Below, piece after piece: positions 1 to 49,114 of a DNA stretch of 49,114 nucleotides. Under the pieces are notes generated by a model, which searched no databases, was not told the origin of the DNA, and saw nothing but the letters and a program-made list of their open reading frames with translations. The DNA lies in contig LDYB01000010.1 of NCBI GenBank assembly GCA_001442985.1, positions 1-49,114 on the forward strand. Reading direction: 5' to 3'. The first letter of the stretch is position 1. Every line of letters begins with the position of its first letter. The DNA is from Armatimonadetes bacterium DC (GTDB taxonomy: Bacteria > Armatimonadota > Fimbriimonadia > Fimbriimonadales > GBS-DC). The position numbers and the translations under genes were made by a program.

Positions 1-164
1 AAGTATTGACACTATTTACCCCCCCCCCGAAATGCAGTTCGCCACGAAACGCCCGCAAAGGAGGGCATCACCATCGCTACCAGCAGCACCGTCGCAACTG
101 TTTTACCGACTGTTCCTTGCGCCCAAGTTCGGCGCACCCATCGCAAGATATTTGTCCGCTTCAT
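1..164 (-). CDS. N-terminal part of an exported protein, cut by the window edge
   Basis: Reading leftward from ATG at 164, the frame stays open to base 1 (54 codons). A strong GAGGAGG ribosome binding site sits 7 nt upstream. The product begins MKRTNILRWVRR, followed by a hydrophobic stretch around residues 20-34 (VATVLLVAMVMP) and a small-residue site (SFAG), a typical Sec signal peptide. Just after it the coding strand carries ten consecutive G residues (positions 20-29 on the plus strand as C10), read as Arg-Gly-Gly-Gly. A one-base change in that tract would shift the frame immediately after the signal peptide. The mature protein is outside the window, so its function cannot be told. Confidence 0.6.
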
Positions 165-209
165 CGCCGTGCCTCCTCAAACGCTCTGTGTGGAACACGC
201 GCGACAATA

Positions 210-215
210 TTTATA
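210..215 (-). promoter_or_regulatory. -10 box for the left-edge exported protein
   Basis: The minus strand reads GCTATAAAT. The TATAAA hexamer lies about 45 nt upstream of the start codon at 164, leaving a leader of about 40 nt that contains the GAGGAGG site. No good -35 is seen. Confidence 0.4.
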
Positions 216-633
216 GCATGCACCAAGGGGTTTCGTCAAGAGGTGCAGAGAGAAAGCTGTTTTTGAGTTCAAAAAGGATGTTCAAGTGTGAGAGCACGCA
301 AAAACCCACTGCGAGCATTGATACTTTTTCTTCGCTCGCTTTTATGCAACGAAAAGCCGCTACCTTGAGAAGCGCAACGAGGCACCCGAAGACCAAGCGA
401 AAACCGAATGCGCCATCCGCGCTCAAAATGAGCGGGCGCACAGCGCTACGCCCTGAAGGCTTCCCAGCGTTTCTGCTTCAGGAGTGAGACTCTCTCACCT
501 CCTGGCAGGGTAGATTCGCCCCCCTGAGAAAGATTCCTGCTGTCTGGGGCAAACTTTGCTTAGATTTGCCCCTCACTCCTATTCCGTGTGCCAGTGAGCT
601 TATCCGACTACGCCTCTTCTCCGAACACCCACC
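216..633. other. Gene-free stretch with hairpins
   Basis: I see no convincing gene here; open frames on both strands have no ribosome binding site and no recognisable domains. Two inverted repeats are visible: aggagtgaga / tctcacctcct at 480-503, and ggggcaaa / tttgcccc at 546-572. The second could end transcription of the minus-strand gene that stops at 634, but it has no clear T-run. Confidence 0.4.
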
Positions 634-2106
634 TCAATACACTGAAATACTGGGATCCACCTCCTGCGCGTAGCCGTTGACGCCGCCAACCAGGTTTTTG
701 ACCTTGCCGAAACCCATCGTCTGCAGCAGGCGCGTAATCTGGGCGCTCCGCCCGCCCGAACGGCACACCACCACAATCTCGTCAGCGGGGTTTAGCTCAT
801 GCACGCGCTCCAGTACCTCGCCCATCGGGATGTGTCGGAAGGGGTACGGCAGGCGGCTGATTTCCAGCTCGAACGGCTCGCGCACATCCAGAATCACCAG
901 TGGCTCGCCGCGCTCCAGCCGCTCCTTGAGCTGCGCGGGCGTGATGCTGGGCAGTCCGTCAGTCTCCACGGGCGCCTCTTCCCCGCGTATGCCACAGAAC
1001 TCGGCGTAGTCAATCAGCTCGCGCACGGTGGGGTTTTCGCCACACACGGGGCAGTTGGGGTCTTTGCGCAGTTTCAGTTCGCGCCAGCGCATCTGCAGGG
1101 CGTCCAGCAGCAGCAACCGCCCAATCAGCGGCTCGCCCACGCCCAGAATCAGCTTGATGGTCTCGGTCGCCTGCACCAGCCCAATCAAGCCGGGCAGGAT
1201 TCCCAGCACGCCGCCCTCGGCGCAGCTCGGCACAAGACCAGGAGGCGGCGGCTCCGGATAGAGACAGCGGTAGCACGGTCCGTGCTGTGCCCAGAACACC
1301 GACGCCTGCCCCTCAAACCGAAAGATACTGCCGTACACATTCGGCTTGCCCAGCAGCACGCAGGCGTCGTTCACCAGATAGCGCGTCGGGAAGTTGTCCG
1401 TGCCGTCCACAATCACATCGAAATCGCGCATGATGTCCAGCGCGTTCTCGGAGGTGAGGCGCGTTTCAAAGGGGATAACCGTTACATACGGGTTGAGGTC
1501 CCGTATCTTCTCCATCGCCGACTGGAGCTTGGGCTTGCCCACATCGGAGGTGAAATGAATCACCTGCCGCTGGAGGTTGGAGTAGTCCACCACATCGAAG
1601 TCCACCAGCCCAATCGTGCCCACGCCCGCGGCGGCGAGGTAGAGCGCGAGGGGCGACCCCAGCCCGCCCGTGCCGATCAGCAGCACGCGCGCCGCCTTGA
1701 GCCGCCTCTGCCCCTCCATCGTGACTTCGGGCATAATCAGGTGGCGACTGTAGCGCAACACCTCCTCTTGCGAGAGCGTGATGGCTTGCAGGCGTGCGTC
1801 GTCGATGAGGCTCCGCACGCGCTCCTGTGTGCCCACGCCCCCTGCCACAGAGGGCACAATCATCAGTTCGGCATCGGGCGCGAGGGGTGTCTCCAGCCCC
1901 TGAAGGTGGCGCACATCCTCCTCGCCCAGATAGAGGTTCACAAAGCTGCGCAACTGCCCCTGCTCGTTGAACAGGTGCGGGCGCAGCTTGGGATAGGTTT
2001 CCACCAGCTTCTGAATCGCTTCGCCGACCGTGCGGGCGTCCACACTCAGTTTCGCCTGCTGGTCGGTGAACACACGCAACGCCGTTGGGATAAAGATGGT
2101 TGGCAT
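634..2106 (-). CDS. Ubiquitin-like (MoaD/ThiS) - E1 (MoeB/ThiF) - rhodanese fusion protein
   Basis: About 490 residues with three domains. Residues 1-90 form a MoaD/ThiS/CysO-like beta-grasp domain ending in Gly-Gly (VPSVAGG). Residues about 105-360 form a ThiF/MoeB adenylyltransferase with the ATP loop LIGTGGLGSP, the GTDNFPTRYL segment and two CxxC zinc pairs (CYRC, CPVC). Residues about 390-490 form a rhodanese domain with active-site loop CRSGGRS. E1-rhodanese proteins of the MoeZ type adenylate the C-terminal glycine of a small carrier and sulfurate it for molybdopterin, thiamine or cysteine synthesis. Here the carrier is fused in front, so its Gly-Gly is internal and may need cutting. 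An ATG at 2112 exists, but AGGAGG is only 2 nt from it and 8 nt from the ATG at 2106, so I chose 2106. The upstream DUF1028 stop is at 2109-2111, indicating coupling. Confidence 0.88.
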   Translation of the reverse strand: MPTIFIPTALRVFTDQQAKLSVDARTVGEAIQKLVETYPKLRPHLFNEQGQLRSFVNLYLGEEDVRHLQGLETPLAPDAELMIVPSVAGGVGTQERVRSLIDDARLQAITLSQEEVLRYSRHLIMPEVTMEGQRRLKAARVLLIGTGGLGSPLALYLAAAGVGTIGLVDFDVVDYSNLQRQVIHFTSDVGKPKLQSAMEKIRDLNPYVTVIPFETRLTSENALDIMRDFDVIVDGTDNFPTRYLVNDACVLLGKPNVYGSIFRFEGQASVFWAQHGPCYRCLYPEPPPPGLVPSCAEGGVLGILPGLIGLVQATETIKLILGVGEPLIGRLLLLDALQMRWRELKLRKDPNCPVCGENPTVRELIDYAEFCGIRGEEAPVETDGLPSITPAQLKERLERGEPLVILDVREPFELEISRLPYPFRHIPMGEVLERVHELNPADEIVVVCRSGGRSAQITRLLQTMGFGKVKNLVGGVNGYAQEVDPSISVY

Positions 2107-2108
2107 AC

Positions 2109-3035
2109 TCATTTCCTCCTGTTTTTATACTCCTGAATCAGCGCCTGAAACTCAGGCTGGTTTCGGATAGACTCGAAATCGGTATCACGCTCGGCGAGGC
2201 TCACGAGGCTGGGGTCCAGCTCCAGCGCGCGCTTGAGGTGGGTGAGCGCCTGCTTACCCTCCCCAGCCAGCGCGAGCATGCAGGCATAGTTATAGTGCGC
2301 GTTTGCGTCGTCGGGCATCTCTTTGAGAATCTGCTCGAACACCTGCGCCGCCTCGCGATACTTTTTGTCCTGATAGAGTCGGAACGCGCGGTCCTGGCGT
2401 CGGAAGGCGAGCTGCATTCGGAGCAGGCGCTTCAGTTCCTGCACGGGTTCGGGATGGTCGTCCACGCGCAGGTCAATATAGCGGTCATCGAAGCCCGCGT
2501 AGCCGCCGTTTTTGCGAGCGACGAGGATGGCGGCAGACTGCTTGCCACGCGAGTCGCCGCCTGCCCGCTCGCCCGCCTCCAGCGCGGCGATGAGCTTCAG
2601 CGCGAGTTCACCTTCCGTCTTCTGGAAGGCTTCCGCCATCGCCTTTACGACTTCTTCGCCCGTGAGGATGTTGCCCTGCACCGCGAAGTTCTCGCCTGCA
2701 ATCCCGCCTGCCCATGCGATGCACTGCTTGCCTGTGAAGGTTGCCGAGCGCCCGCGAGCGTCCACAATCCCCACCTGACGCTGGTCTCTGCCCTTATCGC
2801 TGGCGGTCAGGCGGCGAATAACCTCCTGCGGATGGAGTTTTCGGGCAAGCAATTCCAGCCCGCGCGGTCCGTAGGTCGTGTTGGCAAAGGACTGGGTTGC
2901 CACCGCGCCCACCCCTGCTTTCGCGAACGGCACGACGGAACCCACCGCCAGAAACTTCGAAGCAACCGCCACACCCACATCGCCCGTTTTCGGGTCTGCG
3001 CCTACCACCGAAAAGGTTCCGAACGCCTCTCTCAT
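2109..3035 (-). CDS. DUF1028 family protein with C-terminal TPR region
   Basis: 308 residues. The N-terminal about 200 residues match DUF1028 (starts [15 protein letters not shown], then [17 protein letters not shown] and [12 protein letters not shown]). To my knowledge this family of unknown function is placed in the Ntn-hydrolase fold group. Residues about 225-305 contain tetratricopeptide-like helices ([41 protein letters not shown]), suggesting a protein-binding tail. The gene runs directly into the E1 fusion gene and shares its promoter. It is divergent from the proteasome operon, which also encodes Ntn hydrolases; a functional link is only a guess. No signal peptide is seen, so it is probably cytoplasmic. 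Confidence 0.85.
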
Positions 3036-3070
3036 CGTTGCACCCCGTGCCGAATATTTAGCGTGGCTAA

Positions 3071-3079
3071 AGTATACCC
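3071..3079 (-). promoter_or_regulatory. Promoter -10 (GGGTATACT) for the DUF1028-E1 operon
   Basis: The minus strand reads GGGTATACT, with TATACT at 3076-3071. It lies 35 nt upstream of the start codon at 3035 and is back to back with the dop promoter at 3098-3103. Confidence 0.6.
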
Positions 3080-3097
3080 GACACCGCGCGCATGGTG

Positions 3098-3103
3098 TAT
3101 AAT
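3098..3103 (+). promoter_or_regulatory. -10 box of the proteasome operon, predicting a leaderless dop mRNA
   Basis: A perfect TATAAT ends 6 nt before GTG at 3110. The transcript should therefore begin at or within a base or two of that GTG. This decides the dop start: the ATG at 3092 lies upstream of the -10 box and could not be transcribed from it. Confidence 0.65.
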
Positions 3104-3109
3104 ATCCCC

Positions 3110-4618
3110 GTGCATCGCCTGATTGGAATAGAGACGGAATATGGTCTCTATGTGGAAGGGCGCAGTGTGTCCGAACAGATGGGGGACGCAGTAAGCCTCC
3201 TGCGGTGTTGCCCGTTTCCAGCGGTCAAGAAATGGGACTATCGTCTGGAAGACCCCCGTCGCGACATGCGCGGTTTCCGCGTAGAGCAGTTAGCTGTAGA
3301 CCCCAAAGACGCTGAGATTGAGCGTGCGCACCCGATTAGCCTTTCGGAGCAGGAGGCGCGTGCCGACCATGTCTTAGCCAACGGCGCCCGCTTCTATAAC
3401 GACCACGCACACCCCGAATATGCCACGCCCGAATGCCTGCGCCTGCTGGATTTAATCGCTCATGACAAGGCGGGCGAGCGAATCGTGCTGGCGACCGCCC
3501 GCGCCTTTGAACGCGAAACAGGGCTGAAGGCGCACCTCTACAAAAACAACTCCGACCATCACGGCAGCAGCTACGGCTGCCACGAGAGTTATCTCCTGCG
3601 GCGCGATATTGAATTCAATGCTCTGCCCCTCACGCTGGTGCCGTTTCTGGTGACGCGCATGCTGTATGCAGGCGCGGGCAAAGTGGGGGTGGAGGTGAAC
3701 CCCTACCCGCGCGTGCCCTATCAGATTTCCCAGCGTGCCGATTTTTACATGGATGTAATGAATGTGGAAACGCTTTACAGGCGCCCCATTTTCAACACGC
3801 GCGATGAGCCGCACGCCGTCGCACGGCGCTACCGACGCCTGCATGTCATCTGCGGCGACGCGAATATGAGCGAGTACGCCACCGCGCTCAAGGTCGGCAC
3901 CACCGCGCTGGTGATAGACCTGATTGAAGACGACTGGCTCCCCGACTTCGTGATGAAAGACCCCGTGCGCACAGCCCAACAACTCTCGCGCGACCCCGAT
4001 GGCAAGTGGCTCGTGGAAACCGAAGGGGGGACTATCAGTGCGATTGACCTCCAGCGCCACTACCTCGCCGAAGCCCAGCGACGCTACGCCGGGCGCGACG
4101 CCGAAACCGACTGGATTCTGCGCGAGTGGCAAACCGTGCTGGATACCCTCGAAACCGAACCCGAAGCGCTCGCCGACCGCCTCGACTGGGTGGCAAAACG
4201 CCAGCTCCTGCAACTTTTTGTGGAATCTGAGGGGGTTTCCTGGGAAGACCCTGCGATTTTTGCCCTCGATCTGGAGTATCATCATGTAGACCCCCAGCGG
4301 GGGCTATACTATGCGCTTGTGGAACAGGGGCAGATGCAGACGCTGGTCTCCGAGGAGGCGATTGAACGCGCGATGACCACGCCTCCCGAAGACACACGCG
4401 CATGGATACGGGGTATGTGTGTGGCTCGCTTTGCAGAACAGATTCAGAGCCTCAACTGGGAGCAGATTATTCTGCGCTCGGAGGCGCAAACCGTTCGGCT
4501 GGACCTCAGCCGAATGGTGGGCAATCTCAAAGTGCTCAACCGCCGTCTCACGGAGGTTGACAATATCACCACCTTTGTGCAGAAGGTACAGGAGGCATCT
4601 CATGATGTGGCAAGCTGA
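3110..4618 (+). CDS. dop: Depupylase/deamidase Dop of the Pup (UBact) proteasome system
   Basis: About 502 residues of the Dop/PafA carboxylate-amine ligase-like family. Visible landmarks: the N-terminal GIETEYG nucleotide-binding motif, [15 protein letters not shown] (the Dop-specific loop region), [19 protein letters not shown] (Dop form; PafA has a variant before HPEY), [24 protein letters not shown]-like FNTRDEPHA, and [16 protein letters not shown]. Dop removes the tag from substrates and, in species whose tag ends in Gln, deamidates it. Here the tag ends in Glu, so only tag removal should be needed. The start is GTG 3110, set by the -10 box 6 nt upstream. The 3' end overlaps the tag gene by 17 nt. 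It could be mistaken for PafA, but the DHAHPEY and WDY regions favour Dop. Confidence 0.93.
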
Positions 4619-4790
4619 AGAGCGTCTACGGCGTCCGATCCCGCAGGAACCGATTACCCGTCCGGGGGGCGATGGCGACGGTCCGTCCCGTCCCGATGTG
4701 AAGCGCCCCGACACGAACGAGCTGCTGAAGCGGATGCGCCGTATTGATCCTGAGCAGGCACGGAAATACCGACAGCGCAGTGGAGAGTAG
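4602..4790 (+). CDS. pup: UBact/Pup ubiquitin-like protein tag
   Basis: 62 residues, starting [12 protein letters not shown], with a low-complexity Gly/Asp/Pro middle and a conserved C-terminal block LLKRMRRIDPEQARKYRQ ending in RSGE. This ending and the KRMRR-IDP-Q-YRQR pattern fit the UBact branch of Pup-like tags known from Gram-negative phyla such as Nitrospirae and Armatimonadetes. The C-terminal Glu side chain is what the ligase joins to substrate lysines. The start has GGAGG at 4591-4595, 6 nt before ATG 4602 (9 nt before a second ATG at 4605). The gene overlaps the end of dop by 17 nt and lies 4 nt before prcB. It is intrinsically disordered by composition. The classic actinobacterial tag ends GGQ or GGE; the Ser-Gly-Glu here is the branch difference. 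Confidence 0.93.
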   Translation: MMWQAEERLRRPIPQEPITRPGGDGDGPSRPDVKRPDTNELLKRMRRIDPEQARKYRQRSGE

Positions 4791-4794
4791 TCCT

Positions 4795-5595
4795 ATGCAC
4801 CATGCAGGCGACTTCTTCGCGCTCCTGCAGGCGTATCAGGAGCGCACGGGTGTGCGCATCCCGCTTCTGAGCGCGTTCACGGGCGAAGCGCCCGCCCACG
4901 CCCCCCGCGAGAGCGCAGTTGAAGTCCATGGCACGACCGTGATTGCGCTCAAGTTCCGTGGGGGCGTGCTGAATGTGGGCGACCGCCGCGCTACCGCCGC
5001 GAACGCCGTGATGTACGACCGCGCCGACAAGATTATTCCTCTGGACGACTACACCCTGATTGCGATTGCAGGCGCCTATGGACGCGCGATGGAGGTGGTG
5101 CGCTACCTGCGCCACGCCTTCAAATATTACGCCCGGAGCCAGCTCCAGCCCATGAGCCTCGATGGCAAACTGCAAGAGGTCAGCCGCGCGCTGGCTGCCA
5201 ACCTGCCGAACGCCCTCAGCGGCATCGGGATCTTCGTGCCCATTCTCAGCGCGTATGACCCCGCCACCGATAGCGGGCGAATCTTCTTTTATGATGTGAG
5301 CGGCGCGCGCTTCGAAACACAGGAGTACGGCGCGGCAGGCTCCGGGGCAGAGCGCATCCGCGGCGTGTTCGACTACATCACCAAAACCAAAGGACCCTTC
5401 AGCGCACGCCCGCTGGAAGAGGTGCTGGAAGAGGCGCTGCTGATGCTGGATATCGCCGCCGACCTGGACGCCGCCACGGGGGGCATCGATAAGGTTCTCC
5501 CCACGGCACGCTACGCCAGCCGCGACGGCGTGTTCGAAGTGCCCGCCGACACCATCCGCTCTATCGTCCAATCCCTGCGTGCAAGGAGCCTGTAG
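4795..5595 (+). CDS. prcB: Proteasome beta subunit PrcB
   Basis: 266 residues. A propeptide of about 46 residues ends in VEVHG, followed by the catalytic Thr47 (TTVIALKFRGG), which becomes the N-terminal nucleophile after self-cleavage. Counting from that Thr, Asp17 (VGDRRAT) and Lys33 (YDRADK) are at the canonical active-site positions, so the subunit should be an active threonine peptidase. It forms the two inner rings of the 20S core. GGAGAG lies about 7 nt before ATG 4795. prcA follows after 3 nt. Confidence 0.95.
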   Translation: MHHAGDFFALLQAYQERTGVRIPLLSAFTGEAPAHAPRESAVEVHGTTVIALKFRGGVLNVGDRRATAANAVMYDRADKIIPLDDYTLIAIAGAYGRAMEVVRYLRHAFKYYARSQLQPMSLDGKLQEVSRALAANLPNALSGIGIFVPILSAYDPATDSGRIFFYDVSGARFETQEYGAAGSGAERIRGVFDYITKTKGPFSARPLEEVLEEALLMLDIAADLDAATGGIDKVLPTARYASRDGVFEVPADTIRSIVQSLRARSL

Positions 5596-5598
5596 CCT

Positions 5599-6366
5599 AT
5601 GCTAACACCCTACGATTTTCAGGAGAACCTGCAACAGCGTGCGCAATACATTCGCAACCGCCTGCAGTCGGGCAGCCCGGTGATTGGGCTGAGCTACGAC
5701 AACGGCGTGATGTTGCTCTCTGTCCGGCGCCAGACGCGCAAGGTGTACGAAATCTACGACCGCCTGATGCTCTCCGCGATTGGCAACCAGTCGGATGTGG
5801 AGACCGTGCGCCTTGCGGCGATTGACTTCGCGCATCAGGAGGGGTTCGTGCGCAGTCCCGACGATGTAACGGTTCAGCGTGTGGTGGGCTTTGCGCTCAG
5901 CCCTGCCCTCAAAAAGGCGTTTGGCGACCCGCTAACTGCGCCGTTTGTGTTTCGCGGGCTGTTCGCGGAACTGCACGACCGCCCCGAAGACGACCTCTTC
6001 TACATCCTCAACTACGACGGCGACTTCCTGCCCATGAATCGGATGGCGGTGATTGCGGGCACGACCTACGCCGAAGAACAGGCGCTCCAGTACCTCAAGG
6101 AGCAGATTCAGAGCGTGCCGGCGCTGGAGGAAGCGATTCGCCGTGCCCTGACGGCATGGGGCATCGCGCGGCGGCTGGCAACGCAGGAAGAGCGCGAGCA
6201 TGTGTCCGAACGCGAGGCGCACGAAACCCTGCGCGAAATTCTGGACAGCGAAACCCATGTGGAGGCAGGCGTTCTGGAGCGCCAGACCCTGCGCGAGAAC
6301 CGCTTCCGCCTGCTCCGCCCCGAAGAGATTGCCGCGGCGATGCCATTGCCGCCAAGCTCGCCGTAG
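5599..6366 (+). CDS. prcA: Proteasome alpha subunit PrcA
   Basis: 255 residues with the N-terminal gate helix region (MLTPYDFQENLQQRAQYIR) followed by the alpha-subunit core (SPVIGLSYDNGVMLLSV, KVYEIYDRLMLSAIG, VETVRLAAIDFA). It has no catalytic Thr, as expected for alpha rings, which gate the core and dock the ATPase. The tail after about residue 190 is charged and probably helical. AAGGAG lies 10 nt before ATG 5599. It is the last gene of the operon; after it come hairpin repeats and then a convergent unit, so neither pafA nor mpa/arc is in this cluster. Confidence 0.93.
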   Translation: MLTPYDFQENLQQRAQYIRNRLQSGSPVIGLSYDNGVMLLSVRRQTRKVYEIYDRLMLSAIGNQSDVETVRLAAIDFAHQEGFVRSPDDVTVQRVVGFALSPALKKAFGDPLTAPFVFRGLFAELHDRPEDDLFYILNYDGDFLPMNRMAVIAGTTYAEEQALQYLKEQIQSVPALEEAIRRALTAWGIARRLATQEEREHVSEREAHETLREILDSETHVEAGVLERQTLRENRFRLLRPEEIAAAMPLPPSSP

Positions 6367-6470
6367 CAGGGGCATCCTGCCCCTGCCCACGCGCAGGATG
6401 CGCAAGCTACTTGCGCTGACTGAGGTTGGATTCGTTTGACAGAAACCGCTTCAGCCGTCGGGCGCCAAAG
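6366..6470. repeat. REP-like hairpin cluster after prcA
   Basis: Two tight hairpins lie directly after prcA: gcaggggca / tgcccctgc (6366-6386, loop of 3) and gcgcaag / cttgcgc (6400-6416, loop of 3). Neither has a T-run. A short sequence aaccgcttcagccgtcg near 6447-6463 resembles aacggctttagccgtcg in the large repeat at the right end of the window, so this may be a degraded member of the same repeat family. Confidence 0.5.
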
Positions 6471-6506
6471 CCATGCGGCTCTGTCTCCTTCAGGCGCGCA
6501 TGGAGC

Positions 6507-6620
6507 CTACCCCGATTGCTGAGCGCTGTCTCCGCTCAGGATACGGTAGAAGCAGTAGAAAAACAGCGCCAGCACGAAAGTCCACGCGCTGATCATAAAA
6601 ATCCAACCCTGTAGACTCAT
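6507..6620 (-). CDS. MetS-type small subunit of an NSS transporter
   Basis: A 37-residue membrane peptide starting MSLQGWIFMISAW, then VLALFFYCFYRILSG and a short polar tail, so it has one transmembrane segment. Its ATG overlaps the stop of the large NSS transporter gene by 3 nt (ATGA-type overlap at 6617-6620), with GGAGG 7 nt upstream. NSS transporters of the MetP type need a tiny partner of this kind (MetS), encoded directly downstream. Size, position, start coupling and the single membrane helix all fit. It is short enough to be missed by routine gene calling. Confidence 0.75.
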   Translation of the reverse strand: MSLQGWIFMISAWTFVLALFFYCFYRILSGDSAQQSG

Positions 6621-8467
6621 GAGGCGACCTCCTGTTGTTTGCGTTTAAACGCAACGCGCACCATCACGCACATTGCGATAAATAGGATAATCAGATAAGC
6701 ACGAGTCAGCCACACGGTCCAGCCTGTGCCCTGCCCTTCCACGCCCTGCTGGAAGATGGTGCCGTTAATCAGCGGCACGGCAATATTCAGCCAAACCCAG
6801 AAGCCCAGCATGAACGCCAGAATCAGCGGGGCGATGTATTTGGCGCAGTAGTAGAAGAAGCGGGGCGGACGAATTTGAGCGCCGCGCTGGAGTTCTGCCC
6901 ACATCTTCTCGCCGCCGAAAATCCACATCATCAGGATAATCTCAATAAACGCGAACAGCGGCGGTCCGAAAGTGCCTGCCCAGAAGTCCATCACATCCAG
7001 CGAGCCGCTGAGCAGAATGCACAGATGCGTGCTGGGCAGCCACAACGCGCCCAGAATCGCCACCGCCTTCGAGCGCGAGAAGCCGTACTCGTCCTCCATG
7101 AAGGCGATAAACGGCTGCGCCAGCGCCATCACCGAAGTAATCGCCGCGATAAAGAGCAGGAAGAACCAGAGCATCCCCAGAATCTGCCCCAGCGGCATGA
7201 ACTCAAACACGGGTGGCATTGAGGCGAAGCCCAGATAGAAAGAGCCTTGCGAGGTAATAATCTGGGTTGCCGTGATGCCAAAGAAGGTCACCGCGGCGGG
7301 AATGGCGATTGAGCCGCCCATGACGACCTCCGCCGTCTCGTTCGCCGCGGTGGTGGATAGCCCAGTGAGCGCCACATCGTCGTCCGCGCGCAGATACGAG
7401 GCATAGCACTGAATCGCGCCCATGCCCAGACTCAGCGAGAAGAAGAGCTGCCCAACCGCGGCGAGCCAGATTTGCGGGTCAAATAGCACAAACCGCATCA
7501 CCCCGTCGCGCTCGACATACCACTGCGGCTCCCAGAGGAACGCCAGCCCGTTCAGCGGTCCGTGCGCCTCCGACACGGGGTGCCCCAGCGTGAACACGCG
7601 AATCATAAGAATCACCGCCAGCACGAACAGAATCGGCATGCCAACCTTCGCCAGCACCTCGATTCCGCCCGATACACCCCGCCACAGCACATAGAGGCTG
7701 AACAGGAACACACCCCAGAAGACCAGATAGCTGAACATCGGCACGCGATAGATGTCGCCCACGGGTTGACCCTGCTCGTCAACCGCGCCGATGTATGCCT
7801 TGCGGGCGTTGTCAAAGGGAGCCACAATCTTCTCCTTGACGATAGCGGCTTCTAAGGTCTCAAGGCGTTTTTCGGGGGTGAGCTGGGCAATCTTCTCGTC
7901 GGTGAGCTTGAGCGCGTTTTTGAGGAATTCCGCCATCTTGGGGGTTACCGTGCCCTCGCGGAACGCCGCGACATCGCTGGCGGTGATGGGCAAGCCTGCC
8001 AGCACCTTCTCGCTCACCTCGCCCCGCGCCAGCGCCGAAAGGTCTTCTTTGGTGATGCCTGTGTCCGCAACTTTGGGCAGCTGGTCGGTAACCATATAAA
8101 TGCTATAGCCCAGCGTCCAGCTGGCAAGATAAGAGTAATAAATCAGAATAACCGTCGGCATAAACAGCCCCAGCACGCCAAGATACTTGCTGATTCGGTG
8201 CGGCCACATAGAGTGAAACATGCCGGGGGTTGTGCCGTGCCCGCGCGCGCCGCCATAGCGTCCTTGCGCCCATTCCAACCACATCAGCGGAATCGCCATC
8301 ACGATGAGGGCGATAAAATAGGGGATCATGAACGCGCCCCCACCGTTATTGGCAGCCTGTCCGGGGAAACGCAGGAAGTTGCCGATGCCGATAGCGTTCC
8401 CCGCCATCGCCAGCACCAGTCCAATACGGCTGCCCCAGTGTTCGCGTTGTCCGTTGTTGTTTGCCAT
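6617..8467 (-). CDS. Sodium-dependent neurotransmitter:sodium symporter (NSS/SNF) family transporter
   Basis: 616 residues starting MANNNGQREHWGSRIG, with AAGGAGGG 7 nt upstream. The hallmark N-terminal segment SRIGLVLAMAGNAIGIGN-FLRFP (unwound helix 1, sodium and substrate site) is intact, followed by about 11 more membrane helices. The family imports amino acids or similar solutes with sodium. The protein is over 100 residues longer than LeuT-like members because of a soluble insert between helices 3 and 4 (about residues 125-235, rich in Lys/Glu/Ala, e.g. GITKEDLSALARGEV). It is translationally coupled to the MetS-like small subunit. The substrate cannot be inferred; methionine or alanine is suggested only by the MetS partner. 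Confidence 0.92.
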   Translation of the reverse strand: MANNNGQREHWGSRIGLVLAMAGNAIGIGNFLRFPGQAANNGGGAFMIPYFIALIVMAIPLMWLEWAQGRYGGARGHGTTPGMFHSMWPHRISKYLGVLGLFMPTVILIYYSYLASWTLGYSIYMVTDQLPKVADTGITKEDLSALARGEVSEKVLAGLPITASDVAAFREGTVTPKMAEFLKNALKLTDEKIAQLTPEKRLETLEAAIVKEKIVAPFDNARKAYIGAVDEQGQPVGDIYRVPMFSYLVFWGVFLFSLYVLWRGVSGGIEVLAKVGMPILFVLAVILMIRVFTLGHPVSEAHGPLNGLAFLWEPQWYVERDGVMRFVLFDPQIWLAAVGQLFFSLSLGMGAIQCYASYLRADDDVALTGLSTTAANETAEVVMGGSIAIPAAVTFFGITATQIITSQGSFYLGFASMPPVFEFMPLGQILGMLWFFLLFIAAITSVMALAQPFIAFMEDEYGFSRSKAVAILGALWLPSTHLCILLSGSLDVMDFWAGTFGPPLFAFIEIILMMWIFGGEKMWAELQRGAQIRPPRFFYYCAKYIAPLILAFMLGFWVWLNIAVPLINGTIFQQGVEGQGTGWTVWLTRAYLIILFIAMCVMVRVAFKRKQQEVAS

Positions 8468-8526
8468 ACGCTTTCCCTCCTTGTCAGCGCGAGTCTCTGG
8501 GTTCGACGCGCGAAATAGTTTCTCTG

Positions 8527-10272
8527 CTAAAGAATCAGCCGAAAGAGCGCTTCCAGTAGCAAGGGCGTCTGAGGCATCTCCAGCAGGCGGAACCATGCGT
8601 AGCCCACGGCAGCGCCTTTGAGCGCGCCTGTGCGGTACCGCACAATCCCCGCGCCCTCGCCCCACGAGCGCCCCTGTCCCTCGCGCAGGGTAATGAGAGG
8701 CAAATATTCGTCTTCGGGGCTGACCAGTGAGCGGAGCATCGGGCGCCAGCGCCGGTCGCCCCCTTCCGGAAACGGCGTCGGCTCAGCGCTGGCATAAGGC
8801 ATGAGCGTTCGGTTCCAGAAAAACCGCAGGTTGGGCACCGGGGGTTGCTCAAAGCCTGTTGTTCCCGCCTGAGGATTCGGGCTGCTGCCCGCTATCGGCA
8901 GTCCGAACCGCCGCGCGTCGCCAATTGCCTTGCCATCAGCATAGTAGAAGGGAAACGGTTGATAGGATAGCGTTAGCAGACGACCCCCTGCCTGAAGATA
9001 AGCCCTCAGTGCGCCGTCCACATCATTCGGCTGGCGGACGCTGGCGCGGTATGATTCGCCCCCTGCGTAAACCAGCGCCTCATAGCGCTGCGGGGTCAGC
9101 CTGCCCGGTTCTACGACTTGCTCCCATTCCAGCAGCGCAATCGGCAACCCTGCTTCGATCAGCCAGAAGAAGGCTTCGGAAGAGGCGTCGGGTAGCACGC
9201 CGATGGTTTTGCCCTGCCACCGCTTGCGAAGTGCTGCGATGGCATCTGGAGGGAGCGCGGTCAGTGGCGTTGCCATACGCGGCGCGAGGGGCAGCTCCCG
9301 AAACTGGCGCGCGTACTCGGCTGTCAATTTCAAATAACGGTCGCCATGCTCTACCGATGGCTCAATTTCGCTTCCCTCATGCCACTCGTTGAAGCTGGTA
9401 ATCAGCACCCAGTCGGGGTTCAGCCGCAGCGCCGCCTCCCACTGCTCGCGGTAGGAGCGCCCCTCATAACGCGCGACTGCCAACCCCGGCGTGCGGATTT
9501 TGGTGTCGTCATAGCCGGGAATCACCGTGGCACAACGGATCCGAAACAGCGCGCCCGCCTGCTGGAACACCTCGCGAAAGTGCGACTCTGTCGTTGCCTC
9601 TACCTGCTCCAGAGGCTTGCCTGCCAGCGCACCTGCCGTGTTGTAGGTGTGAACCCCATCAAAGATTCGGCAGGCGGTTTTGTCGAGGCGGTCGGCAATC
9701 GCGCATACGCCCGGCGGGCTACGGCGTGCGATCTCCGCTAACACGAGTGCCCACTGGCTCATGCTCAACTGCTCCATCGCACGCGCATAAACGAAAATCA
9801 CAGGCTTGCCGTCCACCTTCAGATAGGCGGGATGCGCCCCGTAGCGCCTCAAAATATACTCCCAATCCGCAAGGGCGGTTTCGGGGTTGCCCGGCTCTGG
9901 CACCGCCTCGTAATAGATGCAGACCTGAAGGCGATGCTGCTGGGCAGTCCGTAAGAGCTGGGAGAGCGGTTTCTCTTCGTAGCCGCCCTTCCCCCACCAC
10001 GAGAAGATGAAGCCGTCCAGCCCAGCCTCACGCGCCCAACGGCAGTGTTGCTCAATCACCTTCGGGTCGCTTGAGTCGTAAGCGCCGAGTTGTGGGTAAT
10101 GGGTGGAGGTCGCGATTGTTTTGCGCTCAGCGTCCACGCGCTCCCAGTGGAGCCATCTCCCCGATACGGACGGGTTGCCGTACCAGCCGTAATAGAACGC
10201 CAGCACCTTGCGCGGCGGGTTCTCGTAGCGCACCTTCGCGCGCGCCTGCAACGCCTTCAGCAAGTCGCTCAT
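8527..10272 (-). CDS. GH99-like glycoside hydrolase with C-terminal amidotransferase-like domain
   Basis: 581 residues. Residues about 20-330 resemble GH99 endo-alpha-mannosidase-type barrels: VLAFYYGWYGNP at the start, then HYPQLGAYDSSDP, GLDGFIFSWWGKG, KPVIFVYAR and the motif FNEWHEGSEIEPS, where the two Glu residues of NEWHEG match the family's catalytic region. Residues about 350-470 (TIGVLPDASSEAFFWLIEAG, YEALVYAGGESYR, YLQAGGRLLTLSY) look like a class I glutamine amidotransferase/ThuA-like fold, known as a sugar-binding or structural add-on. No signal peptide is evident, so it may act in the cytoplasm, unlike most GH99 enzymes. No clear ribosome binding site precedes ATG 10272. Alternative: a general GH99-like protein of unknown substrate. 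Confidence 0.75.
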   Translation of the reverse strand: MSDLLKALQARAKVRYENPPRKVLAFYYGWYGNPSVSGRWLHWERVDAERKTIATSTHYPQLGAYDSSDPKVIEQHCRWAREAGLDGFIFSWWGKGGYEEKPLSQLLRTAQQHRLQVCIYYEAVPEPGNPETALADWEYILRRYGAHPAYLKVDGKPVIFVYARAMEQLSMSQWALVLAEIARRSPPGVCAIADRLDKTACRIFDGVHTYNTAGALAGKPLEQVEATTESHFREVFQQAGALFRIRCATVIPGYDDTKIRTPGLAVARYEGRSYREQWEAALRLNPDWVLITSFNEWHEGSEIEPSVEHGDRYLKLTAEYARQFRELPLAPRMATPLTALPPDAIAALRKRWQGKTIGVLPDASSEAFFWLIEAGLPIALLEWEQVVEPGRLTPQRYEALVYAGGESYRASVRQPNDVDGALRAYLQAGGRLLTLSYQPFPFYYADGKAIGDARRFGLPIAGSSPNPQAGTTGFEQPPVPNLRFFWNRTLMPYASAEPTPFPEGGDRRWRPMLRSLVSPEDEYLPLITLREGQGRSWGEGAGIVRYRTGALKGAAVGYAWFRLLEMPQTPLLLEALFRLIL

Positions 10273-10378
10273 GGGAGTACCCTACACCTTCTGGGACCCA
10301 TTTCCTGCAAAATCGGCGCGAAAGCGGCAGGATTTTTTCGCGAGGGCGCGTACTTTATGCATTACCGCGCAAGTAGGG

Positions 10379-10384
10379 TATAAT
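10379..10384 (+). promoter_or_regulatory. -10 box (GGGTATAAT) for the TPR gene
   Basis: GGGTATAAT at 10376-10384 lies about 75 nt before ATG 10459. The leader contains AGGAGG at 10441-10446. Confidence 0.6.
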
Positions 10385-10458
10385 TGCTCTCAGGCGGTAC
10401 GGCTACTCGTGCAACAGAGATGCTCTTATGAATCCTTTATAGGAGGTAAGCACGAGTA

Positions 10459-10809
10459 ATGGGCGACCCGAAACAAATGTTGCAAGAGGCGATTGCGCTC
10501 AAAAACGAAGGGCGCTACGACGAAGCAGAGCGTCTGCTGAAGCAGGTGCTGGCAGTGGATCCACGCTCGGCTGAGGCGCACCATCAACTGGGGCTGGTGT
10601 ATTGCTTCACGGGGCTGTTCGACGAATCGATTCAGGAACTGGAGACCTCCGTCCGCCTCAATCCTGAAGCGATTCAGCCGCGCCTGGATCTGGCACTCAC
10701 CTACTCGATGCTGGGCTATGAACCCGAAGCCAAGCGCGAGCTGGAAGAAGTGCTTCGTCGCGACCCCAACAACGAGATGGCGCAACGCCAGATTGTCTAC
10801 TTCAAATAA
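10459..10809 (+). CDS. Small tetratricopeptide repeat protein
   Basis: 116 residues made almost entirely of three TPR units (residues about 5-38, 39-72, 73-106), with signature positions such as GRYDEAERLLKQVLAVDP, AEAHHQLGLVYCFTGLFDE and GYEPEAKRELEEVLRRDP. It has no signal peptide or membrane helix. TPR proteins act as protein-binding scaffolds; no partner is visible. AGGAGG lies 12 nt before the ATG, a rather long spacing. It is a single-gene unit with its own promoter and terminator. Confidence 0.85.
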   Translation: MGDPKQMLQEAIALKNEGRYDEAERLLKQVLAVDPRSAEAHHQLGLVYCFTGLFDESIQELETSVRLNPEAIQPRLDLALTYSMLGYEPEAKRELEEVLRRDPNNEMAQRQIVYFK

Positions 10810-10843
10810 AGGAGGCGGGAACACACTCCCGCCTCCTTTTCTA
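10808..10843. terminator. Bidirectional rho-independent terminator
   Basis: A 13-bp perfect stem (aaaggaggcggga at 10808-10820 with tcccgcctccttt at 10827-10839) and a 6-nt loop. It ends in T's on the plus strand and also has T's on the other strand. It sits between the convergent TPR and redoxin-fusion genes and can serve both. Confidence 0.9.
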
Positions 10844-12772
10844 CGGATTTGAACCGTCAGGATTCCTGCGCACCACACCCCGAAAGAGCGCGCCCAATCC
10901 AGGATCCGTGTTTGCGTTACTGGGCAAGCGCCGACGGAACCCCGTGCCCTCTTCGCCCAGAACATGGAGAAACACAAGGCACATCTCGTCGGTGGTGCGC
11001 TCGCCCCAGGTTACATCTTTCGGGGGCTTGTTGGGGTTGTTCGGGTTCTTCTCGGAGTTGTCGTAGTAGGCGCGGACCTCCACGCGTGTGCCCCGTGGCA
11101 GGCGCACGGGCGTCTTATAATGGTAGGTATCCTGCCACTTGAAGTCCCAGTCTTTAATCCAGATAAGGGGGATGGTTTTGCCGTCGGGCGTGTAAGCGTC
11201 CACCTTCATCTCGCGCCCCAGCAGGTGCATATGGGGTGTAATCGCGACCACCTCCACATCGCGGGGCGCAATCCAGAAGGCGCGCACCTCGTGGCGCTCC
11301 GCACCTGCAGGGATGCGGAAAATCGGGTTGATAATCCATGCAATCCCGACAGGCGTGGGGTTCGGCGACTTCGCGAAGTAAAGCCCCACGCGGGTCTTGT
11401 CGCGTTCGGGTTTGCCTGTACGGTAGTAGTGGATTTGCAACACCACATCCGCGCCTTTGGGCAGGCGGTAGCCCGTGCCTTCGGGCAGCACACTGGGTGT
11501 GAAACCGGGCGCCCAGCCGCCAATCATCCCTGCAGGCACAAAGCCGGGCCAGCCGAACGCCGCATAACCCGGTTTCGGGTCCATCGCGTCCAGCTTGCGG
11601 GCTGTCCCCGTGGTGTCCAGATACACTATCACATGGTGAACCGTGTTGCGGTTGCCCGGCTGGATGTCAATCGCCTGCACGAACTTGTCTTCGCCGAAGT
11701 TGGTGGGAATCACAAAGTGGCGATACTCGTCCTCGCCGGTGGGACCCACCTCGTACTCTTCGGGCATTTCGATCACCACATCGGGTTCGCCGAGTGTCCA
11801 GCCGTTGTCGAACTTGCGCGGCGGTGGCAGCTCACTGGGGTCGCCCAGGGGCGCGCCGCTTTCCACCCAGCGCGTGATGAGCGCGATTTGCTCATCGCTC
11901 AGACGCCGCTCGCCCTTGAACTCGCCATAACCCGGTTCGGGTTTCCAGGGAGGCATCTGGCGCGCCTGCACATACTTCACAATCTCCTTGCGCCATGTAT
12001 GCACATCGCGGTAGGTGGTGAGGCTGAACGGCGCAACCTCACCAGGGCGATGGCACGGCACACAATATTCCTGAATAATCGGGGCGATATGCCTGGCGTA
12101 AGTCACGGGGGCGGTTTCCACCAGCTCCGCCTTAAAGTGAATCGTGCAACCGAAAGTTTCGGTGGTGGCGACCTTGACGGGCTTATTTTTCAGAACCGCC
12201 TCAATTGCGTCGCGCAGGTAGTGGTGGCGCACGCGATTCTCGTAGCGGTTATCGTCTATCGCGCCGCGATAGCGCACGATGCCCTTTTTATCAATCAGCA
12301 CGACCTGCGGGGTCATCGTGGCGCCCAGTTGCATCGCAATGAGCCCATCCGCATCGTGAACGGCTTTGAAGGGAAACCCGTATTCACGCAGGTGGGCGCG
12401 AATAGCCGCCTCATCGTCATCGTGATTGGAGTAGACGCCAAAGAACTGAACCCCCTTCGGCGCGTAGGTTTTGTAGAGCTGATTGAGGCGCACGGCATAC
12501 CGGTTCACCACAGGACATTTCGTGCCCAGAAAGAGGAACACCACCGGACCGCGCTGGGTCAGGCTCTGGAGCGTGTGCGCTTGGCCCGTCAGGTCGGTAA
12601 ACTGGAGATTCGGGGCGGGTTGGTTAAGGCGCGCGGCGTTCGGCGCTTCGGTCAGCACCCGGTGCTTCGGACTCACGGTCTTTGTGGGCGCCGTGTTTTG
12701 CGGCGTATCGGCATGCCACAACAGCAGGCTCAAACCACTCAGAGTAAGCCCCAGACTCCACCAGCCTCTCAT
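10841..12772 (-). CDS. Exported redoxin - cytochrome c - copper monooxygenase-like fusion
   Basis: 643 residues. An N-terminal hydrophobic segment (LGLTLSGLSLLLW) indicates a signal peptide or anchor. Residues about 45-200 form an AhpC/TSA-type redoxin fold (LGTKCPVVNRY carries the peroxidatic-type Cys; GATMTPQVVLIDKKG is the cis-Pro region). Residues about 225-320 are a short c-type haem module with CVPCH and a distal Met (QMPPWKP). Residues about 335-620 resemble the copper type II monooxygenase C-terminal fold, with TVHHVIVYL, QIHYY and TPHMHLLGREMKV as His/Met copper ligands. Such fusions occur in planctomycete- and acidobacteria-like genomes; the substrate is unknown. It probably works in the periplasm. 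CAGGAG lies about 8 nt before ATG 12772. Confidence 0.85.
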   Translation of the reverse strand: MRGWWSLGLTLSGLSLLLWHADTPQNTAPTKTVSPKHRVLTEAPNAARLNQPAPNLQFTDLTGQAHTLQSLTQRGPVVFLFLGTKCPVVNRYAVRLNQLYKTYAPKGVQFFGVYSNHDDDEAAIRAHLREYGFPFKAVHDADGLIAMQLGATMTPQVVLIDKKGIVRYRGAIDDNRYENRVRHHYLRDAIEAVLKNKPVKVATTETFGCTIHFKAELVETAPVTYARHIAPIIQEYCVPCHRPGEVAPFSLTTYRDVHTWRKEIVKYVQARQMPPWKPEPGYGEFKGERRLSDEQIALITRWVESGAPLGDPSELPPPRKFDNGWTLGEPDVVIEMPEEYEVGPTGEDEYRHFVIPTNFGEDKFVQAIDIQPGNRNTVHHVIVYLDTTGTARKLDAMDPKPGYAAFGWPGFVPAGMIGGWAPGFTPSVLPEGTGYRLPKGADVVLQIHYYRTGKPERDKTRVGLYFAKSPNPTPVGIAWIINPIFRIPAGAERHEVRAFWIAPRDVEVVAITPHMHLLGREMKVDAYTPDGKTIPLIWIKDWDFKWQDTYHYKTPVRLPRGTRVEVRAYYDNSEKNPNNPNKPPKDVTWGERTTDEMCLVFLHVLGEEGTGFRRRLPSNANTDPGLGALFRGVVRRNPDGSNP

Positions 12773-12803
12773 CTTTTTTTCTCCTGACCCGTTGTTCGAT
12801 AAG

Positions 12804-12812
12804 ATTATACCC
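12804..12812 (-). promoter_or_regulatory. Promoter -10 (GGGTATAAT) for the redoxin fusion
   Basis: The minus strand reads GGGTATAAT, with TATAAT at 12809-12804. It lies about 32 nt upstream of the start codon at 12772, leaving a short leader with CAGGAG. Confidence 0.7.
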
Positions 12813-12854
12813 TAATAGACGCCTGAAACCTCGTAAAGTTCTGGGCGTGCCCCA

Positions 12855-12892
12855 GGTAATAAAATAAAAAAATGGGGCTCGTTTCCGAGCCC
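12855..12892 (-). terminator. Rho-independent terminator of the small membrane protein gene
   Basis: On the minus strand GGGCTCG / CGAGCCC (12892-12886 and 12881-12875) with a GAAA tetraloop is followed by a T-rich tract (ATTTTTTTATTTT). It lies about 90 nt after the stop of the gene at 12979. Confidence 0.85.
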
Positions 12893-12893
12893 T

Positions 12894-12961
12894 GGCAGAG
12901 ATGCTCTCGGTCTTGAGAGCAGGACGACCCTTGCATGGGGTTTAGACGAGGCATCTCTGCC
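12894..12961 (-). other. Structured three-way-junction-like element in a 3' untranslated region
   Basis: An 11-bp perfect inverted repeat (ggcagagatgc at 12894-12904, gcatctctgcc at 12951-12961) encloses a hairpin ctctc/gagag (12904-12919) and a weaker accc/gggt pairing (12927-12941). On the minus strand it falls between the stop codon at 12979 and the terminator. It could be a structured RNA, a protective 3' element or a DNA repeat; I recognise no known RNA class. Confidence 0.45.
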
Positions 12962-12978
12962 CGTGTTCTGCAGAATTG

Positions 12979-13281
12979 CTACTCTTCCTCGGCTCCGATG
13001 GCGCCGCCTCGTCCGCCGCCTGCAGGAGGTGCGGGAGCGCCCGGTGCCATCGGACCGCCTCCGAAGCCGCCCGGCATGCCCATTTGAGGTCCCCCTGCAG
13101 CAGGCGCGGCTGCCGCCTGAAGCGGGTTCTCAATCTTCTGCTCTGTCGCGTTCAAATCCGGCATGGTGGGCGCTGGGAGAGGCTGGGGCATCATGTTGTT
13201 GCTCAACACGAACAGCACAATCAGCACCACCAGTCCTAAAGCAATCACACCGATTGCTACTGCATCGACGCCTTTTTGCAT
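12979..13281 (-). CDS. Small single-pass membrane protein with Gly/Pro-rich tail
   Basis: 100 residues. A transmembrane helix spans residues about 7-27 (AVAIGVIALGLVVLIVLFVL). It is followed by a Pro/Ala/Gly/Met-rich region (GMPGGFGGGPMAPGAPAPP) and an acidic end (IGAEEE). GGAGG lies 10 nt before ATG 13281, and there are a clear -10 box and a terminator, so the gene is real. No homologous function is recognised. The low-complexity tail would be extracytoplasmic or cytoplasmic depending on orientation. Confidence 0.75.
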   Translation of the reverse strand: MQKGVDAVAIGVIALGLVVLIVLFVLSNNMMPQPLPAPTMPDLNATEQKIENPLQAAAAPAAGGPQMGMPGGFGGGPMAPGAPAPPAGGGRGGAIGAEEE

Positions 13282-13321
13282 AGCCTGTTTGCCTCCGTGT
13301 GTGCGCTGTCGCGCGGGTTAT

Positions 13322-13327
13322 ATTATA
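13322..13327 (-). promoter_or_regulatory. -10 box for the small membrane protein gene
   Basis: TATAAT on the minus strand at 13327-13322, about 40 nt upstream of the start codon at 13281. It is divergent from the ChaN-like promoter. Confidence 0.6.
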
Positions 13328-13368
13328 GCATGTTCGGCTCACAACGAACGCCTCCTGCCACCTGCAGG

Positions 13369-13374
13369 TATAAT
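13369..13374 (+). promoter_or_regulatory. -10 box predicting a leaderless mRNA for the ChaN-like gene
   Basis: GGTATAAT: TATAAT ends 6 nt before ATG 13381, and no ribosome binding site fits in between. The transcript should start at the A of the ATG. Confidence 0.65.
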
Positions 13375-13380
13375 TCGCGC

Positions 13381-14247
13381 ATGAGCCGACAAGCCGAGAC
13401 CTCTGTTTACACCTTGCCGATTGGCGATCGGCGTCGCCAGTACCTGCTTCAAGCGCCCCCCGGTGTGATTTTGGACACCCATCGCCGCCGCCCTGTCTCG
13501 CTCAGCCAGATGGTCGCCCTGCTGGAAGACCGCCTGTTTATTTTAATCGGAGAACTGCACGACAACCCGCGCCATCACCAGTTCCAAGCCAGTGTGATTG
13601 AAGCGCTCACTCTGGCAGGACGCGCCGTGATTGTTGGGATGGAAATGTTTGACCGCACGATGCAGTACCCCCTGAACCTCTGGACGCTGAACCGCCTCAG
13701 CGAGGAGGAGTTTATTGAGCAATCCCAGTGGCGGCAGCAGTGGGGGTTTGATTTCGCGCTCTATCGCCCCATTTTTGAGGTGGTACGCCGCTATCGGTTG
13801 CGCCTGACGGGGCTGAATGTGCCCCGTGCGCTGGTGCGGCAGGTGGGGCGCAACGGCTGGCAGAGCGTCCCGCCCGAAGAGAGGCTCGGCATTCCCGATT
13901 TAGACCTGAGCCAGCAGGAGCATCGGACACTCTTTCAGACGCTGATGGGTGGGCATCCCCCCACCGGCGCGCAAGGTGAAAACATCTACGCCGCGCAGGT
14001 GCTGTGGGATACGGGCATGGCGGATAGCGCCATCCGCTATCTGGAGCGCACCGTGCCCTCGCCCCGACTGGCGTTCGTGATTCTGGCAGGAAATGGGCAT
14101 GTGATGTACGATGTGGGCATCTCCCTGCGCCTGCGCCAGCGCGGCTACACAAACACAGCGACCATCGTCTGCCTGCCCGATAGCGAGAAGCCGACCCCCA
14201 TCCGCGCCTCGCTGGCAGATTTTGTCTACTCGCCCCAGAAAGCATAG
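13381..14247 (+). CDS. ChaN-like (haem-binding uptake, DUF399/Tiki superfamily) protein
   Basis: 288 residues. It contains the family signatures LFILIGELHDNPRHHQFQ (GE and HxxxH near the N-terminus), IVGMEMFDRTMQYPLN, and near the C-terminus FVILAGNGHVMYDVGI (GxGH). In ChaN these residues line a haem-binding or putative protease-like (Tiki/TraB) cleft. Unlike ChaN, no lipoprotein signal is present at the chosen start, so it may be cytoplasmic. The start is set by the -10 box 6 nt upstream. The 3' end overlaps the convergent membrane protein gene by 22 nt. Confidence 0.8.
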   Translation: MSRQAETSVYTLPIGDRRRQYLLQAPPGVILDTHRRRPVSLSQMVALLEDRLFILIGELHDNPRHHQFQASVIEALTLAGRAVIVGMEMFDRTMQYPLNLWTLNRLSEEEFIEQSQWRQQWGFDFALYRPIFEVVRRYRLRLTGLNVPRALVRQVGRNGWQSVPPEERLGIPDLDLSQQEHRTLFQTLMGGHPPTGAQGENIYAAQVLWDTGMADSAIRYLERTVPSPRLAFVILAGNGHVMYDVGISLRLRQRGYTNTATIVCLPDSEKPTPIRASLADFVYSPQKA

Positions 14248-16184
14248 GTGGGGATGTTGAACACCCAGCCAACCAGCACCCAGCCCATCCCCACGATTGC
14301 CTCGCCCATAATCAGCCCCAGAAAGAAGGGGAGCCACTTTCTGTAGAGCGGCAGCCCCCCATAGCGCACAATCAGCCATTTGACGACCCACGCCAGCAGC
14401 AGGGGGAGCCACACGAGATGCATCGACCAGCTGCCCGAAATGGCGTACCCTATCGGGTGGAACGGGAAACCCGGGATGGCAGAGCGGAGCGCCATCAGCC
14501 CCAGCGCGGTTAAAAAGCCGACCCCTGTCATCATCTGGGCATAGGTGTTGGGCAGTGTGCCTGTCGCCAGCCAGCTGTGCAGCCGATTGAACGCCTCCTG
14601 CCCGAACACGCGCCCGTGATGAAACTCCGCCGATGCCCCCAGCGCATATGCCTGATGCAGATACCCCCAGAAGCTGGCGACCGAGCCCAGCACCCCCGCC
14701 CAGAGCGTCACCCAGAGATAAGGCGCCAGCCGCGCCCCACTCAGACTCGCCATCTTCAACCCCTCCAGCGCGAACGGCATCGGATGGGAGCGATACGCCC
14801 GATTGAACCAGTAAAAGAAGTTCAGCATCACCAGATCGCCCGAAGTGAACGCCCGCGTGCCGCCCAGCCGAATCAGCAGGTGGTCGGGTCCCGAAAAGTG
14901 CTGGTCATGCACGGGCGGTCCCAGCTCGGCGCGGATGCGCGTAATCACCAGCGAAATCAACAGATAAATCAGCACCGCCAGCACCGCCACCTGCCAGCGC
15001 ATCCCAAACGCCCACAGAAACAGCACCATGCCCGTCAGTCCCACAGCCAGCCCTATCAGCGCGGTACGGTAAGGCAGGGCTTCGCGCGAGTCGTCAAGGT
15101 CGCTCTTTTCGGGGTGGCGCAGGTGCTGGATAATCTGACGCACCAGCCCCCGCCCGCTCAGCAACAGATACGCGCCTATGCCCAGATACGCGCCAATCCC
15201 CTGCTCCCGAATAAACGGGAACTCTGGCACAATGTCCCATCCCATCGCGCTCACCCACACCAGCTGCGCCTTCCAGAAGAAAAAGAAAAACCAGCACGAA
15301 AACAGCAAGTCCAGCGGCAGGAGATACCCAATCCCGATTGCCAGCGGATAAAACGAGATGGGAAACCAGCCAATCGCATTCCACGGGCGGTTCACAAACA
15401 GATAGCCGATGTTCTGATGCTTCACGGGGATGGCAGGGATGGAGGGGAACCAGTAGTTCAGCCCGTTCAGCAGGTCGATTCCGCCTGCGACGGCGAACCC
15501 TGCCCAGAAGAGTCGCGCCCGCCAGAGCGCGCCCGAAGGCTCCACCATCCGCACGGGCAACTCCACCAGCGGAAACGCCAGCCGCTCCGATTCCGTCCAC
15601 GCGCGGCGCACCAGCGACACGATACAGAGCATCGTCCACCACAACAGCGTAATGAAGAGCAGCCAGAGCGCAAGCGGCTTCGCCCACGCCATCAGATGCT
15701 CCCACCGATAGAGCGTGGAGTTGCCAATAAAGTAGCCCCGCAACGCCTCCGTGTCGGGCACAGTAAGCGCCGGTGGCAGATGCTGAAGCACCGTTTCGCG
15801 CCAGTGGGGGTTCTCCACCACATAAAAATAAGGGTGCGCCATCATCTGCACCAGAATCGGCGTCATGTCGTGCCCTGCAAACGCCGACCCCACACAGAGC
15901 ATGGTGTAAATCATCAACAGCTCGGCAGGGGTAAACGCCCACTGTGGGCGCCAGCGCACCAGAACCTTGTTCACCGCCACCAGCACCGCCAGCCACACCA
16001 CGCAGTTCAGAAACAGCGAAATAATCGTGGGGTACGGTCCGGGGCGCACCTTCTCCATGTAAATCACCCAGTAGGCGTTGGGAAAGAGCAAGAGGCTCCC
16101 TACCCCGATTGCCCGCCAGCGCAGGACACCCCCCGCAACAGCCTCCGACTCTGAAGCACGCGGCTTCACCACGACCATGCGCAT
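14226..16184 (-). CDS. Large polytopic membrane protein (DUF6785/DUF6784-like)
   Basis: 652 residues with about 14 hydrophobic segments, e.g. VVWLAVLVAVNKVLV, LALWLLFITLLWWTMLC, LLFSCWFFFFFW, AVLAVLIYLLISLVI. Short motifs such as SESERLAFPLVELP-like TESERLAFPLVELP and RAELGPPVHD match a family common in Armatimonadota and Planctomycetes annotated as DUF6785/DUF6784, of unknown transport function. It could be a distant oligopeptide transporter-like protein. Start is ATG 16184 or ATG 16178; no strong ribosome binding site is present. It overlaps the convergent ChaN-like gene at its 3' end. Confidence 0.75.
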   Translation of the reverse strand: MRMVVVKPRASESEAVAGGVLRWRAIGVGSLLLFPNAYWVIYMEKVRPGPYPTIISLFLNCVVWLAVLVAVNKVLVRWRPQWAFTPAELLMIYTMLCVGSAFAGHDMTPILVQMMAHPYFYVVENPHWRETVLQHLPPALTVPDTEALRGYFIGNSTLYRWEHLMAWAKPLALWLLFITLLWWTMLCIVSLVRRAWTESERLAFPLVELPVRMVEPSGALWRARLFWAGFAVAGGIDLLNGLNYWFPSIPAIPVKHQNIGYLFVNRPWNAIGWFPISFYPLAIGIGYLLPLDLLFSCWFFFFFWKAQLVWVSAMGWDIVPEFPFIREQGIGAYLGIGAYLLLSGRGLVRQIIQHLRHPEKSDLDDSREALPYRTALIGLAVGLTGMVLFLWAFGMRWQVAVLAVLIYLLISLVITRIRAELGPPVHDQHFSGPDHLLIRLGGTRAFTSGDLVMLNFFYWFNRAYRSHPMPFALEGLKMASLSGARLAPYLWVTLWAGVLGSVASFWGYLHQAYALGASAEFHHGRVFGQEAFNRLHSWLATGTLPNTYAQMMTGVGFLTALGLMALRSAIPGFPFHPIGYAISGSWSMHLVWLPLLLAWVVKWLIVRYGGLPLYRKWLPFFLGLIMGEAIVGMGWVLVGWVFNIPTYAFWGE

Positions 16185-16223
16185 GGGAAGTATGGGGAAC
16201 GCTCTTTGATTCCTGCCTGCCTG

Positions 16224-17082
16224 AGAAGCGATCTTAGGAAAGCGAGTTGGGGCATACTCCTCTCGCTATGAACGAGCGCGAACCTTATTCCAGCGACTTG
16301 ACCGACAAAGAGTGGGCTCTCCTCGAACCTCTGCTCCGCAGAGCGCTCTACGGACGCAAACGCAAACGCCGCGGGGTCCCACCCCAATAGCCCCTGCGCG
16401 AACTCGTCAACGCCATTTTGTATGGGTTGACCACCGGCTGCCAGTGGCAACAACTCCCCCACGACTTACCCCCGTGGCAAGCGGTGTATTCTCACTTCCG
16501 TCGCTGGCGTCCGTTGGGCGTGTGGGACACGCTCCGCGAGGCGTTGGGGCGTTTGGAGCGGTGTCAGAGAGGACGGGAGACGCCCCAGCACCTTGCCGTA
16601 GACAGCCAGAGCGTGCCGTCTACGGCAAATGGGGGGCACGCGGGTACGACGCAGGCAAGAAAATCAAGGGGCGTAAGCGCCATATCGCGGTCGACTCGCA
16701 AGGGAATGTGTTAGGGGTGTGGGTTTCGGCGGCGGATGTGTCGACTGCGCAGGGGGCGTATCAGGTGTTGGATGAAGTATTGGCGCGGTATCGGGAGGTG
16801 CAGGTGGTGATAGCGGATAGTGCATAGGATCGGGAGGGGTTGCTGGAGTGGCTGTTGAGTAAGTGGGAGGTGGGTTTGGATTGTGTGGCGCGTTCGGGTC
16901 AAGGGTTTCAGGTGCCGTCGCGTCGTTGGTTGGTGGAGCGTTCGTTTGCGTGGTTGTTGGGGCGTCGTCGGCTGGGTCGTTGTTATGACCAGTTATGTGA
17001 GGTGGAGGCGGGTTGGATTGTGATTGCGTGTGTGCGGTGGCTGGTGCGTCGGATTGCGAGGCAGAATTCCTAGATCGCTTCT
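16224..17082 (+). mobile_element. IS5-family insertion sequence (decayed copy)
   Basis: About 859 bp bounded by imperfect inverted repeats: AGAAGCGATCTTAGGAA at 16224-16240 and TTCCTAGATCGCTTCT at 17067-17082. Size, DDE transposase type and the transposase stop lying inside the right repeat fit small IS5-group elements. I could not define a target-site duplication. Confidence 0.75.
16268..17073 (+). pseudogene. IS5-type DDE transposase, interrupted
   Basis: The reading starts MNEREPYSSDLTDKEWALLE and continues through LRELVNAILYGLTTGCQWQQ, but a TAG at 16388-16390 interrupts it where relatives have Tyr. Around a run of six G's near 16630 the reading must slip by -1 to continue as GYDAGKKIKGRKRHIAVD. 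A second TAG at 16825-16827 interrupts ADSA-(Tyr)-DREGLLEWL. The DDE residues are recognisable: VDSQSV, VVIADS and WLVERSFAWLLGRRR. The slip could be natural for two-frame IS5 elements, but the two stop codons make this copy inactive. The 3' half is strongly G+T rich on the coding strand. Confidence 0.85.
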
Positions 17083-17492
17083 TACACGCTTCTTGAGGAT
17101 CCTTTTTTGACCCTCCCTCTTACAAGCGTGTCGTGGTGGGATGTGCCTATAGGGAACACCCGGTGCCACCTCCTGCAGGAACTCCGCAGGTAAGACGAGT
17201 TGTCTCAATAGCCCAAGAGAGGAGACATGCAGAACCTCATGGCGGATGGGTTCGCACGAGATCGTTCCTGCTTAAGGGTGGCGTTGCGCATGCTCCCCTT
17301 TTCATCGGACAAGACCTTCAAGGGTTGTCGGTTTATCTCCGTCCAACAGGTTGGCAGTGGTGGACAGAAAGCATCTCAAATCTCCCAGAGAATTTTCCAG
17401 CGACGGGTATAATCAGCGCTGACAGGGTCATGCCGTGGTATCGTGAAGTGGTAAGTATTCGTCTATAACTTCACACGAGGAGGTGGCAAACC
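17083..17492. other. Intergenic region between the IS and the first propeller gene
   Basis: I see no gene here. It holds the -10 box at 17408-17413 and a GAGGAGGT ribosome binding site about 8 nt before the next start. Short open frames lack initiation signals. Confidence 0.5.
17408..17413 (+). promoter_or_regulatory. -10 box (GGGTATAAT) for the propeller genes
   Basis: GGGTATAAT at 17405-17413, about 80 nt before ATG 17493. Confidence 0.55.
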
Positions 17493-18572
17493 ATGATCCG
17501 GCAAGAGAAGCAAGAGGCGTTATCACCGCCGCCTGTTGTTTATGCCTTCTTGGACATAGATTTAGACCAACCCGCACCCAAAGGGCATTACTGGATTAGC
17601 CTCCATCGTAAAATCTTACGCTATCGCGGAGGGGAAGTCGTTGAGGAACCTCTGCAAAGTATCCCCCTTTTTCTCGATCCGATAAAGAACGAGTTTCGCC
17701 ATATGGACCTCTCGCCTGATGGTCAGTATTACTATTATGCGGGGGTATCTTTCACCTATTGCGGACGAGTTGGCGACGCTGGTTTCAAACCGATTGTGCT
17801 GAAAAGTCTCTATCGCTGCAAGTTTTCACCAGATAGTCGTTTCCTTTGCGGATATGGAGGCGGCGAGGTAGAGGGGATGATAGTGGTAGATTGTGCCACA
17901 CGCCGTGTGCGCCGCTTAGCAACGCCAGAGTATCCACGCGACACCGAGGATCCATATACCGCCTATCGGTTTGGGTGGTATCCAGACAGTCGGCATATCT
18001 GGTATCAGGAAGATGTCGGGGCGCTCGATTATCATCGGCTGCGGGCTTACAAGCAGGATGTGGTCAGTGGGCGTCGCTGGGTGTTGAAAGGGCGCCAGAT
18101 GGACGAGGTGTACCGCGATTGGGCGTTGTTGGATCCGCGCTACCGATGGGGTCCTGTGGGGATGGATGATAACAGTGCCTTCCGTTACTCTCCTCGCCAA
18201 CAGGTTCGGGTGCGGGTAAAGCCGCTTTTCGAAGGGAATTCTCTCAGATACCGTCCTGGGCATCAGCAAATGTCCGTAGAGTGGCGGGATGGGCGTTCGC
18301 GCGTGGTGATAGAGCGAGGGCAACACCCTTGGGTCCAGATACTTCCGCGAGATGTGACGGAGGATGGGCGTTGGGTGCTTCTTTCCGTTGGGAAACAGAA
18401 GGACGAGGAAAACTTTCACAGCGAGCTGCTTGCAGTAGAAGTGCCGACGGACAGGAGGTACAGCTATGTTGAGTTATCGGGGAAAGGTGTTGGTCTGGTT
18501 GGTACCCCGCGGCTGGAAACCCCATACGATAGACCTTTGTATCAGTTTTGGCGAGGCGAGGCGAATCTTTGA
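17493..18572 (+). CDS. Beta-propeller-like protein, copy 1 of a local paralog family
   Basis: 359 residues, no signal peptide or membrane helix. Blade-like motifs recur: HMDLSPDGQYYYYAG, CKFSPDSRFLCGYG, FGWYPDSRHIWYQED and DVTEDGRWVLLSV, resembling WD40/PD40 (TolB-type) propeller repeats with their SPDG/SPDS turns. The arrangement is shared almost blade by blade with the gene at 18817 and the broken copy near 20100, so this is a tandem paralog family. GAGGAGGT precedes ATG 17493 by about 8 nt. Function unknown; propellers of this type usually bind proteins or sense. The surrounding IS remnants suggest a horizontally acquired island. Confidence 0.75.
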   Translation: MIRQEKQEALSPPPVVYAFLDIDLDQPAPKGHYWISLHRKILRYRGGEVVEEPLQSIPLFLDPIKNEFRHMDLSPDGQYYYYAGVSFTYCGRVGDAGFKPIVLKSLYRCKFSPDSRFLCGYGGGEVEGMIVVDCATRRVRRLATPEYPRDTEDPYTAYRFGWYPDSRHIWYQEDVGALDYHRLRAYKQDVVSGRRWVLKGRQMDEVYRDWALLDPRYRWGPVGMDDNSAFRYSPRQQVRVRVKPLFEGNSLRYRPGHQQMSVEWRDGRSRVVIERGQHPWVQILPRDVTEDGRWVLLSVGKQKDEENFHSELLAVEVPTDRRYSYVELSGKGVGLVGTPRLETPYDRPLYQFWRGEANL

Positions 18573-18599
18573 GAGCGTTGTTGTTGCGGGGCTGTCAGG

Positions 18600-18803
18600 A
18601 TGGCGGTTTATGGGAGTTCGGTACCGGGTGCGACGGGTTATCGGGTGCGCTGGGGCATGGTGAGCGGGAGTTATTCCAGCGCGAGTGGGGTGTTGCCGGG
18701 TTCGGCGCGGCGGTATACGGTGTCGGATTTGGTGAGTGAGCGGGAGTATTACTTGGTGGAGGCGGAGTGGAATAGAGAATATATTTCTATCGACCTGAGG
18801 TGA
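18600..18803 (+). pseudogene. Fibronectin type III domain fragment
   Basis: A 67-residue frame reading GATGYRVRWGMVSGSYSS, then VLPGSARRYTVSDL and EYYLVEAEW, which is the strand pattern of an FnIII domain (GATGYRV-W, YTVSDL, YYLVEA). It stands alone between the two propeller genes without a good ribosome binding site, and the coding strand is unusually G+T rich. It is best read as a leftover of a larger secreted protein, though a very small protein cannot be excluded. Confidence 0.5.
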
Positions 18804-18816
18804 GGGAGGGGAAAGA

Positions 18817-19809
18817 ATGAGCTTCTTTATCAACAGGAACACTCCACCGCCTATAGAGTTGGTTTGCACTGAGAACAACTATCTGACCCTCGCAAGGTAT
18901 GAATCGGGCAAGTGGCAGGCGAAGTCACTCTTTCCTTTGACATTTGATTACCATCGGGAGGTACGGACCTCTCCAGACCGGCAGTGGGTTTACTGTATGA
19001 CCGTGGCTACCCTGTTGGCAAACTTACAGGTGGGAGAGAAGTTCAGCCTGTTATCGAACGCCCTTTATCTTAGCCTATTTTCTCCAGATAGCCGGTATCT
19101 GCTGGGCAACTCGATCGGGGGTCTTGCACATCATCATAACTTGAGCCTTTTCGATGTTCTCAGACGAGAGGAGGTTCGCGAACTAAGTTATGGAAAGGGT
19201 GAGATTGAAAAGTTCGGTTGGTATCCTGACAGCCGCCACATCTGGTATGCACTGAAGTTTCCAGCAAGTCGTGCAGCAGAGCCTCGCCTCGCCTATTACC
19301 GACAAGATGTTATTACCGGGAAGCGTCGTGTACTGAGTATCAACGAAGTTAAGCAGCTGAGTGTAGATTGGGCACTAACAGACCAGCGTTTTCGGCATGG
19401 ATATCCATACTACGCCTACTCACGCCATCATCAGATCCGCCTTCGCATAGAGGGGTCTAAAACAGAAACCATCGGCAATGGACTAAAGACGACCATAAAA
19501 GCCTATCCTTATGTAAAGTGTGAAACACAAGAAGGAAAAGAACTTATGGTATTGCGCCCTAGTCAGCACCGCTGGAAATATGTTCACGGGTTAGACATAA
19601 CCGATGATGGACAGTGGGCTTTATTAGTTGGTACTCCAGAAGATGGTACAAAACTTCGCTATCTCTCAGTGATTGATATCAGGAAAAGCCGAATAGATGT
19701 TGTTTTCCAAATAGAAAATTTTCAAAAATTAGATAAATTTACCATTTTACAAAACTATTATGATAGATTGTTTTTGATTGATTTGTGTTATTTTGTTTAT
19801 TCTTCATAG
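18817..19809 (+). CDS. Beta-propeller-like protein, copy 2 of the paralog family
   Basis: 330 residues with GGGAGGGG about 6 nt before ATG 18817. It parallels copy 1: LFSPDSRYLLGNS, FGWYPDSRHIWYAL, YYRQDVITGKRRVLS, DWALTDQRFRHG and GLDITDDGQWALLVGT align with the equivalent segments of the 17493 gene. No export signal is present. The last 40 codons are strikingly AT-rich (19690-19809), unlike the rest of the window, yet the end still aligns with copy 1 (NYYDRLFLIDL against TPYDRPLYQFW), so the gene appears complete. Function unknown. Confidence 0.72.
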   Translation: MSFFINRNTPPPIELVCTENNYLTLARYESGKWQAKSLFPLTFDYHREVRTSPDRQWVYCMTVATLLANLQVGEKFSLLSNALYLSLFSPDSRYLLGNSIGGLAHHHNLSLFDVLRREEVRELSYGKGEIEKFGWYPDSRHIWYALKFPASRAAEPRLAYYRQDVITGKRRVLSINEVKQLSVDWALTDQRFRHGYPYYAYSRHHQIRLRIEGSKTETIGNGLKTTIKAYPYVKCETQEGKELMVLRPSQHRWKYVHGLDITDDGQWALLVGTPEDGTKLRYLSVIDIRKSRIDVVFQIENFQKLDKFTILQNYYDRLFLIDLCYFVYSS

Positions 19810-19901
19810 TGATATCGAAAATAGAACCCAGATTAGAGGCGTTCAGGACACTGGGTAGGGTATAGTTCTCACCCCTATGAACCAGAGAAAAATCTCTACA
19901 G

Positions 19902-20040
19902 CAAGGGGGGACATGGGGGTACGACGCGGGCAAGGCAATCACAGAGCGCAAACGGTATAGAGTCATCTTGGGCTACCGTGCCCTCAGCGGCGATCTGGAG
20001 CTGGTCGACTGCAGGCGCAGGCGAACCCGTCGGCTGACAG
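19902..20040 (+). pseudogene. IS5-type transposase fragment
   Basis: The frame from 19902 reads QGGTWGYDAGKAITERKRYR, closely matching the GYDAGKKIKGRKRH segment of the transposase at 16268 and of the IS5 family. There is no start and the frame degenerates after about 45 codons. It is a remnant of a second, different IS5-like element lying between propeller copies 2 and 3. Confidence 0.65.
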
Positions 20041-20094
20041 AAGCGAACAGCACACTGGACATAGGGAAGTACTCTTCAACCCCTATGTGGTTTG

Positions 20095-20565
20095 ATGAGA
20101 GGTGAGCGCGTGCGTATCCCGACTATCCAGCTTATCGCCTTCGGACCGCCCGTGGACAAAAACGGCACCCCCACAGGGCAGGGCTTCGTGGAACGCGATA
20201 GGCGCGTTTGGTCAACCATGCGCAACTACTGGTACACCGATGGGGAGTGGCATCACGAGCTGCTCTTTTACATCGGCAATATGTTCGACCACCTGAAGGG
20301 TATCTCGCCCAACTACCGATACTGGTGACACAGCGCCCACAGGCTCTACTACGCCATCATCGGAGAGAAGAAATACCGCCCCCTGACCGAGGACTGGGAA
20401 CGGTACCGGTGTGTTTTCTCGCCCGATTCGCGCTATCTGGCAGGCACCGCGATGGCGACGCTTGCGGATGAGAAGCTGGGCACCCGCGTCTGTTGTGCTG
20501 TCGCATTTCGGGGTCGGCTCTATTTTGAGGTAGAGAGTTGCTGGTTTTTCGGGTTGCTTTCGTGA
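20095..20565 (+). pseudogene. Beta-propeller-like protein, copy 3, interrupted
   Basis: The frame starts MRGERVRIPTIQ and is broken by TGA at 20326-20328. It then continues in the same frame through HSAHRLYYAIIGEKKYRP and CVFSPDSRYLAGTA, matching CKFSPDSRFLCG and LFSPDSRYLLG in copies 1 and 2. It ends at TGA 20563-20565, well before the later blades. AGAGGTGA precedes a GTG at 20110, which could have been the original start. It is a truncated and stopped relic of the same family. Confidence 0.65.
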
Positions 20566-20664
20566 GGCGAACCAATCTACTGCAGAAGCCCGCGCAGGCG
20601 TTGTTGCACTGGAGATAGAGGGCTATGCTTCCCTGCCCCGTGCGCTGGGCGCTGTGGGCGTGGG

Positions 20665-20670
20665 TATACT
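20665..20670 (+). promoter_or_regulatory. Possible -10 box (GGGTATACT) upstream of the HD-domain gene
   Basis: GGGTATACT at 20662-20670 lies about 115 nt before ATG 20784. A second candidate, TATATT at 20773-20778, ends 5 nt before that ATG and would give a leaderless transcript. The two cannot be separated from sequence. Confidence 0.4.
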
Positions 20671-20783
20671 CAATACTGCCGACGACCTCGCAGGCGGCGG
20701 TCTTAGGCTGGCGAGGTTCCCTTCCCTTGCCTGCGCACTGGCGTGTGGCGCGAAACATCTCCTTTCAGGTACTATATTCCCCG

Positions 20784-21392
20784 ATGAGCGAGCGGCTGAA
20801 GCAACAGATGGCGTTTCTGGTGGAAATCGACAAGATGAAAGGAATCCTGCGGCGCACGCGCGTTCTGGACGGCAGCCGCTACGAAAACGACGCCGAACAC
20901 TCTTGGCACTTCGCGATGATGGCGCTCGTGCTGGCAGAGTACGCCACCGAGCCGATAGACCTCTTCCGCGTGGTGAAGATGGCGCTGGTGCATGATATTG
21001 TGGAGATTGACGCGGGCGACACCTTCGCGTATGACGATCAGGCGCGCCAAACCCAGTACGAGCGCGAGCGTAAAGCGGCAGAACGCATCTTCGCCCTTCT
21101 GCCTCCCGACCAGGCAGCTGAGTTCCGTAGCCTGTGGGAAGAGTTCGTCGCCCAGCAGACCCCCGAAGCGCGCTTCGCGATGGCGTTAGACCGCCTCGCA
21201 GGCGTGCTGGCGAACTATTGCAACAACGGGGGCGGCTGGCGCGAGTTTCAGGTGCCCAAAGAGAAAGTCATCGCTCGCAACAGCGTGATGGCACGCGCCG
21301 CACCCGAACTGTGGGAGATGGCACGCCAGATGATCGAAGAAGCTTTCGCCGACGCACCGTTGGGTATAATTCAGCCAGTCGCATCCCAGTAA
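20784..21392 (+). CDS. HD-domain phosphohydrolase (YfbR/HDDC2-like 5'-nucleotidase)
   Basis: 202 residues starting MSERLKQQMAFLVEIDKMKG. The metal-binding pattern is complete: H in ENDAEHSWHFAMMA, the HD pair in VHDIVEIDAGD, and a distal Asp in MALDRLAGVLANY. This is the layout of the HD_3 family, which includes YfbR and HDDC2 that hydrolyse 5'-deoxynucleoside monophosphates. It likely acts in nucleotide salvage in the cytoplasm. Upstream in-frame codons exist but lack propeller or HD similarity and a ribosome binding site. The promoter of the next gene (erpA-like) lies inside the 3' end of this one. Confidence 0.85.
   Translation: MSERLKQQMAFLVEIDKMKGILRRTRVLDGSRYENDAEHSWHFAMMALVLAEYATEPIDLFRVVKMALVHDIVEIDAGDTFAYDDQARQTQYERERKAAERIFALLPPDQAAEFRSLWEEFVAQQTPEARFAMALDRLAGVLANYCNNGGGWREFQVPKEKVIARNSVMARAAPELWEMARQMIEEAFADAPLGIIQPVASQ
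21365..21370 (+). promoter_or_regulatory. -10 box (GGGTATAAT) for the ErpA-like gene
   Basis: GGGTATAAT at 21362-21370 lies within the last codons of the HD-domain gene. It leaves a leader of about 30 nt containing AAGGAGG before ATG 21407. Confidence 0.65.
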
Positions 21393-21406
21393 GGAGGAAT
21401 AGAACG

Positions 21407-21790
21407 ATGGCAATCACTCTTTCCGAGCGCGCGGCGCAGGAACTGAAGGCTTTACTCGAAGAATCGGGCGCACCCAACGCCAGCCTGCGAGTGTGGGTGG
21501 CAGGCGGCGGGTGCAGTGGTCTGCAATACCAGATGGCAATTGACGACGCCGACCCGGAGCCGAACGATCTGGTGTTCGAATCGCACGGCATCCGAATCTA
21601 TGTGGATGACCTGAGCATCCGTTATATGGACGGTTCCTCGATTGATTATGTGGAAGACAGCTTCGGCGGGGGGTTCAAGATTGATAACCCCAACGCCATC
21701 AACACCTGCGGCTGCGGCTCGTCGTTCCAGACGGATGATGAGACGGGGATGCCCGGCTGTGGGTGTGGCGGCTGCGGGTGTGGATACTGA
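21407..21790 (+). CDS. erpA: A-type iron-sulfur carrier (ErpA/IscA/HesB family)
   Basis: 127 residues. The three invariant cysteines are present: GGGCSGLQY and NTCGCGSSF (C-G-C). These bind an Fe-S cluster for transfer to target proteins. The family is normally about 105-120 residues; here an extra Cys/Gly-rich tail (GMPGCGCGGCGCGY) adds five more Cys, perhaps extending metal binding. AAGGAGG lies 9 nt before ATG 21407. It is followed 15 nt later by alaS. Naming it erpA rather than iscA rests on general resemblance only, because no isc operon is nearby. Confidence 0.85.
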   Translation: MAITLSERAAQELKALLEESGAPNASLRVWVAGGGCSGLQYQMAIDDADPEPNDLVFESHGIRIYVDDLSIRYMDGSSIDYVEDSFGGGFKIDNPNAINTCGCGSSFQTDDETGMPGCGCGGCGCGY

Positions 21791-21805
21791 CTGACTGAGA
21801 GTACC

Positions 21806-24472
21806 ATGCACTGGAACGCGCGTGCCCTGAGACAGGCGTTTTTGAACTTCTTCCAGAGCAAGGGGCATCTGCTGCTCCCTTCGGATAGCCTCGTGCCGAA
21901 AGACCCGTCCCTGCTGTTCACCAGCGCGGGGATGGTGCAGTTCAAGCCCTACTTTCTGGGCGTCGCGCAGCCGCCCGCGCCGCGAGTGACCACCGTGCAA
22001 AAATGCCTGCGCACCACCGACATCGACTCGGTGGGCGACCTCTCCCACCTCACTTTCTTTGAGATGCTGGGCAACTTCAGCTTCGGCGACTACTTCAAGC
22101 GCGAAGCCATCCTGTGGGCGTGGGAGTTCCTCACCGAACACCTCAAAGTAGACACCGACAGGCTCCAGTTCACCGTATTTCAGGACGACGACGAGGCATT
22201 TGATATCTGGCACAAAGAGGTCGGCATCGAGGCGAACCGCATCTGGCGACTGGGCGAAAAGACCAACTTCTGGCCCGCGAATGCCATCAGCGAGGGTCCC
22301 AACGGTCCCTGCGGACCCTGCTCGGAGATTTTCTACGATACGCGCCTCGACACAGGCTGCACCAACCCCGAGTGCGGACCCGCCTGCGACTGCGGACGCT
22401 GGCTGGAAATCTGGAACCTCGTGTTCATGCAATACGAGCGCACGGAAGAGAACGGCAAACCCAAACTCATCCCCTTGCCCAAGAAGAACATCGACACGGG
22501 CATGGGGCTGGAGCGCACCGCCGCCGTGCTGATGGGGTTCGAAAGCCCGGTTGAGACCGATGTGTTCCAGCCGATTGTGAGTGCGATTGAGTCGCTGGCA
22601 GGCGTGCGCTACAAGCAGGGCGAGCCGACCGACACCGCCATCCGCCTGATTGCGGACCACATTCGCGCGGCGACATTTGCGATTGCGGATGGCGTTATCC
22701 CTCAGAACGAGGGGCGTGGCTATGTGCTGCGCCGAATCGTGCGCCGCGCCATCCTGCGCGGACAGCGCGTGCTGGGGTTCGAAAAGCCCTTCATGGCGGA
22801 ACTCGTGCCTGCTGTGATTGAGGCGCTGGGCGACCAGTACCCCGAAATTGTTCAGCGCAAAGACTACATTCAGAGCATCCTGCGCTTTGAAGAGGAGCGC
22901 TTCCGCCAGACAGTGCAGTCGGGGCTGGCACGGCTGGAGGAGATGCTAACGGACGAATCGGTACAGCGCTCGCGCGTGCTTTCAGGCGAGCGCGCGTTCA
23001 CCCTGTACGACACCTATGGCTTCCCGCTGGAGTTGACTCAGGAAATTGCCGCCGAGCGCGGGATTCAGGTGGACACCGAAGGCTTCCAGCAGGCGCTGGA
23101 GGCGCAGCGCCAGCGCGCCCGCGAAGCCAGCGGCATCTCTGAGAAGCTGTTTGTGCAGACTGGCTCCGCGCTTGCCGAGCTGGCTCAACACGCCGCGCCC
23201 ACCCGTTTCATCGGCTATGACTATACCGAAGGCGAGGCGGTTGTGGTGGGCATTATCCGCGACGGCAACCTGACCCCTGCCGCCCAGCAGGGCGATACGG
23301 TGGAGATTGTGCTGGATCAAACCCCCTTCTACGCCGAAGCGGGTGGACAGGTTGGCGATACAGGCTATCTGGAGTGGGAGGGCGGACGCGCCGAAATCAC
23401 CGACACCCAGAAAGCGAACGATTTCTATCTCCACCACGCCCGAATCGTGGAGGGCGAGCTGAACCTCAACACAAAGGTTCACGCCGTCGTGCCCAAACAG
23501 CGGCGGCTGGACATCATGCGTAATCACACGGCGACTCACCTGCTCCACGCCGCGCTACGGGCGGTGCTGGGAACCCATGTGGTGCAGGCGGGTTCGCTGG
23601 TCGCCCCCGACCGCCTGCGATTCGACTTCACCCACCCCAAAGCGCTCACCCCGGAAGAGCTGGAGCGCATCGAATCGCTGGTCAACGAGAAGATTCTGGA
23701 GGAGCTGGAGGTTCGGGTCTACAACGATGTGCCGATTGAAGAGGCGCGCCAGCGCGGGGCGATGATGCTCTTCGGCGAGAAGTACGGCAGCCGCGTGCGC
23801 ATGGTGGAGATTCCGGGCTTCTCGCTGGAGCTGTGTGGGGGCACGCACCTGCGCAACACGGTGGAGGCGGGGCTGTTCAAGATTGTGCATGAGGGCAGTG
23901 TGTCCGCAGGAGTGCGGCGCGTGGAGGCGCTCACGGGGCGCGGGCTATATCAATGGCTTCTGGAGCGCGAGCATGCCATTCGCGCCGTCTCCGAGATGAT
24001 GCATACGCCCCTGCCTGAACTGCCCCGTGCGCTGGAACGCCTCACGCGCCAGCTGAAAGAACTTCAGCATGAGCTGGAGCGCCTCAAGCAGCACAGCGCG
24101 GCGCAGGCGGTCAGCGAGATTACCCCGATTATGGTGGGCGAGACGCCTGTGGTGGCACACGCCCTGCCCGATGCCGACCCCAAAACGCTTGGCACGCTGG
24201 CTGACCGCCTGATTCAGAAAGGCGCGGGCGTCGCTGTGCTGGCAACTCACACGGACGGCAAAGTGGTGCTGATTGCCAAAGTCGCGCCCGAATGGGTGCA
24301 GAAAGGCTTGCACGCGGGCAACCTTGTGCGAGCGCTGGCACAGCAGGTGGGCGGCTCAGGCGGGGGCAAGCCCGACTTTGCCCAGGCGGGCGGCAAACAG
24401 CCCGAAAACCTACCCCACGCGCTGAGCCTCGTGCCGCAACTGGTGCAACAGCAACTTTCAGGCAACGGTTAG
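21806..24472 (+). CDS. alaS: Alanine--tRNA ligase
   Basis: 888 residues, the full family length. Class II motifs are visible: motif 1 region LFTSAGMVQFKPYF, motif 2 HLTFFEMLGNFSFGDYF and motif 3 GMGLERTAAVL. The editing domain has HNHTATHLLHAAL (HxxxH) and CGGTHLRNT. The Gly-rich C-Ala domain ends GGSGGGKPDFAQAGG. It charges tRNA-Ala in the cytoplasm. The Shine-Dalgarno sequence is weak (GAGAG), so it may be co-transcribed with the upstream Fe-S carrier gene. It is convergent with and overlaps by 3 nt the next gene. Confidence 0.97.
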   Translation: MHWNARALRQAFLNFFQSKGHLLLPSDSLVPKDPSLLFTSAGMVQFKPYFLGVAQPPAPRVTTVQKCLRTTDIDSVGDLSHLTFFEMLGNFSFGDYFKREAILWAWEFLTEHLKVDTDRLQFTVFQDDDEAFDIWHKEVGIEANRIWRLGEKTNFWPANAISEGPNGPCGPCSEIFYDTRLDTGCTNPECGPACDCGRWLEIWNLVFMQYERTEENGKPKLIPLPKKNIDTGMGLERTAAVLMGFESPVETDVFQPIVSAIESLAGVRYKQGEPTDTAIRLIADHIRAATFAIADGVIPQNEGRGYVLRRIVRRAILRGQRVLGFEKPFMAELVPAVIEALGDQYPEIVQRKDYIQSILRFEEERFRQTVQSGLARLEEMLTDESVQRSRVLSGERAFTLYDTYGFPLELTQEIAAERGIQVDTEGFQQALEAQRQRAREASGISEKLFVQTGSALAELAQHAAPTRFIGYDYTEGEAVVVGIIRDGNLTPAAQQGDTVEIVLDQTPFYAEAGGQVGDTGYLEWEGGRAEITDTQKANDFYLHHARIVEGELNLNTKVHAVVPKQRRLDIMRNHTATHLLHAALRAVLGTHVVQAGSLVAPDRLRFDFTHPKALTPEELERIESLVNEKILEELEVRVYNDVPIEEARQRGAMMLFGEKYGSRVRMVEIPGFSLELCGGTHLRNTVEAGLFKIVHEGSVSAGVRRVEALTGRGLYQWLLEREHAIRAVSEMMHTPLPELPRALERLTRQLKELQHELERLKQHSAAQAVSEITPIMVGETPVVAHALPDADPKTLGTLADRLIQKGAGVAVLATHTDGKVVLIAKVAPEWVQKGLHAGNLVRALAQQVGGSGGGKPDFAQAGGKQPENLPHALSLVPQLVQQQLSGNG

Positions 24473-24891
24473 AGGCGAATGTCGATAATCGCCGAGACGC
24501 CCACGCCCTCCACCCGATCCAGATTGCGCCCCGGATTTTTGGTGGAGACGGGAATCAAGCCACGCACCCGTACCTCACGCCCCATAAAGTCGCCCTCCAC
24601 CTGAGCCACTGCCTGCACCTTCTGCACCAGCTCCGGTTTGCCCATCACCTGCGCCGCGCCCACATGCGTGCCCTTGCCCACGCTGATAATCGGCACGACT
24701 TTGGTGGCGAAATTCTTGTCGGGCTTCGTGTTGGTCAGGTTGTTGACGAAGCGGTCTATGTCCTTGCCCAGCCGGTCTACAACGACGGCAATTCCGCCTG
24801 CTTTGAGAATCTTATCCAGCTGGGTGTAGCCGAACACACAACCCAATGTGAGCAGACCTCCCAGAACGAAACTACGCAATCCCTGTTTCAT
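24469..24891 (-). CDS. Small exported or anchored protein of unknown function
   Basis: 140 residues starting MKQGLRSFVLGGLLTLGCVFGY, a signal peptide-like or lipoprotein-like N-terminus with a Cys at residue 18. The rest has an alternating pattern (VQKVQAVAQVEGDFMGREV, VEGVGVSAIIDIRL) suggestive of a small beta-rich domain. AGGAGG lies 9 nt before ATG 24891; a TTG at 24900 is a poorer choice. I do not recognise the family. It shares its 3' boundary with alaS (convergent). Confidence 0.6.
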   Translation of the reverse strand: MKQGLRSFVLGGLLTLGCVFGYTQLDKILKAGGIAVVVDRLGKDIDRFVNNLTNTKPDKNFATKVVPIISVGKGTHVGAAQVMGKPELVQKVQAVAQVEGDFMGREVRVRGLIPVSTKNPGRNLDRVEGVGVSAIIDIRL

Positions 24892-24947
24892 TGGTGTCAA
24901 CCTCCTGAAGGGTTAGACGCCCGGAGCCAGCAAAGGTTCCCACCCTA

Positions 24948-27854
24948 TCATTCAAAACGCTGGAGCGCGGCGACGGCGTTCCAGTGTTCGTGAAACTCCT
25001 CCTCTAAGGCGCGTGCGCTGGGGTAGCCGAGGCTGGCAGCGACCTGTTCCAGTCGCTCGCCTTCGGGCAGGGTTTCGGGCGCAGGCTCAAAAAGCAGGCT
25101 CAGCCGATTGCGCAGCTGGTAGAAGAACAGCCACGCCTGATGAAGCGCCTCATAATCGGGGCGTGGGAGCCAGCCACGCCGATAGAGCCACTCCAGCATT
25201 CCCAGTGTGCTGGTGGGCAGGGGCGTATCCTCAATCGTCGCTGTGTGAACCATCCCCCACTGGGCGAGAAACTCAATCACCGCAAGCCCCCCTCTGCCCA
25301 GTTTCAGGTGGCGTTCCGCATGTTCAGGGCGCACGCGCTCGGTCAGGGCGCGTCGTATCAGATGGCGCATCGCCTCAGACTGCTCTGGAGTGGGCGTCAC
25401 CCCATAGCGAAAAGTCTCCAGAACCTCCTGAAACGCCCCGGCAAAGGGGAGATGCGGGTTTGCCAGCCGTGCGCGGGGCGCCGCGAGGCGTTCCCACGGT
25501 TCAGCGTGGTGGGCGAAATAGTCGGCGAAGCCCGAAACCGTGCGCACCAGCGCGCCCGCTCCCCCTTCGGGACGCAGGCGCGTGTCCACTCGTGCGAAGG
25601 CGCCCACCTCATGCAGTTGCTGACAGCGCTGGAGCATCTGCTGCAGTTCGGCGGTGCGCGCTTCTATGTCGCCGCCATCGGCAATCACGAAGCCCACATC
25701 CCAGTCGCTGGCGTAGCCCACTTCCCCAGAGCCGAGGCTGCCGTACAGGATTAAGCCGACCCCTTCGGGGAGCAGGCTCATGAGCAGGGTTTCGGCGAGG
25801 GCGGTCAGGTCTTCGGCAGTCTGGGTAGGGCGTGTTTCACCCCACAGGTCGCGTGCGCCGATGCGAAGCGTCTCGCGTCGGGCGTAAGCGCGAATGTTCG
25901 CGAGTCGGGCGCGCTCCGTTTTGCAGGGTTCCAGCCGCGCCTGAAGCGACTGCTGGTGTTCTTCCAGCGTTTTGGCATAGGGCGCAACAATCTCCTCGCC
26001 GAAGAGCATGTCCATCAGCTCCAGATGCGCCATCAGACGGCTCCAGAGTGGGGGCGACTGGGCTAACCCGGCGAGGCGCGTCAGCACTTCGGGGCTATCG
26101 GCGAAACTGTGATAGAGCGCGGCGCGGTTCGGGATGGCGTCCGCCAGCTGCTCTAACGCGCGCAGGGCGCGTTCGGGGTTCGCTGTGCGGGCGCAGGCGG
26201 TGAGCAGCTGGGGCAACACACGCAGAAACGCCCGACGCACTTCAGGCGGCGACTCGCCATATTGCGTGCCTGAAGCAGGAGCAGAAAGGATGCGGTAAGC
26301 GTGTTGCGGCTCCCGAAACCCCAGCGATTCCAGATAGGGAACCCACACCCCCTCGCCTTCGGGCGTGCCCAGCAGGAGCAGGTTTTCCTGCGGAATGGAG
26401 AGCGTGTCTTCAGGCGGTGCCACAGGCGTCAGCACCTGCTCGCGGAACTGGCGTGCGACGGTACGATGGCTCTGGAGCGTGGCTTCAAAGGCGTCCAGGC
26501 TGGGAAACCCCATGCGCCTTGCGAGGCGCTCGCGCTCGGCTGGGTCTTTCGGCAGGGAGTGCGTTTGATGACCATAGAGCATCTGCAGGCGATGCTCCAC
26601 CGTCCGCAGGAAGCAGTACGCCTCCCGAAGAGCCTGTTCGGTTTCGGGGTTCAGCAGGCGTGCTTCTCGTAGTCGTCGGAGCGCTTCGAGCGTGTTGGCA
26701 ACCCGCAGGCGCGGATAGCGCCCGCCGTAGCGCAACTGCAACGCCTGCACGGGGAACTCGATATCACGAATGCCGCCCCAGCCGTTTTTGATATGGGTTT
26801 CCCACTCGCCGCGCGCCTGAGTCTGCGCTTCGGTTTTGAGCCGTTGCTCCACGATTGCCTGCAGGTCTTCGGCGCTCAGGTGTCGACGATAAATCCAGGG
26901 CTGAAGCCGCTCTAAGAACTGTTCCCCCAATCGCAGGTCGCCTGCACACGGGCGTGCTTTGATGAGCGCCTGACGCTCCCACATCTCCGCCCATGCTTCG
27001 TAGTAGCGCCACGCCGAGCTGAGCGTGCGCACAATCGGACCGAACCGCCCTTCGGGACGCAGGCGCAGGTCTACGCGAAACACAATCCCGCGTCGCATCG
27101 GCTCGCTGAGCGCCTTGACCACCATCTCACACAGGCGCGTGAGATAGGCAATCGGCTCGCGGGCGCCTCTGAAATTGGGTTGATCTGCGCAGAGAAATAC
27201 CAGATCGATGTCGGAGCTGTAGTTGAGTTCGCGTCCGCCCAGTTTGCCCATCGCCAGCACCACCAGCGGCAGCGCGCCCTCCATCGGGTACTGGGCGCGC
27301 AGCTCCGCATCGGCGGACTCCAGCGCCCCCTGAATGCACACATCTGCAAGGTCGGAAAGCTGGCGCGCTACTTCGGGCAAGCTCAGTTTGCCCATCACAT
27401 CCAGCGCGGTGATGCGCACCAGCTCCTGATACTTGAACAGGCGTAAGCGATCCAGCCGCATCCAGTAGGTGGAGCAGGGTTTCAGCAAGCGCCCCAACTC
27501 GCGCTGAAGTTCCGATTTCGTGCGACGGCGATACAGAAGTTTTGGGTCTAACAGAATCTCGCCGAGTTCGGGGTTCTGAATGAGCGCGTCCGCCATATAC
27601 TGAGAGCTGTCCATCAGGGTCAGGAGCGGCTCCAGCAGGCGCGGCGACTCAGCAAACAGGCGGTAGTAGGTTAACCGATTGCCCAGCGACTCCAGCCAGC
27701 GATCCAGGTTAATCAGCAGGCGGTTGGGGTCAGGGGAGTTTTGAAGAGCGTTCCGAAGCGTGCCCTCAAAGCGTTCAAAAAGCTCCGCCTGCGTGCCGTC
27801 GCCACGCAGGCGATGGAGCGTGTGTTCCATCTGTGCGCTATTTTCGTGAGGCAT
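24948..27854 (-). CDS. glnE: Bifunctional glutamine synthetase adenylyltransferase/adenylyl-removing enzyme
   Basis: 968 residues, the normal size. The N-terminal adenylyl-removing domain carries GKLGGRELNYSSDIDLVFL around residue 215. The C-terminal adenylyltransferase domain carries GSLGSGEVGYASDWDVGFV around residue 705, keeping the two metal-binding Asp (D-W-D) though the usual DLD is changed. A central PII-responsive linker lies between. GlnE switches GlnA off and on by modifying one Tyr, and GlnA in this window keeps that Tyr (DLYELPP). The gene begins 3 nt after the DUF4870 gene, so the two form an operon. No clear Shine-Dalgarno is seen, implying coupled translation. Confidence 0.96.
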   Translation of the reverse strand: MPHENSAQMEHTLHRLRGDGTQAELFERFEGTLRNALQNSPDPNRLLINLDRWLESLGNRLTYYRLFAESPRLLEPLLTLMDSSQYMADALIQNPELGEILLDPKLLYRRRTKSELQRELGRLLKPCSTYWMRLDRLRLFKYQELVRITALDVMGKLSLPEVARQLSDLADVCIQGALESADAELRAQYPMEGALPLVVLAMGKLGGRELNYSSDIDLVFLCADQPNFRGAREPIAYLTRLCEMVVKALSEPMRRGIVFRVDLRLRPEGRFGPIVRTLSSAWRYYEAWAEMWERQALIKARPCAGDLRLGEQFLERLQPWIYRRHLSAEDLQAIVEQRLKTEAQTQARGEWETHIKNGWGGIRDIEFPVQALQLRYGGRYPRLRVANTLEALRRLREARLLNPETEQALREAYCFLRTVEHRLQMLYGHQTHSLPKDPAERERLARRMGFPSLDAFEATLQSHRTVARQFREQVLTPVAPPEDTLSIPQENLLLLGTPEGEGVWVPYLESLGFREPQHAYRILSAPASGTQYGESPPEVRRAFLRVLPQLLTACARTANPERALRALEQLADAIPNRAALYHSFADSPEVLTRLAGLAQSPPLWSRLMAHLELMDMLFGEEIVAPYAKTLEEHQQSLQARLEPCKTERARLANIRAYARRETLRIGARDLWGETRPTQTAEDLTALAETLLMSLLPEGVGLILYGSLGSGEVGYASDWDVGFVIADGGDIEARTAELQQMLQRCQQLHEVGAFARVDTRLRPEGGAGALVRTVSGFADYFAHHAEPWERLAAPRARLANPHLPFAGAFQEVLETFRYGVTPTPEQSEAMRHLIRRALTERVRPEHAERHLKLGRGGLAVIEFLAQWGMVHTATIEDTPLPTSTLGMLEWLYRRGWLPRPDYEALHQAWLFFYQLRNRLSLLFEPAPETLPEGERLEQVAASLGYPSARALEEEFHEHWNAVAALQRFE

Positions 27855-27857
27855 AAA

Positions 27858-28262
27858 TCACGGCTGCACAAGGGAAGAGGTCCAGTCCCCCACCAGCGGG
27901 ATACGGAACCATTTGCCGTTGTAGGCTTCTATCGCCGCCCAGATGATGTAGACCAGCACATAGATTATAAGCGCCAGGAAGAGTGGGATGACAAGGACAA
28001 ACCCAATCCCACAGGTGATGACCCCGATCACCACTCCGACAATAGTGAGGACTACGAGGGCAACCAGCAGGAATATCTGAAACAGCAACTGCTGCAGGGC
28101 ATGATAAGCGACGAAGCGTGAGCGTTCGCGGTAAACCAGATAAATGATGAGCGGCACCAGAAACTGCCCTATCGTTGTGACCCACCCCAGCAGTCCGGAG
28201 AGGTGCGCCAGCATCGCCCACAGGCGCTCTTCCGAAGATATCGCGTCAGGCGTGTTCATCAT
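27858..28262 (-). CDS. DUF4870-type membrane protein
   Basis: 134 residues. It begins EERLWAMLAHLSGLLGW, followed by three to four membrane helices (FLVPLIIYLVY; LLFQIFLLVALVVLTIVGVVIG; LVIPLFLALIIYVLVYIIW) and the end AYNGKWFRIPLVG. This is the DUF4870/Tic20-like pattern (LAHLSGL at the start, A-NG--Y-IP near the end). Function unknown. It is the first gene of a two-gene operon with glnE, from a GGGTATACT promoter. Confidence 0.85.
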   Translation of the reverse strand: MMNTPDAISSEERLWAMLAHLSGLLGWVTTIGQFLVPLIIYLVYRERSRFVAYHALQQLLFQIFLLVALVVLTIVGVVIGVITCGIGFVLVIPLFLALIIYVLVYIIWAAIEAYNGKWFRIPLVGDWTSSLVQP

Positions 28263-28290
28263 GGCATTTGTGTGTTAGACTTCGCTTTCG

Positions 28291-28299
28291 AGTATACCC
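28291..28299 (-). promoter_or_regulatory. Promoter -10 (GGGTATACT) for the DUF4870-glnE operon
   Basis: The minus strand reads GGGTATACT, with TATACT at 28296-28291, about 28 nt upstream of the start codon at 28262. Confidence 0.6.
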
Positions 28300-28377
28300 A
28301 AGTCTTTTCGAGGGGCGACGGGGCAAGTTTCTGGCGAGAAGAGTGCCGCAAGGTGGGTTCGGAAGCGCCTGAGCGGG

Positions 28378-28383
28378 TACAAT
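28378..28383 (+). promoter_or_regulatory. -10 box predicting a leaderless mRNA for the SH3-like protein gene
   Basis: GGGTACAAT: TACAAT ends exactly 6 nt before ATG 28390 with no ribosome binding site between. Confidence 0.6.
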
Positions 28384-28389
28384 TGGCTT

Positions 28390-28992
28390 ATGCCAAAGTT
28401 CAAGGACGGCGACCGGGTGCAGGTTAAGGTGCGCGAGGTGCAGGGCAAGGAAGCGCTGGAGGGGCGTTATGCGCCGCATCTGGGCGGCACGCGCGGCACG
28501 ATTTTGAAAGTCTACTCCTCCGAAGAGATTGCGGTAGACCTGGATATTGACAGCCTCCCCGAAAGCGTCCGCCAGCGCCATGCCGAACAGCAGGGCGCGA
28601 TGCACGAGAAGTGGCTCAACAGCCTTTCGGAGGAGGCGCGCAACCGCCTCACCGACGAGGAGAAAACCTTCCGCCTGCGCTATGTGGTGCTGCTGAGCGA
28701 GGCAGATTTAGAGCCGCTCAAAGAGCCAACTCGCAAAGCTGCGGCAACCCCCGGCACGCCCTCAAAGTCCGCGAAACCCTCGCCCCAAGCCTCTGAAACA
28801 GCCGCGAAGCCAGCGCCCAGAACTTCCGAAAAGCCTGCGAAGGCGGCTGCCCCCGAGCCACAGGCGTCCTCCACAAAAAGTCGGGCGAAGGGGGCAAAGC
28901 AGGCGGAGTCCATCCCCACGCCGCCACGCCCCACGCCCGAACAGTTAGACCAGCTGGAAGAGCAGTACCTGAAGTCGAGGCGCAAGCGCTGA
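28390..28992 (+). CDS. SH3/KOW-like protein with a long basic Ala/Lys/Pro tail
   Basis: 200 residues. Residues 1-55 (KFKDGDRVQVKVREV, GGTRGTILKVYSSEEIAVDLD) look like a small SH3/KOW beta barrel. Residues 60-115 are helical and acidic. Residues 118-185 are a low-complexity tail rich in Ala, Lys, Pro and Ser (PSKSAKPSPQASETAAKPAP), resembling histone H1-type or ribosome-associated tails. The C-terminus is RRKR. It could bind nucleic acid, but this is inference. The start is supported by the -10 box 6 nt upstream. It is convergent with the PD-(D/E)XK-like gene, with the stop codons adjacent. Confidence 0.7.
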   Translation: MPKFKDGDRVQVKVREVQGKEALEGRYAPHLGGTRGTILKVYSSEEIAVDLDIDSLPESVRQRHAEQQGAMHEKWLNSLSEEARNRLTDEEKTFRLRYVVLLSEADLEPLKEPTRKAAATPGTPSKSAKPSPQASETAAKPAPRTSEKPAKAAAPEPQASSTKSRAKGAKQAESIPTPPRPTPEQLDQLEEQYLKSRRKR

Positions 28993-29898
28993 CTATTCGG
29001 TCAGACTCTGCAGGAACGCAGAGAGGCTCTGCAGGCTTTCCATGCTGGCGCCTGTTTGCTCGAACCAGAGCTTCGCCTGCGCCTCGCTGAGGGGTTTGGG
29101 AAACACTACCGCGCACCGCGCCGCGCTCAAGTTCAGCACGCTCGCCACGCGGCGAATCTGCCCCAACTCCTCTTCCACCAGCGTCCCCGCGCTTTTGCAC
29201 TCCAGCGCGGCGAGCCGAAACTCACCACACGCCCACAGCGCAATCAGAATGTCCACCTCAAAACAACCCCCTTGGGCAGACTGGAACCGCGCGTTGCGGA
29301 ATATCACACAGGGGTGCGAGTTCAGCAACCGCTTGACCCGCTCCGCAACCCCCATCTCGAACCACTGACCCGACAGAAAGTTCTGGGCAAACGGCTGCTT
29401 GCGCACACGAAACGACACCGCGCGCTCATTGCGATTGTACACATAGTAATCCAGTATATACAGCTGGTAGAGGCGCGTCAGAAAATTCGTGACGATGCTC
29501 AGCTGCTCGGCGTCGAGGTGCGCCACCTTTCGGCTCATCTCGCGGGGTGAAGCGAGGGTGCCGCGCATCAGCTCCAGCAGCGGCGCCAGCAAGCCATGAT
29601 GCTCCACCATAAAGCGTGCCAGGTGACGACGCTCGCGCTCCACAGCATTGGTGGGCTGCTCGGGCGCATGCTCCACCAGCTCGATGCCCCGCGCCTCGCA
29701 AAAGCGCATCAACTTCTGCGTCAAGAATTGAGCGTCCGGGCGGAAAGTGTCTGGAATTGACAAAGCGATCTGGGGCGTCTGCGCCGAAGGCATGCTTCCC
29801 TCGTGCAGACGCTCCAGCTGGGAAGCCAGACGGTTCAACTGCTGACTTATCTCGCGCAGTGCGTGAACGACCTCAAGCAAAAGATTGACCTCCGTCAT
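28993..29898 (-). CDS. PD-(D/E)XK nuclease-like protein with N-terminal coiled coil
   Basis: 301 residues. Residues 5-35 form a coiled coil (LLEVVHALREISQQLNRLASQLERL). Residues about 185-290 show a restriction-endonuclease-like core: GQWFEMGVAERVKRLL, then an acidic GGCFEVDILIAL and RLAALECKSAG (the E-x-D ... E-C-K pattern), then a helix and VLNLSAARCAVVFP. This order resembles the nuclease half of Card1/Can-type (DUF1887) proteins, but no CARF sensor domain is evident at the N-terminus. It may be a DNA- or RNA-cutting enzyme; the substrate is unknown. GGAGA lies about 10 nt before ATG 29898. Confidence 0.6.
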   Translation of the reverse strand: MTEVNLLLEVVHALREISQQLNRLASQLERLHEGSMPSAQTPQIALSIPDTFRPDAQFLTQKLMRFCEARGIELVEHAPEQPTNAVERERRHLARFMVEHHGLLAPLLELMRGTLASPREMSRKVAHLDAEQLSIVTNFLTRLYQLYILDYYVYNRNERAVSFRVRKQPFAQNFLSGQWFEMGVAERVKRLLNSHPCVIFRNARFQSAQGGCFEVDILIALWACGEFRLAALECKSAGTLVEEELGQIRRVASVLNLSAARCAVVFPKPLSEAQAKLWFEQTGASMESLQSLSAFLQSLTE

Positions 29899-29959
29899 CC
29901 TGTGGTTCTCTCCTTACCCCTCACCCCGAGGCAGAAAGAAGCAGTTTGTAAGGGGCGAG

Positions 29960-29965
29960 AGTATA
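29960..29965 (-). promoter_or_regulatory. Possible -10 box for the PD-(D/E)XK-like gene
   Basis: TATACT on the minus strand at 29965-29960, about 60 nt upstream of the start codon at 29898. Confidence 0.4.
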
Positions 29966-30301
29966 TACTGCCTCGTGCAGATGAAAGTTCCCGAATTTTA
30001 CGGGAATGCCCTGCAAGAAGGCAAATTTTTCCGACGATTTCGGTCAAAAGGGTGTCCGCTTTTGGGCGGATTTTGAGTCTTAAAGGGTTGGAAGTCGGCG
30101 ATAGGGGCTTCCAGTGAGGTGTGAGAATGCTTCGGTTTGCATGGTTTGACAGGCTTGGACAGGAGGCGGCAGGCGCAGGTGGCGCCTCCGCCCTCTGGAA
30201 TAGAAGGCTTAACACTGCCTGGACCTCCTTCTCTCGTATAGACCTCTTCTGTGTGAGGGAACTGTGAACTGCTCACCACAAAGCGACCTCCTTGAGATGG
30301 G
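29966..30301. other. Intergenic stretch with an uncertain small open frame
   Basis: There is no confident gene. A 46-codon plus-strand frame at 30127-30267 starts MLRFAWFDRLGQ with GAGGTG upstream, and overlaps a ggaggcg...cgcctcc hairpin. Because a strong plus-strand terminator follows at 30302, some transcript (a small RNA or small peptide) may be made here. Confidence 0.3.
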
Positions 30302-30340
30302 AAACCAGGGCTACGGCGCTCTCCGTAGCCCTGGTTTTTT
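30302..30340 (+). terminator. Strong rho-independent terminator
   Basis: A 15-bp perfect stem aaaccagggctacgg / ccgtagccctggttt with a 6-nt loop, followed by a T-run. It lies about 95 nt before the PEP-CTERM gene on the same strand although no obvious gene precedes it. It may terminate a small RNA or act as an attenuator. Confidence 0.85.
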
Positions 30341-30433
30341 ACTGGATAGTCGGTTAACTTTGTCCGGTTTTGAGCAGTTTTTGAGTCTATAGGAGATGGA
30401 GCGCACTGCGCTCCAGCAAAGAGGTGAACGAAG

Positions 30434-31468
30434 ATGAACGGAACGATGGTTCAAAGGCTTGGATTGATTGCGCTGATGGCTCTTCTAAGCCAAAGTGTGT
30501 GGGCGCAGCAGTTTCAGATTTCGTTTAACGATGGTCCACGCAATGTGGGCCTCAGCCTCTCCTACTCTTCCTCAGGACCGACCAGTGGTACGCATACTGC
30601 CGCGGAATGGGTTTTGACAGACACTTCTTTTGGTGGGACAGGCAACGGCTATGTCTGGAATCGGCAGCTGGTTCCCTTTTCCAGTGGGGATGTGTTTGGG
30701 CGTCTGGTGGCACGCTTCTCCGGGGATGGCGGCACTTCTGCAGGCAGTTACTGGCGCTTGCCTGCCAACCGTTCGGGCGGAGTTACAGGCAACAACCCCA
30801 GCGGCGTGGCGACTTTCACCACCTGGGTCGGTTCGGGGCATGTGTTCCGCCTGGAGCAGCTCTCCAATAAGCCTGCCTTCGGCGGGGACATGACGACCCG
30901 AACACGCGCTCAGTTCGATAACGCCGCACAGCTAACACTGGCATCGGGGGTTTCGGCATCGATTGCTGGCGTAACCGATGATGACCCCATAGCCCCGGGC
31001 ATTCAGGTGAATAAGTTTCTTAATCCTAACTTGAACATCGGGTGGAACGCCTCAGGGGCATCGGTTTTTCGGGGGCAGGTCGCGGGTGGCGCCTACTTCG
31101 GAGCCATTAACTCCCCCTTCCGCGATGACGCGCGCCTGACCGCGGAACTCCTCGTGAACAGCGTTTCTGTCCAATCAGGCAATAGCGGCGTTACCTTCGC
31201 CGTGAATGAAGGAGCGGGCACCAAAGCGCTCGCGGCGGTCGGCAACACCTATCTACTGGATCTCAGCGCCTATAATGTGGGCGATATCGTGACCCTGAGC
31301 GTTAATGCCTCTGTGCTGTGGGACGGTTATGGGGATTCCTACATGGGCACCCAGACGATACAATCGCAGACCTATACCATCCAGTTTGAAGTGGTGCCCG
31401 AACCTGCAAGCCTGCTGGCACTGGGTACGGCGCTGATCGGATTCGCAGGTTTGCGACGCAAGCGCTAA
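30434..31468 (+). CDS. PEP-CTERM-anchored exported protein
   Basis: 344 residues. The N-terminal signal peptide has a hydrophobic core LGLIALMALLSQSV and cleavage after VWAQ. The C-terminus is a textbook PEP-CTERM signal: VVPEPASLLALGTALIGF, then AGLRRKR (PEP motif, hydrophobic helix, basic tail), recognised by an exosortase that removes it at the cell surface. The middle is Gly/Ser/Thr-rich and beta-strand-like with no known domain. No exosortase is in the window. A hairpin tggagcgc/gcgctcca (30397-30415) lies just upstream of the AGAGGTGA site and could affect translation. Confidence 0.85.
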   Translation: MNGTMVQRLGLIALMALLSQSVWAQQFQISFNDGPRNVGLSLSYSSSGPTSGTHTAAEWVLTDTSFGGTGNGYVWNRQLVPFSSGDVFGRLVARFSGDGGTSAGSYWRLPANRSGGVTGNNPSGVATFTTWVGSGHVFRLEQLSNKPAFGGDMTTRTRAQFDNAAQLTLASGVSASIAGVTDDDPIAPGIQVNKFLNPNLNIGWNASGASVFRGQVAGGAYFGAINSPFRDDARLTAELLVNSVSVQSGNSGVTFAVNEGAGTKALAAVGNTYLLDLSAYNVGDIVTLSVNASVLWDGYGDSYMGTQTIQSQTYTIQFEVVPEPASLLALGTALIGFAGLRRKR

Positions 31469-31493
31469 AAGGCAACAGGAACTCTGCTTGTCT

Positions 31494-31528
31494 CAGGGGG
31501 GTAGGTTTCCTCTACCCCCTGTTTGCTT
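31494..31528 (+). terminator. Rho-independent terminator after the PEP-CTERM gene
   Basis: A stem of caggggggtag with ctaccccctg (one bulged G) and a short loop, followed by TTTGCTT. Confidence 0.75.
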
Positions 31529-31580
31529 AGCAGGAAGCGTGCCGCTGTTGTAGAATTTTCCTTGATGGAGGCAGCCACCG

Positions 31581-32072
31581 ATGAACGAAGCCCAGCTTCA
31601 CTTGCTGACGAACCACCTGCCTGTGATGGGCAGCCTGTTCACCGTATTGTTGATGCTGTGGGGCATTGTGCGCAGGAGCGACGAGGTTCAAAAAACGGCT
31701 CTCGGCGCGATGGTGCTGGTGGCGCTTACCGCCCTGCCCGCCTACTTCACAGGCGAGCCAGCCGAGCATGTGGTGGAACACCTCCCAGGGGTGAGCGAGG
31801 CGCATATTGAAGAGCATGAGTCTATGGGCAAGTTCGCGCTCGCTTCGGCAATTGGTTTGGGCGTGGTGGCGTTAGCGGGCTTGATCCTCAGTCGGGGCAA
31901 GTCGGTATCGCTGGCGGCGGCGAGTATCGTGCTGGTGGCGAACCTGTTTGTGGCGGGCGTAATGGGCTACACGGCGCATCTGGGCGGTCAGATTCGCCAT
32001 AGCGAGATTCGAGGCGAAGGCGCCCCTGCCCCCACAGAAGGCGAAACCCATACAGAAAGGGAGCATGAGTAG
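31581..32072 (+). CDS. DUF2231-like four-helix membrane protein
   Basis: 163 residues. It starts MNEAQLHLLTNHLPVMG, where the His residues in LHLLTNHLP are typical of DUF2231-like membrane proteins thought to bind haem. Four hydrophobic segments follow (LFTVLLMLWGIV, MVLVALTALPAYF, ALASAIGLGVVALAGLIL, AASIVLVANLFVAGVMGY). The region between helices 2 and 3 (GEPAEHVVEHLPGVSEAHIEEHE) is His/Glu-rich, as is the C-terminal tail, suggesting metal binding. GGAGG lies 8 nt before ATG 31581. The stop is 2 nt before the acyl-CoA dehydrogenase gene, so they are co-transcribed. Confidence 0.75.
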   Translation: MNEAQLHLLTNHLPVMGSLFTVLLMLWGIVRRSDEVQKTALGAMVLVALTALPAYFTGEPAEHVVEHLPGVSEAHIEEHESMGKFALASAIGLGVVALAGLILSRGKSVSLAAASIVLVANLFVAGVMGYTAHLGGQIRHSEIRGEGAPAPTEGETHTEREHE

Positions 32073-32074
32073 CG

Positions 32075-33511
32075 ATGGAATCACCTGTCGCGTTTCTGAC
32101 GGAATACTTGCGAAACCTGCCCCACACCGAAACCCTGCGCGAGTATGAGGCGTGGTGGGAGCTGCAGGGACGCGAGATTTCCACCAGCGTGGATCGGGCG
32201 GGCACGCCATGGATCCGCCAGTTTGACCGCTGGGGTCGGCGTGTGGACGAGGTGATGATGCCCGCGGGCTATCGGACGCTGGTCACGAAAGCCTACACAC
32301 TCGGCGCGGTGTGGCGCGTGATTGAGGAGAACGACCTCGCCACCAGCTTCGCGCTGGGCTACATTACCTCGTTTTATGACCCCGGGCTTTACTGCCCTCA
32401 CACTGTGAGCCTCTCTACAGCGGTGCCACTGGCAAAGTACGGGCATCCTGTAGTGCGGGAGCGCTTCCTGCCGCCAATGTTGCGCCGCGACGAGTCGGTG
32501 TGGCAGGGCGCCACATGGATGACTGAGGCGGGCGGCGGCTCGGATTTGGGCGCGAATGTGCAGACCGTCGCGATTCCCAACGGTGAGGCGTATCGCCTGA
32601 CAGGTGATAAGTATTTCTGTAGCAATGTGGGGGCGGAGCTGGCGGTGGTCGCCGCGCGTCCACAGGGCGCGCCTGAAGGCGTGCGAGGGCTGGCGCTGTT
32701 CCTTGTGCCCCGTGAGCGCGAAGACGGCACGCTCAACTATACGATTCGGCGCCTCAAAGATAAAATCGGCACGCGCTCCGTGCCCACAGGCGAGGTGGAA
32801 CTGCGCGACAGTCTCGGCTACCTGCTGGGCACGCCCGAAAGCGGCATCTACCTGATTCTGGAGGTGCTGAACTGGTCGCGCGTTGCCAACAGCATCGGCA
32901 GTGTGGCGCTGGTGCAACGCGCGATTGCCGAGGCGGAAAAGTTCACCCAGCACCGAATCGCCTTTGGGAAACCGCTCAGCGAACAGCCCCTGATGCACGC
33001 GCAAATCCGACGCTGGAAGAGCCTGCTTCCCCAGCTCTTTGCGCTCGCGTGGACTTGCGTGGAACTGCTTCAGGAAGTATGGCATCAAACCCCGCCCTAC
33101 TCGGAGCGGTATCACCTGTTCCGCCTGATGACCCATCTCGCCAAATACTGGACTGCCGAGATGGCGGTTCACGCCGCGAAGTGGTGCATGGAGGTGCATG
33201 GGGGGCACGGCGTGCTGGCGGAGTTCGGGATTGAGCGCCTGCTACGCGAGGCGATGGTGCTGCCCATCTGGGAAGGGGGGAGCCACCGCCAGATGCTGGA
33301 CGCGCTGGAGGTGATGCAACGGCGTCGGGCACATCAAACCTTGCTGGAGTTTCTCGCCCCCTATGCCGACGCGAAGGCGGTTGACGAATGGCGCGAACGG
33401 ATTGAGCAATACCTCACGATGCCGCCCGAACAGCAGGAAGCACAGCTGGAGGCGTTGATCCCGCCGCTCGCGTGCTGGGTGGCGGAAACTTGCGCAAAGC
33501 GGCTGGGATAG
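32075..33511 (+). CDS. AidB-like acyl-CoA dehydrogenase family protein
   Basis: 478 residues of the FAD-dependent acyl-CoA dehydrogenase fold. The middle domain signature GATWMTEAGGGSDLGAN, then TGDKYFCSNVGAELAVVAAR, LKDKIGTRSVPTGEVEL, and the C-terminal helical domain with HQHRIAFGK-like TQHRIAFGKPLSEQPL and MEVHGGHGVLAEFGIERLLR are all present. The C-terminal LPIWEGGSHRQMLDALEVM resembles AidB-type members (IWEGT...Q) rather than beta-oxidation enzymes. Substrate unknown; a role in detoxifying alkylating agents or in an unusual acyl oxidation is possible. GGGAG lies upstream. Confidence 0.88.
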   Translation: MESPVAFLTEYLRNLPHTETLREYEAWWELQGREISTSVDRAGTPWIRQFDRWGRRVDEVMMPAGYRTLVTKAYTLGAVWRVIEENDLATSFALGYITSFYDPGLYCPHTVSLSTAVPLAKYGHPVVRERFLPPMLRRDESVWQGATWMTEAGGGSDLGANVQTVAIPNGEAYRLTGDKYFCSNVGAELAVVAARPQGAPEGVRGLALFLVPREREDGTLNYTIRRLKDKIGTRSVPTGEVELRDSLGYLLGTPESGIYLILEVLNWSRVANSIGSVALVQRAIAEAEKFTQHRIAFGKPLSEQPLMHAQIRRWKSLLPQLFALAWTCVELLQEVWHQTPPYSERYHLFRLMTHLAKYWTAEMAVHAAKWCMEVHGGHGVLAEFGIERLLREAMVLPIWEGGSHRQMLDALEVMQRRRAHQTLLEFLAPYADAKAVDEWRERIEQYLTMPPEQQEAQLEALIPPLACWVAETCAKRLG

Positions 33512-33516
33512 ACCCG

Positions 33517-34260
33517 CTACACCAGCAGCCTGTAAAGCCGATAGGCCAGCAGCACGGTCATCGTCACTACAAAAACATACTTGAACTGCTGATTGGAAAG
33601 TCGCAGGCTGGTGAACCGCGCGCCCAGATAGGCGCCAAATGCGCCCGCCGCCATGAGGATGAGGACCAGGCTCAGGTTCAACTGCGCGTTTTGCCAGTGG
33701 AACGCCAGCGCACTGGCGGACTGCGCCGTGACCACCACCGCGCTGGTGCCCGCCGCCCGTTTCGGCTCAAGCCCAAAAACGATAAGCGTGGGCACCAGCA
33801 GAAACCCAACTCCCGCCCCGATAAAAGTGCTGAATATCGCTATCGGCACCACCAGCACCATCAGCCATGCCAGCTGGCGCCGGGGCGCAGTTTGCAACGG
33901 GCGTGCTTGAATCAGACGCCATAGCATGTATCCCGCCGACACGAAATACGCCACCCAGATAATCTGGTGAGGGACACGCTGGGCTGCCATCACGCCCAGC
34001 GGCGACGCCAGCGCCGCCAGCAACGCCAGCCACGCCCCCAATCGGGTATCCACCAGTCCGCTCCGATAAAAACCAATCGCCGCGAACAGCGACGTCGTGC
34101 CCCCCAGCGCCATCGCCAGCGGCTGCACCTGATGCACCAGGTCCGTCAAAAACAAACTCAAAAAAGGAATCGCCGCCAGCGCCACCCCAAACCCCAGCAT
34201 CCCTGAAAAAACCGACAATACAAAAATCCCTGCCGCCATCCATACCGTCTCTAAGCTCAT
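33517..34260 (-). CDS. TSUP (TauE/SafE) family membrane permease
   Basis: 247 residues, eight predicted helices in two similar halves. It starts MSLETVWMAAGIFVLSVFSG, with GMLGFGVALAAIPFLSL (first-half motif) and STFIGAGVGFLLVPTLI (second-half motif). TSUP proteins export or import sulfite, sulfoacetate or related anions. An ATG at 34335 lies upstream of the -10 box, so it cannot be used from that promoter; the GGGAG site near the ATG at 34260 supports the shorter start. It is convergent with the acyl-CoA dehydrogenase gene, 5 nt apart. Confidence 0.87.
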   Translation of the reverse strand: MSLETVWMAAGIFVLSVFSGMLGFGVALAAIPFLSLFLTDLVHQVQPLAMALGGTTSLFAAIGFYRSGLVDTRLGAWLALLAALASPLGVMAAQRVPHQIIWVAYFVSAGYMLWRLIQARPLQTAPRRQLAWLMVLVVPIAIFSTFIGAGVGFLLVPTLIVFGLEPKRAAGTSAVVVTAQSASALAFHWQNAQLNLSLVLILMAAGAFGAYLGARFTSLRLSNQQFKYVFVVTMTVLLAYRLYRLLV

Positions 34261-34322
34261 CTCACGCTCCCGTATCAGCGGTTTTGCCCCTCCAGAAGAG
34301 TTGGGCACTCGCAGGTTCAGAA

Positions 34323-34331
34323 ATTGTACCC
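34323..34331 (-). promoter_or_regulatory. Promoter -10 (GGGTACAAT) for the TSUP gene
   Basis: The minus strand reads GGGTACAAT, with TACAAT at 34328-34323. The leader to ATG 34260 is about 55 nt. Confidence 0.55.
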
Positions 34332-34379
34332 TCATAGCAGGAACTCCGCGTCTTCTGGCGAACAGCGGTTTCGGTGAGT

Positions 34380-34664
34380 ATGATGAGCCGAATCCCCGAA
34401 TCGGAAGTGAGCCAGTGGCTGGCGAAAGTCCCCGAATGGCGTCGCGAGGGGGGCGAGATTGTGCGGGGGTTCACCTTCCGCAATTTTCGTGAGGCGCTCG
34501 CGTTCGTGGTGCAGGTGGGCATGCTGGCAGAGCGCATGGATCACCATCCCGACATCACGATTCGCTACAAGCAGGTGGAGCTGCGCCTGATCACGCACTC
34601 GGCGGGCGGGCTGACCGAAAAAGACTTTGAGCTGGCGCAACAGATTGATGCCCTCGTGCGCTGA
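34380..34664 (+). CDS. Pterin-4a-carbinolamine dehydratase (PCD/DCoH)
   Basis: About 94 residues. It carries the family active-site motif DHHPDITIRYKQVELRLITH (His-His-Pro then Tyr) and the usual WRREGGEIVRGFTFRNFREA and LAQQID segments. The enzyme dehydrates 4a-hydroxytetrahydropterin, made by aromatic amino acid hydroxylases or as a molybdopterin-related repair step. No phenylalanine hydroxylase gene is in the window. Candidate starts are GTG 34374, ATG 34380 and ATG 34383; none has a strong Shine-Dalgarno. The stop codon is 12 nt before the glcF-like gene. Confidence 0.9.
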   Translation: MMSRIPESEVSQWLAKVPEWRREGGEIVRGFTFRNFREALAFVVQVGMLAERMDHHPDITIRYKQVELRLITHSAGGLTEKDFELAQQIDALVR

Positions 34665-34676
34665 GGGGTGCCCCGC

Positions 34677-35906
34677 ATGGCGATAGACAAGCGTGACCTC
34701 CAGAAGTGCATTCACTGCGGGCTATGCTTGCAGGCGTGCCCGACCTATGTGGCAACAGGCGAGGAAGCCGAGTCGCCACGCGGGCGGATTTACCTGATGC
34801 GCTCTGCGCTGGAGGGGCGCACCCCATGGAGCGCCATCCGCCCGCATATTGACGCCTGCATGGGCTGTCTGGGATGTCAGACGGCGTGTCCATCGGGCGT
34901 GCCGTATGCGCGTTTGATTGAAGGGGCGCGCGCGGAGGTGGAGCGCCACGCCCGCTCGCCGTTCCAGCGGTGGGTGCGCCAGCAGGCAATTGCGCACTTC
35001 ACGAACCCGGTGCAGTTGCGTCGGTTGCTGCGGCTGGCGCGTGGGGTGGGCTTTCGGCGTGCGCCGCGCTGGCTGGCGCGGATGCTCGGCGCGCCCGAAT
35101 CGGCAGTCGCGCTGCCCGAACCCCCCAGAACGCTCTGGCGACCGCAAGCGTGCTACCCTGCTGCGCACGGCGAAACGCGCGGGCGCGTGGGGCTACTGCT
35201 GGGATGCGCTCAGTGGGCGCTGTTCCCCGAAGTGCATCGTGCCAGCATCCGCCTGCTCACGCTCGCCGGGTTTGAGGTGCATGTGCCCCCCAATCAGGGC
35301 TGTTGCGGGGCGCTGTGGGTACATAACGGCTATCCTGACCATGCCCGACGACTGGCGCGACGGCTCTTCCAGGCGTTTGAGGGGCTGGATTTTATCGTGG
35401 TCAACGCCGCAGGCTGTGGCAGCACGATGAAGGAGTACGGCGAGCTGTTCGCGGGCACAGCGGAGGCGTCGCAGGCGCAGGCGTTCAGCCAGCGTGTGCG
35501 CGACATCACCGAGCTGCTCGCCGAGGCGCCCCTGCCCGAACCGCAGTTCCCTGCCCCGTTCAGGGTGGCGTATCACGATGCGTGCCATTTGCTCCACGGG
35601 CAGGGCATTCGGGACGCACCGCGCCAGCTGCTCAAACGCATTCCTCAGCTGGAACTGGTGGAGCTGGAAGGGAGCGAGATGTGCTGCGGCTCGGCGGGGA
35701 TTTATAACCTGCTCCAGCCCGCACTGGCGAAGCAGGCGCTTGCCCGGAAGGTGGAGGCGATTCGCAAAAGCGGCGCCGACGCGCTCGCCAGTCCGAACCC
35801 CGGTTGCACCCTGTGGATTGCACAGGGGCTTCGCGAGGCGGGAAACCCCATCCCCATCCACCACCCCGTGGAACTGCTTGCAAAAGCCTACCCCGATTCG
35901 CCATAA
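34677..35906 (+). CDS. glcF: Glycolate oxidase iron-sulfur subunit-like protein (GlcF)
   Basis: 409 residues. Two 4Fe-4S ferredoxin motifs lie at the N-terminus (CIHCGLCLQACP and CMGCLGCQTACPSG). Two CCG domains follow (PPNQGCCGALWVHNG ... NAAGCGSTMKEYG and YHDACHLLHGQG ... MCCGSAGIYN), which bind further cofactors. This is the GlcF layout: it passes electrons from the flavin subunit GlcD during glycolate or lactate oxidation. glcD/glcE are not in the window, so the partner must be elsewhere. GAGGGGT lies 7 nt before ATG 34677, better than GTG 34668. Confidence 0.9.
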   Translation: MAIDKRDLQKCIHCGLCLQACPTYVATGEEAESPRGRIYLMRSALEGRTPWSAIRPHIDACMGCLGCQTACPSGVPYARLIEGARAEVERHARSPFQRWVRQQAIAHFTNPVQLRRLLRLARGVGFRRAPRWLARMLGAPESAVALPEPPRTLWRPQACYPAAHGETRGRVGLLLGCAQWALFPEVHRASIRLLTLAGFEVHVPPNQGCCGALWVHNGYPDHARRLARRLFQAFEGLDFIVVNAAGCGSTMKEYGELFAGTAEASQAQAFSQRVRDITELLAEAPLPEPQFPAPFRVAYHDACHLLHGQGIRDAPRQLLKRIPQLELVELEGSEMCCGSAGIYNLLQPALAKQALARKVEAIRKSGADALASPNPGCTLWIAQGLREAGNPIPIHHPVELLAKAYPDSP

Positions 35907-35907
35907 T
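35902..35907 (+). promoter_or_regulatory. Weak -10 (CATAAT) near the yqeG start
   Basis: CATAAT ends 8 nt before ATG 35916, inside the end of the glcF-like gene. No ribosome binding site lies between, so a leaderless or near-leaderless message is possible. Confidence 0.35.
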
Positions 35908-35915
35908 TAGAGCCA

Positions 35916-36467
35916 ATGCGATTCGACCGTGAGCAGGTGCCGAAGTGGCTGAAGCGGTGGTGTCCCGACGAGCATGTGGCGCATGTGTCGGAAATCACGC
36001 CTGAGCGGCTGCAGGCGCTGGGTATTCGGGCGCTGCTGCTGGATTTAGACAACACCATCACGCCGTGGCGCAGTCGGCAGGTTCCCGAAACAGTGCGCCA
36101 GTGGATTCAGCAGATGAAGGAGGCGGGTATTCGGCTCTGCTTTGTGTCTAACACGCGCAATCTGGGGCGCCTGCGCTGGCTGAGCGAAACGCTGGGCATC
36201 CCCTACGCGCGTGGTCCGATAAAACCCCGACGCGCCATGCTCCAGCGCGCCATCGAGATGCTCCAGGTCAAGCCTGATGAGACCGCAATCGTGGGCGACC
36301 AGCTGTTCACCGATGTGTGGGGCGGCAATCGGCTGGGGATTTACACCATCTGGGTACGCCCGCTGGCGCCGCGCGAGTTCGTGGGCACAAAAATCAGCCG
36401 CCGGGTGGAACGCTGGCTTCTGGGCAAAATCAAACCTTATGCCAGACCTGAAGAGCATGCCGATTGA
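35916..36467 (+). CDS. yqeG: YqeG-type HAD phosphatase
   Basis: 183 residues. The HAD motif I is LLLDLDNTITPW, motif II is CFVSNT, and the motif III/IV region is KPDETAIVGDQLFTDVWGGN. This is the subfamily IIIA pattern of YqeG, which dephosphorylates small phosphoesters and is often encoded beside ribosome-assembly or shikimate genes. Here it overlaps aroE by up to 29 nt, an arrangement that recalls the yqeG-aroE neighbourhood in Firmicutes. It is cytoplasmic. Confidence 0.9.
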   Translation: MRFDREQVPKWLKRWCPDEHVAHVSEITPERLQALGIRALLLDLDNTITPWRSRQVPETVRQWIQQMKEAGIRLCFVSNTRNLGRLRWLSETLGIPYARGPIKPRRAMLQRAIEMLQVKPDETAIVGDQLFTDVWGGNRLGIYTIWVRPLAPREFVGTKISRRVERWLLGKIKPYARPEEHAD

Positions 36468-37296
36468 CGCGCACACGCAGGTGGTGGGCGTGCTGGGCTA
36501 TCCCGTGCGCCATTCGCTCTCGCCCACCATGCACAATGCGGCGTTTGAAGCGCTGGGGCTGAACTGGGTCTATCTCGCGTTTGAGGTACCCCCAGAGCGA
36601 TTGGCAGAGGCAATCGCGGGCATGCGGGCGCTGGGCATTCGCGGACTGAACCTGACGATTCCCCACAAAGAGGCGGCGTGTTCCCTCGTGGATCGGCTCA
36701 CGGCGCAGGCGGAGGCAATTGGCGCGGTCAACACGCTCTTTTGGGACGGCGACACGCTGGTGGGCGACAATACCGATGCGGAGGGCTTTTTGCGTTCGCT
36801 GCTTGAGGCGGGGGTGGAGCCGAAGGGACAGCGCGTGCTGGTGCTGGGGGCGGGCGGCTCGGCGCGGGCAATCGTGTATGCGCTACGCCAGCGGGGCGCA
36901 AGCGTGTGGCTCGCCAACCGCAACCTCCAGCGCGCCGAGCAACTGGCGCAACGCTACGACGCGGAGGGCGTGCTGCCGCTGGACGCTGCCGCGCTGGCGC
37001 CACAGCTAACGCGATTTGACGGTGTGGTCAACTGCACCCCGCTCGGCATGCACCCCAACGAGGAGACGATGCCTCCCCTGCCAATAGCGAACTTGCCCGC
37101 GCATGCGTGGGTGTGCGACCTGGTGTACCGCCCGCTGGAGACGCGCCTGCTCCGCGAAGCGCATGCACACGGGTTGAAAACCGTTTCGGGCTTGGGCATG
37201 CTCCTCTGGCAAGGCGCGCTGGCGTTTGAACGCTGGACAGGGACAAGCGCGCCCGTGGCGGTGATGGCGCGGGCGTTGTTGGAAAAGCTTGCATAG
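36439..37296 (+). CDS. aroE: Shikimate dehydrogenase
   Basis: About 285 residues. Substrate-binding motifs are VGVLGYPVRHSLSPTMHN (S-L-S) and LNLTIPHKEAAC (catalytic Lys in PHK). NADP binding is through VLVLGAGGSARAIVYAL and ANRNLQRAEQL. NCTPLGMHP and GLGMLLWQGALAF complete the family. It reduces 3-dehydroshikimate in aromatic amino acid synthesis. The start is either ATG 36439 or ATG 36457; neither has a good ribosome binding site, and translation is likely coupled to yqeG, which ends at 36467. Confidence 0.95.
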   Translation: MPDLKSMPIDAHTQVVGVLGYPVRHSLSPTMHNAAFEALGLNWVYLAFEVPPERLAEAIAGMRALGIRGLNLTIPHKEAACSLVDRLTAQAEAIGAVNTLFWDGDTLVGDNTDAEGFLRSLLEAGVEPKGQRVLVLGAGGSARAIVYALRQRGASVWLANRNLQRAEQLAQRYDAEGVLPLDAAALAPQLTRFDGVVNCTPLGMHPNEETMPPLPIANLPAHAWVCDLVYRPLETRLLREAHAHGLKTVSGLGMLLWQGALAFERWTGTSAPVAVMARALLEKLA

Positions 37297-37313
37297 TCGT
37301 AGCACTGATTGGG

Positions 37314-37319
37314 TATCAT
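37314..37319 (+). promoter_or_regulatory. -10 box predicting a leaderless mRNA for the helicase gene
   Basis: GGGTATCAT: TATCAT ends 6 nt before ATG 37326 with no ribosome binding site. Confidence 0.5.
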
Positions 37320-37325
37320 ACTCAT

Positions 37326-39696
37326 ATGCGGTTCAAAGGCAAAGTTCGCTGGCTGGAGAAAGAGGAGCAGGAGTTGTACCGGATAGCGATGGATTGCTTT
37401 CGGTCTCGTGCGCGCGATTACTCGTCCAAAATAAGGGAACTGCAACGATCATGGTTAGCAATAGACCACTTACTCGCAAAAACTATCCGAGAGTCAGGCT
37501 GGCATAACATACCTGAGGTAGCTTTTTTTGGCAGGATAGATATCTCCCTCGATGGCTCTGAAGTCGAGTCGAGGTACATCGGTTATGCAGGGGCTGACAT
37601 TGAGGATACACGCATTCTGGACTGGCGTACCCCGCTGGCAGACGTCTACTATTCCGCGTACGGTGTTGGACGAGTGAGCTATATTGCTCCTCGTGGGGTT
37701 ATAGGGGTGGAACTTACTCTACGCAGGAAGTTTCGTGAGCATGGTCGCACCATCAGCATCATCAGTACGGAGCATGCTCCGTTGCCTTTCTATTCTGCTC
37801 CCCGTGAGTTGCCAGGAGAGGTTGACATCAAGCCTCGTAAAGGCTTCTCGGATTACCTGGACGAGTTATTATCACGCACTTCCGATGCGCTGATGCGCGA
37901 CATAGTGAAAACGATGGATAAAGAGCAAGACAGAGCGATTAGAACAGACTCGCGTGCGCTTTTGGTGACGGGTGGTCCCGGAACAGGCAAGACAGCCGTC
38001 GCCTTGCATCGAATTGCGTACTTGAACTACCAACATCAAAACCAGAAACCGAGGCGAGCAGGCTTGCGGCTTGCTTACATCAGCCCCACTCAGCGGTTGG
38101 GAGTATACACCAGTGGCGTTTTTTAGAAGCATCCCTGATTCTATCCCCCACTTCTTCAGTATAGATGAACTGATGGATCACTACATTCGTATGCATGCCC
38201 AGTGGCTCCCAAAACGAGAGCAAAACCGCATACATCTGGAAAGTCGGCTCCAGTTTGAGGAGCGAATGCTTTCCGCGAGCAACGATCTCAAGCGCGCTTT
38301 CCAGCAGCTGAATTCGTCTGACATGGTTGGGAGGCTCGTATACCGTCTTCATGAGGCGGCAATAGCGCGAATGCGGGATGAGATTCGCAGGTTGGGCATT
38401 GAAAGAATGCAGTATCTTCTTCGGGATTTGCAAGAAGCAAAGAATCAGTTCGCCTATTTGAGAAGGTTCTTGTCCCCGTTTGACAACCGAAAAAGGATTA
38501 AGGGTACTCTGGACAAAATCACAAGTGTGCATGATCACATAGGCAATCTGCAAGAGCTTCTCCAACAGCTAACCGCCTTGACAGAGGGACGAGCAGTGCA
38601 AAAACTGGAAGAGAAGGGCGTCAGCTCACACAGAAGGCTCTCGGAAAGCGAGGCACTTAACAAGACACTCAAGGAAATCAGAAAGGACCTGGAGGGACTG
38701 ACGGAGGAGTTTTTCAAGGTGCATGAGTTGCTCCGCCCCGTTGAATTCGCTTCCGAAATCTTCTCGAAATACTCTGCTGAACTCCAGAAAGTACTCGACT
38801 TGTTGAACCCCTTCTGGCTATTCCGCTCGGCTTGGGGGATGCCGCAGGTCATCGAATTCGTTGAGCAGAAGGTCGGCAAGGACGCCCCACAAATCCTCAA
38901 ATCCTTTCACCGCGACGACTACGAGATTGCCTATGGCGCAAAACCCCTTGTGTGCCTGTTCCTACAGTCGCTGTTTTCAACCCAGGAATCGCTTCTAAGC
39001 GGGCACGCCGTTATCACGATTGATGAAGCCCAAAACCTGCCCTATTCCGTTTTACTCTTCATACGCCGACTAACCGGCACGAGCTCGTACATTACCGTCA
39101 TCGGCGATTCCAATCAGAGCATAGCCACACTGGGATCCTCGCTGCACGATATGGAAAGACTTTTCAACGCTCAGGCTTACCATCTTACGCGAGTCTACCG
39201 CAGTAGTCCTCATATCATCAGAGCTGCACTCGGTCTTCTGGATTCGAGCAGCGAACCTGACCTCAGCTTGGTACGCAGCTCTGGTGAAAAACCATATGTA
39301 TTCCGCGGAAGCATTAAGGAAGTCGCCAACCTTGCCCGAGACCTGCATGTGCGGAATAAATACAACAGCACTGCCATCATCACAAAGACTCTGGACGAGG
39401 CTATAAGGATAGGCGAGATTACCAAACTTCCCGTCGCGAAGGAAGACTCCCCAAGCCCAACAACTGGCATCTTCGTTATTCCGCTCAACCTGTGCAGTGG
39501 GCTTGAGTTCGACGCCGTTGTCGTGGCGAATGTTTCTGACGAGAATTATGACTCCAACTCCCCTGAGGACAGGCGCCGCCTCTATGTTGCCAGTACGCGA
39601 GCGATGCACACCCTTGTTTTCCATCAAGAACCCAACAGCACCTCGTCCCTAACTGATTCGCTGCTCAGTCGGAACCTTGTGAAGATGCACAAGTGA
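37326..39696 (+). pseudogene. HelD/UvrD-like superfamily 1 helicase, split by a frameshift at a T6 run
   Basis: The first part (37326 to about 38126, 266 codons) has a HelD-like N-terminus (IEDTRILDWRTPLADVYYS) and the Walker A loop VTGGPGTGKTAVALHR. The second part, in the +1 frame up to 39696, has a coiled-coil insert (residues about 300-470), the Walker B TIDEAQNLP, TVIGDSNQSI, LTRVYRSSPHIIRA and the final LYVASTRAMHTLVF. Removing one T from the six at 38119-38124 joins the frames seamlessly (YTSGVFRSIPDSIPHFF) into about 789 residues. It is therefore a broken gene, a slippage-corrected gene or a sequencing error. HelD proteins recycle stalled RNA polymerase. Base composition is visibly more balanced than in neighbours, suggesting transfer. 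Confidence 0.8.
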
Positions 39697-39708
39697 GGCA
39701 GGTTCTTG

Positions 39709-42045
39709 CTACGCGCTGCGGGCTGGTAGCTTTCCGAGTGCGACCAGTCCCACCGCCACCCCAAGCGTCACCAGAAAGCCAATCAGCAGGTCGGTTCCAT
39801 AACAGGTCATCGTGATTTCGTGGGCGCCAGGGGGCACGGGCAATGCCCGAAACGCGAGGTTCGCCCGAAGCAAGGGCACAGGCTTGCCGTCCACTTGCGC
39901 CCGCCAGCGCGGATACCATGTGTCGGAGACCATCAGCCACGCGGTTTGTGAAGCGGGGTTGTTCACCTGCAGGCGCACGCGCGTGGCGCGCACCTCCAGC
40001 CACTCCACCTGCGCCGCGCCCACAGGCACGCCCGCGCCGTAGCGCTCCAGAGCCTCGTCTGCCCCATCGCCGTAGAGCAGAACCCGATTCTCTGCCCACG
40101 CGCGTTCCAGAATCTGGGCGAGTGTGGCAGGGTCCTGGGTGTCGGGCGCCAGCTCGGCGCGCCCCAGATAGACCCCCTGCGCGGGCGTTTCCCCGTCGGG
40201 CACGGGCTGCCAGCCATCAGGAGTCAGCACACGCGCCACCCGCATCCAGCGCAGGCGCGGCGTGAGACGCTTCACAAACTGCATGTTGCCGTTTTCAGGC
40301 GGCGCGCTGTCTTCCCCGTTGATAATATCCAGCATCTGCTTGGTGTAGCGAGGGATAAGCGAGTCGTAGCCGCCAGCGTCGGGGATGCGATACGCCGTGG
40401 CGGTGTTCGGCGGCAGGGCGGCAGGCGGTGCCTCATAAAGGCTCCAGCGCATGTTCAAAACGGCGATTCGTTCCCCAGCCGCAGGGCGCGCCTCTTCCAG
40501 AATCGGCGCAGGAGGAAACACCTCTTCACGCTCTGCATACAGGGGGTAGCGATAGCCGTGCGCAGAGGGGGGCAGAACCGCCAGCGCCACAAGCATACTC
40601 GTCGCCAGCGGTGGGGAGAGTATTCCCCGCTGTTGCGCCACAAGCGCGCCGATTGCCAGCGCCATCACGCTCAGCGTCATCGGCAGGCTCGTCAGCACGC
40701 CCTGAAGCAGCGGCGTCCGCGAAACGCCCTGGGGCAACAGGCTCCATGCCAGCCCCAGCGCGACCAAAAAGCCAGCCGCCCATATCGCCAACCCCAGCCC
40801 CCACCGCTCCCGACGCTCAAAGCCCAAGCCTGTGAGTACCGCCAGCCCAAACGCCCACAGGCACAGCACCCGCGCAGGCGAACCCGTCGCGCTGTAGCCA
40901 GGCAAATAAAAATAGAGCAGGCGCGTGAGGGGGGAGCCAATCGCCAGCAGCAGCGCCAGCCCCACCAGAACCGCCCAGAACAGCCCCTGCCCGCGCCGCG
41001 ACACGCCCAGAATCGCCAGCCACAAGCCGACCGCCCCCACCCCCATCGCCAGCTCGGCATAATGCACCGCGCCCCAGTACGACCCATCGCGCGGGTGTCC
41101 GTAGGCGTCGGGACACCAGAGCGTAATCCAGTGGAACAGGGGCAACGCCGTGCGCACATAGGCGCTGTAGCCCGCTTCGGTGGCGACGGCGGCGCGGTGG
41201 CTCTGGCTCGCCAGCTCCAGAGTGGGCAGCAGCTGAGGCGTCGCCATCCCGATTCCCAGCGCAACTGCCAGCCCCAGCCAGCCCAGCGTGTGCAGGCGCA
41301 ACCGCGCAGGCACGCCTCTGTCGCCCAGCACCCGCCATAGCGCGTAAAGTCCCGCCATCAAAAACCCGTAAAACGCGAACTGCAGATGCCCCGCCATCAC
41401 CATCAGCCACACGGGTATCGCCAGCGCGCCCAGCATGCGACCCCCATGCGCCCGTACCTGCTCCACGCCCCACAATACCCACCCATACCAGCACAGCACC
41501 GCAGGAACCGAACTCATCTGGAGCCAGCACACGAAGAAGGTGGAAAACATCCACACGCCCGCGCCGACCAGGCTCCCTGCGAGACCCACCCCGATTCGGC
41601 GCAAGAACAGCCCCAGCCCCACGCCCGCCAGCGTCATGTGCAGCCATGCCAGCCAGCCGATTGCCAGCCATGTCGGCAGCGGCAACGCCAGCAGATGGGG
41701 CAGATAAAACGGCGCCGATTGACTGTTCGCCAGCAGCGGCATGCCCCCCAGCTGATACGGGTTCCAGAGAGGAATCTCGCCGTTCAACCAGAGCGTGCGC
41801 ACCAGATCGCGCCACACATAAAACTGCGCCACGCTATCCCACACCAGCACATCCCACGCGGGGGGCGTGAGGTCAGGGCGCATTGTGTGCCATGGGGCGA
41901 AGTGATAGAGCAGGCGCAACGGAGCGAACACCTTCCCCCCGACCGTGCCCTGCCACAAAAACAATAGCGCCAGCCCCCCACAGAAGAGCCAGAGACGCCC
42001 CACTTCTGAAGTGCGCCATGCCCGAATAAGCCTATTCCTCCACAT
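39709..42045 (-). CDS. YfhO-type polytopic membrane protein
   Basis: 778 residues. The family's extracytoplasmic loop appears early (WDSVAQFYVWRDLVRTLW, then GEIPLWNPYQLGG-PLLAN). About twelve helices follow (e.g. LGALAIPVWLMVMAGHLQFAFYG), then a large C-terminal soluble region with MVSDTWYPRWRAQVDGKPV and a final helix. YfhO proteins are glycosyltransferase-C-like and modify cell-surface polymers such as lipoteichoic acid in Firmicutes. The start overlaps the end of the upstream membrane protein gene by 14 nt, so they are coupled. The acceptor here is unknown. Confidence 0.85.
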   Translation of the reverse strand: MWRNRLIRAWRTSEVGRLWLFCGGLALLFLWQGTVGGKVFAPLRLLYHFAPWHTMRPDLTPPAWDVLVWDSVAQFYVWRDLVRTLWLNGEIPLWNPYQLGGMPLLANSQSAPFYLPHLLALPLPTWLAIGWLAWLHMTLAGVGLGLFLRRIGVGLAGSLVGAGVWMFSTFFVCWLQMSSVPAVLCWYGWVLWGVEQVRAHGGRMLGALAIPVWLMVMAGHLQFAFYGFLMAGLYALWRVLGDRGVPARLRLHTLGWLGLAVALGIGMATPQLLPTLELASQSHRAAVATEAGYSAYVRTALPLFHWITLWCPDAYGHPRDGSYWGAVHYAELAMGVGAVGLWLAILGVSRRGQGLFWAVLVGLALLLAIGSPLTRLLYFYLPGYSATGSPARVLCLWAFGLAVLTGLGFERRERWGLGLAIWAAGFLVALGLAWSLLPQGVSRTPLLQGVLTSLPMTLSVMALAIGALVAQQRGILSPPLATSMLVALAVLPPSAHGYRYPLYAEREEVFPPAPILEEARPAAGERIAVLNMRWSLYEAPPAALPPNTATAYRIPDAGGYDSLIPRYTKQMLDIINGEDSAPPENGNMQFVKRLTPRLRWMRVARVLTPDGWQPVPDGETPAQGVYLGRAELAPDTQDPATLAQILERAWAENRVLLYGDGADEALERYGAGVPVGAAQVEWLEVRATRVRLQVNNPASQTAWLMVSDTWYPRWRAQVDGKPVPLLRANLAFRALPVPPGAHEITMTCYGTDLLIGFLVTLGVAVGLVALGKLPARSA

Positions 42046-42961
42046 TCCAGTCTACGCCCTGCGTCACCTCCCGAATGGGAAGCCCGCGCGCTTCAGAGAC
42101 CCAGCGCACCATGCGAACCACCTCGCCCGAATTGCGCTCCGCCACATTCACCGTCTCGAAGGCAAACCCATCGCGAAAGAGAACCCCGTAATATGGCTTC
42201 TCGTAAGGCTCTACGATGCCACTTACCCGATTACGGAACTTCACGACGAACACTACCCTCTCCACCTGCTCCAGCGGGTAGAACTCTTCGTGCAGGCTCC
42301 AGAAGCGGTTGAAGTAGAAGCCCTCGCGAGTCACGCGCGTGTAGCAGTTGAGGCTCAGCAGAAACGGAACTATGAGAATCGCCACAAGACCCCACACATA
42401 CCGGTTCAGCCCCCGACTTTTCTGTTCACCCAGAGGATAATAGAGATGTGCTTTGATGGCGTCCCACTTATCGCCTGCCAGCCACTTCGCAAAGCCATCT
42501 GAAAACACTCCGAACACCAGAAGCGCAATAAATCCGCCTGTAAGTCCTGTCAGGACAGGTACCACAGGCAGGAAAAACAGGTCCTCTCTGTCCCGATAAA
42601 GCCACGCCTGCACTCTCGGCGCGAGCCACACAAAGAAGAGCATGCCCCCTATCAGGCTCACAAGGGCAGATGTAGCAACCCCCAACTCTGTTCGCCGATA
42701 GGCGCGAATTTCGTCGGGATCTTCAAGGGGACTGTCTGGCATGTCTTCGGGCGCAGGGTTTGCGCTCGCCAGAAAACCGATAACTGTCTTTGTAGTAACC
42801 CCTGTGGCAATCACAATTGTGATTATCTTCACGGTGGTTCCCAGAAAAGGGCTTATACCTTCCAGAAATACGCTGAGGTACGCCCCGACTACCACTACCA
42901 CCACCACAAGAAACAGGGTTCCCAAACACCCCAGAGCAGCTTTCGACTTCGGCGACTCCAT
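42032..42961 (-). CDS. Membrane protein of unknown function
   Basis: 309 residues starting MESPKSKAALGCLGTLFLVV, with AGGGGTGA just upstream; the longer frame to 43003 lacks a ribosome binding site and overlaps hisA. Five or six hydrophobic segments are visible (LFLVVVVVVVGAYLSVF, TSALVSLIGGMLFFVWLA, FIALLVFGVFS, YVWGLVAILIVPFLLSL). The C-terminal about 100 residues are soluble, with strands resembling a PH-like domain (VTREGFYFNRFWSLHEEFYP, EKPYYGVLFRDGFAFETV). I do not recognise a family. It lies between hisA and the YfhO gene in one operon. Confidence 0.65.
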   Translation of the reverse strand: MESPKSKAALGCLGTLFLVVVVVVVGAYLSVFLEGISPFLGTTVKIITIVIATGVTTKTVIGFLASANPAPEDMPDSPLEDPDEIRAYRRTELGVATSALVSLIGGMLFFVWLAPRVQAWLYRDREDLFFLPVVPVLTGLTGGFIALLVFGVFSDGFAKWLAGDKWDAIKAHLYYPLGEQKSRGLNRYVWGLVAILIVPFLLSLNCYTRVTREGFYFNRFWSLHEEFYPLEQVERVVFVVKFRNRVSGIVEPYEKPYYGVLFRDGFAFETVNVAERNSGEVVRMVRWVSEARGLPIREVTQGVDWNVEE

Positions 42962-42981
42962 CGTCTCACCCCTTTCCCTGC

Positions 42982-43716
42982 TTATGGGTTTTGGTACTCC
43001 CACACCGTATCGGGTAGCGTGCCCTCGTAGAGCGCCTTGCCAACAATCACGCCCTCCAGGTTTGTGTCGCAGCTCAGTTGCTGGAGCGCCTCAATATCCC
43101 GCAGGTCGCGCACGCCCCCCGACGCGATTACGGGGATGTGAATGGCGTCCAGCAAGGCTTTGAGCGGCGCCAGTTCCAGACCCTGCAGGGTTCCGTCCTG
43201 CGCAATATTGGTGAAGATGATTCGCCGCGCGCCCGCGGCTGCCATCTGCTGGGCGAACTCGATGTAGTCGCACTCCGCCAGCGTCTGCCACGCGCTGACG
43301 GCAACCTTGCCGCCATACACATCCAGCGCCAGCGCCAGCCGCTCGCCATACTTCTCAAACATCGCCTGCGCGAACGCCCTATCCTGCACCGCGCGTGTGC
43401 CCAGTATTACACGCTCCGCGCCCGCCTCCAGCAGCTGCTGGATATGGGCTTCCGTGCGCACGCCCCCGCCCACCTGCACGGGAATCGCCACTGCCTTGCA
43501 GATGCGTTGAACCAGCGCGAGCTGCGTCGGCTCACCCGCCAGCGCGCCATCTAAGTCCACCACATGCAGGCGCGGCGCGCCACGCGCCGCCCAGTGCTGG
43601 GCTACCGCCACGGGGTCGTCATGATAACGGGTTTCGTGCTGATAGTCGCCGCGCACCAGCCGAACCGCACGCCCTTCCCGAAGGTCTATCGCTGGAATCA
43701 CTTCAAGCCGACTCAT
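42982..43716 (-). CDS. hisA: HisA, phosphoribosylformimino-AICAR ribotide isomerase
   Basis: 244 residues, a (beta/alpha)8 barrel. The first catalytic Asp is in VIPAIDLREGRAV and the second in FTNIAQDGTLQG. Phosphate-binding loops are VQVGGGVRT and VIASGGVRD. It isomerises ProFAR in histidine synthesis. The start codon overlaps the upstream stop by one base (TGATG), so it is translationally coupled to the dockerin-tail protein gene; no other his genes are nearby, which is unusual. Confidence 0.95.
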   Translation of the reverse strand: MSRLEVIPAIDLREGRAVRLVRGDYQHETRYHDDPVAVAQHWAARGAPRLHVVDLDGALAGEPTQLALVQRICKAVAIPVQVGGGVRTEAHIQQLLEAGAERVILGTRAVQDRAFAQAMFEKYGERLALALDVYGGKVAVSAWQTLAECDYIEFAQQMAAAGARRIIFTNIAQDGTLQGLELAPLKALLDAIHIPVIASGGVRDLRDIEALQQLSCDTNLEGVIVGKALYEGTLPDTVWEYQNP

Positions 43717-45425
43717 CAGTCGCCAATTGTACCGAAATTGAACAGCACAATCAGCAGGTCGGCATCGTCTACGGTTCCGTCGCCGTTCAGGTCGGCAGGG
43801 TTCGCGCCGGACTGCCCAAAGCTGAACAACACCATCAGCAGGTCGGCGTCGTCTATCTGGTTATCGTGGTTGGCATCGCCATTAATCAGGCTCCAGTCGG
43901 CGGTTGCGGAGCCTGTGAGGGTGAGCGTCTGGCGTTTGCCCAGCCAGCCGGGCACATAGGCGCGCACCTGCAGGTTGCCCGTGAGCAGCGTTGTGAGCGC
44001 ATATTCGCCGTTTGCGCCCAGCGGCACGCTCACCGAGTCGGTCTGGGAGCCATCCGTAAGCGTGAACTGGGCGACATGGGTACTGGGGTCGCCCACGAAC
44101 GACTCCAGAATCACGCGCCCGCTGAGTGTTGGCAAGCCGCGAACGCGCCAGATGCCCGCGCATGCCATGTTGTCGCTTTCGCGGTTCACGGTCGCAATCG
44201 CGTAGAGCGCGCCGTCGGGGCTGGGCACAAGCAGTTCTGGCTGCTCGTCTATGGCACTCAGCGGCGGCAGGTTCAGCACCCCCATCGGCTGCCCGTCCGT
44301 GCGATACCAGTAAATCTGGGGCTTCCACGCTTCGGGGCTGGACTGGCGCGCGCCCACGAGCAGGGCGAACGCACCGGGCACGCCAACTCCTGCAAGGGGG
44401 CGATAGGCTCCTGTGAGCGCCTGCGAAGTGAGCAGCGTGCCCTCCTGCGAGCGCACCTCAACTGCTGTGCCGCTGGCGCTTGCGCCCTCCACGCTCCCGC
44501 TCGCAAGCCAGCGCGTGCCGTTCACCACCAGCACATCGGGAATCGAATCGCCGTCTGCGGTGCCAATCTCCCACTGTCCCTGCACCTGCAGGTCAGAATC
44601 AACGCGCACAACACGCAGGCGCATCTGCTGAGCGGATGTATTCCAGTAATCCCCCAGCAGGTAGAAAGTGCCATCCGAGGCGCGCGCCAAACGCGCCACA
44701 CGCATCGGTAAACTCGTTTCGCCCACCAGTACCCCCGCGGAGTTCAGAATCTGCAGGCGCGTGTGCGTCTGGAGCTGGAGAACATCGCCCATCTCCAGGT
44801 CTGTCACGATGAGCAGGGTGCTGACCGAATCAATTGGCAGCATGCCCACAGGAAATCGGTGCGCCATCCATGTGGCGGGCTGGGGGAAGGCGTGGGCGGC
44901 GAGCTGATTTCCTGCAGAGTCGTAAATCAGTCGTGCGTAGCCGATGCCGCCGTTGCCGTAAGCCAGCAACGCCTCCACGCCCCCGTCAGAGCGGGCGATG
45001 AGTTGGCGAATCACATCATACGCGCTCAGGCTGATTGCCTGCGACCATAAAAGCGTGCCTGCGGAGGAATATTTCTGCACATAGGCAGTGGAATCGGTAT
45101 TGGCGCGAGTGATTGCCAGATAAATGCTGTCATCGGGCGCGACGGCAATTGCTTCGGCGTAATCCGACTGCCCGTTGGCTCCAAAGTTGGTTGCCCACAG
45201 CAGGTCGCCTGTCGGCGAATATTTGAACAGTGCCACGCTATAGTGCCCGCTCGTGCGCAGATAGCGTCCTGCCACAATCAGGCTGCCCTGACTGTCGGTT
45301 GCCGCGACCTGTGGCAGAAAGCCGCGCGCCGAACTCTGCACATAGAGGCGGCTCCACTCCACCGACTGAGCGTACCCCCCCAGTAGCAGGCATAGCACAC
45401 CCAGCCCTATCAGCCAACCTTTCAT
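43716..45425 (-). CDS. Exported propeller-like protein with dockerin-type calcium repeats
   Basis: 569 residues. A signal peptide starts MKGWLIGLGVLCLLLGG, cleaved near YAQS. The middle has repeated units with G-D-LLW and DGSIYL-type motifs (SPTGDLLWATNF, VAPDDSIYLAIT, SAGTLLWSQA), typical of delta-60/PQQ-like propellers. The last 60 residues hold two EF-hand-like repeats (GDANHDNQIDDADLLMVLF and DLNGDGTVDDADLLIVLF), a dockerin type I-like calcium module. No cohesin is in the window, and such tails are not necessarily cellulosomal. The start is fixed by a TATAAT 7 nt before ATG 45425; longer in-frame starts lie upstream of the promoter and lack a ribosome binding site. Confidence 0.85.
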   Translation of the reverse strand: MKGWLIGLGVLCLLLGGYAQSVEWSRLYVQSSARGFLPQVAATDSQGSLIVAGRYLRTSGHYSVALFKYSPTGDLLWATNFGANGQSDYAEAIAVAPDDSIYLAITRANTDSTAYVQKYSSAGTLLWSQAISLSAYDVIRQLIARSDGGVEALLAYGNGGIGYARLIYDSAGNQLAAHAFPQPATWMAHRFPVGMLPIDSVSTLLIVTDLEMGDVLQLQTHTRLQILNSAGVLVGETSLPMRVARLARASDGTFYLLGDYWNTSAQQMRLRVVRVDSDLQVQGQWEIGTADGDSIPDVLVVNGTRWLASGSVEGASASGTAVEVRSQEGTLLTSQALTGAYRPLAGVGVPGAFALLVGARQSSPEAWKPQIYWYRTDGQPMGVLNLPPLSAIDEQPELLVPSPDGALYAIATVNRESDNMACAGIWRVRGLPTLSGRVILESFVGDPSTHVAQFTLTDGSQTDSVSVPLGANGEYALTTLLTGNLQVRAYVPGWLGKRQTLTLTGSATADWSLINGDANHDNQIDDADLLMVLFSFGQSGANPADLNGDGTVDDADLLIVLFNFGTIGD

Positions 45426-45432
45426 CACAGGT

Positions 45433-45438
45433 ATTATA
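45433..45438 (-). promoter_or_regulatory. -10 box predicting a leaderless mRNA for the dockerin-tail protein operon
   Basis: TATAAT on the minus strand at 45438-45433, ending 7 nt before ATG 45425. No Shine-Dalgarno fits in the gap. Confidence 0.65.
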
Positions 45439-45456
45439 GCACAGGTCTCCCCTCTC

Positions 45457-46512
45457 TCAGGGGCGTCCCTGCAGAATCTGGCGCAAAACAGCAAGCGTTC
45501 TGTCAATATCACGAGGGGTGATGCCGTAGTGCGTTACGGCACGCAAGCGAGTGCCCGACAGCGAGAGCAGAATCCCTTCTGCCTTGAGCCGCTCCAGCAG
45601 GCGCGGGGCGTCCCAGCCCGTGGTGGGGTCTATGCCGAAAATCACGATATTCGTCTGCACGCGAGCAGGGTCTATCTGAACGCCCGATATGTCGGCTAAC
45701 CCTTCGGCGAGCTGGCGTGCCAGCGCATGGTCTTCGGCGAGGCGTTCCACCATCGTGTTGAGCGCGACGATACATGCGCTCGCCAGCACGCCCGCCTGAC
45801 GCATGCCGCCGCCCAGCATGCGGCGCGTGCGCCGCGCCTCCTGAATAAACGCTCGCTCGCCACACACAATAGAGCCGACAGGCGCGCCCAAACCCTTCGA
45901 GAAACAGAAGTTGACCACGGTGAACGGCTTTGCTATCTCTTCGGGGGGCACATTCAGCGCGACGCTGGCGTTAAACAGGCGCGCCCCGTCCAGATGGAGC
46001 ATTACCCCATTCGCCTTCGCAACCTCTGCAACGGCGTAGAGATACTCCATCGGCAGCACCGCGCCCGAACAGCGGTTGTGCGTGTTCTCCAGACTGATCA
46101 CGCGCGTGCGGGGGGTGTAGACCTGATTCCGAATCGCGCCGCGCAGGCGCTCCAGCGGGATAGTGCCGTCGGGCTGATTGGGCAGCACATGCAGAAACAC
46201 GCTTCCCAGCAGGCTTAAACCGCCCACCTCGGAGGTGTAAATGTGCGACTGATCGCCCACAATCACCTCATCGTGGCGTCCTGTGAGGGTCAGAAGGCTC
46301 ACGAGGTTCGCCATAATCCCGCTGGGCACAAAGAGCGCCGCCTCTTTGCCCACTCGCGCGGCGGCAAGCTCCTCCAGCTGGCGCACGGTGGGGTCATCGC
46401 CCAGCACATCGTCACCGACCTCCGCCTCCGCCATCGCGCGGCGCATCTCTGGCGTCGGCTTCGTGACCGTGTCCGAGCGCAGGTCTATCAGCCCGTCTGT
46501 TTCGCGCACCAC
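45457..46512 (-). CDS. ltaE: Low-specificity L-threonine aldolase
   Basis: 351 residues, PLP fold type I. N-terminal [34 protein letters not shown], the cofactor-binding [17 protein letters not shown] and [11 protein letters not shown], and the Schiff-base lysine in [15 protein letters not shown] are all intact. It cleaves threonine or allo-threonine to glycine and acetaldehyde. The start is one of two adjacent GTG codons (46512 or 46509), with GGAG about 5 nt upstream. It overlaps the ThuA-like gene by 25 nt and so is co-transcribed with it. Confidence 0.95.
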
Positions 46513-47237
46513 AGCACTCCGTTATAGATAATCCGGCGCACAATCGGGTGATGATAGGTCGGCACCGACTCGTGCCCGGGGCGGAAGTAAAACACACGCC
46601 CGATGCCATACCCCTGATTCACGCCGTTGCCCGGTCCTGAGGTGAAGTTGGGGTCAATCCCCTTGCCCACTGTCCAGCACAGTCCGCTGGGGAAGCTTTC
46701 GCCCCCTTCGGGGAAGTAAGATTGGAACACCACCACCAGCGGCGGCGGCACATCGAACGGCGCGCCGTACATCTCCTCGTGTTCAATCGTAAAATCGTCG
46801 ATGCCCTGCGCGATCGGGTGCCAGGGGGCGCAGACACGAATCTGTTCAGGTTCCGCGGGATGTTTCTCGCGCCAGCCGCCTTTCAGGTGTCCCGTACAGC
46901 CCAGCACGCGCTGGAACGGCTTGGAGTAATGCCCTGAATGCAACACCACCAGCCCCATGCCCTCTTCATGCACGCGCTGGCGGATGCGCTCCACATACTC
47001 ATCTTGCACTTCCCCGTGTCGGATGTGTCCCCACCAGACCAGCACATCGGTCTGACGCAGGCGCTCCCAGGAGAGTCCCTGTTCAGGCTCGTCGATGTGG
47101 ATGGGAGTCACTTCCAGCGTGTCGCGTCCCAGCTCTGCCAGTCCTTCTGCCACCGCGCCGCGAATACTGTGGGGGTAAATCCGCTTATCCACATGCGGCG
47201 GGTTCTCGTCCCAGACGCTTACCCGGATGATTGCCAT
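46488..47237 (-). CDS. ThuA-domain (trehalose utilisation-like) protein
   Basis: 249 residues starting [18 protein letters not shown]. The ThuA glutamine amidotransferase-like fold is shown by [35 protein letters not shown] and [19 protein letters not shown], then the conserved end [19 protein letters not shown] and [11 protein letters not shown]. ThuA domains act on 3-ketosugars or related sugars. The start follows from a GGGTATAAT box 10 nt upstream; upstream in-frame ATGs precede the promoter. It forms an operon with ltaE, with overlapping ends. Confidence 0.88.
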
Positions 47238-47247
47238 AGCGTGCAGG

Positions 47248-47256
47248 ATTATACCC
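47248..47256 (-). promoter_or_regulatory. Promoter -10 (GGGTATAAT) for the ThuA-ltaE operon
   Basis: The minus strand reads GGGTATAAT, with TATAAT at 47253-47248, ending 10 nt before ATG 47237. The leader should be only about 3-4 nt. Confidence 0.65.
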
Positions 47257-47263
47257 GCATAAG

Positions 47264-47294
47264 GGGCGCCCCTCCCGCAGGGGAGAGGCGCCAT
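47264..47294 (-). terminator. Hairpin after glnA
   Basis: On the minus strand GGCGCCTCTCCCC pairs with GGGAGGGGCGCC around a short loop, right after the glnA stop at 47300. There is no long T-run, so it is a weak or non-canonical terminator ahead of the ThuA promoter. Confidence 0.45.
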
Positions 47295-47299
47295 CCAGT

Positions 47300-48715
47300 T
47301 CAGGCGTCGTAATAGAGGGCGAACTCGTAGGGGTGCGGACGGAGCAGAATTTGCTCCACCTCGCGCGTGCGCTTATACTCGATGTAGGTTTCCAGCAGGT
47401 CCGGTGTGAACACGCCCCCTTTGAGCAGGAACTCGTGGTCTTGCTCCAGCGCATTGAGCGCGTCGGCAAGCGAGGGCGGCGTGGTGGCGATGCCTTTGCG
47501 CTCGTCGGGAGGCAGCTCGTAGAGGTCCTTATCGATGGGATCCGGGGGCACGATACGGTTCTGGATGCCATCCAGCCCTGCCATGAGCATCGCGGCGAAG
47601 GCGAGATAGGGGTTCGCCGTGGGGTCGGGCGCACGGAACTCAATCCGCCGCGCCTTGGGGCTGGGCGAATAGGTCGGGATACGGATGCACGCACTGCGGT
47701 TGCGCTGGCTATAGACCAGATTGATGGGCGCCTCGTAGCCCGGTACCAGTCGCCGATAGGAGTTGGTGGTCGGCGCGGCGAACGCCAGAATCGCGGGCGC
47801 ATGCTTCAGAATGCCCCCGATGTAATAGAGCGCAGTCTCCGAGAGCATCGCATAGCCGCGCTCGTCATAGAAGAGGTTCTCCCCATTCCTCCAGAGGCTC
47901 TGGTGGGTGTGCATCCCGCTCCCGTTGTCCTGAAAGATGGGTTTGGGCATGAAGGTTACCGTGTAGCCGTTGCGCCATGCGACATTGCGCACGATGTATT
48001 TATACATCTGCACTTTGTCGGCGATGCGCACAAGGGTGTCGTACTTGATGTCTATCTCCGCCTGCCCTGCCGCGCCGACCTCGTGATGTTGCACCTCCAC
48101 CTCCACGCCCACCTCACGCAGGGTGAGCATCATCTCGGTGCGCAGGTCTTGCAGGGTGTCGGCGGGTGGGCAGGGGAAGTAGCCCCCCTTGAGGCGCATC
48201 TTGTAGCCGAGATTTGGCGACTCCTCGCGTCCTGTGTTCCATTCGCCCTCGTCCGAATCGATGTAGTAGTAGCCGAAGTGCGCGCCCTGCGCATAGCGGA
48301 CATCGTTGAAGATATAAAACTCCACTTCGGGACCGAAGTAGGCGGTGTCGGCGATTCCTGTGGAGCGCAGATAGGCTTCCGCTTTCTGGGCGACATAGCG
48401 CGGGTCGCGCGTATAGCGCTCGCGCGTAATCGGGTCCACCACATTGCAGATAAGGCTGACGGTGGGAACCTCGGGGAACGGGTCTACGAAGATGGTGGCA
48501 GGGTCGGGCATCAGGAGCATGTCGGACATATTGATCGCCTGAAAGCCGCGAATGGAGGAGCCGTCGAACCCGATGCCTTCCTCGAAAAGGTCTTCCGTGA
48601 GCAGTTCGGCAGGGAACGAGAAATGGTGCCACATGCCGAACAGGTCGGTGAACTTGACATCCACGACACGCGCGTTATGCTCTCGCGCGAACTGAATCGC
48701 TTCTCTTGGACTCAT
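47300..48715 (-). CDS. glnA: Glutamine synthetase type I
   Basis: 471 residues, the standard GSI length. It has the N-terminal latch region [17 protein letters not shown], the [15 protein letters not shown] loop, the ammonia/glutamate-site motif [12 protein letters not shown] and the flap/active-site [20 protein letters not shown]. The adenylylation Tyr is present in [15 protein letters not shown], so it can be controlled by GlnE, also in this window. The start ATG 48715 has AGGAGG 6 nt upstream; the longer frame to 48862 is leader. The promoter at 48895-48900 leaves an unusually long leader of about 170 nt with room for regulation, though I recognise no known glutamine-sensing RNA. Confidence 0.97.
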
Positions 48716-48894
48716 ACGAAACCTCCTGTTAGGGTATGTTTGGGTGATGGCGTGTGCCATCGGGCGCTCGCGCAGTTGCGAGCGTTTTTCGAGGCGGCAT
48801 CGTTGCCGACAGTGCGGGCGACGGCGGCTGGCTGATGCGGAAGCCTGCTTGCGCCATTGCAAGACAGCGAGGAGCCAACCTCCCGTCCAGCGGT

Positions 48895-48903
48895 ATTATA
48901 CCC
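48895..48903 (-). promoter_or_regulatory. Promoter -10 (GGGTATAAT) of glnA
   Basis: The minus strand reads GGGGTATAAT, with TATAAT at 48900-48895. The predicted start of transcription near 48888 gives a leader of about 170 nt. Confidence 0.6.
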
Positions 48904-48966
48904 CATCGCGCGATTCTCGCGTCAAGGGGTGGAGGAGGGGTATGGAGGAAATCCTATCTTATGCCA

Positions 48967-49063
48967 GACGGATAAAGCCGTTCCTATAAGACGAAGCCGA
49001 CCTGCGTCGGCTGATAAAGCCAGCGGAGGCTGGCTTTGTTTCGTAGGAACGGCTTTAGCCGTC
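48967..49063. repeat. 97 bp cruciform-like repeat with two inner hairpins
   Basis: The outer arms GACGGATAAAGCCGTTCCTA and TAGGAACGGCTTTAGCCGTC (48967-48986 and 49044-49063) are near-perfect inverted repeats. Inside are two tight hairpins, GCCGAC/GTCGGC (48996-49011) and GCCAGC/GCTGGC (49019-49034). As RNA or extruded DNA it would fold as a three-way junction. No open reading frame is inside. It looks like a dispersed, non-autonomous repeat of the REP/MITE type, with a possible degraded relative after prcA. Confidence 0.7.
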
Positions 49064-49114
49064 GCTCTTTCGGGGGCATCGTGGGTTCCAGAAGGTATCT
49101 TTGCAACAGAGCAG

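Follow-up and report, generated by a model that had tools for sequence, protein, structure and literature searches.

The dop-UBact-prcB-prcA operon

The window, by which we mean the whole stretch of 49,114 nt analysed here, constitutes the whole or a part of contig 10 (C10) in the genome of Armatimonadetes bacterium DC (G000; 2.85 Mb, 95% complete, estimated contamination 0.8%). Four genes on the forward strand, dop, UBact, prcB and prcA, occupy positions 3110-6366 and make up a tight operon, in which the end of dop runs 17 nt into UBact and gaps of 4 nt and 3 nt separate UBact from prcB and prcB from prcA. The features, with the evidence for each, are the following.

3098..3103, + strand: TATAAT, a probable -10 box (direct reading of the letters)
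3110..4618, + strand: dop, de-tagging enzyme, 502 aa (GTG start; PF03136, tree, spacing)
4602..4790, + strand: UBact tag, 62 aa, ending RQRSGE (PF20513, NF033388)
4795..5595, + strand: prcB, proteasome beta subunit with propeptide (TIGR03690, PF00227, active-site alignment)
5599..6366, + strand: prcA, proteasome alpha subunit (TIGR03691, PrcA alignments)
6366..6410, no strand assigned: hairpins 3' of prcA (stems read from the sequence)

All four genes matched their families at scores well beyond chance level. Dop reached 531 bits against Pup_ligase (PF03136) and scored higher with the Dop model (465 bits) than with the PafA model (366 bits). Phylogenetically, it belonged to the UBact-Dop clade (tree of 93 Dop and PafA proteins), and it carries a long insertion between the ETEYG and NGARFYND motifs, which are 91 residues apart. 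The GTG start at 3110 is shared in position by the homologues and lies ahead of GIETEYG. The tag gene, preceded by an AGGAGG Shine-Dalgarno sequence, scored 83 bits against PF20513 and 90 bits against NCBIfam NF033388, and its product has the R[ST]G[EQ] end of the UBact family. The two proteasome subunits matched PF00227 at 83 and 28 bits; PrcB scored 139 bits against TIGR03690 and PrcA 73 bits against TIGR03691. Alignment placed Thr1, Asp17 and Lys33 of the PrcB active site after the propeptide (GTTVIALKFRGGVLNVGD...ADK), so that the 20S core includes an active-type beta subunit. The first-pass annotation had proposed the tight operon, the active-type PrcB and the RQRSGE end; coordinates, strand, gaps and family scores bear out the first, the alignment bears out the second, and the end of the tag is intact.

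Adjoining the operon, at 634-2112 on the reverse strand, is a ThiS-ThiF-rhodanese triple fusion, in which a ubiquitin-fold carrier is joined to its own E1-like enzyme.

Promoter and hairpins around the operon

The TATAAT at 3098-3103 is a perfect match and ends 6 nt ahead of the dop GTG, which suggests that the operon message would be leaderless or near-leaderless. A consensus scan upstream of dop returned this hexamer alone and no two-hexamer sigma-70 site. The operon's own promoter, as first proposed, thus holds for its -10 box and not as a full sigma-70 consensus.

The hairpins proposed to follow prcA are present, with a perfect 9-bp stem at 6366-6386 and more arms up to 6410. A genome search for the 15-nt core of this hairpin, GGGGCATCCTGCCCC, gave 17 copies with at most one mismatch, compared with 0 for the reversed control; one copy is that at 6366-6386 and the 16 others are spread across the genome. 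Because of these 17 copies, a signal specific to the operon was ruled out, and the hairpin is a genome-wide repeated element.

The ligase and the ATPase lie elsewhere in the genome

Neither pafA nor mpa is present in the 49-kb window, as had been noted. Two explanations had been offered for this, namely that the genes are encoded elsewhere or that a different ATPase and ligase serve the system, and the whole-genome search settled on the first by locating both.

A genome search with the window Dop identified a single paralogue at C14:117753-119228, the one match obtained in the proposed search for PafA. It is a full-length Pup_ligase, and the tree of 93 proteins placed it in the UBact-PafA clade as sister, with 100% support, to the operon-linked pafA of G190, a genome of the sister genus, with whose product it is 73% identical. 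The C14 gene is thus, from its phylogenetic position, the predicted PafA ligase of the UBact system, so that both members of the Dop/PafA pair occur in the genome. The near-equal scores of its product with the PafA and Dop models (307 vs 298 bits) would also suit a second Dop rather than a ligase. That assignment is highly improbable, since the stretch ahead of the catalytic Asp motif is short in the C14 protein, without the long insertion (63 residues vs 91 in the window Dop), and the protein groups with operon-linked pafA genes; tree and missing insertion together ruled it out.

The gene lies behind the 5S gene of an rRNA operon and is followed by aroF, a counterpart of which was not matched in the loci read from relatives. 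The position behind the rRNA operon was likewise not seen in the relatives examined, and it was rejected as an old feature. Immediately upstream (C14:110000-117660), the 23S rRNA gene is fragmented; in its gaps are several reading frames resembling LAGLIDADG homing endonucleases and a match to a group I intron.

The genome model search returned one full-length Mpa/ARC match, at C8:6286-7974 (449 bits, TIGR03689). The product has two OB domains and an AAA domain, as in proteasomal ATPases, and its best solved relative is the mycobacterial Mpa, over profile positions 30-563. This gene adjoins nusA and also has a thioredoxin-like gene as a neighbour, neither of which was found in the mpa loci read from relatives. 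These UBact proteins stayed under the cut-offs of all three curated models (PafA, Dop and Mpa), which we take to reflect that the models describe Pup systems.

Assembly breaks do not account for the split. The pafA gene is 117 kb inside its contig. For mpa, a contig end lies 6.3 kb away, and a join of C8 to C10 would bring the gene to within about 9 kb of dop at most, but in the opposite direction and in no operon with it.

Since PafA and the Mpa/ARC ATPase are encoded in the same genome, the organism very probably has a complete UBact tag-proteasome system with its own ligase and ATPase. True absence of the two, with an unrelated ligase and AAA ATPase serving the tag, would agree with a window that carries neither gene, but it is barely credible and was ruled out by the whole-genome search: both orthologues are intact and full length in the same genome, its rescue would need C8 and C14 to be contamination in a genome with an estimate of 0.8%, and the C14 gene pairs in the tree with the pafA of a relative of the same family. 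The observation made at first is therefore confirmed and its interpretation partly supported: with two proper partners in the genome, an organism without ligase and unfoldase, or one relying on substitutes, is not supported. The system is an ordinary UBact one, two of whose genes have been relocated.

Stepwise dispersal of the operon

Among 201 genomes of the phylum, Pup_ligase was found in 114, UBact in 106 and the ATPase in 103, and these genome sets were nearly identical. In addition, weak and distant matches to the Pup_ligase family occurred in four genomes without UBact (G123, G147, G189 and G191), possibly representing another branch of the ligase family.

The order mpa-dop-UBact-prcB-prcA-pafA was observed in eight genomes of the phylum outside the taxonomic order of the window organism (G022, G063, G007, G136, G043 and G059, plus G112 and G002, where the gaps are wider), and is probably the ancestral one. 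In G190 and G174, dop-UBact-prcB-prcA-pafA are linked and mpa is elsewhere. In the genome studied here, pafA has left the operon as well, so that four of the six genes usually, though not necessarily, clustered are in the window and two are at other sites. In family f2, dop-UBact-prcB alone stay together in the genomes read; at three of its loci (L048, L051 and L061) the operon stops after prcB, and prcA has moved away from it. This graded linkage points to stepwise dispersal, of which the window represents one step. The UBact system of this genome is partly dispersed and includes no substitute enzymes.

The scattering of genes in this genome and in family f2, together with the lack of UBact in 95 of the 201 genomes, could also be read as decay, with the break-up of the operon as a prelude to loss. 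We consider this very unlikely. All six genes of the present genome are full length and keep their active-site residues, and almost every f2 genome retains the tag, the enzymes and the ATPase despite the scatter. Dispersal of a complete gene set is the reading retained here.

The end of the tag

Among 101 tags read from the phylum, 54 ended in Gln (CAG or CAA) and 47 in Glu (GAG or GAA), and both ends coexist in single genera, e.g., EEQQQEQQQQQE in g3. Because a single-base change in the codon exchanges Glu for Gln, the final Glu has little diagnostic weight for the organism. Its proposed meaning, that a tag encoded with Glu would need no deamidation step and be ready for ligation, with Dop acting in removal or recycling, is supported; the same argument has been published for species whose Pup already carries a terminal Glu (PMC3511204).

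At two loci of genus g38 (L166, G074:C30; L170, G013:C4), the first tag is succeeded by another UBact-like frame of divergent sequence. The second frames end in YKQRPGQ or YEQRSGQ and the first tags in YRQRSGE/Q; these operons possibly encode two different tags.

The ATPase tail and the alpha-ring pocket

The C8 ATPase ends in NRVI, which is neither GQYL nor HbYX, and so lacks the penultimate Tyr of the Pup-system (GQYL) tail. The same holds for its class. The penultimate residue was Ile or Val in 61 of 62 distinct UBact-type ATPases, drawn from Armatimonadota, Verrucomicrobiota, Nitrospirota, Nitrospinota, Poribacteria and Gemmatimonadota, and Tyr or Phe in 59 of 61 Pup-type ones. Oddities in the UBact-type set were two sequences ending in RAIE and one in NAI. 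Odd Pup-type tails were SDLL in Brevibacterium (L257) and TSVP in Streptomyces ipomoeae (L254), the latter perhaps a sequencing frameshift; the PrcA of both loci retains Glu119 despite the odd tail. Since UBact ATPases end in [IV]-[IV] or similar, the GQYL/HbYX tail search that had been suggested would have produced a false negative. No description of the [IV][IV] tail was found in the literature searched, which lacked most subscription papers, including the original UBact paper.

The penultimate Tyr has been described as the main binding determinant in proteasomal ATPases of eukaryotes and bacteria (PMC8755798). In the complex from Mycobacterium tuberculosis (Mtb), Arg26 or Glu119 of PrcA forms a bond with the penultimate Tyr608, the tail carboxylate meets Lys52, and the backbone of Gly606 meets Asp144 (PMC9599533). 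We compared these positions in 83 PrcA proteins (54 Pup-type and 29 UBact-type). At the Glu119 position, Glu was present in 54/54 Pup-type proteins, and Ile, Val, Leu or Ala in 29/29 UBact-type proteins. Lys52 and Asp144 were invariant across all 83, and the Arg26 position held Arg, Gln or Lys in the Pup type and almost any residue in the UBact type. In the PrcA of the window, the equivalents of Lys52, Glu119 and Asp144 are K48, V117 and D140. A HMMER alignment of an Armatimonadota profile with the solved Mtb PrcA gave identical column pairing.

By these alignments, the Tyr and Glu pairing of the Pup class is swapped in the UBact class for Ile/Val on the tail and Ile/Val/Leu/Ala in the pocket. 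The PrcA tree separated the two types by one split (100/100), so the association cannot be counted as several independent events; a single change in the tail and a single change in the pocket, both on one deep branch, may account for it. The pairing is suggestive of a docking contact. Moreover, the last two residues of the tail stay hydrophobic across at least six phyla and the 10-15 residues ahead of them vary freely, which argues for a function of the tail. We consider the odds even, or slightly favourable, that the UBact ATPase docks by a tail ending in two small hydrophobic residues instead of a Tyr tail.

The main competing explanation gives the tail no docking role: the core would be held by another surface, for example by the beta-grasp hairpin of the ATPase on the H0 helices, and the Ile/Val end would be lineage drift. 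A single origin on the PrcA tree is in keeping with this, and Mtb Mpa also employs a beta-grasp hairpin (PMC9599533, PMC8755798). Drift does not readily explain, however, why the last two residues remain hydrophobic in at least six phyla beside 10-15 residues that are free to vary, why the carboxylate-binding Lys is invariant, or why no partner PrcA has kept the Tyr-binding Glu. We therefore regard a tail without a docking role as rather unlikely, though the strongest of the rival explanations, and keep to docking through the hydrophobic pair.

Genomes with both Pup and UBact systems

A genome scan combined with whole-genome searches identified nine genomes of Nitrospirota and Poribacteria that contain both tags and two ATPases, one per gene set (G208, G229, G230, G211, G216, G231, G213, G217 and G220; loci L324-L343). 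The Pup-side ATPases end in GHYL, GHYF or GTFL and the UBact-side ATPases in NQII, NHII, SRVI, ARVI, SQIV or RAIE, so that the tail rule is obeyed in 9/9. The whole UBact gene set is clustered in all nine. Four of them also have the complete Pup set in one cluster; in the other five it is partly split between contigs or has no Pup frame in the stretch read. By best match, no cross-type genes were found in these clusters. Genomes with both systems were not found described in the literature searched, most subscription papers being outside its coverage. That UBact proteasomes use a second docking code, in which two small hydrophobic residues at the end of the ATPase tail fit a pocket where the Tyr-binding Glu has become hydrophobic, and that this code helps to separate the UBact and Pup ATPase-proteasome pairs in cells with both systems, seems to us an evenly balanced proposition.

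Proposed working of the system and its implications

In the scheme that we propose from the sequences, PafA would link the side chain of the final Glu of the tag to lysines in target proteins. The ATPase would bind the tag with its N-terminal coiled coil and thread the target into a PrcA7-PrcB7-PrcB7-PrcA7 core; Dop would take the tag off or recycle it. The NRVI tail would dock on the core with its penultimate Val/Ile against a hydrophobic wall that includes Val117, its carboxylate still meeting the invariant Lys of the alpha ring. Gene content, positions, orthology and the difference in tail and pocket between the classes were established by the sequence comparisons; conjugation, degradation and the docking contact are predictions.

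A whole class of bacterial proteasomal ATPases is without the penultimate Tyr, and the pocket of the partner is altered at the Tyr-binding residue; unfoldase docking probably differs throughout the class. The UBact class offers a natural experiment on gate opening of the proteasome by ATPases, and on the means by which two such machines could be kept apart in one cell. In practice, unfoldases and ligases of UBact systems will be missed by searches for HbYX/GQYL tails or by reliance on gene neighbourhood.

Comparison with known systems

No match to the Pup tag (PF05639) above the cut-off and no second alpha/beta proteasome pair were found in the genome. With the mycobacterial Pup-proteasome (Pup, Dop, PafA, Mpa and PrcAB), the system has in common the six components, the ancestral gene order and, as far as can be judged from the proteins, a chemistry that would use the side chain of a Glu at the C-terminus. 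It differs in the tag family, in the [IV][IV]-type tail vs GQYL, and in a hydrophobic residue of the alpha ring vs the pocket Glu119; moreover, its enzymes and PrcA fall in clades apart from the mycobacterial ones. The HbYX tails of PAN and Rpt proteins resemble the UBact tail as C-terminal tails that would extend into the alpha-ring Lys pocket, but they have a penultimate Tyr and the UBact tail has none. The closest counterpart is the UBact conjugation-proteasome system of Lehmann et al. 2017 (BBRC 483:946), as cited in PMC12751074. The present system shares its tag family, Dop/PafA pair, PrcA/PrcB core, Mpa/ARC-type ATPase and RSG[EQ] end, and is distinguished by a dispersed operon, with pafA and mpa at separate sites.
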